Source: a virus
Length of the DNA stretch: 39,511 nt
Reading direction: 5' to 3' (one strand)
IMG/VR virus record: IMGVR_UViG_3300021381_000187
Location: 1 to 39,511 of that record
Part shown: positions 1-39,511 of the stretch, in pieces
Layout of the letters: each line of letters starts with the position of its first letter
Numbering within the stretch: the first letter of the stretch is position 1
Translations under genes and position numbers: made by a program
The notes under the pieces: model-generated
Databases searched by the model: none
What the model was told of the DNA's origin: nothing
Seen by the model: the letters and a program-made list of their open reading frames with translations, nothing else

Positions 1-564
1 TTATGCCATCACCGCTTGAGACTTGGGCGAAGTAAATTCACTCAATGCAGATTTAAACCAATTCATATGCTGGGTTTCAGAATCTACTACACGCTGGTAT
101 ACGTCTGCGGCTGCATGATTACCTTTTTCTAATTCGCGGTCTCTAAACTGAGGATAGATATCGAGCGCTTCGCGCTCCTCAACCATAATGGCAACACTAA
201 GTGCTTTTTCAATGACACTGTCAGGGTTTAGCTTGATCAGCTCATCGCAGTTATTTTTAATCGTCTTTAGCGCTGAAATTGCGCGTTCGGTATCTTCTCC
301 ACGCTTTGGTGTACCGATCTCGCTATATAGCTCTCGCAACCAGACAGCATGCAGCTTTTCTTCACCGGCAACTTTTCTAAATAAGGTCGCTATTTTTGGA
401 TAACCCGCCTTTTCTGCCCAACGCGCAAATTCAGGATACATCACCTGATTTTCGTACATTTCAACATCGACAAATGATTCAGCAGTATCACGACTATCGG
501 CACATGGCGTCGCTGCGGCAAAGCATTCAAAGATCATATCTTCTGTAATTTGTGGCTGTTGCAT
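1..564 (-). CDS. Ferritin-like / rubrerythrin-type diiron protein (host gene)
   Basis: Four-helix ferritin-like protein, 187 aa from the chosen start. The diiron ligand pattern is visible: an early helix with VEMYEN, GEEKLH (ExxH) in the second helix, MVEERE in the third, and SETQHM (ExxH) in the fourth. There is no rubredoxin domain, so it resembles erythrin-vacuolar or short rubrerythrins, which handle peroxide or oxygen in low-oxygen cells. I start it at 564 because GAGG lies 6 nt upstream; a longer frame to 642 lacks such a site and adds an unlikely leader. It is the only clearly non-phage gene here and marks host chromosome. A perfect FNR/Anr-type box lies upstream. Substrate is not determinable from sequence. 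Confidence 0.85.
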   Translation of the reverse strand: MQQPQITEDMIFECFAAATPCADSRDTAESFVDVEMYENQVMYPEFARWAEKAGYPKIATLFRKVAGEEKLHAVWLRELYSEIGTPKRGEDTERAISALKTIKNNCDELIKLNPDSVIEKALSVAIMVEEREALDIYPQFRDRELEKGNHAAADVYQRVVDSETQHMNWFKSALSEFTSPKSQAVMA

Positions 565-1061
565 TTTAAACCTCGTTACTATTTTTGTTGGAGTACCATA
601 TATTAAGGCCGCGCTGCACACCAATATGCATTGCAACTTCAATACAGAGAAGCAGTTTCGATTTTGAGCTTAGTGAGAAATCCTTTCATTGATGTAGATC
701 AATATATAAGCATTGAATAACTAAGGCACTAATACGAGCGGCACGGAGCATTCGGCAGGCCAGCAAGAATTTCGAAACTAAAAAGAAGCGGATACGTCCC
801 GCAATTGCCAGTTAGCATTTTGATCACGTTAACTATAGTGATGCCAAAGCTACTATTTAAGTAAGTATCAATGTCGAGATTAATGAGGCGGGAATTTTCG
901 AAAATCGATGGCAATACACAGTCATGCAAAGACCATATCGAGCAATTGGTTTCGATGAACTTAACGGCAAAAAACGTTTATTAGGATTAAATAACGTCAT
1001 AAGTTAAAACCCCAGCAATGTTGCAGCTAACCCATATAGGTCATTGAAAATATGAAGAAAT
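565..1061. other. Host intergenic stretch, no gene recognised
   Basis: Apart from the FNR/Anr-type box and the promoter/leader of the rubrerythrin-like gene, I see no supported gene here. A 66-codon minus-strand frame at 729-929 has no recognisable content and no good ribosome binding site, so it is not annotated. The stretch ends at the tRNA-end repeat that marks the prophage junction. Confidence 0.5.
689..702. promoter_or_regulatory. FNR/Anr-type box upstream of the rubrerythrin-like gene
   Basis: TTGAT-N4-ATCAA, a perfect match to the FNR/Anr/CRP-family consensus for oxygen-responsive regulators. Its centre (695.5) is 32 bp upstream of a -10-like CAAAAT read on the minus strand at 661-666. 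This is the spacing of a class II activated promoter, giving a transcription start near 654. Activation of a diiron peroxide/oxygen-handling gene at low oxygen makes biological sense. Confidence 0.65.
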
Positions 1062-1088
1062 TGGTCGGGACGGCAGGATTTGAACCTG
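1062..1088 (-). repeat. Attachment-site core: 3' end of a tRNA (probably tRNA-Pro)
   Basis: Read on the minus strand, this is the last 27 nt of a tRNA: T-arm CAGG-TTCAAAT-CCTG, acceptor strand CGTCCCG, discriminator A and CCA. The G72/A73 end implies C1:G72, typical of bacterial tRNA-Pro. Bases on the 5' side (above 1088) do not continue as a tRNA, so this is a remnant and not a functional gene. Integrases that target tRNAs leave such a partial copy at one prophage end and restore the complete tRNA at the other. In this orientation the complete tRNA should be at the right junction, beyond the window. Confidence 0.75.
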
Positions 1089-1188
1089 ATTTTAGCCCTA
1101 TGAGCAACAACCAGTAACCATAAATCAACAGGTTATAGGCACTCAAGGGCATGGGTTCGTATTAATTGGTCACGAAATTGGCCATGGG
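1089..1188. other. Junction-proximal non-coding DNA downstream of the tailspike
   Basis: One hundred bases between the att core and the tailspike stop. Two loose inverted repeats are visible (TAACC-N11-GGTTA near 1116-1136 and TTCGT-N11-ACGAA near 1156-1176). Neither is followed by a U-run, so they are not convincing terminators; they could be recombinase arm sites. Confidence 0.3.
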
Positions 1189-2742
1189 CTAAGAATTCAC
1201 GCTTCGGCTGATCTCGTGCCAATCAGGATTACTATAAACCAGTTTGAGCGTGTCATATTGACTAGCAACAAAGTCGGCAGCGCCCGCTAATCTTAGTGAT
1301 GTTCCTGATACGACCGTTGTATTCGCGTCCATAAAGACCAGCGTTACTTCTTGCCCTTCTGCGCCATTGGTTAGATTGTTTATATTGGTCGCCGCTGTGT
1401 TTGTGACCTCTAGCAAGTTAAACCCTGAGACATTTATAACTGATTCGGCGTCAGTGTTTGTTGCCTTCTTGCCGTTAATGCGGCCATCTACATCAAGATT
1501 AAAGCTTGATCCGTCTGTAGGGTGTACAAGTTTCATTAGCACACTGCTAGACGTCCCTAGTGCCTCAGTCTGAAACACTCTGTCAGCCGTGACCGAATTA
1601 ACTAGCCTCCCTGTGTAGCTGCGATTGTTAAGCTCTGATTGCGAATACTGAAGATTGCTATGTACCCACGCTTCAACCGACCCCACGCGCGCGCTAATTA
1701 TGTTGTTATTCGCGCCGCTATCCGTTGCGCCGCCGAATTGCATTGTGATCTGACAGCCTTCCGAATTAGCATCAAGAACCACGCCCCCGCCGTTGCTCTC
1801 GTCGTATATATTCAAGCAATGGCCGCGCCCTGAGATGTTCGCCGCGTTTCCTGTGTTGGACTGACAGACAATTAATCCGCCGTACATTTGCTGGCCTACG
1901 TTATTAGGCGTATCACTAACAATATGCAGGCCATCGCCGCCATTGCCGCGCAAGTCCATCATGCCCACTGTCGCGCCGTGGTGGTCTACTGTATTGTTGT
2001 TATTAACAAAGCCGTGGCGAACGTTGCTGACGCCAAAAATGAAGTTAAAATGGCTTAGATTGCCTTGATCGTACCTATGCCCATCATAAAACCCATCGGC
2101 ATATAAGCGCTGTGCAAATTTGCGCTGCGTTGTCGTGTAAACAATGCCCGCCTGAGTCGATGAAGCACCAATACCTGTAACGCGCAAGCCTTCAATGTGT
2201 CGTCCGCCAAAGTTGATGCCTATTACATCCTCTGTAAACGTGATCTGCGTGGCGTAATGCCCCGCGCCGAGCACCTCCAAATTGGTATAAGCGCCCCAAT
2301 CTAGACTGACTGAACTGGTATAGTTCGTACCCGCTGGAATCTTTAAGGGTAGGCCCGCCGCACTTGCTGCCGCCGCCGCTGCGTTAAGGGCTGCGCCTAT
2401 GTCCGACCCGTCATTGATCACGCCGTAATCATAGGCATTTATCTCTCCAGAATGATCATAAGGCACGCTGTAATCTTGAATAGTGTCAACCACCCCGCCA
2501 GCTGCATTCTTCACCACCAGCTTATAAGTAAGCATCGAATCAAAGTAGATATCTGTAGAGGGCTTTCCTCCGCTGTCTAATGTGAGGCTTGTCCCGCCAC
2601 TAGTGCCTGCTGAGTCCGTATAAAATGGCGTTGGCGTACTTGTGCCAGTGAGATAAAACTCAATTGTGCCGTTACCCATCAGCGTATTTGTCGCTGGATC
2701 GGTAAACTGAGGTTTGAACGGTTGACCTTTAACGTAAGCCAT
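1189..2742 (-). CDS. Tailspike / receptor-binding protein
   Basis: 517 aa. The first ~95 residues (GQPFKPQF, PYDHSGEINAYDYGVIND) look like the head/tail-binding domain of podoviral tailspikes. The region ~100-380 is rich in Gly/Asn with short alternating beta strands (IPAG, LEVLGAG, HIEGLRVTGIG), as in right-handed parallel beta-helix (pectate-lyase fold) spikes. A beta-rich C-terminus (GAEGQEVTLVFMDANTTV) resembles the end domain of such spikes. It likely binds and perhaps cleaves surface polysaccharide. It is last in the late operon, where P22 has gene 9. GGAG lies upstream of the ATG, but a terminator precedes the gene, so expression probably needs antitermination. Confidence 0.8.
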   Translation of the reverse strand: MAYVKGQPFKPQFTDPATNTLMGNGTIEFYLTGTSTPTPFYTDSAGTSGGTSLTLDSGGKPSTDIYFDSMLTYKLVVKNAAGGVVDTIQDYSVPYDHSGEINAYDYGVINDGSDIGAALNAAAAAASAAGLPLKIPAGTNYTSSVSLDWGAYTNLEVLGAGHYATQITFTEDVIGINFGGRHIEGLRVTGIGASSTQAGIVYTTTQRKFAQRLYADGFYDGHRYDQGNLSHFNFIFGVSNVRHGFVNNNNTVDHHGATVGMMDLRGNGGDGLHIVSDTPNNVGQQMYGGLIVCQSNTGNAANISGRGHCLNIYDESNGGGVVLDANSEGCQITMQFGGATDSGANNNIISARVGSVEAWVHSNLQYSQSELNNRSYTGRLVNSVTADRVFQTEALGTSSSVLMKLVHPTDGSSFNLDVDGRINGKKATNTDAESVINVSGFNLLEVTNTAATNINNLTNGAEGQEVTLVFMDANTTVVSGTSLRLAGAADFVASQYDTLKLVYSNPDWHEISRSVNS

Positions 2743-2760
2743 TTATTTTGCTCCAGACGT

Positions 2761-2782
2761 AAAAAGGCCGCATGTGCGACCT
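2761..2782 (-). terminator. Rho-independent terminator between last ejection gene and tailspike
   Basis: On the minus strand: 7-bp stem AGGTCGC/GCGGCCT (one U-G wobble), loop ACAT, then a U-run. It stops late transcription just before the tailspike start at 2742, so the spike should depend on read-through or late antitermination. Confidence 0.7.
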
Positions 2783-2783
2783 A

Positions 2784-2813
2784 TTGATATTTGTGTGAGA
2801 TTTGTGGTATTTA
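2784..2813 (+). promoter_or_regulatory. Sigma70-type promoter for the 38-aa membrane ORF
   Basis: -35 TTGATA (2784-2789), 18-bp spacer, -10 TATTTA (2808-2813); predicted start near 2820, about 22 nt before the ATG at 2842. It faces opposite to all late genes. Confidence 0.45.
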
Positions 2814-2841
2814 TTGGGAATTATTTTGAAGGCGAATAATT

Positions 2842-2958
2842 ATGTTTGAGTCTGTTGAGTTTTGGGAGTTGGTCGCCGCTATTGTGATTGGTGGGTTTAT
2901 TTTTCACGCCGTTAATATTGTTGGCGGCGCAATTCTGACAAAGTTATTCGGCGAGTAA
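2842..2958 (+). CDS. 38-aa single-span membrane protein, candidate superinfection-exclusion/moron gene
   Basis: Short plus-strand frame encoding 38 aa: an acidic N-terminus (MFESVEFWE), one hydrophobic segment at about residues 10-33 (LVAAIVIGGFIFHAVNIVGG), and a short KLFGE tail. GAAGG lies 9 nt upstream and a sigma70-like promoter lies 28-58 nt upstream. It is the only supported plus-strand gene in the whole late half and overlaps the 3' end of the last ejection gene by 15 bp. In P22 the same slot (between gene 16 and tailspike gene 9) holds sieA/mnt/arc/ant, with sieA a membrane exclusion protein. No homology is claimed; the role is inferred from position and topology. It could also be a chance frame. 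Confidence 0.5.
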   Translation: MFESVEFWELVAAIVIGGFIFHAVNIVGGAILTKLFGE

Positions 2959-4662
2959 GTCTTTTAACGCCTGAATTCTAGCCTCATCGCTTTTTGAAAA
3001 AACCTTGCTCATCTTCTTAGCGCCCCAGTTCAACAGGTCAGACTTACCCCCTGTTGCAGCACTTGCCGCCCCTCGCACAACTTCTGAGCCAATTTCACCT
3101 TGAAACGTATTCGGTTTAATTGCGGAAGGAAACATTTTGCGCAGCGCTGCCTCAGTAGAGACTATTTTTTTCAAATCATCGTCGAACCCGCCAGATAGAG
3201 GCGAACTGTAACGAGCGGCGACCTTATCCAACTGTTCAAATATTTCCTCTGTCGCCGTGCCTGTATTGTAATTACTTAATACTTTTCGAGACATTACGCC
3301 AAGTGCTTTATCAGCCTTATCGCCCGATAAATTTACTTTCTTCCCTGTCAAAGACTGAAGCTCATCAATTACGCCTCGCGTTTCTGCGTACATCGAATTA
3401 ACTTGGTCGTATTCTGGGAATTGTTTGTCTAGAATGTCGTCTAAATTGTGGCGAAGCCCTTTAACAATCCCTTCCATCTTTCCGCTCAAGCCTGCTTGTG
3501 ATTTTCCATAAGAGACCTGCTCATCAATAAACTTCTTGGCATTATGTACTCGATAAGCATTCTGCGAAGGGTCGGCAGTGTTATGTAGTCTAGACACTAC
3601 ACGTTTAATAATGTTTTGCGCATCAGTTAAGCCTTCAATCGTTGAGTCGGCAAAATCAAGCACGCCGTCATTGAATTGCACCCCCTCGCCAGCTAATCGC
3701 TCGATAAAATCATTCATTGCAGGCGACACGTCAACAGGTTTCCCTTTCAAAGAATTTGCGACTTTGTCGAGCCTGCTAGCTGCTTCCTTATTAGCCTTTT
3801 GAATAATTGATAGGCGATCTTGTATTGCTTGGCCCACAACTCTTTGAGGAGGGTTAAAATTACGAAGCTCAAGATTTCCTCTTCCTGTTTCAAGTACCTC
3901 AACCATTTCTTTTATTCGTGATTTTGTCGCTTTGTTTGATGAGGCGATCATCGGCACTAACCCCTCATCAAGACCAGCTTTAAGGGCTTTCTTTTGTGCT
4001 GCATCTTTAACTACTTTTCCAGCATCATCTAGCTTAAATCCTGCCGTTACAATGTCGCCTGAGTTCCTATAAAGAGGCAGTTTGGCCGCATCTTTTGCCT
4101 TACTTGGTAGTGCGTCACTTATCGCTATTGTTGCTGCCTTTGTTGCTGTCTTAATCGGCTCGGCAACCTTCGCCGTGCCAAGCCCTAGCGCCTCCTGAGC
4201 TATACCCTTTGCGCTAGCTAGATTTCTACCTACCGCTGGAGTCATGCCCGCACCTACAGTAAGCGCTTGTCCAAGTCCTCTTACTGCGTCACGCGCAACA
4301 CCCTCCTCCATGTACCCGCCATCGCTGCCGAGATTATCAGCAAGTGTTGGCATTCTTGAGTCACTGCCGACCAACTGTAGAACCGCGTTCACGTTATTAG
4401 GGCCAAGAAAGTCTATCATTTCAAAGACTGTTTTATTTGCAGATGCCGCCAGCTCAGAAAGCGGAGCCATGCCAGGAATCGCTAAAAATTGCTGCTCTAG
4501 CGTTTGCGGCTGCTCTACAGCGGGAGCTTCCTGCTGTGTCAATTCCTGCTGAGGCATCTCTACAGGCTCTTGTTGTGGCTCAACCACTTGCAGGCTTTCC
4601 GCTTTACGTCTTCTCGCCTTAGCTAGCGCAATAGCTTTTTGCTGCTCTAGTGTGTAGCTCAT
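2944..4662 (-). CDS. Ejection / DNA-transfer protein (gp16 position)
   Basis: 572 aa. A Gln/Glu/Pro-rich segment at ~20-60 (QQEPVEMPQQELTQQ) is followed by a long, mainly helical body. No enzymatic motif such as a transglycosylase site is recognised. Third of three consecutive large helical genes after the gp10-like gene, matching P22 order 7-20-16, whose products leave the virion to build a DNA channel across the envelope. The call rests on position, size and low-complexity helical character. Its start overlaps the previous gene's stop by 4 nt (ATGA), which implies translational coupling. Confidence 0.55.
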   Translation of the reverse strand: MSYTLEQQKAIALAKARRRKAESLQVVEPQQEPVEMPQQELTQQEAPAVEQPQTLEQQFLAIPGMAPLSELAASANKTVFEMIDFLGPNNVNAVLQLVGSDSRMPTLADNLGSDGGYMEEGVARDAVRGLGQALTVGAGMTPAVGRNLASAKGIAQEALGLGTAKVAEPIKTATKAATIAISDALPSKAKDAAKLPLYRNSGDIVTAGFKLDDAGKVVKDAAQKKALKAGLDEGLVPMIASSNKATKSRIKEMVEVLETGRGNLELRNFNPPQRVVGQAIQDRLSIIQKANKEAASRLDKVANSLKGKPVDVSPAMNDFIERLAGEGVQFNDGVLDFADSTIEGLTDAQNIIKRVVSRLHNTADPSQNAYRVHNAKKFIDEQVSYGKSQAGLSGKMEGIVKGLRHNLDDILDKQFPEYDQVNSMYAETRGVIDELQSLTGKKVNLSGDKADKALGVMSRKVLSNYNTGTATEEIFEQLDKVAARYSSPLSGGFDDDLKKIVSTEAALRKMFPSAIKPNTFQGEIGSEVVRGAASAATGGKSDLLNWGAKKMSKVFSKSDEARIQALKDLLAE

Positions 4663-5813
4663 TGAAATAGCGCCTGTTCTTCTGGTGACATAAACTCAAG
4701 CAACTCATCATTAACCGATAGCTCGCGCTCTTGAGTCTCAAGTGTTCGCATTTTCTGCTCAATGAATGCGTCAAGTGTTGCTTTCTTAGCTTCTGGTGTA
4801 GAGTCTAGATCTAGCATTGTTTCTCTTAGAGAGTCGCCTTCTGCCTTCGTGAATGCCGCGCCAAATGTTTCTCGAAGCAATGGCAAGACTTGGTTATCAA
4901 CAATAGAGCGCATCTGTACACGAGCTGTTCCGCCTTCCGTACTACCAAACCCAAGCTGTTTAACAACTTCATCAAACGCCCTACCTCCATAGGTATAGGT
5001 AGCCATATCTGATAGCGATTTTAAGCGCCCCACCACTTCTTTTAGTCCGGGCAGCGCTGCTGTGGCCTTCTTGTACGAACTCAACGACTCGCCTTTCCCT
5101 GTTGCCTCAACTTCAGCAGCTTTTATATCCGCTCTGATCTGAGGCAATAATTCTGCTTGCGCATCTAGCTTCGCTGTTTCTTTCGCGCCTGACTTGGCCC
5201 CCTCTATGGCAGCTTGCGAATTTGCAACCTTAGTTGTCATGCTTGGATCATTTCCGAGCCTCTCGTCACCCGTTAAGGTTCCAGCCCTAGAGTCAAGGCC
5301 CAATTCAATGCGCCTTGCCTTGTCGATATCTTCTGCCGACATGCCGTTGGTCATTGCATTAAAGTTGCGTGTGGCTGAGTCTGTCGCAATAGGCTTAAAC
5401 CGCTCCATAATAGCCATTGCTTGCTGCGGATCATTCATCAGCATATCTACGTCTTCAGCATCAAAGCCGAACTTTGAGAGTTCTGGCATCATAAAATCAA
5501 TTTGAGCCTGTCTCGTTTCTGGGGCTAGCTTGTCGAAACCCTCAAAAGCGCGATAAATCTTTTCACCTTGTGCTTGGTCTATTTTGAATTCGCCCGCTTC
5601 AATCGTCAGCGCGTGAGACTCATTCGCACGATTATTCGCATCAACTTGCAAGCCTTGGCTAAACTCAGTATTTTGTTTCTGTAGGTCGAATAAGGCGTTC
5701 TGGCGCGCGTTTCCCGCCGACTTATAGTAAGTGTTAAACATCTTATCAATGGCGCTGCCTTGAGCCTGTACGCCTTGCATTGGCACTAAAGCTAGGTTGG
5801 GATTGATTGGCAT
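4659..5813 (-). CDS. Ejection-type internal virion protein (gp20 position)
   Basis: 384 aa, almost wholly helical and charged. N-terminus PINPNLALVPMQGVQAQ, then long Ala/Gln/Glu/Lys-rich helices. The C-terminal third (YTYGGRAFDEVVKQLG, RSIVDNQVLPLLRETFGAAFT) resembles a segment I associate with podoviral DNA-transfer proteins, recalled and not searched. Middle gene of the ejection trio, starting one base from the stop of the preceding gene. Likely packaged in the head and released into the cell with the DNA. Confidence 0.55.
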   Translation of the reverse strand: MPINPNLALVPMQGVQAQGSAIDKMFNTYYKSAGNARQNALFDLQKQNTEFSQGLQVDANNRANESHALTIEAGEFKIDQAQGEKIYRAFEGFDKLAPETRQAQIDFMMPELSKFGFDAEDVDMLMNDPQQAMAIMERFKPIATDSATRNFNAMTNGMSAEDIDKARRIELGLDSRAGTLTGDERLGNDPSMTTKVANSQAAIEGAKSGAKETAKLDAQAELLPQIRADIKAAEVEATGKGESLSSYKKATAALPGLKEVVGRLKSLSDMATYTYGGRAFDEVVKQLGFGSTEGGTARVQMRSIVDNQVLPLLRETFGAAFTKAEGDSLRETMLDLDSTPEAKKATLDAFIEQKMRTLETQERELSVNDELLEFMSPEEQALFQ

Positions 5814-6722
5814 TTATACGGCCCTCGGTGCGAACTCGTCTATCACTTTAAAGAATCCATTGTCAGACATAAACACAGCATCAGGACGAACCTTTTGAAG
5901 TTCATCAGCCATGCGGCCCTCGTATTGCTGCTCGCTGTCTATGTATTTGAATCTATATAGGTTTCCGATATCGTCTTGACCTACTTTTTCAATCTGCCGC
6001 TTTAATCTTCTGTCTGAAAAGCCTGCCATACCTGAGGGCGAGGAAGCCATTCCGCTTGCTGCTCCGCCGCCTCCCATGCCTCCAAGATAAGCAGCACCAG
6101 CCTGCCCGCCTAAGCTAAGAAGGTTATTAATTCCAGCTTGTCTTGCACCTTGAGCACCAACAATGCCCGCCGCTTGTGCGTTGCCTTGCTGTGTCATTAA
6201 GTCAGAGATCATATTTCCTGTTGTTAGAGCCGTGTTTGCTTGTCCTGCTGCGGATGATTGCCCCATGTTCACAGCGTTGAATAATTGGTTCTGCTGATTC
6301 TGAAGAAACGGCATCCCTGTCATCATGGCGTTAGTATTCAGTTCGTTTAATGTGTTGCCTGAATTCAATAAGCCTTGCGCTGCATTTGACGATAATGAAG
6401 CCTTATTAGCCTTATCCATAAACATTTGAAAGAGTGGATTAGCCTGTAAATAATTCGCTTGGCCTTCTGGTGTCAGCAGTTGCGAAAGCGGGTCTATATT
6501 GCCTTGCCCAAACTCAACAAAAGGCGCTAAGTCGCTCCGCGCTAAATCTCTAGACTCCCGCTGAAAAGCAATGGAATTACCTGCCGCTGCTTGTTGCGCT
6601 TGTGACGCTTGCCGCGCTGCGTCTTTGGCATCGCCCCCTAGTAGCTTGCCGTCGATAACATCCCACGCGGCGCTACCCATTAAGCCGCCAGCCGCTTTGC
6701 CTATGCTTTTTAAAAAGCCCAT
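5814..6722 (-). CDS. DNA-transfer/ejection-type protein with C-terminal S74-like domain
   Basis: 302 aa from the ATG at 6722, which has CAGGAG upstream; an extended frame to 6749 adds a Cys-rich leader and is less likely. Residues ~1-230 are Gly/Ala/Gln/Asn-rich with predicted helices (DAARQASQAQQAAAG, NNLLSLGGQAGAAYLGG), as in phage DNA-transfer proteins. Residues ~235-302 start with SDRRLK and continue with MADELQKVRPDAV, the signature of the peptidase S74/intramolecular chaperone family. There Ser236 and Lys241 correspond to the self-cleavage Ser and Lys. The domain is short and lacks the usual C-terminal coiled coil. Position corresponds to P22 gene 7. Confidence 0.65.
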   Translation of the reverse strand: MGFLKSIGKAAGGLMGSAAWDVIDGKLLGGDAKDAARQASQAQQAAAGNSIAFQRESRDLARSDLAPFVEFGQGNIDPLSQLLTPEGQANYLQANPLFQMFMDKANKASLSSNAAQGLLNSGNTLNELNTNAMMTGMPFLQNQQNQLFNAVNMGQSSAAGQANTALTTGNMISDLMTQQGNAQAAGIVGAQGARQAGINNLLSLGGQAGAAYLGGMGGGGAASGMASSPSGMAGFSDRRLKRQIEKVGQDDIGNLYRFKYIDSEQQYEGRMADELQKVRPDAVFMSDNGFFKVIDEFAPRAV

Positions 6723-6794
6723 ATAAACTCCTGAATAACAGGCGCACAAATCTCTAGGCAGTGAAGCCCATAAGCGTCTGTTTTAATTAATTGA

Positions 6795-7136
6795 TTAAGG
6801 GGTCTTGGTTAGACCGGATTCGTGCTGAATATTTACGATGGTTGTGCCGCCAGATTGAGCAAACTGGATAAAGTCAGCGTTTTTAAGAACAGGAATTGTC
6901 ACTAAGACAAAATCATTAGCAGGGATAGCTCCGCTGTAAATCTTATTGGTATCACTTGCCGAACCCCCTGAAGGGATGGCGTAACCTGTTACCGTTTCAG
7001 GTGTTCCTGTGGTATTTGTCAGCCTTACCACTAAATTCTCAATGATAGTCGTGGTCGCGCCTGCGACGGTGTATATCGTTGCATTGGAGGCCGTTAAAAG
7101 CGTTGGTTCGAATAACTTTGTAAGTGAAATAGCCAT
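6795..7136 (-). CDS. Small beta-rich virion protein, function unknown
   Basis: 113 aa. Alternating Thr/Val/Ile-rich beta strands (NATIYTVAGATTTIIENLVVRLTN, read in pieces) with Gly-Ser turns; no cysteines, no membrane span. It looks like a small decoration or tail-associated beta-sandwich. It begins directly after the 111-aa gene and sits among tail/head-completion genes, so it is probably structural. Not otherwise recognised. Confidence 0.6.
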   Translation of the reverse strand: MAISLTKLFEPTLLTASNATIYTVAGATTTIIENLVVRLTNTTGTPETVTGYAIPSGGSASDTNKIYSGAIPANDFVLVTIPVLKNADFIQFAQSGGTTIVNIQHESGLTKTP

Positions 7137-7472
7137 CTATTGAAGCTCCAAATGGTCGAGGCGTTTTTGTAGTTGATTAATTAACGGAATTACTGAGAAT
7201 TCCTCTAACTGTTTAGGCTCTAACTGCTTTCGTAATAGGTTTATTTCTGCGCGTAATTCTTCAATCTCTAGCGCTTGTTGGCCTACATGCTTGGTAAGCT
7301 GTCGAAGCTCTGTAAACTTTCGCGAGTCTTCAGCCGTAGCGGTATAATCAAGCGTTTCAATAAAGTCCTCAAAGCCGCCCGTTCTAAGCCATAATTGATT
7401 GAGCAAGTCGATAAGCTGTTTAGGGAGCTTTAAAGGGGCAAGCGCTGCAATAGGTGGATTAACTTTAGCCAT
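7137..7472 (-). CDS. Coiled-coil protein next to gp10-like gene
   Basis: 111 aa with a Pro-rich start (KVNPPIAALAPLKLP) and strong heptad-like helices at ~60-111 (QALEIEELRAEINLLRKQL, INQLQKRLDHLEL). It occupies the place of the P22 tail-needle gene 26 but is much shorter than that needle, so the analogy is only positional. Its start overlaps the stop of the gp10-like gene by one base. Could be a plug, a chaperone or a small assembly factor. Confidence 0.55.
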   Translation of the reverse strand: MAKVNPPIAALAPLKLPKQLIDLLNQLWLRTGGFEDFIETLDYTATAEDSRKFTELRQLTKHVGQQALEIEELRAEINLLRKQLEPKQLEEFSVIPLINQLQKRLDHLELQ

Positions 7473-8857
7473 TAATATCCTGCCAATTCTACGTCAGCCG
7501 CACCGCTAACAATTGATACACTAATCGGATCAGATACACGCACTTTGAACACGATTTCATAGCCTGTTGCGAAGCCGTACCACTCCACTTTTTGAGCATA
7601 CGCACCTAGCACACCTGCTGATATTTGTTGTTCGTTGTTGAAGGTTCTGCCGCCGTCCTGACTCACTGAGACCATAACAATAGCTTCAGCGCCTTGCCCT
7701 GTGGCTAAGCCCACGCCGCGCTCTAACAAAAGCTCAAACCGCGAACAGATCACGCGCTTACCTGCACCGCCTAAAGGCTCTCCCGTTAGAACAGGGAGCA
7801 CCCGCTCTCGAATAGTGGTTTGACCGTTGTCGGTGTAAGTGTCTATGTCTAATTCGTAAATGTTGCCGCTTGCATAGTCTGAGATAAGCCGCTTGCCGTA
7901 CGCATAAGCGAAGTCATTAGCGATGTAGCGAGAATTGCCAGAGGAAAGCTCAAACCATTCGTTGAATAATTCGGAATAGCCCCACGTTTTGCCCTCACTT
8001 GGGAACGTGAATATAATGAAGTCTTGGCCTTGAATTTTAACAGTCCACGCAAAGCAGTCTGATACAGTCGAATAACCTTCAACGGCGTTATTAATCGCCA
8101 CCTTTGACACTTGCTCAGGCTCATAGCCGTTTAATCTGTAGAATGTTTTGTCATGGCCGAGAAAGTAAATAGCTGCTTTTGTATGCGTTATGCAATACGT
8201 CCCAGCGATACCGACTTGGCTCAATCCGCCCTCCACCCTTGCAATAGGTGGCTCTGTTCCGCCTGTTGTGTACCATGGCTCGATAGACTTAGAACTGAAC
8301 ATGTAAACTTGTTGTTTGAAGGTATAAACACGCTTTAAATCATCATAGACGGACTCAGCCTGGCCCTTATCTAAAGCGGAAATATTGAAACCATCGCCAG
8401 GGAAAGATGCGGCCCAATAATCGCCGTCATCGTAGAAAAAGAAACCGTTTAGAAAAGCTATTGAACTGGGCGAGCTTAAATCTGTATCGGTGTTTTGTGT
8501 AACCGTTGCGCCATCCGTCCGATAAGCCTTGCCATCGGTTACGATATATAAATAAGTCCCATCTGCCGCAAATACGCAGCGACCGCTTCCAGCAATAGTG
8601 CCTATCGTTGTCTGTGTGCCACTGGAGGCGACTTTAACTAGACTTGTACCATTGACAGCGTAAAGAGTAGAACCCCACTCATATATGCCTCTATTACCGC
8701 CTGATCCCGTTGAGAATAACTTAGCCCCGTACCAGCAATGTAAAGCGGTCGAGTCTGGGTTTATCTCAGGATAAAAGTTAAGCGTTTTCTGTGCGGATAA
8801 TGGCCTAGAGCGTGATTCGTAAGACTCACCAACCACATTAACGGGGATTGTGTTCAA
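7472..8857 (-). CDS. Packaged-DNA stabilisation / tail hub protein, P22 gp10-like
   Basis: 461 aa, close to the 472 aa of P22 gp10. The start MNTIPVNVVGESYESRSRPLS and the phrase QKTLNFYPE are typical of the phage stabilisation family. The rest reads as repeated beta-propeller-like strands (RGIYEWGSTLYAVNG, FLNGFFFYDDGDYWA, TYCITHTKAAIYFLG). In P22, gp10 binds below gp4 at the portal and closes the DNA-filled head. Here it follows the gp4-like adaptor with a 4-nt overlap, the same order as P22. Confidence is high for family, moderate for exact position in the tail. Confidence 0.8.
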   Translation of the reverse strand: MNTIPVNVVGESYESRSRPLSAQKTLNFYPEINPDSTALHCWYGAKLFSTGSGGNRGIYEWGSTLYAVNGTSLVKVASSGTQTTIGTIAGSGRCVFAADGTYLYIVTDGKAYRTDGATVTQNTDTDLSSPSSIAFLNGFFFYDDGDYWAASFPGDGFNISALDKGQAESVYDDLKRVYTFKQQVYMFSSKSIEPWYTTGGTEPPIARVEGGLSQVGIAGTYCITHTKAAIYFLGHDKTFYRLNGYEPEQVSKVAINNAVEGYSTVSDCFAWTVKIQGQDFIIFTFPSEGKTWGYSELFNEWFELSSGNSRYIANDFAYAYGKRLISDYASGNIYELDIDTYTDNGQTTIRERVLPVLTGEPLGGAGKRVICSRFELLLERGVGLATGQGAEAIVMVSVSQDGGRTFNNEQQISAGVLGAYAQKVEWYGFATGYEIVFKVRVSDPISVSIVSGAADVELAGY

Positions 8858-9480
8858 GGTGTCGCACCTTCGATGCGCATATAAGGCGCAGCGCCATAAC
8901 GCCCTTTTGTAGATAGCTTATTCGCGCCCTTTATAGCGGCTATAAACTTTGAATAATGGAATTCGGCCTTATCTTCTTGTAGCGCCCATGTGTAAAGCGC
9001 CCACAAGCCACCGTGTAAGTAGATTTGCGGGTACTTGGTGAGGATGTCGTTTTCTGGATTGGCAGATGATAGGCTTCTTACCGATTGATAGTATTGTATC
9101 TCTGCGGTATAGGTGTCATCTGGTACGCGATCAAACTCAATCTGATCTGTTATCGTAAAATGACAAGGTGTTCCTGTGGCGCTGTCTATCCGCATTTGTT
9201 CTGGAGCCACAAAGCGCAATTCTGCATCCCTGCCGCTAAGGTTTAATTTAATGCGTCTCATTGCATTGTAATCAGTAGGCAGCGCAATGTAACGGCTATC
9301 TATTGCTAGAGTGGCTATTGCTCTCGCTTCTAGCTCCCGCACCTTTAACGGCTCCACCTCGTTTGCATACATTTCAGACTCAGCTAAGGCAATAAAGTCA
9401 TCTGTCATAGATAAAGCGTCTGAACGCTTCGACCATTCAATTAATGAGGTTTTAAGGTTTGGAAAGCTATTTAAAGCCAC
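8854..9480 (-). CDS. Head-tail adaptor (gp4/SU10 adaptor-like)
   Basis: 208 aa, helical. Features such as FIALAESEMYANEV, ALPTDYNAMRRIKLN and the helix QIYLHGGLWALYTWAL are characteristic of phage adaptor proteins that join the portal ring to the tail. It lies two genes downstream of the coat gene and immediately upstream of the gp10-like gene. P22 gp4 (166 aa) sits in the same place, but the lytic domain reported for some gp4 proteins is not obvious here. Confidence 0.7.
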   Translation of the reverse strand: MALNSFPNLKTSLIEWSKRSDALSMTDDFIALAESEMYANEVEPLKVRELEARAIATLAIDSRYIALPTDYNAMRRIKLNLSGRDAELRFVAPEQMRIDSATGTPCHFTITDQIEFDRVPDDTYTAEIQYYQSVRSLSSANPENDILTKYPQIYLHGGLWALYTWALQEDKAEFHYSKFIAAIKGANKLSTKGRYGAAPYMRIEGATP

Positions 9481-9794
9481 TATAAGCGCCCCTCTTTAGT
9501 TCGTAGTTTTGCCCAATCTCGGTTATTTAGTCGAGACAATAGCCAAGGCCGGTTTTCTTTAGAGAATGGATTGGAGCCAAGCTCTTGATACCACTGCTCG
9601 ACAATCACGCGCGGAATCGCTGCTACTTCGTGCAGATCCCCTTTCCAAGATTTATCCGCAAGACTGCGCGCATCTTCATTGCGCTTTAAACATGCCGAAA
9701 CGTCCTGAACAACTTGCACGCCTGCTCGTCCGTTTGCGTGGTCGTAGTGGAAGATTTCAGTTACTTCGCCGTCAGAATCTAATATTCTTTTCAT
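9480..9794 (-). CDS. Small protein following the coat gene, unknown
   Basis: 104 aa, starting MKRILDSDGEVTEIFHYD, with a Trp-rich C-terminal half (EQWYQELGSNPF, RPWLLSRLNNRDWAKLR). Not confidently assigned to a family. It begins just 3 nt after the U-run of a strong terminator, and its only good SD (AAGGAGG) lies upstream of that hairpin. Its one-base overlap with the adaptor start suggests a minor head-completion role. Confidence 0.65.
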   Translation of the reverse strand: MKRILDSDGEVTEIFHYDHANGRAGVQVVQDVSACLKRNEDARSLADKSWKGDLHEVAAIPRVIVEQWYQELGSNPFSKENRPWLLSRLNNRDWAKLRTKEGRL

Positions 9795-9797
9795 AAT

Positions 9798-9819
9798 AAA
9801 AAAGGGAGCCGAAGCTCCC
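9798..9819 (-). terminator. Strong UUCG-loop terminator after the coat gene
   Basis: On the minus strand: GGGAGC-TTCG-GCTCCC followed by six U. It sits between the coat stop (9840) and the next ATG (9794). It should cut transcription after the abundant coat message and dampen head-completion and tail genes. The Shine-Dalgarno AAGGAGG abuts the 5' side of the stem. Confidence 0.85.
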
Positions 9820-9839
9820 CTCCTTTTAGCTGGTTATGA

Positions 9840-10784
9840 CTAAGCTGTAGTCAAATCCGCGACAATACCGCTCGCTGCTTCGTTCTTAGATTCCAGCGTG
9901 TATTCCACTAGAATCTGCTTCCGCTCTGTATCACCTGTCTTAGCAAGATCAACAGTCTGGAAGTCTCGAAGGGTTGAGAAGCACCACATATCCATATCAA
10001 GCACTAAGGCTGAGCGGGTACGCTGGAAGCGGTTAGGAATAACAACTAGATCACCGAAATCAGAAACATAGACACGAATGTCAGTGACTAATTTCTTGTC
10101 ATCAGCGTTAATCTGACGCGAAGCGTTACCAGTAAACGCACTTAGCGCCTGCTTGTTAAACGCGCCAACCATGATAGTGTCCGGCTCGCCGCCATTTTCC
10201 CAGCATGAAGCAATAACGTTTTGTAGCTGAGATTCAGTAAACGCGCGCTGCGTTCCGTCTGTAGCTGCGTCTGTACCGTCGCCCGTTGGATCTGCGCCCG
10301 TACCACCTCGATCTGTGTTGGTTGCAAGCCAAGATTCAACGCCTGCACACTCTCGCGCTGTGGTGTCGTTACCTGCGACTGCCGCATTATTCGAAAGCAA
10401 GATAGTTTCGACATCACGCTTCAGCTCTTTTGAGCGCTTCATCACTTGGTAAGCCATTTCTGACTGTCTACCAGCGCTATTAATCGCTTCTTGCGTACCT
10501 GTCACACGCGCCACCTTGTCAGAGATTGCGGTGTAGTTATAAACGCGAGTCGTTGCCGAGCTTGCATCTGTGGACGCGTCGTCACCCTCAATCACGAAAT
10601 TAGAGCCACTAGCCGCTGCTAGAGAGTCTGTTTGCCATTCGTGTTTAGTGGATGCTGCTGAGTTTTTCTTAATGCCGTTTAGAAATGGCGTGGTGGTAGG
10701 TGAAATATCGTAAATAGCGTTAGCTAAATCTTCGCGATTACCTACCGCATCGTATGAACTGTAAGAACTTGCTGGTTGAGCCAT
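9840..10784 (-). CDS. Major capsid protein, SU10-like (DUF5309 type)
   Basis: 314 aa. The N-terminus MAQPASSYSSYDAVGNREDLANAIYDISP and the phrase TTTPFLNGI are characteristic of the SU10/DUF5309 coat family (HK97 fold), not of P22 gp5, which is longer with an insertion domain. Other typical parts are AISDKVARVTGTQEA, RDVETILLSNNAA and the C-terminal LDMDMWCFSTLRDF. It lies directly after the scaffold and is followed by a strong terminator, consistent with very high expression. Confidence 0.9.
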   Translation of the reverse strand: MAQPASSYSSYDAVGNREDLANAIYDISPTTTPFLNGIKKNSAASTKHEWQTDSLAAASGSNFVIEGDDASTDASSATTRVYNYTAISDKVARVTGTQEAINSAGRQSEMAYQVMKRSKELKRDVETILLSNNAAVAGNDTTARECAGVESWLATNTDRGGTGADPTGDGTDAATDGTQRAFTESQLQNVIASCWENGGEPDTIMVGAFNKQALSAFTGNASRQINADDKKLVTDIRVYVSDFGDLVVIPNRFQRTRSALVLDMDMWCFSTLRDFQTVDLAKTGDTERKQILVEYTLESKNEAASGIVADLTTA

Positions 10785-10796
10785 GATGTAATACCT

Positions 10797-11741
10797 TTAA
10801 ATGAGTGCTTTAAAAACTTCTAAACCATCCTCTTCTCGACCTGACTTTCTGAATCTGCTCATCTTGTCTTGAAGTCCCTGACGATTAACGTCAGATTTCG
10901 ATAGTTTTTTGCCGGGTTTGGTGACTTTTGGAGCCTTCTTGATTTTCTTAACTACGCTTGCGGATTTGCTCTGCATCTCTTGATACTTCGACGCATCCAG
11001 AAGGGCTAAAACTAGCCTGTGATCTGTGTGCGTGTATTCATTTTCTGCATAGCCAATCGTGGAGAGATACGCCGTGATTCTTTCCCTGTCTGCGTCCCGT
11101 TGCTTGGGATCATTCCAAGTCGGCACCTTTTCAAACAGTTGTTTGGCTTCCTCTTGCGTTTGTAGTTGAGTCGCTTGTTGAGCGTCGGATTCTGCCTTTT
11201 GTAGCGCTTTCTGCCGTTGTTCAATTAGCTCCTTTTGACGGAGATATTCTGAGGGATCTGTATCTCTCAGTTCTTCCCAATCAACCGCGCTTTGAGATGC
11301 TTCAAGTAGCTCGGAAAGCTGTTTTTTGCTCTCCTCTAGTCCTTTTAGCGTCTCTTTGACTAAACCGCTTTGCTCTTCCAGTTGTTTCCGCTGGTCGGCT
11401 ACTGCTTGAGTCTTGCGCGTGTAGTCAGCCTGCCTCTGATAGCCTGCCTGAAGTTCATCTAGCGTCACCTCTTGAGACTGGCCATCTACGACCACCTCAT
11501 AGGCTGCTTGCTCTTCTTCGCTCTCTTCGGTTTCTGACTCTTCATAGTCCTCTTCAGCCTCTTCTACTTCTTCGGCTTCAGATTCCTCTGTAACGTCTTC
11601 CGTTTCCACCTCTTCAGCTTCTTCTTCCGACACATCTACCGCTTCTATTTCTTCAGTTGGCTCGGATTGCTCCGGCTCTGCGCCAAATAAAGCGGATTCA
11701 AATACGCTAACGTCGTTAGATCCAGTACGGTTGTCTAACAT
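10797..11741 (-). CDS. Scaffolding protein
   Basis: 314 aa. Residues ~20-80 are extremely acidic (runs such as EEEAEEVETEDVTEE); then a conserved-looking segment (YEVVVDGQSQEVTLDELQAG), long charged helices, and a basic C-terminus (KKIKKAPKVTKPGKKLSKS). A basic C-terminal end that contacts coat is the P22 gp8 plan, and 303-aa gp8 has similar length. Located between the portal-proximal small gene and the coat gene, as in P22-like phages. It should be absent from the mature virion. Confidence 0.85.
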   Translation of the reverse strand: MLDNRTGSNDVSVFESALFGAEPEQSEPTEEIEAVDVSEEEAEEVETEDVTEESEAEEVEEAEEDYEESETEESEEEQAAYEVVVDGQSQEVTLDELQAGYQRQADYTRKTQAVADQRKQLEEQSGLVKETLKGLEESKKQLSELLEASQSAVDWEELRDTDPSEYLRQKELIEQRQKALQKAESDAQQATQLQTQEEAKQLFEKVPTWNDPKQRDADRERITAYLSTIGYAENEYTHTDHRLVLALLDASKYQEMQSKSASVVKKIKKAPKVTKPGKKLSKSDVNRQGLQDKMSRFRKSGREEDGLEVFKALI

Positions 11742-11752
11742 TACTAATTCCT

Positions 11753-12031
11753 CTATCTGTTTTTAAATTTATCCAGCAAGCCAAGCGTTTGCCGCCCTAG
11801 CTTGCCTGTTTCTAAAACTTGTTTGATATACAATTCAAAGCGCTTAACTGTCTGAATTTGTCTCCATATTTCCTCGCGAGTATCACTATCCTTAAAGCTG
11901 GTTTGCTCGAATTTATGCATCAGCTCCCCTCGAATAGATATAAGCGATTCTTGATAGATGGGGTTGTCTAGAATCTGTCTGGCTAATTCGCCTCGCTGAA
12001 CTTCCTCTGTCGCTTTTTCTTGTTTGCTCAT
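11753..12031 (-). CDS. Small helical protein between portal and scaffold
   Basis: 92 aa, charged and helical (RQILDNPIYQESLISIRG, WRQIQTVKRFELYIKQVLE). It overlaps the portal stop by 4 nt and is followed closely by the scaffold. No enzymatic motif. It may assist portal or scaffold assembly; the function is not established. Confidence 0.65.
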   Translation of the reverse strand: MSKQEKATEEVQRGELARQILDNPIYQESLISIRGELMHKFEQTSFKDSDTREEIWRQIQTVKRFELYIKQVLETGKLGRQTLGLLDKFKNR

Positions 12032-14016
12032 ACCATCGCCCCTTTAATATTTACGCCTGAATCCAGTTCTAGCTTGGTGAGGTCTTTCGCTAGTGAGGCT
12101 CTAAAATGCTCATCCTCTTGCGCCATCTTCATGATAAACTGCCGCATAGCGTTGGATTCTTTACCTTGCACCTCTGCCATTTTCGCTTGTGCGCGGATAA
12201 GCTCGGCTTCTGCTAGTGGATTCTGCATGGCTTGCTGCTTAAGCTGTTCCACCATAATTTTTAATTGAATGACTTGTGCGTACAACAATTCTTGAGGCTG
12301 TTCAGGGTCGTTAAAGAACTGCCCTGCATCACTAAAGCCCATTGCTTTAACAGAGCGCTCTAGTACGTTAAACACCTTTTTGTGGTCGGTTAGGGGGGAT
12401 TGCATAGCGGCAAGCTGTTGGTGTATCTGTAGCAAACCTGAAAGATTGCCTAGCGCTGCTTCATCGTCTTTGTGAACCGTTACCGCTACTGGATGGTCAT
12501 AGCGCCACTTGCGAGGGTCAACGGTTAGCGTTTTGCCTAGTACCATGATTTCTTTTGCGTCATCTTGGTAATGCGAAGCCATCCACGCCAGCACCTCGCC
12601 AAGTCTTGCAAAGCCTGTCTCTGCCATTGTTCGCGCTACTAGCTCTATCTTAGCTTGGCCTGCTTCCTCCATACCTCTGAAGCGTGTGGCAGATTCTTTG
12701 TATAATTGATCAGAATCCAAGCCCTGATTCGCCATGTTATGGCCTGTAGACTCGCTTCTTAACGAGTCCACATACTGAACCACCTGCAAGGCTTTATCGC
12801 CAACATAGGGAGTCTGAAGCTGCGCCACGGCGGTGAGTGGGTCGCCCTTAGTTCTAACCACACCATTAGGCCGAACAGTTAGCAGATCGTCCATATTGGT
12901 GTTGTCATCATTGACCACTGTGCGACCATTGTTGACGCGATAAATATTATCGAGAGTCTGTCTAAACAGTACCGATTTAATGCGCTGTGATTGCTTGGCG
13001 AGCTCTGCACGGCTTCTGCCTATCGCCTTGTGAGGCATTGCAATAGCAGACATTCCCGCATACGGATGAATAGGAAACGATTCGTTTTCTAAGATCACCT
13101 CACCAGATTTTAGAATATGCCGCCTTTCTGGAATTCCATCTCCGTCAAAATCTACATATACGTATAGATCAGACAGCGCTACCTTTTCAGAGGCCCAATG
13201 ATTAATAGAGTCGGCTTCGCTATCTTGGCCGCGCCCTCTTGCAAGCGTTAAGCCTGAACCCTCTTCGCTTTCTTGGTTGTGCGTGGGTAGCTTTTTAATG
13301 GTTTCTTTGTCGAAGCCTTCCGCGATTAATTCGCCGCGCGTTTTAACTACTCGATCGCCAATCAACGGCGCATCATCAAAGCTGCGCGCACCACTGGAGA
13401 TTAAAAACTCTTCGGTAGGAATGTTTTGAATTACAAATTGCTTCTTAACGCGCTTAATTCTAAATTTGAGATAGAATGAGCCGTCTTCGTTTTCATTTTG
13501 ACCAATAACTTCTACCTTCTCGGCATCTTCAGAAAGGTCTGCAAATAACTGCTCTAGCTCTGCCTGATCAATGCCATCGTATTCAACCTCGCGCACTTCG
13601 TCTTTAACTTCATACGAAACCTTCACAACGCCAGCTTTCTGCATTTCTGCATCTTTCAGCCAATCATGAATGATTTTGTAAGAGCCTTTCTGGTTGCGAA
13701 TAATCCAGTTGACATACTTGGTCTTTTCTTCTGCCTCTTGAATATCTGCATCGCGCTCTGATTGGTGTTCGAACGTAATGACATCTTGAGCGCCCAGAAA
13801 TACCCTGGCCAGTGAAGGCATGTCAGATTCAACTAAATCCTGCACATCGCTAGACACTACCTGACTTTGGCCTTCTACCTCATCTCCAAACGGCTCAGAA
13901 TAGTAATAGTCTGTTAGATCCTGATTCTCTTTGATGAAATCGCCGTTATAAGACAGGGCATCGCGCTCTGCCTCTTTAACGATTGCTAATAGTTCGCCTT
14001 CAGTCATTTTTGGCAT
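12028..14016 (-). CDS. Portal protein
   Basis: 662 aa (P22 gp1 is 725). The segment GQSQVVSSDVQDLVESDMPSLAR is the hallmark of a large podoviral/SU10-type portal family. Further expected parts are the long acidic wing, LSDLYVYVDFDGDG, and the C-terminal helical crown/barrel region (LRSESTGHNMANQGLD, then Gln-rich helices). Twelve copies would form the DNA entry/exit channel. It is preceded by TerL and a small gene, the canonical order. Start at 14016 abuts the previous stop (TAAATG). Confidence 0.88.
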   Translation of the reverse strand: MPKMTEGELLAIVKEAERDALSYNGDFIKENQDLTDYYYSEPFGDEVEGQSQVVSSDVQDLVESDMPSLARVFLGAQDVITFEHQSERDADIQEAEEKTKYVNWIIRNQKGSYKIIHDWLKDAEMQKAGVVKVSYEVKDEVREVEYDGIDQAELEQLFADLSEDAEKVEVIGQNENEDGSFYLKFRIKRVKKQFVIQNIPTEEFLISSGARSFDDAPLIGDRVVKTRGELIAEGFDKETIKKLPTHNQESEEGSGLTLARGRGQDSEADSINHWASEKVALSDLYVYVDFDGDGIPERRHILKSGEVILENESFPIHPYAGMSAIAMPHKAIGRSRAELAKQSQRIKSVLFRQTLDNIYRVNNGRTVVNDDNTNMDDLLTVRPNGVVRTKGDPLTAVAQLQTPYVGDKALQVVQYVDSLRSESTGHNMANQGLDSDQLYKESATRFRGMEEAGQAKIELVARTMAETGFARLGEVLAWMASHYQDDAKEIMVLGKTLTVDPRKWRYDHPVAVTVHKDDEAALGNLSGLLQIHQQLAAMQSPLTDHKKVFNVLERSVKAMGFSDAGQFFNDPEQPQELLYAQVIQLKIMVEQLKQQAMQNPLAEAELIRAQAKMAEVQGKESNAMRQFIMKMAQEDEHFRASLAKDLTKLELDSGVNIKGAMV

Positions 14017-14157
14017 TTACTTAACCTTTTTGGCCAAACCTTGATTTTTCGGATTAACGGCTATCCCCGCTTTCTTATTAAGCGCGTGTACCTGTTCTTT
14101 TAATATCTTTACTTGGTCGCGTAAATCACGCACATCGTTAGCTAGTTTGATACTCAT
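14017..14157 (-). CDS. 46-aa coiled-coil protein between TerL and portal
   Basis: Short gene: MSIKLANDVRDLRDQ, a helical heptad region, then a basic tail (GLAKKVK). Its ATG overlaps the terminase stop (ATGA) and its stop touches the portal start, so it is embedded in a translationally coupled cluster. Function unknown; a packaging or assembly helper is plausible. Confidence 0.6.
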   Translation of the reverse strand: MSIKLANDVRDLRDQVKILKEQVHALNKKAGIAVNPKNQGLAKKVK

Positions 14158-15581
14158 GCAATACTCACTTTTTGATAGTTAAGGGGCTTCCACGCCTTAG
14201 ATTGTCCTGCCGTTCTCATTGACATCATCAGCGAGTCAGCCATGTTAGGGGATGGGATTTTTAGCCGTTTCATTTCGTCTTTATTCAGTATCTGGATTAA
14301 GCCGTTGCCGTTTGGCTTTTTGGGAATCCTGCACACTTCAGAGCGCAACTTTTCAAGAAATGGAATCTCTGAAGAAAGAGAAATCATCAAATCAGGGTCG
14401 ACGTATTCACCCTTCTCTACTGCTCGATAGGTGTTGTAGAACCTGTCACGCAGCGACCAATAATATTGTGCGCGCTTGTTTTTAAATGTGTCTTTGTTGG
14501 TGCGCTGTACTTCGCTTGACTTGCCTTTTTCGTCTGGCATGTGAATCTGGCTAGGGTAATCAACACCTTCTGAGCCTTTGAACATCGACTTATCAATTCG
14601 CTTGCCGTCAAGCGCTTCTGATACTTGCCGTTTTAGTGATACACCTAAGCCGTCACCATCCCACACAAACAGGTCTGCATTGTTGTTGATCGCGTAATCG
14701 GTCGCCCAATCACAACCGTCGTTAACATCACCAGTAATAAGCTCTTGAATGTCCAGAACAACCGATCCGTGCCGGAAGCAAAGCCCTTTTGCATCATCGC
14801 CCAAGTCAGAAGGGTCATGACTGACAATCTTTTGGCCTTTCGGCTTAAATCCGAGCTTTTTATGTGCGTCTATTGCTGCTTCAAACCACTCAACAGGGAT
14901 GATTGAATTCTCAACCGAATCGTTAAAATGACCTTCCCAGATATGGTTATACAAATTTCTAGGTAGGTTTTTGTAATCCCACTTTCGCTCTTGATCAAGC
15001 GAGTTAGGGAACCACGGATTATCACGCCAATTTAAAACAATGATTAGATGTAAATCGTCTTCGTAGTAACCGTTCTTCTGTAGTTCAGCCTGAAAGGGTA
15101 CGATAAACCGTTGCGAAAAAGGGTCAGCCGACGACATAGGATTGCCAGTTAACCAGATTTCCCCGTCTTCAGTCCGTAGCGTGGGCGTTAAGAGCTTGAG
15201 TGATTCAGCGCTTGTGCTTTGCGCCTCCTCTACCCAAAACACTTGGAAGCCGTGCATTGACTTAACGCTATCTGGATTCCTCGCTAAACCTTTGAATTTG
15301 AACTCAGAGCCGCCAATAGAGCTAATATCGTTATTAGTATTAGAAAAGCCTGTTAGCCCTATGCGTTCTATTTCTTCGACTAATAGCGAGTGAACAGAAT
15401 CCGAAATAGAATTTTGAAATTCTCGAAAGCATCCCGCTTTTAGTGGCGCTTCCTGCCCTTTTAATAATAAGCAGTCTGCTACACCTTGAGACTTCCCCGA
15501 GCCCCGTCCACCAATAACAATTTTAAACCGCTTCTTTTTGGTAAGTAGCGGAATGAGCTTGTCATTGACCTGCACTTGCAA
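14154..15581 (-). CDS. terL: Terminase large subunit
   Basis: 475 aa ATPase-nuclease that drives headful or site-specific DNA packaging. Walker A GGRGSGKS at 24-31; Walker B VFWVEEA at 114-120; coupling motif WLTGNP at ~143-148. The RNase H-like nuclease domain has acidic residues at HDPSD (Asp256), VWDGDG (Asp308/Asp310) and NMADS (Asp449). All key residues are present. It overlaps the small subunit by 20 nt, typical of the pair. Confidence 0.95.
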   Translation of the reverse strand: MQVQVNDKLIPLLTKKKRFKIVIGGRGSGKSQGVADCLLLKGQEAPLKAGCFREFQNSISDSVHSLLVEEIERIGLTGFSNTNNDISSIGGSEFKFKGLARNPDSVKSMHGFQVFWVEEAQSTSAESLKLLTPTLRTEDGEIWLTGNPMSSADPFSQRFIVPFQAELQKNGYYEDDLHLIIVLNWRDNPWFPNSLDQERKWDYKNLPRNLYNHIWEGHFNDSVENSIIPVEWFEAAIDAHKKLGFKPKGQKIVSHDPSDLGDDAKGLCFRHGSVVLDIQELITGDVNDGCDWATDYAINNNADLFVWDGDGLGVSLKRQVSEALDGKRIDKSMFKGSEGVDYPSQIHMPDEKGKSSEVQRTNKDTFKNKRAQYYWSLRDRFYNTYRAVEKGEYVDPDLMISLSSEIPFLEKLRSEVCRIPKKPNGNGLIQILNKDEMKRLKIPSPNMADSLMMSMRTAGQSKAWKPLNYQKVSIA

Positions 15582-15891
15582 CGGGTAGCACCTGAATAAT
15601 TGAATGCGTTATTGGGTTATCTAAATCGCCTTTATGCTCAATAGATTTCAGTTTTGGCCGTACATACCCTGCAAGCTCTTTGTACATATTGCCCGCAATG
15701 GTATAAGCGTCTTTTCTGTCTTTGAATTCGCCTAAGCTGTTAGCCGCTGCCATTGCCTCTTCAGCAATAATTGCCATGCCCTCGATAGGGTCGCAATTCA
15801 ACTCTTCTAGTCGGTCAGCAATTAGCTGGTTGTATTTGTTCTTGGTGCCTTTTTTACGGCCAGCACCTGCCCTAGCCCCGCCTTTGGCCAT
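15562..15891 (-). CDS. terS: Terminase small subunit
   Basis: 109 aa. The basic N-terminus GGARAGAGRKKGTKNKYN is typical of phage small terminases, followed by helices (LIADRLEELNCDPIEGMA, RKDAYTIAGNMYKELAGY) that form the oligomerising core. It recognises the pac/cos site and hands DNA to TerL. Directly upstream of and overlapping TerL. Confidence 0.85.
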   Translation of the reverse strand: MAKGGARAGAGRKKGTKNKYNQLIADRLEELNCDPIEGMAIIAEEAMAAANSLGEFKDRKDAYTIAGNMYKELAGYVRPKLKSIEHKGDLDNPITHSIIQVLPVASAGQ

Positions 15892-15915
15892 TAGTCACAC
15901 TCCCGTAGGTTGGTG

Positions 15916-16515
15916 TTATTGGATTTCCCAGACTCCCGCTGAATCTGTAGGGTCTACGACTTCTATTAAGAAATACTCGCTAACTACTTCGCTCGCGAAT
16001 GTCGCAGTACATTGAATAAGGGCTTCGCCTGAATCGGCACCCGCTATTAATTCTGTTTGCGTAATGTTTCCAACTAAAACGTTCTCGCCTAGCGTGACCG
16101 CTGTGCCTTTTGCAACGCTCCAAGCAACGCTAATTGCATCGCCTGCAACTTGTGAAGCTGGGGCTGCAAAATCAACCGTAGCGCGCCAAGTGTTGCTGGC
16201 ATAAACGCCGAACTCTCGAATATCGCTGTCAGCATCAACACTCACATGGATATAGATTGGGGTGGGTACGATGTCAGCCAGAGCGTAAGACGCCTCACCA
16301 ACAATCACTCGCACAGCTTCTGAGAAGGTGCCGCTGGTGTCTGAGTCCGTGAACGTCACAGTTCGATCAAACTCTATAGCCGGTTCTATGTAGGTGCTTA
16401 GTTCGAAGTTAGTCCAGTTAGTGACGTCTATTGGGTTGCCGCTCTCATCCACAATGTTGAACAGTAGCTGCGCTGTTGAGCCTTGCGGTCTGCTTATATC
16501 AATATTTGTAGGCAT
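15916..16515 (-). CDS. Beta-rich structural protein of the adhesin block
   Basis: 199 aa. Opens with NIDISRPQGSTAQLLFNIVDESGNPID, like N-terminal modules of BppU-type baseplate or fibre proteins that attach appendages. The C-terminal half contains Ig-like strands (SGEALIQCTATFASEVVSEYF). It is the last gene of the 7.8-kb adhesin block, just before the small terminase, with a one-base overlap to the 69-aa gene. Probably a virion appendage component. Confidence 0.6.
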   Translation of the reverse strand: MPTNIDISRPQGSTAQLLFNIVDESGNPIDVTNWTNFELSTYIEPAIEFDRTVTFTDSDTSGTFSEAVRVIVGEASYALADIVPTPIYIHVSVDADSDIREFGVYASNTWRATVDFAAPASQVAGDAISVAWSVAKGTAVTLGENVLVGNITQTELIAGADSGEALIQCTATFASEVVSEYFLIEVVDPTDSAGVWEIQ

Positions 16516-16724
16516 TAGCTTAATGTTGCTCCAACAGTTGTTTGGTTGTCTTCAAGTGTTGCGCCAGTGCTAGGGGGCGTAACAGCTGGTGGAATAATAA
16601 CGGGCTGCTCAAGGGTTGCTCTTGTGTACGTTTCATCGCCAAAGATCAGCGTTGCACCGTGATTGATAACGGTCACTTCGGTCTCGCCAAATATACTTGG
16701 GCCAAGTACCAAACCAACTATCAT
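16515..16724 (-). CDS. Short structural protein of the adhesin block
   Basis: 69 aa. Starts MIVGLVLGPSIFGETEVTV; middle has FGDETYTRATLEQP; C-terminus carries two short GATLEDNQ/GATLS-like repeats after a Pro-rich linker. No family recognised. It overlaps the stop of the giant protein by 4 nt, so it is coupled with it. Possibly a linker or tip peptide. Confidence 0.5.
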   Translation of the reverse strand: MIVGLVLGPSIFGETEVTVINHGATLIFGDETYTRATLEQPVIIPPAVTPPSTGATLEDNQTTVGATLS

Positions 16725-19700
16725 GTTCTACCTATCGTAATGTCGCCATTTTCCGCCGTGACAACATCCATTGATATTGCGCCCGACGAGATTGTCTTTG
16801 TGCTGCCTGCTTCTGTAACTACAACAGGGTTTAAATTATCCAAGCCAGTAAAGGCATGCACCTCGTTTAGCTTAACGTCCAGTGCATCTATTTCAGAGCT
16901 TAATGCCAAGCCAGTTAAATCAATGGTAGCTACAGCTGCATTCACTTGGCTTATTGTCGCAAGAGGCGACAGGTCAGTTGTTCTAGCAATACCCGTTAGA
17001 TCAATTGTTGCAGCCGCTGCATTCACTTCTGCCGTAGTAGCAATGCCTGTCAAATCCGTCGTGAAATCGAGAGCTGCTACTTCTGCTGACGTAGCCAATC
17101 CAGCTAAATCTGTAGTTCTAGCGATACCCGTTAGGTCTGTTGAAAAGTCTAGCGCTTGCACTTCAGCAGAAGTTGCTAGGGGTGCTAGCTGTGCTGTTGT
17201 TGCCAGAGCACTTAAGTCTACTGTTGTATCAATTGCACTCACTTGTGCTGTTGTTGCTAGTGCAGAAACGTCTGCTTTAAACGCGTTCTTGTTGGCATAG
17301 TTATCCAGCGCTGTATGCATTCCGGGCTCATCAAGCCCTCCGCCTCCACCAGCAGTTCCTTTCCAAGCGTCTTTGTTTGTGTACGTATCAAGATCAGAGT
17401 GAAGTGCTGCTGTGTCATATTGCGTATTAGCAATGCTGTCTAACAACGCTCTGTCTGAAGCACTCAGTCCCTCAGATGTTGAAAATACAACTGGGCTGCC
17501 ATCGTGATACATAGAGATTCCAAAGCCGCCAGTTGGTTGACTGATAGGAACCGGCAGTCCATCCGAACGTTTAAGCACTTTCTTGTCTGCTTGCGTGACG
17601 TTTGCAGCGACAAGTGAATCCAGATGGAAATCAACTTTGTTCACATCAATCACAAGCGTTCCTGCGTCAATCGGATTAATCGCACCGACTAACAGCTGAA
17701 TGCCTTCTTCGCTCGAAAGAATGTACTTATAGAAGATGTACAGCCGCGTAACACTAAACGTTGTGCCTGCATTGATATCTAGTTGCAGGTTGGGAAAATC
17801 AGGGATGAACTCTGTAATATCAGCGCCACCCACTCCTAGCTCTGCGGTATAAGTCTGAAATACTTGGTCATCAACAGGGCTATCAATAAAGCTAACTGAA
17901 CCGCTTGCAGGTGCTTGACCATATCGGACAATCGCATCTTTATCGCCCAAGTCTGATGCCCACACAAACAAGATCGTATCGCCTGCTGTGAAGTCTGAAC
18001 CGTTCGCCCAGCTGTAACCATACGCACCCGTAACTAGCGCATTGTCAATCGCTGTAGCCGTAGTGACGTTATACAAAAACACCCGTCCCGCCGCTACATT
18101 TGGGGCTTCGAGTATGATTTGTTGAGGGGGTAGATAGGTCGTGCCGTCATCTGCTGTGAATGCAGTAAAATAAGGATGCGGGCCGTTGCTACCATCAACA
18201 ATACGAACGCCTTTTAACGTCGCACCTGCACTATTGATAATGTTCCCGCGCATCGTTGTTCCATCACCAACCATGTCAAATAGGTTAAATGGCTCAAAGC
18301 CTTCAAAAGTTGCATCAAGAGATTTGTTATAGTTTAACCAGCGCTGAATGTTATCGCCCGTATTCGCACCCGTATCTGTGATTGTGATCGAGTAGTCTTT
18401 ACCATTCCAAGTAATAGGTGTAGCGCCGTGATCAACAAGAGATAAGCCAGTTACCGCAGGATTGCCCGTTATAAAATCAGGGATGGCTACAGGCAGTAAT
18501 ACGATGTTATATAGCTGATCTTCAAGCTGACCGTATTGACCCACTACATCAGCAATTGCCTCGTAATACCCATTGGCTTGTGACTTGATCACTAAGTAGT
18601 TGCTGTAATCAAAGTTACCGTGGGTTGCATCACCAAAGACCTGCACAAGCTGATCAATATTGCCTGTGTTTAACGCATTCGTTGGGGCTGCACCAAGTAT
18701 CTGCTGATACTCAACTGTCGAGCTTGCAACGTTGCCAGAAGATAAAATCGCTGCCCATGTTGCTGTAATGTCTCCACCAGTATTAAGAAAGCGCATACCA
18801 TCTCTAGACAAGTATTGAATACTGGCTGACGTTACTTCCCAGTCTGTGTCGAACGTAAATGAGTTGGGGCCGTTGGTCGCAATAGGGAAGCGCACATTCT
18901 CTAGTGCTGCTTGCGCTCGCCATGACTCAACACACGCTGCGTATAAGTTCTGAACTGTCGTTGCTGCGGTGACTGCTACAGTCTTTGCAACAGCATCAAT
19001 GACTAGCGTAGTACCAAAAACTAAACCAGATGAAGCATTGTATGCTCTGTCTGTTGTCTGCTGTATCTGCACACCCGTAACCGCTGGGCCTAACGAAATT
19101 CCCGCTGCGCGAATTGGCAGAGTGCCTTCTTTGATTACCGTGTAATCAACATCCTTGTCAACTGAGTGTACTTCTTTCCATTCGAACGTTGTGCCGCTGG
19201 ATTCAACGCTATCAATTAACGTTGTAGTCCCTGCTTCATATATCTTAATTTGTGAACCGGTTTGTACACCTGAGAACGAAATACCTAGTTCGATAACTTG
19301 TCCGATTGTGCCGTTCTGATCTGTAATATAACCGGCAATCGCCGCACCGTTTAATAGCTGTGCAACCCCAGTCGTAACGATGTTACCTGAGAATGTGTCT
19401 GCTTTAATCGTGATAGTCGTGCCATCAAACGCGAAAGGCACTAGCGCTGTTTTATCTATATTAATATTGAAAGATAGCGCGTCTAGAATGTTGCCCGCTT
19501 TCGTAAGAGGAAGCTCGCTAGACGTTGGGAGTTCAACATTGTCTTGCTTCCACGATCTCATGTAATCGTAAGTTTTCGCAGGCGAGTCGCAATGGGTATA
19601 CGCATCAACAATCGCTTTGTTTGATTGCGTCGTTAGCGTATCAACAAGCAACTTAGCAGAGACATCAAGACCGCCTTGGCCTTTCAACACTTGATCCGTC

Positions 19701-20845
19701 AGGGCTGCGTACTGATACCCATACGTCCACACATGGAAATCAAACAAATCTGAGGTATCGTTAACTTTGCCTCGCTTGTAAATATAGCCATCGCCTTGAC
19801 CGGGAACCCCCGGAACAGCGCCTTTGAAATGTGCGTAACCTGTGAGCACACGATGGGCAACTTCCCCATTTGCATCAGTGAGGGCATTGTATGTTCTGTC
19901 AAAAAACCAAGCACTGGGGAGGCGGTCGCCGTGGTCTGTGTCGCGAGAGAATACCACCGCATTCTGTAATGGAGTGCCAGCAGCATCGCGGATTGTGAAG
20001 CGTACATTTGAAAATATTTCTACTCGACCACTTGAGCCAGTTGACCTACCGCCTACAGTAAGTACATTAGTACCGTCTGACGGATCGTCTAGCTCCCATC
20101 GAGCGTCATACCCGACTGCAATTTCAGATGTGTTACCCTGTCCTGACTTGAAGTCTGGTAGATACGTTGTTGCTGTCTGGTTTGTGTTGATCCCTGCAAT
20201 GTTGTTTACAGTGCCAACGGGTTCGAGACGCTCTAGTACAGAGATGCCTGTTTTGAGAAGATACAGCACGGCATTACCGCCAAAGCGCAAGCCTCTGATT
20301 TCTAAGTCTGCACCCTTGGCTCGGATAACGCACTGGTTATAAAGCCCTGTGTTATCAGTGCCTCGACCGTACCAGATGCCCTCGTTGATACGAACGATTG
20401 AACCATCAAGAAAAACGAGAGATTGTCCCGTGTGAACTTCTCCACCGTTCCACAGAAAAGTACCACCGACTTCAACGTCAATAGCCCCACCGTCATTAAT
20501 ATAACCTGTGCTAGTGTTACTGGGCGCACTGTAAATTGCGGTTAGCTTCGTGTAGATATCATAGCCGGAGCGCGTCTCAATACCTGCGATCTCGAACGTA
20601 CCTAGATTATTAATTTGTACTGTTGGGAGTGGGCAAGTTTCGTCAAAGTACATCATTTCAACACGGGGATTGAAAGACAGCGAACCAGACACTTCAAGCC
20701 TGACACCTGAGAACTCATAGATAGTACGCAGATGTATACCTGTGCCGTATGTTCGAGCTGTGACGCCCGCCAGAGCTTCAATACCTGACAGCGTAGTGTC
20801 TGTACCCGTTTGCGTTATGACTGAGCCAGCAAGAGCAAACGACAC
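16721..20845 (-). CDS. Giant (1374 aa) fibre/adhesin-like protein with C-terminal repeats
   Basis: Largest gene in the window. N-terminal ~270 residues are beta-helix-like (TGTDTTLSGIEALAGVT, DVEVGGTFLWNGGEVHTG). About residues 275-340 contain a carboxypeptidase-regulatory/Ig-like segment (RFTIRDAAGTPLQNAVV ... DANGEVAHRV). Several further beta domains follow. From ~1150 there are two HSDLDTYTNKDAWK / HTALDNYANKNAFK units, then, at ~1190-1330, about eight repeats built on LATTAQV / DLTGIARTTDL / ALDFTTDL. A short beta cap ends the protein. Such architecture suits a long trimeric fibre. No enzyme motif is seen. Confidence 0.7.
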   Translation of the reverse strand: MSFALAGSVITQTGTDTTLSGIEALAGVTARTYGTGIHLRTIYEFSGVRLEVSGSLSFNPRVEMMYFDETCPLPTVQINNLGTFEIAGIETRSGYDIYTKLTAIYSAPSNTSTGYINDGGAIDVEVGGTFLWNGGEVHTGQSLVFLDGSIVRINEGIWYGRGTDNTGLYNQCVIRAKGADLEIRGLRFGGNAVLYLLKTGISVLERLEPVGTVNNIAGINTNQTATTYLPDFKSGQGNTSEIAVGYDARWELDDPSDGTNVLTVGGRSTGSSGRVEIFSNVRFTIRDAAGTPLQNAVVFSRDTDHGDRLPSAWFFDRTYNALTDANGEVAHRVLTGYAHFKGAVPGVPGQGDGYIYKRGKVNDTSDLFDFHVWTYGYQYAALTDQVLKGQGGLDVSAKLLVDTLTTQSNKAIVDAYTHCDSPAKTYDYMRSWKQDNVELPTSSELPLTKAGNILDALSFNINIDKTALVPFAFDGTTITIKADTFSGNIVTTGVAQLLNGAAIAGYITDQNGTIGQVIELGISFSGVQTGSQIKIYEAGTTTLIDSVESSGTTFEWKEVHSVDKDVDYTVIKEGTLPIRAAGISLGPAVTGVQIQQTTDRAYNASSGLVFGTTLVIDAVAKTVAVTAATTVQNLYAACVESWRAQAALENVRFPIATNGPNSFTFDTDWEVTSASIQYLSRDGMRFLNTGGDITATWAAILSSGNVASSTVEYQQILGAAPTNALNTGNIDQLVQVFGDATHGNFDYSNYLVIKSQANGYYEAIADVVGQYGQLEDQLYNIVLLPVAIPDFITGNPAVTGLSLVDHGATPITWNGKDYSITITDTGANTGDNIQRWLNYNKSLDATFEGFEPFNLFDMVGDGTTMRGNIINSAGATLKGVRIVDGSNGPHPYFTAFTADDGTTYLPPQQIILEAPNVAAGRVFLYNVTTATAIDNALVTGAYGYSWANGSDFTAGDTILFVWASDLGDKDAIVRYGQAPASGSVSFIDSPVDDQVFQTYTAELGVGGADITEFIPDFPNLQLDINAGTTFSVTRLYIFYKYILSSEEGIQLLVGAINPIDAGTLVIDVNKVDFHLDSLVAANVTQADKKVLKRSDGLPVPISQPTGGFGISMYHDGSPVVFSTSEGLSASDRALLDSIANTQYDTAALHSDLDTYTNKDAWKGTAGGGGGLDEPGMHTALDNYANKNAFKADVSALATTAQVSAIDTTVDLSALATTAQLAPLATSAEVQALDFSTDLTGIARTTDLAGLATSAEVAALDFTTDLTGIATTAEVNAAAATIDLTGIARTTDLSPLATISQVNAAVATIDLTGLALSSEIDALDVKLNEVHAFTGLDNLNPVVVTEAGSTKTISSGAISMDVVTAENGDITIGRT
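16860..17270 (-). repeat. Coding tandem repeats in the giant fibre gene
   Basis: DNA encoding repeated units of ~16-35 residues based on (D)LTGIA(R)TTDL, LATSAEVAALDF and related forms. The units are divergent at the third codon position but clearly related. They likely form a coiled or beta shaft whose length can change by recombination. Confidence 0.7.
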
Positions 20846-21261
20846 TAACTAACAACCCTCGTGCCGATAGCGAATGTAACAGGGTCACCATTGGCATCTA
20901 GCGCCGTGGCTTCATACTGGAATGATCCGCTTGGTAATGAGCCATCTGGAGTAAAGCTAACCTGTCCTGATGCAGCATCCACAATCGTTCCTGCCATTGT
21001 TGCAACATCTACCCGATTGATTAATGTCGCACCTGTGTCAACAGTGTCACCCGCCCAAACCGCCGTATTTGATACGTCAGCACCCACTGAGTCGGTCGCT
21101 GCAACCGTTGGATCAGTGTAAGCAGCGGAAGGCTGAACCAATCTTATCAAGCCGCCCGTTACAGTGATTTCAGGCGTCTGCGCTACAGGGGCTGATTGTG
21201 ACCATATACTAGCCCAGATAGACTCGTTCCAGACCTCGCCCCAAACCGCGCCGATAGCCAT
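20845..21261 (-). CDS. Beta-rich structural protein of the adhesin block
   Basis: 138 aa. The unusual Trp-rich start (AVWGEVWNESIWASIWSQ) may anchor the protein to another virion part. It is followed by an Ig-like domain (TGGLIRLVQPSAAYTDP, GQVSFTPDGSLPSGSFQYE). It ends one base into the giant fibre gene start, so is coupled to it. Not assigned to a named family. Confidence 0.6.
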   Translation of the reverse strand: MAIGAVWGEVWNESIWASIWSQSAPVAQTPEITVTGGLIRLVQPSAAYTDPTVAATDSVGADVSNTAVWAGDTVDTGATLINRVDVATMAGTIVDAASGQVSFTPDGSLPSGSFQYEATALDANGDPVTFAIGTRVVS

Positions 21262-21779
21262 TAGACAGAGAACTCCGTGCCGGTTTGTCCGTTGCCTGTA
21301 ATTGCCGCATCGTTAATCTTCTGAATGTTGCAGTCGAGGTCTGTACCACTTGTGAACGTTAAGCTATCTGTCTTAGCCTTAATTGAATCTACAATGCCGT
21401 CTACTGTCGCAAGTGCTGCCGCTGTAGCGAGTGACGCATCCGTAATCGCTGTATCACACTCAGCATTGACTTGGGCTGCCGTGAGATCTTGCAGATCATC
21501 TGTCGTTTTAGCTACAGTCTTAATCGTATGCTGAACGGTAATTGCTGAAGCATGGGCAACAACTATGCCTACCATATCTCCGTTCATTTCCGCAGCCGTT
21601 AGGTTAAATGACCACTGGCCATTTCCTTCATGCGTTAAGGCTCCCGCAATTGCTGTCTGTGTTCCGCCATCTAGCGTTACATAAGCCGCTGGCGTACCTG
21701 TCGTGATATCTGAGCCATCTGTTGCGCTAATCAGCCCAACTGTGAAGCCTGTCACTGCTGTATTTTTCTTGAATGACAT
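21261..21779 (-). CDS. Appendage protein with beta domain and coiled linker
   Basis: 172 aa. Residues ~1-90 form a beta domain (AAYVTLDGGTQTAIAGALTH, NGQWSFNLTAAEMNGDMVG), of a type I recall next to fibre genes in marine phages. Residues ~95-145 are an Ala/Asp-rich helix (LTAAQVNAECDTAITDA, TVDGIVDSIKAKTDSL) similar in style to the repeats of the giant fibre. Ends with a short beta tail. Probably a virion appendage part; not an enzyme. Confidence 0.6.
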   Translation of the reverse strand: MSFKKNTAVTGFTVGLISATDGSDITTGTPAAYVTLDGGTQTAIAGALTHEGNGQWSFNLTAAEMNGDMVGIVVAHASAITVQHTIKTVAKTTDDLQDLTAAQVNAECDTAITDASLATAAALATVDGIVDSIKAKTDSLTFTSGTDLDCNIQKINDAAITGNGQTGTEFSV

Positions 21780-22832
21780 TTACATGCCTCCGATAAGTTG
21801 GTTATTGAATCGTGCAAAGCTAGGTAGAAAACTGGGGGATGGTGCCGCTGGAACCGTTAACGTGCCTGAGCTACCCCAAACATCGTCAGCAACATCTTGA
21901 ATATAGATATCCCAAGTAGACGGCCCAGTAAATGAGCATGAAGCTAGAACAGGCGTTGTAGTACCACTAGTCCTAATCGCATAGATATTATCGCCATCGA
22001 CTACTTCTGTGTAGCCTTCAGCTATCCACGCAGCTTGATCTGCAACTGTGCCATAAAATTCATCTGTGCCATTGCCGTCAATCGTATAAGCAACGCTGCC
22101 CGTGCTTGCTGTTTCGCCCGCAATATCTAGCGTCCATGTATACGAGCCTTCTTGCAGATCAAGCCGCGAGATTGGGAATGTAAGTACGCTTCCAGCCACG
22201 CCCGAAGGCGTTAGCACTACTGTTCCGCTCGTTAACGTTGAGTTCCCAGTTGTTGCCGCTGTTGCAAAATTCGAAACGGTAATATTTGAACTGCTCCCGT
22301 GAGCCATTGCATCAACATCTGTGACCGTGGGGGTGGCTGCTGCGATGTCTAGCGTGAAGCCTTGAAAATATGTCGTCGTAGTGCCAGCAACTAATGCAAT
22401 ATCTATAACTAACGTGTCACCGCTGATCGTGCCCGTGAACTCCAGCGGAGCAGGAGGATTACCAGCAATGGAGTTATATTGCAACGTTGTGCCGTCTACT
22501 GTTACGTCATTGTCTCTAGCAGAGTTTGAGAAGTGTGCTGTAGTTAAAGTGTATGTCTGACCGACATACGGGGTTAAGCCCGAAAGTGTATGTTGTTGAG
22601 GCCCGCTATCAAATACTAATCCATCCCAGAATAATTCCGGCAATCCGTGAAACGCGCCTGTTGCTCTGTCGCCACCGCTATACGAGCCACCAAGGTTTGC
22701 GTAATGAGCAATGCCCGTCGCAGCACCTGTATCGTCTAATAGATCAGCAAACTGCGTTGTATTATCGTTAGCTCCAGTTTCTTTGTTGTTCCATCCTGCA
22801 ATAGCAGGGCCAAAATTAGCTTGTACTATCAT
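21780..22832 (-). CDS. Beta-rich structural/adhesin protein
   Basis: 350 aa. N-terminal ~150 residues look like a jelly-roll carbohydrate-binding-like domain (HTLSGLTPYVGQTYTLTTAH). The middle has Ig-like strands (SSNITVSNFATAATTGNSTL). The C-terminus is YYGTVADQ-like beta structure ending in a hydrophobic PSFARFNNQLIGGM. Four-nt overlap with the lyase-like gene upstream. Likely part of the same host-recognition structure; exact function unknown. Confidence 0.6.
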   Translation of the reverse strand: MIVQANFGPAIAGWNNKETGANDNTTQFADLLDDTGAATGIAHYANLGGSYSGGDRATGAFHGLPELFWDGLVFDSGPQQHTLSGLTPYVGQTYTLTTAHFSNSARDNDVTVDGTTLQYNSIAGNPPAPLEFTGTISGDTLVIDIALVAGTTTTYFQGFTLDIAAATPTVTDVDAMAHGSSSNITVSNFATAATTGNSTLTSGTVVLTPSGVAGSVLTFPISRLDLQEGSYTWTLDIAGETASTGSVAYTIDGNGTDEFYGTVADQAAWIAEGYTEVVDGDNIYAIRTSGTTTPVLASCSFTGPSTWDIYIQDVADDVWGSSGTLTVPAAPSPSFLPSFARFNNQLIGGM

Positions 22833-23746
22833 GCAGGCACCCCGAACTTGAAGTTAGTTATATAGAACGTGGTGAGGTCTGCGTAGCCTGAATTATGATA
22901 TCCGAGCATATAACCTTTGTTAAACCCTAGCGGGTCTGATGCAGATGGATTGCGTTGATAGTTGATATCTATCATTCTCGCTTTAAGCTCGTTATCTACA
23001 TAAAATTCGAACACGCCGTCACCCGCTAGATGCGCTGAGCCAGCGTACATGCGAAACCTGTAATTTCTCCACTGCCCTCTGTCGGAAGGTAGAACGAAGG
23101 CTGCCGCTGCATCTGCATTAAACTCTGTAGACACGTAATCAGGATGAACATAATCATAGTTGCGCTTATGCCCTCCCACGTTTAGCGTCATCTCTGAATT
23201 TCCGTCAGGCTTAGGCCACCATTCAATTTGTCCCTGACAGTGAGCATTGACGCTGTACTCGTCTTGCCACAAGCTCAAGAAACCTTTGTTGTTGTACGTT
23301 GCGCCACTTGAGCCGTTAGTATTTCTATGTGTGTAATTCGAAGGAACGAACATATCGAACTCAATCCATACTTCGTTGTACTGAACGTTTGTGTCTGCGT
23401 CTGCGCTTGCTATTACTTGATTGACAGACTCCGTTAGATGGAATCTAACCTCTTGGAAAATGCCGTAGTTGTACTCTAGCGCCTTGACCGTAGAGCCAGT
23501 AGGCCCAGTAACGTCAACAACTTTATTCGATAGAGTGCCTACTGGTTTGATGTCACCTTCGCCGCCCCAGCGGAAATAATCATTGTGCTTAGAAATATCA
23601 CCCGTTGAAAAGTCGTCTTCGAAAAGAGTAGTGAATGGCCCGCTAGCAGGAACATTCCCAACAGCACAATTAGTCCAATACGCAAGATCTGCACACTGCA
23701 CTAAAGAACCTGCGCTGATAGTGACGTTAGGAGCGTTCTTAGCCAT
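22829..23746 (-). CDS. Polysaccharide-lyase-like (concanavalin-type jelly roll) protein
   Basis: 305 aa. Begins with a short beta lead (NVTISAGSLVQCADLAYW), then the sequence style of polysaccharide lyase/glucanase jelly rolls: FEDDFSTGDISKH, EVWIEFDMFVPSNYTHR, FLSLWQDEY, GQWRNYRFRMYAG, and the closing FYITNFKFG. In heparin-lyase-like families such folds cleave or bind acidic polysaccharide. No catalytic set can be assigned by eye, so a pure binding role is possible. First gene of the adhesin block, touching the Rz1 stop by one base. Confidence 0.6.
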   Translation of the reverse strand: MAKNAPNVTISAGSLVQCADLAYWTNCAVGNVPASGPFTTLFEDDFSTGDISKHNDYFRWGGEGDIKPVGTLSNKVVDVTGPTGSTVKALEYNYGIFQEVRFHLTESVNQVIASADADTNVQYNEVWIEFDMFVPSNYTHRNTNGSSGATYNNKGFLSLWQDEYSVNAHCQGQIEWWPKPDGNSEMTLNVGGHKRNYDYVHPDYVSTEFNADAAAAFVLPSDRGQWRNYRFRMYAGSAHLAGDGVFEFYVDNELKARMIDINYQRNPSASDPLGFNKGYMLGYHNSGYADLTTFYITNFKFGVPA

Positions 23747-23922
23747 TAGTTAGAGTCCATACACTTATGCAGATAGCGATTGTTGTTGAGGTCGATTTGA
23801 TGGATGACTGTTGTGGGCGCTTCGAGATAATTCCGAACTGGCACGTATGTAATGCAGTAGGTATCAATCATTGAAGTGGTCGCGCAGCCGCTTAACATGA
23901 TCAGGATCACGTAAAAGGTCAT
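23746..23922 (-). CDS. Rz1-like outer-membrane spanin lipoprotein
   Basis: 58 aa from the ATG at 23922. Signal peptide MTFYVILIMLSGC ends in a lipobox (LSGC), so the mature protein is a lipoprotein of ~47 aa. The mature part (TYCITYVPVRNYLEAP ... YLHKC) resembles Rz1-like proteins of other phages. It overlaps the Rz gene in another frame and extends past it, the classic Rz/Rz1 nested arrangement. An alternative upstream ATG at 23973 would place residues before the signal. With Rz it fuses inner and outer membranes at lysis. Confidence 0.7.
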   Translation of the reverse strand: MTFYVILIMLSGCATTSMIDTYCITYVPVRNYLEAPTTVIHQIDLNNNRYLHKCMDSN

Positions 23923-24070
23923 CAGCTTTGCGAGTTTCAGATAGTGACTCGTAATGGTCTTGAAGCTCGTCATAGCCTTCTTGCCTAGCTCGATCAATGC
24001 GCCGCCCGATAAAGCCAAGGATAAGCGCGACAACGAGGCCAACACCCGCAATAGCGAATACATAATTCAT
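23864..24070 (-). CDS. Rz-like inner-membrane spanin
   Basis: 68 aa. N-terminal membrane anchor (FAIAGVGLVVALILGFIG) followed by a charged helical periplasmic region (RRIDRARQEGYDELQDHYE). Short for an i-spanin, but topology and the out-of-frame Rz1 gene support the call. Its ATG overlaps the stop of the upstream 55-aa holin-like gene. Confidence 0.7.
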   Translation of the reverse strand: MNYVFAIAGVGLVVALILGFIGRRIDRARQEGYDELQDHYESLSETRKADDLLRDPDHVKRLRDHFND

Positions 24071-24234
24071 TCAGGCTTCTTTAGTTCTGCGATGGCTTCG
24101 ATATACGAATGAATCTTGCCTAGAATTTTGTCATCCTTTTGCGTCTTCGTGATCTTTGCTATTACCGTTGCGCCTGCAACAATCATTGAAACGCCCGAAA
24201 GGACGGCCCAGAATAATTCTGTATATTCAGCCAT
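24067..24234 (-). CDS. Small holin-like membrane protein
   Basis: 55 aa: short N-terminus (MAEYTEL), one transmembrane segment (FWAVLSGVSMIVAGATVIA), then a charged tail (KITKTQKDDKILGK). Preceded by a GGAGG-type SD. Lies between other small membrane genes and the spanins, so a holin, pinholin or antiholin role is likely. Confidence 0.6.
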   Translation of the reverse strand: MAEYTELFWAVLSGVSMIVAGATVIAKITKTQKDDKILGKIHSYIEAIAELKKPE

Positions 24235-24243
24235 GACAGCCTC

Positions 24244-24501
24244 CTAGTGTTTGCGTAGATTGTTCGATAAGTCTGTGAGCGCATCTGACAGCTTGTCAGT
24301 GCTCTTTGTGAATGCTTTGTTATTCTGTTCGCGCTCTTGTCTTGAGTCGCTTAATAAGTCCTGAATGAACTTAGAATGGCTTTTGTCTTTTCGTCTTAAT
24401 TCAGCAATAAACAACAGAACGAAGATAACGAGTGAGCCGACTACTAAACCGAATAAGCCGCCTGCCTCTGCAAACATTTTAAGTACGTCACTAGGCATCA
24501 T
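24244..24501 (-). CDS. Single-span membrane protein of the lysis cassette
   Basis: 85 aa. A hydrophobic segment at ~12-35 (GGLFGLVVGSLVIFVLLFIA) is followed by a long charged tail (LLSDSRQEREQNNKAFTKS) likely to form a coiled coil. This plan is seen in BhlA/holin-like proteins and in some spanins. It overlaps the stop of the upstream membrane gene. Which of the three membrane proteins is the true holin cannot be decided from sequence. Confidence 0.6.
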   Translation of the reverse strand: MMPSDVLKMFAEAGGLFGLVVGSLVIFVLLFIAELRRKDKSHSKFIQDLLSDSRQEREQNNKAFTKSTDKLSDALTDLSNNLRKH

Positions 24502-24814
24502 GCAGCCGCTGCACTACGCTGAATAGATGTAGTGTGGTTACTGACGTGGCGATGAACATAACGATTCGCAGCGCTGACATTTGATTTATTGACCAATGCG
24601 AAAGCTCGCCTGTGAACGACGCCCAAGCAAAAAGTAAAGTACCCGCGCCTATGACTGCCTCACCCACTAGCTGCCATTTCAAAGCGCTGGTAAGCTGGCT
24701 TGCGGTCTTTGGGAGGTAGTGTTCTTTATTCCAAAAACTAACCGCCACATGCACACTGAGTAAGCACGTAGCTGCGCCCAGGATAAATGTGATAAATGTG
24801 AGGAAAGCTGTCAT
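24491..24814 (-). CDS. Three-span membrane protein, candidate class I holin
   Basis: 107 aa with about three membrane segments: residues ~3-26 (FLTFITFILGAATCLLSV), ~48-66 (LVGEAVIGAGTLLFAWA) and ~80-97 (LRIVMFIATSVTTLHLF). Short loops and a small charged C-terminus fit a class I holin. Starts 4 nt before the endolysin stop, so it is coupled to it. Confidence 0.6.
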   Translation of the reverse strand: MTAFLTFITFILGAATCLLSVHVAVSFWNKEHYLPKTASQLTSALKWQLVGEAVIGAGTLLFAWASFTGELSHWSINQMSALRIVMFIATSVTTLHLFSVVQRLHDA

Positions 24815-25218
24815 CCGTAATACTTCTCGTTTAATTCAATGTGTACTGAGTCTTGAAAGTCTTGCCATAGATGGCCGAACACAACTTGAGTTTCTAGCTC
24901 AATAGCTGCTGTCATGAACGCCTGAAGAACTGGGCCGTAGTACTTGTTTGCCCATGTAACCTTGTTATTGAGAAATGCGAAGATGTCTATCGCGTGGCCA
25001 CTGCCTGAAGTCTCAATCTGTAGAAGGTGTTTTGAGTGGAGCGTGTTAGATGCGCCCTCTTTGACTAGCTGGCATTGTCGGTCATAAGTCCGAACGCCCT
25101 CGCTTACTCCAAAGTCAATACGAGTAAGCTCTATTGCGCGCTTAGTTAATGCCTGTAAATCAGGATGAACGCCCTCTAGCTTCTTTAACGATGCTGCGGA
25201 TAGGCCGAAGTCGCTCAT
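24811..25218 (-). CDS. Endolysin, M15 L,D/D,D-peptidase type
   Basis: 135 aa. The M15-type peptidase fold is visible: SEGVRTYDRQ, the zinc region SKH (His64) ... GHAID (Asp78), then HLWQDFQD-VH (His126). It would cut peptide cross-links of peptidoglycan, as T5-type endolysins do. The spacing between His64 and Asp78 is longer than the usual SxHxxGxAxD because of an LLQIETSGS insert. No signal peptide, so release needs the holin. AAAGGTG precedes the ATG. First gene after the late leader terminator. Confidence 0.8.
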   Translation of the reverse strand: MSDFGLSAASLKKLEGVHPDLQALTKRAIELTRIDFGVSEGVRTYDRQCQLVKEGASNTLHSKHLLQIETSGSGHAIDIFAFLNNKVTWANKYYGPVLQAFMTAAIELETQVVFGHLWQDFQDSVHIELNEKYYG

Positions 25219-25280
25219 AGAATCACCTTTGGGAGTCCAAATTGATTGATATTGATTTTTAGGGGGTAAAGCTGAATAGA

Positions 25281-25324
25281 AAATAGCCCGCCAAGGTTGC
25301 GCATTGTTAAGAGGCGTGACGGGC
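25281..25324 (-). other. Stem-loop in the late leader before the endolysin
   Basis: Minus-strand RNA can pair GCCCGTCA with TGGCGGGC (8 bp, one U-G) around a 23-nt loop, followed by a U-rich stretch TATTTTC. It may be a weak second terminator or a 5'-UTR structure. Confidence 0.4.
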
Positions 25325-25365
25325 CTAATTGCACAGGGGAATGCAAAATCTTATTGTTAGAACGC

Positions 25366-25386
25366 AAAAACCCCGCCGAAGCGAGG
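25366..25386 (-). terminator. Strong UUCG-loop terminator in the late leader
   Basis: Minus strand: CCTCGC-TTCG-GCGGGG followed by five U, between the candidate late regulator and the endolysin. In lambdoid phages the late promoter is followed by such a terminator, which Q-modified polymerase ignores. Confidence 0.85.
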
Positions 25387-25397
25387 TCTTATAAATT

Positions 25398-25424
25398 GCT
25401 TATTGGCAACTTTCACCAATAGGC
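25398..25424. repeat. Inverted repeat upstream of the late-leader terminator
   Basis: GCTTATTGG-N9-CCAATAGGC, a 9-bp dyad (core TATTGG/CCAATA) with one wobble in plus-strand RNA. It lies between the candidate late-regulator gene and the terminator, where a late promoter and an antiterminator loading site are expected. No U-run follows on the minus strand. No confident -10/-35 pair was found. Confidence 0.45.
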
Positions 25425-25453
25425 AAATAGCTTACTTTACCGCAGACAAAATT

Positions 25454-25930
25454 TCAAGCACTTTTTTTGCTCGCCACCTTCCATTGATCGGGGAATCGCT
25501 TCTTGTGCGCAATCAATAAGCCAGCCTCGCCGCACTCTTTGAAGAACTCATACCTATCTTGATCAACTGGCATTCCATTAGACCTCAGATAATAAATTAC
25601 ATCAGCCTTGCGATACCTGTCTTTCGTTGTCTTATTGATAGCGTTTTTAATGCTCTCCCACGCAGTCACACAAACTCGCTCGCAAGGTGTAAGCAACCAT
25701 AGCAACTCCCTAGCTATCCTCTCATTCTGCGTTATCTCCTCCTCATTTCGGCTTGCACGATCAATCTTGACCGCTATTGGATCGGGCCTTTTACCGCTAC
25801 CCCTAGATGACGGCTCCAGCCCTCCTCCGTCACCCATACACAAAAAGCCCTCTTTATCATCTGACTTTCTCTGATACTCAAGGTAATCTAAAACGATCTG
25901 TTTGATGGTTTCTTGCTCTTGTCTATTCAT
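25454..25930 (-). CDS. Candidate late-gene regulator in Q position
   Basis: 158 aa from MNRQEQE at 25930 (an upstream MGPM start at 25942 is possible). A helical basic protein with a glycine-rich insert (GDGGGLEPSSRGSG) and a C-terminal region (TTKDRYRKADVIYYLRSNGMPV) that may be a helix-turn-helix. It is the last gene before the late leader with its strong terminator, the place of the antiterminator Q in lambdoid phages. The Q assignment rests on position; the sequence alone does not prove it. Confidence 0.5.
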   Translation of the reverse strand: MNRQEQETIKQIVLDYLEYQRKSDDKEGFLCMGDGGGLEPSSRGSGKRPDPIAVKIDRASRNEEEITQNERIARELLWLLTPCERVCVTAWESIKNAINKTTKDRYRKADVIYYLRSNGMPVDQDRYEFFKECGEAGLLIAHKKRFPDQWKVASKKSA

Positions 25931-26702
25931 CATTGGCCCCATACTTTTTGCGAAGATAGTGAATCGAAACAGGCATTTCGTCGAACTCGCCCTTGTTTAT
26001 TCCGTGAAGCATCCAGATACCCGCCCAGCTTCCGTTGGTCTGCGCGTTCAGATATCCCTCGCTGTCTGGGTAGAATATCCCCGCGAATATCCCCGTTATC
26101 TGACTGCCATCTGCTTTGCGCTGAAACGCTATGTCTCTATCTTGTACGTGGCCCATCACGCAGCTCATGTGCTTCTTGTTAAGCATCAGTCTTGCGCTTG
26201 ATACAGGCCGCCCCATCACGCCCCCCGTGAAGTAATGCGCATACATCACCCCGTCAATCTCAACAGGCTCTAAGAAGTCGTAAACCTCCCAGCCGTATTG
26301 CTCAAGATTAAAGTCATTGTATGAGATTAGGCCGTCTAGCTTTCTGTCTGACTCGATTGCTCTTTCGATTCTTTGCTCATGATTGCCTAGCGTGAACACC
26401 AAGCGAGGCCGATACTGTTTGCCCTTCTGTCTTCGCTGCTTTGCGTTATACTCAATAATGGGCTTCATGAAAGCGTCCATTGCCTCATTGCCTGCATCTA
26501 TGTCAGCTCTGTACGTTCTGCCCTCAAAGCCTTTCTTGCCTATGTCGTAAACGCTGAGGCTTGGCATATCCCAATGATCGCCAATATGTATAATTACGTC
26601 AGGTTTCTTTTCTAGCGCGTACTTTCCCGCCCAAGTTAAATGCTCCGTCGTTCGACCATGTTTCGATTGCGTATCAGGTATGACAAGATGCTTAATACTC
26701 AC
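25923..26702 (-). CDS. Calcineurin-like metallophosphoesterase
   Basis: 259 aa. Motifs in order: VIPDTQ (the usual D-x-H is D-x-Q here), HIGDHWD, TLGNHEQR, and MGHVQD near residue 185. These build a two-metal phosphoesterase site. Such enzymes occur in the nin region of many phages, where the substrate is mostly unknown. The Gln in place of the first-motif His is seen in some phage versions, but activity should not be assumed. It overlaps the start of the Q-position gene. Confidence 0.75.
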   Translation of the reverse strand: MSIKHLVIPDTQSKHGRTTEHLTWAGKYALEKKPDVIIHIGDHWDMPSLSVYDIGKKGFEGRTYRADIDAGNEAMDAFMKPIIEYNAKQRRQKGKQYRPRLVFTLGNHEQRIERAIESDRKLDGLISYNDFNLEQYGWEVYDFLEPVEIDGVMYAHYFTGGVMGRPVSSARLMLNKKHMSCVMGHVQDRDIAFQRKADGSQITGIFAGIFYPDSEGYLNAQTNGSWAGIWMLHGINKGEFDEMPVSIHYLRKKYGANDE

Positions 26703-26705
26703 TAT

Positions 26706-26966
26706 TTAGCCCTCGCTTGTGGCTGCTATAAATTCTTTGCTGAACTCTATTGATTGCGCCTCTTGCTCTAGCTCCTCAATCTTCATATCCAAGTAATGTC
26801 GCGCTTTCTTCAAGTCCTCCACGCCGTTTTTGCTCTGATACCTGCAAACGTATTTGATGATATTGCCCTCGCAGAATCCGATATTATTAGCCATGATGAA
26901 TTTAGCTGGCTGAATAGCCATATCTTTGTAGTGTGAACCGCCTTCCTGCTTATCTAATGCGCTCAT
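26706..26966 (-). CDS. DUF3310-type small phage protein
   Basis: 86 aa. Contains GGSHYKDMAIQPAKFI, NNIGFCEGNIIKYVCRY and GVEDLKKARHYLDM, the hallmark sequence of the DUF3310 family found in many phages and often annotated with nucleotide metabolism. The biochemical role is not settled. It lies between the HNH-like gene and the metallophosphoesterase in the nin-like block. Confidence 0.8.
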   Translation of the reverse strand: MSALDKQEGGSHYKDMAIQPAKFIMANNIGFCEGNIIKYVCRYQSKNGVEDLKKARHYLDMKIEELEQEAQSIEFSKEFIAATSEG

Positions 26967-26975
26967 GCCCTGCCC

Positions 26976-27389
26976 TCATTGCCAAGATTCAAATTCAAGT
27001 TTGCCCGTTGCACCTTCCGCCCGTTTTGCTTCCAGTATCTTGAGCTGTTCGCGGTAATGCTTTGCTATGTCCTTTTCCTCTAACTTGCTTACTTTTACTT
27101 TGCTGTCTCGCTTCTCTTGCAGTAGTTCCGTTGCGCCTTCTCCAAGCCATTCACGCACCCACAAACCACTATCAGCAGGATTCCCGCCGAACCATTGATG
27201 GCACGAAAAACAAAGCGCTTGCACGTTGAGAGATGACCAACGGATAGTCCTATGTCGTCTTGAATAGATATGTGAGCAGTGAAGCCCTTGTGCGCCTTTC
27301 TCGTATTGCGTATTACATCTTTCGCAGCGCCAGTTAGCGGCTTCACGGACGCACTTTGAAAAAGCAGTGTCAGCAGGCTTAGCCTTCAT
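26976..27389 (-). CDS. Zinc-binding HNH-like protein of the nin block
   Basis: 137 aa. N-terminal half holds CERC (Cys22/Cys25), then LHCSHIYSRRH, NVQALCFSCHQWF: paired Cys and His residues typical of HNH/Zn-finger nucleases. The C-terminal half is a charged helix (EEKDIAKHYREQLKILEAK). NinG and related recombination proteins occupy this location in lambda-like phages, but I do not claim NinG itself. Probably a DNA-binding or DNA-cutting factor. Confidence 0.6.
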   Translation of the reverse strand: MKAKPADTAFSKCVREAANWRCERCNTQYEKGAQGLHCSHIYSRRHRTIRWSSLNVQALCFSCHQWFGGNPADSGLWVREWLGEGATELLQEKRDSKVKVSKLEEKDIAKHYREQLKILEAKRAEGATGKLEFESWQ

Positions 27390-27526
27390 CGCCCCTTCCT
27401 CATTTCTAACTTGATCTCATACACTCCAACCGATACCGCCAGAATGACCACGCCACTCGCCGCAATCGCCGCGCTTTCTGCTGCGAATCCGATAATTGTT
27501 AATGCTGTTCCTGCTAGTACAATCAT
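27386..27526 (-). CDS. 46-aa membrane protein of the nin block
   Basis: MIVLAGTALTIIGFAAESA, then a second hydrophobic stretch ASGVVILAVSVGVYEI and a basic tail KLEMRKGR. GGAGAGG lies just upstream of the ATG, and its stop overlaps the next gene's start (ATGA). Two membrane segments or one hairpin; function unknown. Confidence 0.6.
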   Translation of the reverse strand: MIVLAGTALTIIGFAAESAAIAASGVVILAVSVGVYEIKLEMRKGR

Positions 27527-27645
27527 GCGCCCTCTCCTGTTGCTTTTTGATCTGATTGCGGCTTATGTGGTGCTTTCTGGTTTGGTTTACAAAAAGCGCT
27601 GTATTGACACTTATGCTCAGAGTAAGTCGATTCTTTCAAACTCAT
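27523..27645 (-). CDS. 40-aa small protein of the nin block
   Basis: MSLKESTYSEHKCQYSAFC then a Lys/Pro/Gln-rich tail. Starts in a 4-nt overlap with the stop of the NinB-like gene and ends in a 4-nt overlap with the small membrane gene, the pattern of a real coupled gene. No family recognised. Confidence 0.5.
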   Translation of the reverse strand: MSLKESTYSEHKCQYSAFCKPNQKAPHKPQSDQKATGEGA

Positions 27646-28085
27646 GCTTTCCACTCCCTTTCCTCTGGTACGGTCACTTCAAAGCTGTGCTGATAAATCC
27701 ACACCAAATACTCTGTCATGGCATCGCTGATAATCTTTCTCACTGAGCGCTCATCGTTATCAATTGGCGACTTGGTATCACTCGTTCCCATCGGTCTACG
27801 CTCAATCCTTCCTGCTGGGGTTTTCACTTCGCGATAAGGCATAAACCGAACCTTGAATAAAAGCTCGTGTACGTCCTCAGATTTCCAGCTAGTGCCTGTT
27901 TGAATCGTAAGCTGTGAGGCCATTTGTCCATGCCACATCCAAAGCGTTCTAAGCTGCGGATTTGTGCGCATCTTGTCTTCAGATATGTCTATGCGAATAA
28001 CGCCCTTGAGCTTTCGCGCTGCTGTGATTGCTTTAAAAGCGTTTGCTTCTGTGTGGTCATCTTTTGCGATAAAGAATTGAGCCAT
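27642..28085 (-). CDS. NinB-like recombination protein
   Basis: 147 aa, the same size as lambda NinB (148). The segment RTNPQLRTLWMWHGQMASQL corresponds to the NinB pattern RNRSLDQNRKLWACLGDVSRQ, and G-T-S-WKSEDVHELL to the following W-A-E-SWK region. NinB binds single-stranded DNA and can replace RecO/R functions. Located in the nin block between small regulators. Likely but not certain; sequence similarity is moderate. Confidence 0.55.
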   Translation of the reverse strand: MAQFFIAKDDHTEANAFKAITAARKLKGVIRIDISEDKMRTNPQLRTLWMWHGQMASQLTIQTGTSWKSEDVHELLFKVRFMPYREVKTPAGRIERRPMGTSDTKSPIDNDERSVRKIISDAMTEYLVWIYQHSFEVTVPEEREWKA

Positions 28086-28285
28086 TAAGCCGCCCTCACC
28101 GTTGCGTGTTCGCGACTAGACTCATGTTCAACCACCAACCCCCGCTTGATTAGTTCCTGCACCTCTGCGCGAGTGTCTAAGATATTCAAGCCGCGCCCTT
28201 GTCCAATATCTTCGAATAATTCCGAGTAACGAAGATCAGCATGCTTCTTGATGTGCGTGTATAGCTCTTGCTGTGTTGGGGTCAT
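28085..28285 (-). CDS. Small winged-helix-like DNA-binding protein
   Basis: 66 aa. The string MTPTQQELYTHIKKHADLR then DTRAEVQELIKRGLVVEHE reads like a short winged helix-turn-helix. Its ATG overlaps the upstream coiled-coil gene stop and its stop touches the NinB-like start. Function not known; a local regulator is plausible. Confidence 0.55.
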   Translation of the reverse strand: MTPTQQELYTHIKKHADLRYSELFEDIGQGRGLNILDTRAEVQELIKRGLVVEHESSREHATVRAA

Positions 28286-28440
28286 GGGGTAGACTCCTCT
28301 AGTAAATAATCAAGCTCTCTGCGCAGTTCGCTGCGGGCCTTTTCTAACTTTTCGCACATCGCGCTTAGCTGTCTCACCTGCCCCTCAAGCATCGCCAGTT
28401 CCGTCCGTAGTGCCTGATTTTCTTGTTCTAGTCCGGTCAT
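28282..28440 (-). CDS. 52-aa coiled-coil protein
   Basis: MTGLEQENQALRTELAMLE then continuous heptads to LDYLLEESTP. GAGGGG lies 7 nt upstream of this ATG; two more in-frame ATGs at 28443 and 28446 are closer to the SD and less likely. ATGA overlap with the following gene. It overlaps the previous small gene by 56 nt in a different frame. Confidence 0.55.
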   Translation of the reverse strand: MTGLEQENQALRTELAMLEGQVRQLSAMCEKLEKARSELRRELDYLLEESTP

Positions 28441-28558
28441 CATCATTCCCCTCAAAAATATCTATTTGTGCTTCTAACTCTGCTCGCACCCTGTCTGCTA
28501 TTTCTTGCTCTACACAGACGGAGTACAAGCATTCTTCTTGGTGGCAGCAGTCAGTCAT
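28385..28558 (-). CDS. 57-aa Cys-rich small protein overlapping the coiled-coil gene
   Basis: Begins MTDCCHQEECLYSVC (four Cys plus His, a possible metal site), followed by a charged helix. The start overlaps the preceding gene's stop (TAATG), indicating coupling, though no strong SD is present. The last 56 nt are shared with the next gene in another frame, so the C-terminal part may be a by-product. Confidence 0.4.
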   Translation of the reverse strand: MTDCCHQEECLYSVCVEQEIADRVRAELEAQIDIFEGNDDDRTRTRKSGTTDGTGDA

Positions 28559-29103
28559 TACTGGATCGCATACTCTTGCAATGCCGCTAAACTGCTTCCG
28601 AAACTACTGCTACTTGTTACCGCTGGCTGCTTTGCTAGTTTTTGGAACTCATTCACCCATGCAGACATTTCGTAAAACTCGCGCTCATTCCACCAACTCG
28701 CCTCGAAGTCATGCGCAATCGTTACCGCAAGCAATATCTTGTGCTGCTCGTCAACGGGAATATCTGAGCTGCGAAGCAATACGGCCACCTCCGTCATCAC
28801 GCAGTTTTTGAGCAAGCAAAGCGCGTACATGTCGTGAATTGTTTTAGCGTCCTCTGTCGCCGCCTCAATCGCTGTGCCGTCAATCAAGCCAACCAAGTGT
28901 CGAGCCATTGCGGTCATTTTGTTGTTTGAGTGAAGCGCTTTAGTTAATCCGCCGCTAAAGCTGCTTAACGAGTTTTGAACCTTCACAATTCGATCCTCTA
29001 GAGAGTTCTGCTTGCTGATAACTCTGTTCACGTTTTGCTTAACTGCTCGCGCTACTTCTTCTTGGATCATGGTTTGAATATCTACTGTTTTTTGCTTTTT
29101 CAT
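28558..29103 (-). CDS. Hypothetical helical protein of the replication block
   Basis: 181 aa starting MKKQKTVDIQTMIQEE at 29103, where AGGGCG lies upstream; a longer frame to 29187 overlaps the DnaC-like gene and is less likely. Mainly alpha-helical: a basic N-terminal coiled region, a middle helix pair (AMARHLVGLIDGTAIEAA, DMYALCLLKNCVMTEVAV), and a Ser-rich tail near the end. No motif recognised. Position just after the helicase loader suggests a replication or recombination helper. Confidence 0.6.
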   Translation of the reverse strand: MKKQKTVDIQTMIQEEVARAVKQNVNRVISKQNSLEDRIVKVQNSLSSFSGGLTKALHSNNKMTAMARHLVGLIDGTAIEAATEDAKTIHDMYALCLLKNCVMTEVAVLLRSSDIPVDEQHKILLAVTIAHDFEASWWNEREFYEMSAWVNEFQKLAKQPAVTSSSSFGSSLAALQEYAIQ

Positions 29104-29134
29104 GCTTTCGCCCTGTGTTGTTGGTTTTGTTTGT

Positions 29135-29905
29135 TTATGAATTGCCGCGCGCACTATCCCAATCGAAGGCGATAACTTGGCCGCCATCTTCTTTCAAACG
29201 GTCGTAGCAGCGCTCTCCGATACACTCACGGATGCCTTTGATATCAAGATTGCTAATCAATACCGTTGGAAGTAATTCTTGGTAGCGGTTGTCAATGATT
29301 TCGCTAACCAAAAGCTTTTCGGTGTCGGTGCCAAACTGAACGCCAACTTCATCAAGCGCCAGCAATCCAACACGGCTGTAATAATCAATAACGGCGCTCT
29401 CACTTGTTCCGCTGTCACGACTCCATGAATGTTTTATTTCGCGAATTAATTCAGGCATTTTGATAAGAGAGGCTGAGCGACCGTGATCAACTAACGCTGA
29501 AACGATTGCAGCGGCCAAATGTGTCTTACCTGTTCCGACACGGCCAGCCAGAACCAAGTTTCCGCCCTTGCGGTTGATTGTGTTTGATAAGAACTCTCTC
29601 GCCTTGCCTAGCGCTTTCTGTTGGCCTTCAGTGGTTGCGCTGTAGTTATCAAGCGTACAGTCGATATGACGCTTACGAAGCCCAGCTTTCATTTTGCTTC
29701 TGACCCTGTTTTGAGCCTGCTGCAACTCAAACTCTACTCGTGCCTCTTCTGACTCTTTCTCACTAGCTTCTCTAGCGCATTCTGGACAATGATCAAAAAT
29801 CATGTACTTGCCAGAAATCGCATAATCTTGGCATTTGATTTTGTAAGCGCCGTGAGTCTCGCAATTCGCGTCGAGCTGTGTAGGCAGTTCAGATACGATT
29901 TTCAT
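29135..29905 (-). CDS. DnaC-like helicase loader
   Basis: 256 aa AAA+ ATPase that would load the host DnaB helicase at the phage origin. N-terminal zinc-type cysteines at 15, 25, 40 and 43 (C-H ... C-x2-C). Walker A GRVGTGKTH at 121-129, Walker B LLALDEVG at 181-188, sensor ISNLD at ~217-221, and a C-terminal Arg region (ERCYDRLKEDG). Directly follows the O-like initiator, as O-P/DnaC pairs do. All ATPase motifs are intact. Confidence 0.9.
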   Translation of the reverse strand: MKIVSELPTQLDANCETHGAYKIKCQDYAISGKYMIFDHCPECAREASEKESEEARVEFELQQAQNRVRSKMKAGLRKRHIDCTLDNYSATTEGQQKALGKAREFLSNTINRKGGNLVLAGRVGTGKTHLAAAIVSALVDHGRSASLIKMPELIREIKHSWSRDSGTSESAVIDYYSRVGLLALDEVGVQFGTDTEKLLVSEIIDNRYQELLPTVLISNLDIKGIRECIGERCYDRLKEDGGQVIAFDWDSARGNS

Positions 29906-30588
29906 AAATCCCCCGTTGCATAGCTTTGGTTTGTTAGGTCGAACTTACTGATTGATGTTGCAGGCTTATTGAATTCAACGGCGTTCGTGTACCAAGTGCG
30001 CCAGTTCCTTGACCAGTCTGTGCTGGTCTTTCCTGCTGCGATGTTGTGATCTTTAAATTTAATAAATTCTTGATGCGGGCTTAGTTCGTTTCGATTCTTA
30101 GATTTCCAATATTTCTTTGCCGCGTTTACCCAGTCTTCAGAGAGATCGAGATCAGCATTTAATTTCCGCTTATATGTATTACTTGTTTCCTTATTACCCT
30201 TATTACCCTTATTAGTACTTGTCGCTCGTTTGTCGGCTGTTTGTCGCTCGTCTGTCAGTTCGTGTGTCGCTTTGTTTGTCGGCTCTTGGTATGAATTGTA
30301 ATTATTTACAATGATTTCAGTACCTTGGCGCGTACTTATGATTGTCAGTTCGTTTGTCGCCTTTAGGTTCTTGATAGCGGTTCGAACATTGCGCACTGAA
30401 AGACCTGTTTCTTGTGCAAGCACCTCTAAAGACGTTAAGAAGTGACCCCTCTTAACAACCTTCCCTCGATAGTTTTTATCCTTCCAGTTGGCCTTTAAAA
30501 GACAATGGATAAACACACGGCACGTATTCGGCTCGCTGTACCATTCCCAATCTAAAAGCGTTCTGTGAAGCGCTATGAAACCTGACAT
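29902..30588 (-). CDS. O-like replication initiator
   Basis: 228 aa. N-terminal winged-helix region (SGFIALHRTLLDWEWY ... GLSVRNVRTAIKNLKATNEL) like the initiator domain of O/DnaD-type phage proteins. A hydrophilic linker of ~50 residues (TNKATHELTDERQTADK ... TNKGNKGNKETS) coincides with the iteron DNA. The C-terminal part (SPHQEFIKFKDHNIAAGK ... WSRNWRTWYTNAV) resembles the DnaT/DnaD-like helicase-contact region. It binds the origin in its own gene and recruits the DnaC-like loader encoded next. Confidence 0.8.
   Translation of the reverse strand: MSGFIALHRTLLDWEWYSEPNTCRVFIHCLLKANWKDKNYRGKVVKRGHFLTSLEVLAQETGLSVRNVRTAIKNLKATNELTIISTRQGTEIIVNNYNSYQEPTNKATHELTDERQTADKRATSTNKGNKGNKETSNTYKRKLNADLDLSEDWVNAAKKYWKSKNRNELSPHQEFIKFKDHNIAAGKTSTDWSRNWRTWYTNAVEFNKPATSISKFDLTNQSYATGDL
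30191..30360. repeat. Iteron array, putative replication origin within the O-like gene
   Basis: TGTC-led repeats (consensus about TGTCGSTYGTT) start at 30220, 30231, 30242, 30253, 30265 and 30277, with two more at 30343 and 30355: 11-12 bp spacing, one helical turn apart. An AT-rich stretch (about 30291-30325) lies between the two groups, and tandem TTATTACCC units at 30191 and 30200 flank them. This matches lambda-type ori organisation. Confidence 0.65.
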
Positions 30589-30598
30589 TCAGAAACCC

Positions 30599-30979
30599 CT
30601 ACGCCAATCTGCCCATTTGTGATTTAAGGCGGTCTAATTTATCTATTGCCGCAATGAATTCACGCTGTAGAATTGCCTTCTGATCTTCTGGCTCAATTGG
30701 TGCTGGATGAGTCAGTCCAATTTCGTCGCACTCGAACATGACTACTGCAAAGCTGCCGTGCTGTTTTGCTAATCGCTTGATGAATAGAACCTGTTCAGGA
30801 CTTAACTTTTCAGGTCTTGTGATATTGAGACAGTTGTTTAAAAGCTCGCTGGCTTTGTCTACCAGCTTTTCAGGATATAAGGCAGCGCCTACTTGCTTCA
30901 TCCCTCCGCAGGCCATGATATCCGTGCGTAGAGCCTCATAAACGTCTTCATGAAATAGTGCTTGCTGATCCATATACAT
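30599..30979 (-). CDS. CII-like regulatory protein
   Basis: 126 aa. Reads like the phage regulatory CII (CP76-type) family: ALRTDIMACGGMKQVGAALYPE, LLNNCLNITRPEKLSPEQ, then HGSFAVVMFECDEIG and a conserved C-terminal region IEPEDQKAILQREFIAAI. These proteins set the lysis/lysogeny choice or act in early regulation. It is the first gene after cro and the terminator, exactly the place of cII in lambda. GGAG lies upstream; Met3 (30973) is an alternative start. Confidence 0.65.
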   Translation of the reverse strand: MYMDQQALFHEDVYEALRTDIMACGGMKQVGAALYPEKLVDKASELLNNCLNITRPEKLSPEQVLFIKRLAKQHGSFAVVMFECDEIGLTHPAPIEPEDQKAILQREFIAAIDKLDRLKSQMGRLA

Positions 30980-31028
30980 GACGCTCCATGATTCTTGTAA
31001 AGCCTTGTAAGGGCTTATTTAGTTAAAT

Positions 31029-31048
31029 AAAAAACCGCAATTAAGCGG
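31029..31048 (-). terminator. tR1-like terminator overlapping the cro stop
   Basis: Minus strand: CCGC-TTAATT-GCGG followed by six U, starting inside the last codons of cro. It separates cro from the CII-like and replication genes, in the position of lambda tR1, so early antitermination is implied. The stem is short (4-5 bp), hence moderate confidence. Confidence 0.55.
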
Positions 31049-31244
31049 CAGTTGATTTCCTGTTTTTTGGGACTGGGCTAACTTCATAAGCAGTGATTTT
31101 TTTGCCGCCAATGATGAGCCGAATATCTCTGTCAGATTTGTTCATTTGATGAACAGCTCCTTGAGATACGCCAAGATGTTTCGCTAACGACTCTTGAGAG
31201 TTGCCAGCGGCGAGGTACTGCTTGAGTGTGATTTCAGTTTTCAT
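31041..31244 (-). CDS. cro: Cro-like repressor
   Basis: 67 aa starting MKTEITLKQYLAAGNS. Helix-turn-helix SQESLAKHLGVSQGAVHQM at ~16-34, then a beta strand region RDIRLIIGGKKITAYEV as in lambda Cro. I start it at 31244, because the longer frame to 31307 runs through the promoter. The -10 TATACT ends 6 nt before the ATG, so the message is probably leaderless. First gene of the leftward early operon. Its own operator 31254-31268 overlaps the promoter. Confidence 0.85.
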   Translation of the reverse strand: MKTEITLKQYLAAGNSQESLAKHLGVSQGAVHQMNKSDRDIRLIIGGKKITAYEVSPVPKNRKSTAA

Positions 31245-31250
31245 ACGCTT

Positions 31251-31280
31251 AGTATAAGTGCCACTTATTAGTTTAGTCAA
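31251..31280 (-). promoter_or_regulatory. Leftward early promoter (PR-like) driving cro
   Basis: Minus strand: -35 TTGACT (31275-31280), 18-bp spacer, -10 TATACT (31251-31256), then 6 nt to the cro ATG. Start of transcription at about the A of ATG, so no leader or SD. Confidence 0.75.
31254..31268. promoter_or_regulatory. Operator 1: perfect 15-bp palindrome
   Basis: ATAAGTG-C-CACTTAT, perfect dyad. It overlaps the -10 and spacer of the leftward early promoter. It defines the consensus for the other three sites. Confidence 0.75.
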
Positions 31281-31293
31281 TAGTAACACTTTT
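31279..31293. promoter_or_regulatory. Operator 2: imperfect copy
   Basis: AATAGTA-A-CACTTTT; right half matches the consensus half-site CACTTAT in 6 of 7, left half weaker. Centre 25 bp from operator 1. It touches the -35 of the leftward promoter and lies upstream of the repressor promoter. Confidence 0.5.
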
Positions 31294-31315
31294 AGTTTTT
31301 TGATCAACTAGGGAA

Positions 31316-31321
31316 TATGAT
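31316..31321 (+). promoter_or_regulatory. -10 of the repressor promoter (PRM-like), leaderless
   Basis: TATGAT (5/6 match) exactly 6 nt before the repressor ATG at 31328, mirroring the cro arrangement. The -35 is poor (weak match at ~31293-31298), as expected for a promoter needing activation. No SD at proper distance. Confidence 0.5.
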
Positions 31322-31327
31322 TCGCGC

Positions 31328-31729
31328 ATGTCAAACAATGCCCCACTAACAAAGCATGAGCAGGAAATGGCCGACAGGCTTAATTCTGTTTGGGTGAGGA
31401 AAAAGCGCCTTTTGGGGCTGAGTCAAGAGCGCGCGGCTGAAATGTTTGGATGTACACAGGCCACAATCTCCCAATATGTAAACGGAAGAATCCCTCTTAA
31501 TACAAATGCAATCTTCAAGTTTTCCAAGATTCTTCAAATTGGCCCAGAGGAGATAAATCCAGATATAGGAAAGATTGTCCCATCTTCACCTATAGCTTTA
31601 GCAGGGCCGATAACAGCAAAGGACATGCTGCCATTACTAAGCCAAATGCCCGTTAAAGAAGTGATGAAATTCTTGGGCATGGCTGAGGCTATCATTGATC
31701 AGAAGCTAAAAGAGCAATCTGAAGAATAG
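31328..31729 (+). CDS. XRE-family prophage repressor without S24 domain
   Basis: 133 aa. N-terminal helix-turn-helix at ~25-60 (RKKRLLGLSQERAAEMFGC-TQATISQYVNGRIPL) typical of XRE/CI repressors. The C-terminal half (GPITAKDMLPLLSQMPV, then a helix) is short and shows no Ser-Lys S24/LexA autocleavage domain, so RecA-mediated self-cleavage is not expected. It lies divergent to cro across the operator region, the CI position. The expected operators are the four 15-bp sites at 31254-31946. Repressor identity is well supported; the induction mechanism is open. Confidence 0.8.
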   Translation: MSNNAPLTKHEQEMADRLNSVWVRKKRLLGLSQERAAEMFGCTQATISQYVNGRIPLNTNAIFKFSKILQIGPEEINPDIGKIVPSSPIALAGPITAKDMLPLLSQMPVKEVMKFLGMAEAIIDQKLKEQSEE

Positions 31730-31823
31730 CTTTTATTTCTTTTTCTACCTCCGCTCTGTTTTTATCTGTAAGCTGGCTAAGTTTATATTCCATTCGTTCT
31801 AAGGTTTCTTTGACCTCTTGCAT
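31692..31823 (-). CDS. 43-aa protein pointing back at the repressor gene
   Basis: MQEVKETLERMEYKLSQLT followed by KNRAEVEKEIKAILQI and a hydrophobic end. GGAGG lies 5 nt before the ATG, the best SD in the immunity region; a longer frame to 31874 lacks this. A leftward promoter controlled by operators 3/4 lies ~70 nt upstream. Its 3' end overlaps the repressor 3' end by 38 bp on the opposite strand. Small helical proteins near repressors often act as antirepressors; that is inference only. Confidence 0.55.
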   Translation of the reverse strand: MQEVKETLERMEYKLSQLTDKNRAEVEKEIKAILQIALLASDQ

Positions 31824-31901
31824 AACTACCTCCATTAATACAGCTCGATAATAATACCCTCCGAAGCGACACATCTTGTCGCCGTCATAAATATTTAGTA
31901 T

Positions 31902-31930
31902 TTTATAAGTAACACTATTGACGAATGCAA
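31902..31930 (-). promoter_or_regulatory. Leftward promoter at the second operator region
   Basis: Minus strand: -35 TTGCAT (31925-31930, weak), 17-bp spacer, -10 TATAAA (31902-31907). It would transcribe the 43-aa gene and run antisense into the repressor gene. Confidence 0.45.
31905..31919. promoter_or_regulatory. Operator 3
   Basis: ATAAGTA-A-CACTATT, left half 6/7 and right half 5/7 to the operator 1 half-sites. It overlaps the rightward -35 and the leftward -10. Confidence 0.6.
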
Positions 31931-31945
31931 TATAAGTGTTACTAT
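31918..31945 (+). promoter_or_regulatory. Rightward early promoter (PL-like)
   Basis: -35 TTGACG (31918-31923), 16-bp spacer, -10 TACTAT (31940-31945); start near 31952. It drives the plus-strand early operon leading to recombination, xis and int. Confidence 0.65.
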
Positions 31946-31946
31946 T
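31932..31946. promoter_or_regulatory. Operator 4
   Basis: ATAAGTG-T-TACTATT; left half matches operator 1 perfectly, right half 4/7. It covers the rightward -10. Centre 27 bp from operator 3. Confidence 0.6.
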
Positions 31947-31976
31947 ACCTCATCAACTACAAAACAGGTGATTGAG

Positions 31977-32294
31977 ATGAATGCTTACCAAGCCCAAGAC
32001 AACTACCAGCATCAGTTAGATGAAAAAGCCGCCGCTTATGACGCAGCTCTAACCGCACGAATTGATGAAATTGCTATCGAGTGTTGGGCAGGCAGACCAC
32101 AAGGCGACTACTCACTTGAAGAAATGATCGAGCAAGAAGCGGATGCCCTTGCACCGCTCATTATCGAGACCACACAAAGCGATCACCCAGAAACCATGTT
32201 TAATGTTACCCGCAAGCTAAACGAGCTTATGCGTGAACGCTTGAAGGTCTACGCACAACCAATTGCAGAAGCAGAACTAGAGGGGTGGAAGTAA
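31977..32294 (+). CDS. First gene of the rightward early operon, unknown
   Basis: 105 aa starting MNAYQAQDNYQHQLDEK; AGGTGA lies 5 nt upstream of this ATG (a GTG start 9 nt earlier is possible but would overlap the SD). Acidic, helical, with a Trp (ECWAGRPQGDYS) and a charged C-terminus. No family recognised. Its position corresponds to the first left-operon gene of lambdoids (N or similar), but the sequence is acidic and not Arg-rich, so an N role is not supported. Confidence 0.6.
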   Translation: MNAYQAQDNYQHQLDEKAAAYDAALTARIDEIAIECWAGRPQGDYSLEEMIEQEADALAPLIIETTQSDHPETMFNVTRKLNELMRERLKVYAQPIAEAELEGWK

Positions 32295-32443
32295 TGATCT
32301 ATTTAGCATGGTTAGGACTATTCGCAGCGCTTACTTTTTTGGGGTATCGCTCGCATCAGTACCGACAACATATAAAACGCAGTCGCGGCGCAGTAGCCAA
32401 TACTCACTGGCATCCGCATTTTGGAAATAGTTCACGAAAGTAA
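32294..32443 (+). CDS. 49-aa membrane protein
   Basis: MIYLAWLGLFAALTFLGYR gives one membrane span, followed by a His/Arg-rich tail (SHQYRQHIKRSRGA). The ATG overlaps the stop of the preceding gene (TAATG), so the pair is coupled. Early expressed, membrane-located small protein; function unknown. Confidence 0.55.
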   Translation: MIYLAWLGLFAALTFLGYRSHQYRQHIKRSRGAVANTHWHPHFGNSSRK

Positions 32444-32468
32444 ACAACAGAAACTAAGGGGAATAATT

Positions 32469-32924
32469 ATGAACATAGGCACGAAAAAGCGAACAAGTAA
32501 CGAGTATTTGCGCGATGTTGGCATGGCCTTGAAGGTTTGCGAAGGCGCGATGAGTAGCAAACACTTCACACTTAAAAGCGTTATAGAAATGTTTCGGCTT
32601 CAGCTTTGCTTTGGCACTGTGTTGAGAGAGGCGGGGCTTGCTGAAAACTCTGGTGCGCCAAAAAAACCTGCTTGGAAATGGGTATATGAGAAAGAGGTGA
32701 CTCCCGACCTAGTTGAAACTATTGGAGCGGCTTTAAAGCAGAAACATAATGAGCACCGAGCAGCCGAAGCCTCTGTCGCACAACCGGCACAATCGCCCAA
32801 TGTGGAAAGAATGGATAACGCCCTTCTCAAGCGTCTTGTAGAGCTTCAGGAAGAGCAGGTGAACCTTATGCGCTTAATGTATCAGTCGCAAATAGAAGCT
32901 GAAGTTCCGAGATTTGGCAGCTAG
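32469..32924 (+). CDS. Hypothetical early protein
   Basis: 151 aa starting MNIGTKKRTSNEYLRDVG after AAGGGGA (an earlier frame start at 32421 overlaps the membrane gene). Segments SKHFTLKSVIEMFRLQLCF and PAWKWVYEKEVTPDLVETI are distinctive; the C-terminus is helical (RMDNALLKRLVELQEEQVN). Not assigned to a family. Confidence 0.6.
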   Translation: MNIGTKKRTSNEYLRDVGMALKVCEGAMSSKHFTLKSVIEMFRLQLCFGTVLREAGLAENSGAPKKPAWKWVYEKEVTPDLVETIGAALKQKHNEHRAAEASVAQPAQSPNVERMDNALLKRLVELQEEQVNLMRLMYQSQIEAEVPRFGS

Positions 32925-32990
32925 TGAGTGAAGCAGTTTTAAACGCAAGCTGGCAGAGCGTAAGAATATTAATTTGTAAGGGGAAGGAAG

Positions 32991-33185
32991 ATGAAGATAG
33001 TTCTGAATGACGATGAAATACGCGGCGCGCTTGCTGAAGCAATTGCCAAAAAGCTCGATTACGCAATAAGTGGTATTGACCCTGCTGAATGCTGGTTTGA
33101 AGTAAAAGCGGGTGTGATTGATGAGGACTCGATCGACGACATACATGATGTTCAGTTCTGCTATGACACCAAAAGCGAAGATTAA
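32991..33185 (+). CDS. 64-aa acidic early protein
   Basis: MKIVLNDDEIRGALAEAIA ... acidic end (DDIHDVQFCYDTKSED). GGGGAAGGAAG precedes the ATG. Small acidic proteins in early operons are sometimes inhibitors or DNA mimics, but nothing specific is seen here. Confidence 0.55.
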   Translation: MKIVLNDDEIRGALAEAIAKKLDYAISGIDPAECWFEVKAGVIDEDSIDDIHDVQFCYDTKSED

Positions 33186-33199
33186 GCATCAGGCCATTA

Positions 33200-33226
33200 G
33201 CGGGTAAAGCAGTACCGCATTTTTTT
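33200..33226 (+). terminator. Early-operon terminator/attenuator
   Basis: GCGG-(bulge G)-TA ... TA-CCGC with a 6-nt loop, followed by A and seven T. It lies between the 64-aa and 76-aa genes; downstream recombination genes would need read-through or antitermination. The SD AGGGGG of the next gene follows directly after the U-run. Confidence 0.5.
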
Positions 33227-33236
33227 AGGGGGATTT

Positions 33237-33467
33237 ATGTTGGAATTTGAACGAGAGGAATTAAGCCTTCAGTGGGTAGCGTATAGCGAGGTAACACCGT
33301 TTAAGTCTTACTGGATTGAGGACGGCGCTTGGACGTATCTGTACACAGTGCAAGGCGATAGAGCTGGCGCAACCATTAGCAAGAGCAAAACGTATTACAC
33401 GCTTGAGGATGCGATGCTGGCAGCGCAGGAAGAAGACGAAGCGAACAGGAAGAAGGAGGCAGCATGA
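33237..33467 (+). CDS. 76-aa hypothetical early protein
   Basis: MLEFEREELSLQWVAYSEV with aromatic-rich strands (SYWIEDGAWTYLYTVQ), KTYYTLEDAMLAAQEE and a charged C-terminus. AGGGGG lies 4 nt before the ATG. The stop overlaps the next ATG (ATGA). No function recognised. Confidence 0.55.
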   Translation: MLEFEREELSLQWVAYSEVTPFKSYWIEDGAWTYLYTVQGDRAGATISKSKTYYTLEDAMLAAQEEDEANRKKEAA

Positions 33468-33664
33468 CACCGCATTCAGAACTAGACAGGCTAATAGCTC
33501 TGTCAGATATGGGCCAAGAGGCCAAGCCAAGAAAGCAATCACAGCTCGAAGCTAACGCTCTAGAAAAGGCGCTCAAGGCCGAGCAAGAGAATAACGGCGC
33601 AGAAGCTAGTGTCTGCATAGGCATGGCAGCAAACGCACACGATAAGATTCAGGGGGCATTATGA
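33464..33664 (+). CDS. 66-aa hypothetical protein upstream of ERF
   Basis: MTPHSELDRLIALSDMGQE followed by an Ala/Glu/Lys helix. Coupled at both ends (ATGA with the previous gene, 4-nt overlap with ERF). It may be a small partner of the annealing protein; not otherwise recognised. Confidence 0.55.
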   Translation: MTPHSELDRLIALSDMGQEAKPRKQSQLEANALEKALKAEQENNGAEASVCIGMAANAHDKIQGAL

Positions 33665-34374
33665 GCAAGGTATTAAAAGAGCAATCAAACGTGGCAACAA
33701 TTACCACACCTGCAAACCTGCTTCAAATAGCTGTAGAGCAGAATGCAGATATCGACAAATTAGAAAAACTGATGAACCTGCAAGACCGATGGAAAGCCAA
33801 CCAAGATCGACAGGAGTTTTTCGAGGCGTTCACGCTATTTCAATCTAAAGTGCCAGCGCTCAAGAAATCAAAGCAAGGGCATAATTCTAAGTACGCGCCA
33901 CTAAGCGACATTGCCGAGCAGATCAAGTCGACAATGTTTGAGTGCGGTCTTTCGTATCGCTTCGAACAAAAGCAGTACGAGAACGGCACTATTGAGATCA
34001 CCTGCATCGTTAGTCATGTCAGCGGCCACTGCGAACGCAACACTATGACAAGCGTGGCAGATACCAGCGGAAGCAAGAACGGCATTCAGGCTATCGGCTC
34101 TACTGTGTCATATCTACAGCGCTACACGCTAATAGGCGCACTTGGGATAGCGACCGCAGATGAAGATATGGACGGACGCTTGGCGATGGCTGGCGGTAAC
34201 TTTATTAGTGATACAGAGCTTGCAGAGCTTGAGGGGTTGCTTAGTAGCGCAGCCGCCAACCGCGATAAGTTTATGGCTCATTTTAAGATTAAAGAGCTTC
34301 GAGACCTTCCCTCTAGCAGATACGCGCAGGCAACAGCAATGCTTCGCAGCAAAGCAAGCAAGGGGGCCAAATGA
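33661..34374 (+). CDS. erf: ERF-family single-strand annealing protein
   Basis: 237 aa recombinase that pairs complementary single strands. The ERF core is visible: FFEAFTLFQSKVPALKKSK, NSKYAPLSDIAEQIKSTM, GLSYRFEQKQYENG, VSHVSGHCERNTMTSV, SKNGIQAIGSTVSYLQRYTL, then IATADEDMDG. P22 has Erf in the same module. Followed with a 4-nt overlap by the exonuclease, forming an SSAP-exonuclease pair like Red or RecET. Confidence 0.92.
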   Translation: MSKVLKEQSNVATITTPANLLQIAVEQNADIDKLEKLMNLQDRWKANQDRQEFFEAFTLFQSKVPALKKSKQGHNSKYAPLSDIAEQIKSTMFECGLSYRFEQKQYENGTIEITCIVSHVSGHCERNTMTSVADTSGSKNGIQAIGSTVSYLQRYTLIGALGIATADEDMDGRLAMAGGNFISDTELAELEGLLSSAAANRDKFMAHFKIKELRDLPSSRYAQATAMLRSKASKGAK

Positions 34375-34994
34375 TCATCTTAGATAAGCTAGAGCAAGGC
34401 ACCGACGAATGGCTGCAAGCTCGCTTAGGCATCCCCACTGCGTCAATGTTTGACAAGGTAATCACGCCAACGGGAAAGCCTTCATCGCAAGCCGATGCGT
34501 ATATGTTCCAGCTCTTGGCTGAATGGCTGACAGGTGAAAGTACACCGTTTCGCACAACAGATGCAATGGAGCGAGGCACGATGCTAGAGCCTGACGCTCG
34601 CAGCGCTTATGAGTTCGTACAAGACCAAGATGTTAAAGAAGTTGGCCTAGTGTATCTGGATGAGCGTCGACTACTAGCGGTTAGCCCAGATGGATTGTGT
34701 GAGAAAACAAATAGCGGCCTAGAGATCAAATGCCCTTTGCCGCAAACGCACGTTGCCAATCTTTTAACTGGCTCGATGCCTACGAAATACACGCCGCAGG
34801 TGCAGGGGAATATCTGGGTGTGTGAGGCTGATTACTGGGACTTTATGTCATACCACGAAAGCATGGAGCCGATGATTGTGCGAGTAAGTCGCGATGACGA
34901 TTACATCAAGAAAATGGAATCATTATTTAATGCGTTCATAAGCACAATGCTAGAGCGCAGAGAGAAACTTAACCAACAAAGGAAAGCAGCATGA
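34371..34994 (+). CDS. YqaJ/lambda-type exonuclease
   Basis: 207 aa. Catalytic pattern of the YqaJ/lambda exonuclease family: ERGTMLEP (Glu73), AVSPDGL (Asp107), LEIKCP (Glu118, Lys120), YTPQVQGNIWV (Gln145). It starts GTDEWLQARLGIPTASM, typical of the fold. It would resect DNA ends 5'-3' to feed ERF. All active-site residues are present. Confidence 0.92.
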   Translation: MIILDKLEQGTDEWLQARLGIPTASMFDKVITPTGKPSSQADAYMFQLLAEWLTGESTPFRTTDAMERGTMLEPDARSAYEFVQDQDVKEVGLVYLDERRLLAVSPDGLCEKTNSGLEIKCPLPQTHVANLLTGSMPTKYTPQVQGNIWVCEADYWDFMSYHESMEPMIVRVSRDDDYIKKMESLFNAFISTMLERREKLNQQRKAA

Positions 34995-35272
34995 CACAGT
35001 ACGACAACACAAACCGTGGGCAAATCTGGGGCAATGACAAGAAAGAGTCAGAGCGTCACCCAGACTTCAAAGGCGATATAAACGTAGATGGTAAAGAGTA
35101 TTGGCTATCAGCGTGGAAGCGCAAGCCAGATGCGAACCCAAAAGCGCCATCCTTGAGCTTTAGTGTGCAGGCTAAAGACTCGCAACAGGCACCACAAGCT
35201 CAGCAAGCACCCGCACCAGCACAACCACAAGCGGCCCCTGTGGATGATTTTTCAGACGACGTGCCATTCTAG
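34991..35272 (+). CDS. Small protein with SSB-like acidic C-terminal tip
   Basis: 93 aa. N-terminal beta domain (NRGQIWGNDKKES ... DGKEYWLSAWKRKPDA ... SLSFSVQAK), then a Gln/Pro/Ala linker, and the end DDFSDDVPF, almost the SSB tip DFDDDIPF that recruits RecO, PriA, exonucleases and others. The N-domain is too short and different for an ordinary SSB OB fold. Overlaps the exonuclease stop by 4 nt. Probably couples recombination proteins to host SSB partners or binds DNA itself. Confidence 0.65.
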   Translation: MTQYDNTNRGQIWGNDKKESERHPDFKGDINVDGKEYWLSAWKRKPDANPKAPSLSFSVQAKDSQQAPQAQQAPAPAQPQAAPVDDFSDDVPF

Positions 35273-35292
35273 CCCATCCTCCACCCTCCCCT

Positions 35293-35314
35293 AGCCTGCT
35301 TATGCGGGCTTTGT
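35293..35314 (+). terminator. Terminator after the recombination module
   Basis: AGCCTGC-TTAT-GCGGGCT (7 bp, one U-G) followed by TTGT. The U-run is short, so efficiency may be modest. Located in the 115-bp gap after the SSB-tip gene. Confidence 0.5.
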
Positions 35315-35387
35315 GGGTAGAGACCCAAACTGGGGCGGATAAGACCTGATTTGGGGTGTAAGACTAAGTAATGTCGGAGGTTAAGTT

Positions 35388-35525
35388 TTGAAAAAGAACA
35401 GGCATAGAGCGCGAAAACTAAGAAAGTGCGAGCGCGGAATTAAAACCAAAAGCCACAATCAGGGCACGAGATATAGCTACGGTGTTGACGGTCGTTTTTA
35501 CTCAATACCGAATACTAAACGCTAA
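35388..35525 (+). CDS. 45-aa basic protein (TTG start)
   Basis: Starts at TTG, 7 nt after GGAGG. Basic N-terminus (KKNRHRARKLRKCERG) and then SYGVDGRFYSIPNTKR. A frame of this size with a perfect SD is credible. A nucleic-acid-binding peptide is possible. Confidence 0.5.
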   Translation: MKKNRHRARKLRKCERGIKTKSHNQGTRYSYGVDGRFYSIPNTKR

Positions 35526-35544
35526 TTTGTCGGAGGATAGAGTA

Positions 35545-35763
35545 TTGGAAAACTTAGACGAGCTTATCAATAAGTGGATTGATTCAGCGCTTGAGTTTCG
35601 CGAAGCAGAGAGGCTAATCAATCTTTTGATTGTTGATAATAGGCGGCTCGAAAAGGCAAACGAACTGTGCCAGCAAGCGGCAGATTATTTGGATACAAAC
35701 AAAGAAACCGTGATCGGCAGTGGTAGTGTTTTTCATAGGCACTTTCGCAATCTATCTCGCTAA
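35545..35763 (+). CDS. 72-aa helical protein (TTG start)
   Basis: TTG start at 35545, 8 nt after GGAGG; an earlier frame start overlaps the preceding gene without an SD. Helical and charged (LINKWIDSALEFREAERL, DNRRLEKANELCQQAADYL). No known family. Confidence 0.5.
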   Translation: MENLDELINKWIDSALEFREAERLINLLIVDNRRLEKANELCQQAADYLDTNKETVIGSGSVFHRHFRNLSR

Positions 35764-35799
35764 TTTGTCGTTTGCGCAGTTTTAATCTAGGAGAAGGAA

Positions 35800-35982
35800 A
35801 TGGGTGCTTATTACGAAGTGCAATGGTTAGCTGGAGACCCGTATCTAGTCTGGCAAGACGAGTCTAGTAACTGGAAAGAGAAATCGAAAAAGCTAACGCT
35901 TGAGCAGTTGCAGAAGCATGAAGCTCTGTACTTCAAACATAGAGACGAAATGAACAAGCTCTGTGAAACATTTAAACCTTAG
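35800..35982 (+). CDS. 60-aa hypothetical protein
   Basis: MGAYYEVQWLAGDPYLVWQ then a charged helix (LTLEQLQKHEALYFKHRDE). AGGAGAAGG is close upstream. Function unknown. Confidence 0.55.
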   Translation: MGAYYEVQWLAGDPYLVWQDESSNWKEKSKKLTLEQLQKHEALYFKHRDEMNKLCETFKP

Positions 35983-36012
35983 AAGTGAATTTGTCGTTTA
36001 AGAGTATTAAGC

Positions 36013-36162
36013 ATGTCACGCACATATCACAAAAAACGTGCAGCAAAGCGCAAGGGTAGCAAGCAGTTCGACCGCTCTTGCAGGAATCATGGTAGCTGTC
36101 CTTGGTGTGAGAATGGCAGGCAGCATAAAAACAGGCGTAGAGCGCCAGAGGGGGAAGGATGA
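36013..36162 (+). CDS. 49-aa zinc-ribbon-like basic protein
   Basis: MSRTYHKKRAAKRKGSKQF is strongly basic; then CRNHGSCPWC and a final His/Arg-rich tail. The three Cys and flanking His could hold one zinc. It ends with an ATGA overlap to the next gene. Similar tiny zinc-type proteins are common in phages; the role is unknown. Confidence 0.55.
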   Translation: MSRTYHKKRAAKRKGSKQFDRSCRNHGSCPWCENGRQHKNRRRAPEGEG

Positions 36163-36398
36163 TTATAAGAAGCAACGGTAAGCAATCGGTTTCTGTGGGG
36201 GCTGTCAAGACCTGTAGTCAGTGGGCTAAAAATGAGTGGCTCTTTTGTCAAAATGGTTATCAGGCGGCGGGGGTTAATGTCTCTGTGGAGCAGTTCGACA
36301 TGCTGAAAGAATTAGTCACCGACCCAGAGATAGTAGAGCATTACGAAAAACTTCGTAGCAAAACTGTACACATCGTATACAGTTTTGGGAGTGTATGA
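36159..36398 (+). CDS. 79-aa hypothetical protein
   Basis: MIIRSNGKQSVSVGAVKTC, a middle part with CSQWAKNEWLFCQNGYQAAG and VSVEQFDMLKELVTDPEI, ending VYSFGSV. GGGGGAAGG is upstream. Coupled to its neighbour upstream; function unknown. Confidence 0.5.
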   Translation: MIIRSNGKQSVSVGAVKTCSQWAKNEWLFCQNGYQAAGVNVSVEQFDMLKELVTDPEIVEHYEKLRSKTVHIVYSFGSV

Positions 36399-36399
36399 G

Positions 36400-36585
36400 A
36401 TGAGCGGAAAAGGCAGCGAATGTAATATTGTGTTGCAACTAACTATGGCCCAGCTAGAAAAACTTAATGATGTCTTGTATGAGCATACAGACGAAGGGCC
36501 GGTAGGGCATGGATGGGCGAGCGATGAATTAAATACCTTAAGGGAGTTAACAACGGCCTTAATAGAAGCTAAAAGCAAAGCATGA
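36400..36585 (+). CDS. 61-aa hypothetical protein
   Basis: MSGKGSECNIVLQLTMAQL, then DVLYEHTDEGPVGHGWASD and a helix. I start it at 36400, preceded by GGGAG, one base after the stop of the previous gene. Function unknown. Confidence 0.5.
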   Translation: MSGKGSECNIVLQLTMAQLEKLNDVLYEHTDEGPVGHGWASDELNTLRELTTALIEAKSKA

Positions 36586-36597
36586 AAGGACTAACCA

Positions 36598-36792
36598 ATG
36601 ACCACAAACGAAATAACAGGCGACTCACTGACAGCGGGGAACCGAAAAGGCAATAGTCAGAAGGCTTACGAGGAAGGCTTGAGCAAAGTTAAACAAGTCG
36701 AACTTGAGCCGCGCCAGACTAGAGAAGAATGGGCAAAGCAGCAGCTTGAAGCATTACGCAAAGGGGTGAAAGATGACAGTACACGAAATTAA
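36598..36792 (+). CDS. 64-aa hypothetical protein
   Basis: MTTNEITGDSLTAGNRKGN followed by a charged helix (AYEEGLSKVKQVELEPRQT). It overlaps the start of the excisionase gene by 20 nt. Function unknown. Confidence 0.5.
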   Translation: MTTNEITGDSLTAGNRKGNSQKAYEEGLSKVKQVELEPRQTREEWAKQQLEALRKGVKDDSTRN

Positions 36793-37108
36793 CATAGTCG
36801 AGCTTATCGACCTTGTTTCTATTCCGAAGTTTTCTGAAGATACTGGCTGGCCTGACACAAAGATTAGAAGCAAGGTTAAAAAAGGTTGGACTGAGGGCAA
36901 GGAGTACTTTAGAACACCTCACGGCGATATATTAATAAGCAGAAAAGGATATGACGAATGGTCAAGGTCAAATATGCCGGAGTCACAGAACAAGGCGACT
37001 ATCTTAGAATTAGATTCACATTCAAGGGCAAACGATACGGGCCAATCATCCCGTGGAAGCACACGCCGGAAAACTACGCAAAGGCAAGTAAGTTATGTGC
37101 TGAAATAA
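36773..37108 (+). CDS. Excisionase-like protein overlapping int
   Basis: 111 aa. Residues ~12-62 (LVSIPKFSEDTGWPDTK ... GWTEGKEYFRTPHGDILI ... GYDEW) match the winged-helix excisionase (Xis) style. The remaining ~45 residues, after the integrase start, are polar and Ser/Arg-rich and read in a different frame from int. Xis steers integrase toward excision. Lambda also has overlapping xis/int, but this overlap is unusually long (151 nt). Confidence 0.7.
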   Translation: MTVHEINIVELIDLVSIPKFSEDTGWPDTKIRSKVKKGWTEGKEYFRTPHGDILISRKGYDEWSRSNMPESQNKATILELDSHSRANDTGQSSRGSTRRKTTQRQVSYVLK

Positions 37109-38118
37109 AAGACCTAATCAAAAAAGGCGTAATGACTGACAGATTATTGAATGAGTATTTTCCTGACTTAATCAAGCAAGGCCGAACAAATAGCCGCGCG
37201 CCTGTATTCTCGGAGGTTGCGCAAAAGTATTTAGATACGTGCGAAGTCTCAGCGAATACACGTACTCAGTATAAGAATGTATTGCAGCGTTATTGGATGC
37301 CTGAACTGGCAGCGAGGCCGATTAATGAGGTGCTGCCGTCAGAGCTTAAAACAATTCTAGCAGGCTTTGAGTGGGCATCAGGTAAGACGAGAAACAACGT
37401 TGTCTCAATCGTTCGTAGAGTGTTTGAGTTAGCCTATGACGATGAAATAATAGACTTCAATCCAGCGCTGAAGATCAAAGCGGCCAAGCATCAGAAGCTG
37501 CCGCCTGACCCTTTCAGCGAAGATGAAGCACGAAAGATCGTTGCAGATTTATACAAACATCATTCAGGGCGTGAAGCTGTTTATGCGGCCTACTTTGAGC
37601 TGGCGTTTTGGACGGGGATGAGGACGAGTGAATTATTAGCGCTTAAATGGACTGATATAGATTGGTTCTCAAAAGAGGCGTATGTCTGTAAAGCTCAATC
37701 GAAAGGCTTGCTAAACGACAAGACGAAGACCGCTAAGGTGCGCAGCGTCATGCTAACAGATGAGGCTTTACACGCGCTCGATATGATGAAGCCGCTAACT
37801 TATCTTAGCCAAGGTGAGATATTCAAATCACCACGTACTGGCGAATCATGGAAGACCGACAAAAGCCCTAGACAGCCTTTATATAAGTCACTAAGGCGAT
37901 TAGGCATCAGGCGCAGAAAGGCTTATGCAACGCGCCATACATACGCCACAATCATGCTAATGCGCGGAGTTAATCCAGCATTTGCCGCAGCACAATTAGG
38001 TCATAGCTTGCAGATGTTCTTGCAGGTTTATGCTAAGTGGATTCACGGAGACCAGAACAAATCTGAGTTCCAGAAGATTAAGCAAGGCAATCAACCGAAA
38101 CAAAGAAACATCAAATAA
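36958..38118 (+). CDS. int: Tyrosine integrase
   Basis: 386 aa site-specific recombinase. N-terminal arm-binding region (YLRIRFTFKGKRYGP), core-binding domain ~80-170, catalytic domain from ~185. Active-site residues: Arg222 (TGMRTSELL), a Lys near 257 (KTKTAK), Tyr323 in the usual H/K position of box II, Arg326 (ATRHTYAT), His349 (LGHS) and nucleophile Tyr358 (QVYAKW). It would insert the phage at the tRNA end found at 1062-1088. Preceded by the excisionase-like gene in an overlapping frame. Confidence 0.95.
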   Translation: MVKVKYAGVTEQGDYLRIRFTFKGKRYGPIIPWKHTPENYAKASKLCAEIKDLIKKGVMTDRLLNEYFPDLIKQGRTNSRAPVFSEVAQKYLDTCEVSANTRTQYKNVLQRYWMPELAARPINEVLPSELKTILAGFEWASGKTRNNVVSIVRRVFELAYDDEIIDFNPALKIKAAKHQKLPPDPFSEDEARKIVADLYKHHSGREAVYAAYFELAFWTGMRTSELLALKWTDIDWFSKEAYVCKAQSKGLLNDKTKTAKVRSVMLTDEALHALDMMKPLTYLSQGEIFKSPRTGESWKTDKSPRQPLYKSLRRLGIRRRKAYATRHTYATIMLMRGVNPAFAAAQLGHSLQMFLQVYAKWIHGDQNKSEFQKIKQGNQPKQRNIK

Positions 38119-38124
38119 TTTAAT
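38110..38124. repeat. Palindrome copy A at the int stop
   Basis: ATCAAATAATTTAAT, one mismatch from the perfect palindrome 41 bp downstream. It overlaps the int stop codon. Likely second half of a two-site operator, or an integrase arm site. Confidence 0.55.
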
Positions 38125-38142
38125 ATATTTTGCTTTTAGCTA

Positions 38143-38170
38143 TTGCATCCATCAAATAATTTGATAGAAT
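38143..38170 (+). promoter_or_regulatory. Promoter of the post-int mini-operon
   Basis: -35 TTGCAT (38143-38148, weak), 16-bp spacer, -10 TAGAAT (38165-38170). The spacer is filled by the perfect palindrome, which implies repression. First gene starts at 38205. Confidence 0.55.
38151..38165. promoter_or_regulatory. Palindromic operator B: ATCAAAT-A-ATTTGAT
   Basis: Perfect 15-bp dyad centred at 38158, lying between -35 and -10. Unrelated to the immunity operators (ATAAGTG-N-CACTTAT). The regulator is not identified. Confidence 0.6.
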
Positions 38171-38204
38171 GTACTTACTGACTAACGCAACGGAGCAAAA
38201 CAAA

Positions 38205-38378
38205 ATGAACGAATCAACATTAAACGCAATTATGACTATCGGCGCGCAAGCAGCTGTTGAATTATTCGCAAAAGAAGGCGTAGAGCCAACACAAGAAAAT
38301 GTTTCAAGCTGGGTTGCAGCTAACTGGGAGACACTATGCAAAGGGATGGCTCAAGGCGTAACAATGGCGGCGGCATAA
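38205..38378 (+). CDS. First gene of the post-int mini-operon
   Basis: 57 aa: MNESTLNAIMTIGAQAAVE, then LFAKEGVEPTQENVSSWVA and a short hydrophobic end. GGAG lies 9 nt before this ATG; a frame from 38169 would run through the promoter. Helical, Ala-rich; unknown. Confidence 0.55.
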   Translation: MNESTLNAIMTIGAQAAVELFAKEGVEPTQENVSSWVAANWETLCKGMAQGVTMAAA

Positions 38379-38530
38379 GCCGCCTTTCTTGGGGTGTTGA
38401 CGGTTACGGAGAAAAGCACTATTTCTGCAATTATTGTGAATTAGTGTTTGGCCCTGTAGCCCCTGATGAAATCAAACACAAATGCGACACGTCCAAACCG
38501 CGCTACCATAACCGAGATAGATTTGAATGA
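38336..38530 (+). CDS. 64-aa zinc-finger-like protein
   Basis: N-terminal basic stretch (MQRDGSRRNNGGGISRLSW), then YFCNYCELVF ... IKHKC: a CxxC...HxC zinc-type site. GGGAG lies 5 nt upstream of the ATG. The gene starts inside the previous one (43-nt overlap in another frame). Its stop overlaps the next start. Confidence 0.5.
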   Translation: MQRDGSRRNNGGGISRLSWGVDGYGEKHYFCNYCELVFGPVAPDEIKHKCDTSKPRYHNRDRFE

Positions 38531-38697
38531 GCCCAGCAGAGCAAGCAAAAGCGAAAGGGCTTAAAAGCCTGTCGCAAGTTTCAGAAATTACAGGGGTCAG
38601 TCTTCAGACGCTATCAAACTGGGCTAAAGATAAGCCGAAACTGTTTGAGGTTGTGTTAATTGGAGCTGTTCATTTTACAAATAACGGGAGCAGTTAG
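38527..38697 (+). CDS. 56-aa helix-turn-helix protein
   Basis: MSPAEQAKAKGLKSLSQVS then EITGVSLQTLSNWAKDKPK: a clear helix-turn-helix, followed by FEVVLIGAVHF. Starts in an ATGA overlap. It is the best candidate for the regulator of the palindrome at 38151-38165, but this is untested and the family often has other roles. Confidence 0.6.
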   Translation: MSPAEQAKAKGLKSLSQVSEITGVSLQTLSNWAKDKPKLFEVVLIGAVHFTNNGSS

Positions 38698-38699
38698 GC

Positions 38700-38828
38700 A
38701 TGTGGAAAAAAATTAAATGCAAGCTGGGGTTTCATAAATCAAACGGGGATTACGGGAATGAATGGTATAGCAAGCGCACTATCAGTGACTGTAGTCGATG
38801 TAGGAAGAAGATTTATCACAGCAAATAG
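38700..38828 (+). CDS. 42-aa zinc-binding-type protein
   Basis: MWKKIKCKLGFHKSNGDYG ... DCSRCRKKIYHSK: Cys/His at the start and CSRC at the end could hold one zinc. Resembles small phage proteins that begin with a C-x-x-G-x-H motif. Follows the HTH gene by 2 nt. Confidence 0.5.
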   Translation: MWKKIKCKLGFHKSNGDYGNEWYSKRTISDCSRCRKKIYHSK

Positions 38829-38863
38829 AGCGAAAGGCAGAATATTACAAAAGGAGAGGCGTT

Positions 38864-39280
38864 ATGAAGGTGGCTTATAATAGCTGTTTTGGTGGGTTTG
38901 GGCTTAGCCCGCTTGCGTTAGAGATGTTTGCGGAAAAGAAAGGTATCACGCTTACATGGTATGAGCGGAGCCGTTACCTAGACCGATTTAAAAGACTCCC
39001 CGAAACTCCGAGAAAGAAAGGGTGTACTGTATGCGCATTCACTAAAGACCAAGGAGCGTCGTTCTCCGAGTATGAAGAGGGTACGTATTACTACCCAAAC
39101 TTTGACTCAGACGAAGCGCGCACCGACCCAGATTTAATTACCGTAATAGAGGAGCTTGGAGAGAGAGCGAACGGAGACTGCGCAAGCCTAGCAATTCAAG
39201 AGATACCAGACGGCGCAGAATTTGAGATTACTTATTATGACGGCAATGAGTCGGTAGAACCGCCAAGGCCATCTTGGTAA
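38864..39280 (+). CDS. Conserved-looking hypothetical phage protein
   Basis: 138 aa. The start MKVAYNSCFGGFGLSPLALE resembles, from memory, the N-terminus of uncharacterised proteins in several tailed phages. Middle has CTVCAF; the C-terminal half (LITVIEELGERANGDCASL, then FEITYYDGNE) is beta-rich and acidic. AAAGGAGAGG precedes the ATG. No function can be given. Confidence 0.65.
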   Translation: MKVAYNSCFGGFGLSPLALEMFAEKKGITLTWYERSRYLDRFKRLPETPRKKGCTVCAFTKDQGASFSEYEEGTYYYPNFDSDEARTDPDLITVIEELGERANGDCASLAIQEIPDGAEFEITYYDGNESVEPPRPSW

Positions 39281-39313
39281 CACTAAACTAATCAGCCTTT
39301 GGAGGGCGAGAGG

Positions 39314-39511
39314 ATGGAACAAGTAGAAATCTTACGGCGCATGACAGAAATAGAGCATACTTTTAATGACTCTCGTCTTGGTACGGTCGATCACATACAG
39401 CTATGTGGTGAATATTCTCTCCTGCAAGGTTTGCTTAATATCGAAGAAAATAGGAAGGCGATTGGTCAGGTTTTGGTCACGGGCGAACCGCGCAAAAGCA
39501 GCATTGAATAA
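39314..39511 (+). CDS. Hypothetical protein at the window edge
   Basis: 65 aa from MEQVEILRRMTEIEH; GGAG lies 9 nt upstream (a TTG start 15 nt earlier is possible). Charged helix, then SRLGTVDHIQLCGEYSLL and KAIGQVLVTGEP. The stop coincides with the last base of the window, so the next gene is unknown. Confidence 0.5.
   Translation: MEQVEILRRMTEIEHTFNDSRLGTVDHIQLCGEYSLLQGLLNIEENRKAIGQVLVTGEPRKSSIE

Follow-up and report, generated by a model that had tools for sequence, protein, structure and literature searches.

The 39,511-bp IMG/VR virus record analyzed here over its full length, referred to below as the window, carries between the genes of its last ejection protein and its tailspike a 38-aa open reading frame (ORF) on the opposite strand. 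We lean towards the view that this ORF is a real, independently transcribed moron residing in the sieA slot of a temperate podovirus, and that its product would be a one-helix, SieA-like exclusion micro-protein; we infer each of its transcription and translation, its exclusion activity, and its target. On the evidence described below, the best-supported reading is that it would work like the micro-ORFs found in the same slot of phages BTP1 and Sf6.

Gene layout and control elements of the locus

The gene content of the window reads as that of a provirus. A rubrerythrin-like gene, probably belonging to the host, occupies the left edge (positions 1–642), and the phage behind it has genes for an integrase, an HTH repressor, and a Cro-like protein. 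The temperate context is provided by the HTH repressor-like gene (31328–31729; HTH_3, E = 3.6e-10), located on the plus strand that also carries the micro-ORF, and by the tyrosine integrase gene (36958–38118, plus strand; Phage_integrase, E = 3.2e-18). The late genes are found on the minus strand. The last ejection protein (2944–4662, minus strand, 572 aa) corresponds in position to P22 gp16, and its residues 197–572 are 38% identical to a protein that carries an ejection annotation in Pseudoalteromonas phage H6/1. The tailspike (1189–2742, minus strand) includes an N-terminal head-binding-like domain, and its relatives are annotated as tail spikes. The measured gap between these two genes is only 201 bp, as the initial annotation had stated, and besides the 38-aa frame it contains no ORF longer than 28 aa.

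The 38-aa ORF (2842–2958, plus strand) starts with ATG and encodes the peptide MFESVEFWELVAAIVIGGFIFHAVNIVGGAILTKLFGE, with its last 15 bp overlapping the end of the convergent ejection gene. A Shine–Dalgarno-like (SD) sequence, GAAGG (2828–2832, plus strand), is separated from the ATG by a 9-nt spacer. The peptide comprises one hydrophobic span, with a 19-residue KD mean of 2.19, and a single-sequence AlphaFold2 model presents it as one helix of residues 2–37 (pLDDT 94), in agreement with the earlier proposal of a plus-strand frame with its own SD that encodes a single-span peptide. No match to this peptide was found in INPHARED, PHROGs, Pfam, or PADLOC, and a search for a plus-strand terminator 3′ of the ORF gave none. 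Taken alone, the ORF is within chance expectation, with 34% of dinucleotide shuffles of the 201-bp gap yielding an opposite-strand ORF of at least 30 aa with a hydrophobic span (p = 0.34), so that comparative evidence is needed.

An intrinsic terminator or attenuator of the late strand (2757–2782, minus strand) is located just before the SD of the tailspike and consists of a stem (2782–2765) followed by TTTTT. Its hairpin has a predicted energy of −12.4 kcal/mol (z = −2.6) and is kept at the corresponding place in two other loci, L006 and L053, as well as in unrelated phages; the minus-strand terminator that had been proposed in this gap does exist. The late-strand pattern of CAAAnnTCAA, GGTCGC-loop-GCGGCC, and TTTTT recurs at the ends of late genes in unrelated phages and represents a phage terminator. 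Sites with this pattern are located at 8435 in L059, 2223 in L060, 2934 in L062, 6395 in L064, 400 in L058, and 1000 in L065.

The plus-strand promoter postulated by the initial annotation fared less well. The candidate is a weak promoter-like element (2784–2813, plus strand) with TTGATA and TATTTA separated by 18 bp and TGn before the second hexamer, and it does not rise above chance, as a scan gave two sites in the kilobase against 1.9 expected, none of them at 2784. The TGTGnTA of this element is common to the window, L006, and L053. A TTGAnnTTTG block considered as a conserved −35 region was dropped because unrelated phages have it together with the terminator, to whose motif the TTGA of the −35 candidate belongs, although this recurrence is a caution only, since the search pattern itself demanded that block. 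A promoter-like site is also present on the minus strand (2941–2914), upstream of the terminator, in a region where promoter sites are at chance level.

Membrane ORFs in the ejection–tailspike slot

A profile search identified 47 loci with the ejection protein, and in most of them the tailspike starts no more than 41 bp from the ejection stop codon, often overlapping it, which makes the 201-bp gap of the window an insertion. Seen as a moron, the window element is thus inserted in comparison with its relatives, while its candidate promoter stays at chance level. In L007, with a 53% identical ejection protein, the gap is 17 bp long and includes no ORF. Among the full-length relatives, L006 is nearest (65%); its 178-bp gap includes the matching terminator and an opposite-strand membrane ORF, which from an internal ATG reads MSIFEMSLAVAIGVIVGKMAYDFLSGFLSSLFRK, with the SD GAGAGG 5 nt before this ATG and the register as in the window. 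Identity between the window and L006 amounts to 27/32 in the terminator block and 13/15 in the overlap, but to only 36/99 in the ORF body, and the similarity of the two peptides is not significant (shuffle p = 0.23). L053 shares with the window its terminator and a similar tailspike N terminus, and carries a third, different opposite-strand membrane ORF; its ejection protein differs, being 736 aa long and having no match to the ejection profile. L026 and L038 contain two further opposite-strand membrane ORFs. Searches for IMG/VR relatives through the tailspike, the 384-aa and 311-aa ejection proteins, and the portal returned few or none, and a genome scan with the ejection alignment gave no match.

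In a count over all sources, an opposite-strand membrane ORF was present in 7/7 ejection–tailspike gaps of 120–300 bp, compared to 7/44 of the other same-strand gaps in the same sequences (Fisher p = 3e-5, or 1e-4 with the window and L006 merged as one). Such ORFs recur in the slot more often than expected by chance.

Annotated phages outside the P22 group provide further examples. Xanthomonas phage PBR31, which is temperate, and Rhodoferax phage P26218, reported to be lytic, have gaps of 254 and 155 bp, respectively, each with an unannotated opposite-strand membrane ORF, and their two peptides are related (score 46 versus a shuffle mean of 11.6). A 58.5% homologue of the P26218 ORF is found in the ejection–tailspike slot of MW202557. 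Between P26218 and MW202557, the ORFs outside the overlap have 12 differences in the first, 9 in the second, and 33 in the third codon position, a coding signature showing purifying selection on this pair. This LLxxxxKPF family resembles the window ORF in its slot, its strand, and its membrane character, whereas its sequence is unrelated to the window peptide, it is longer and has a basic C-terminal half, and one of its phages, P26218, is reported as lytic. The latter suggests that slot proteins may act in lytic growth too, or may do something else, and that their role may not be limited to lysogeny. Members of the family are either unannotated or annotated on the wrong strand. In the record of MW202557 (L100), a late-strand ORF is annotated at 3839–3973 (UOF78610.1), where it is the opposite strand that carries the conserved gene.

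Related 92–94-aa membrane ORFs with two spans, convergent with the ejection gene, are present on the minus strand of L013 (6853–7131) and L016 (7107–7391). The 92–94-aa ORFs of L013, L016, and L018 were excluded from the slot count because no tailspike is next to them.

Comparison with P22 SieA and with the micro-ORFs of BTP1 and Sf6

In P22, gene 16 on the plus strand is followed by the convergent sieA on the minus strand, with its own promoter, then by a late-strand terminator and gene 9. From this slot between genes 16 and 9, SieA, a protein of 164 aa with three transmembrane segments according to TMHMM, blocks DNA injection by superinfecting phages. The analogy with the sieA/immI slot of P22 drawn by the initial annotation stands as far as position and orientation are concerned; the window gap contains none of mnt, arc, ant, and sar. 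SieA (PHROG 7745) and the window ORF share the ejection–tailspike slot, the opposite strand, the convergent orientation, and the nature of a hydrophobic membrane protein. Membership of the window peptide in the SieA family is ruled out by the lack of a match to phrog_7745, a profile against which P22 SieA scores 9e-109, and by the number of spans, one in the window peptide as opposed to three, the difference from the several of P22 SieA being seen with the identical measure.

The 'ant moron' site, with ten types in sixteen genomes, has been described as the sole place for morons within these morphogenetic clusters, and Sf6 was listed in 2008 as having no moron there (PMC2629481). The 'ant moron'/immI region of P22-like phages and the window locus share their insertion site in the late operon, although the latter has no mnt, arc, ant, or sar. 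Only 22/66 P22-like phages carry sieA, and in CUS-3 the matching convergent position is taken by hkcB, with an N-terminal membrane span.

In BTP1, the locus STnc6030 is on the strand opposite to the injection and tailspike genes, facing the 3′-terminal part of the former and the 5′-terminal part of the latter; its expression leads to total exclusion of BTP1, but not of P22, and it was called an antisense RNA, in part since no ORF longer than 60 aa was seen (PMC7067206). A 2025 review still presents it as such (PMC12197685). All four BTP1 escape SNPs are non-synonymous and cluster within 36 bp (D23580 404041–404078) in the 3′-terminal part of the injection gene. Prophage induction is undiminished by STnc6030, which led the authors to state that an induced prophage must escape it (PMC7067206). 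Both observations would be explained, with no more assumptions, by a protein that acts at the injection stage. BTP1 (L109, NC_042346) contains on the minus strand, opposite its late genes, an unannotated 23-aa ORF (14011–14082, MERDLLNFVFLIFGLVVGKLLFA) in a 155-bp gap, with a strong SD (GTGGAGGGTTTATG) and a 12-bp overlap with the injection gene. Since the transcript is reported to extend from the tailspike to the injection gene, this ORF would be inside STnc6030.

Homologues of the 23-aa ORF occupy the corresponding place in MG40, whose peptide is identical to that of BTP1, and in BIS08P22, g341c, L, ST64T, ST104, HF4s, and Klebsiella phiKp_30. A 25-aa subtype is found in Sf6 (MQRDLLNIAFYIVGFCTFLVFAKLF), IME10, Gally, and E. 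coli prophages; in Sf6 (L122, AF547987) this membrane ORF is unannotated and faces the end of gene 13 from the other strand (13549–13623, minus strand of the record). None of these 23–25-aa micro-ORFs is annotated in the records viewed, and within the limited open literature no mention naming the BTP1-type 23-aa peptide was found. They are kept across phages of Salmonella, Klebsiella, and E. coli/Shigella. Outside the overlap, synonymous changes are in excess over random expectation in both the 23-aa group (p = 2.5e-7) and the 25-aa group (p = 0.016), these p-values being indicative because the sequences are related, and the comparison of these sequences indicates that the 23–25-aa ORFs of BTP1/L/Sf6-type phages are under purifying selection. 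The micro-ORF subtype matches the subtype of the gp16 C terminus one to one, as would be expected if the peptide and the ejection protein travel together, though physical linkage alone could explain it too. Some slots lack an intact ORF: the 191-bp gap of E. coli STEC711 contains none of this kind, and in UR21/11-869 the ORF is broken and the adjacent ejection gene carries a pseudo annotation.

The micro-ORFs of BTP1, MG40, L, and Sf6 resemble the window ORF in their slot, strand, single transmembrane span, and SD. They are shorter, and their convergent overlap is 6–12 bp compared to 15 bp in the window. Similarity between the window and BTP1 peptides reaches a shuffle p of 0.046, uncorrected, and the N-terminal motif MxRDLLN..F.I.G is absent from the window peptide. 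The suggestion of a small exclusion gene made by the initial annotation gains from the micro-ORF family of BTP1, Sf6, and L and from the exclusion phenotype of the BTP1 locus, while the window peptide itself is left with no provable homologue.

Proposed function and alternatives

By analogy, the prophage would produce the 38-aa peptide as a single helix in the inner membrane, where it would keep superinfecting phages with a similar ejection apparatus from delivering their DNA. Its target may be the incoming phage's counterpart of the ejection protein encoded at 2944–4662, with the contact probably being lateral and involving the membrane-embedded part of the incoming conduit in the gp16/gp20 position. 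The late-strand terminator could either separate the cassette from tailspike transcription or tune the latter. The layout of the window, shared with the gene 16–sieA–terminator–gene 9 order of P22 and with L006, supports such an exclusion micro-protein.

That the ORF is not a gene but a chance frame in a T/G-rich spacer, brought in by a module of terminator and tailspike, appears unlikely. The shuffles that produce comparable ORFs, the promoter that is not above chance, and an ORF body far less similar to L006 than its flanks would all fit a chance frame, but L006 retains a membrane ORF with an SD in the matching register, such ORFs are enriched in this slot, and the gap itself is an insertion absent from most relatives. 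We find it about equally unlikely that the moron has a membrane role other than exclusion, such as envelope change, lysis timing, or host takeover. Ejection–tailspike slots do hold diverse morons (PMC2629481), and the P26218/MW202557 family occurs in a phage reported as lytic, although both slot loci with a tested prophage phenotype, P22 sieA and BTP1 STnc6030, give exclusion.

The locus could instead act through a plus-strand antisense RNA, which would pair with ejection/tailspike mRNA of the incoming phage and leave the ORF incidental. This is the published model for STnc6030 of BTP1 (PMC7067206), and a transcript of the window ORF, with no plus-strand terminator found behind it, would run antisense into the ejection gene. 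This explanation is nevertheless rather improbable, as slot ORFs show protein-level selection where testable, their membrane character recurs among unrelated sequences, and the BTP1 escape SNPs all alter the injection protein while induction is uninhibited (PMC7067206). Far less probable still is a type I toxin–antitoxin pair, in which a small hydrophobic toxin would be countered by a minus-strand antisense RNA ending at the 2782–2765 terminator. The size and hydrophobicity of the peptide would suit a toxin of this kind, as would the position of the promoter-like site at 2941–2914, but promoter sites occur at their chance frequency, the matching terminator also separates late genes in phages that lack an ORF of this kind, and cells expressing the STnc6030 locus grew and served as lawns (PMC7067206).

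Beyond the exclusion micro-protein proposed for the window, we give an even chance to a broader interpretation, according to which overlooked exclusion micro-proteins of 23–53 aa, mostly with one transmembrane helix, would form a widespread class occupying the sieA slot in podoviruses throughout the Proteobacteria. BTP1 exclusion would then be due to MERDLLNFVFLIFGLVVGKLLFA and not to the STnc6030 RNA, and Sf6, L, ST64T, and MG40 would carry the system unannotated. If so, single-helix proteins of fewer than 40 residues would do the job of the 164-aa SieA, the class would have been missed by gene callers because of its length, and one case published as antisense-RNA exclusion would have to be re-tested. 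A single-base change in the start codon in MG40, L, Sf6, or BTP1 would separate the action of RNA from that of protein, and with escape mutants the contacts within the DNA-injection conduit in the membrane could be mapped.

The sequences closest to the rubrerythrin-like gene at the left edge of the window come from an uncultured Pseudomonadota MAG (80%) and from other uncultured gammaproteobacteria, and no homologue of the ejection protein was found in 54 genomes from the order, or in 369 from the class, to which the nearest rubrerythrin host belongs. A minus-strand segment at 1060–1095 resembles the T-arm and 3′ end of a tRNA gene (GGTTCAAATCCTGCCGTCCCGACCA); ARAGORN detects no intact tRNA, and the segment is probably the attachment site at the left end of the prophage.
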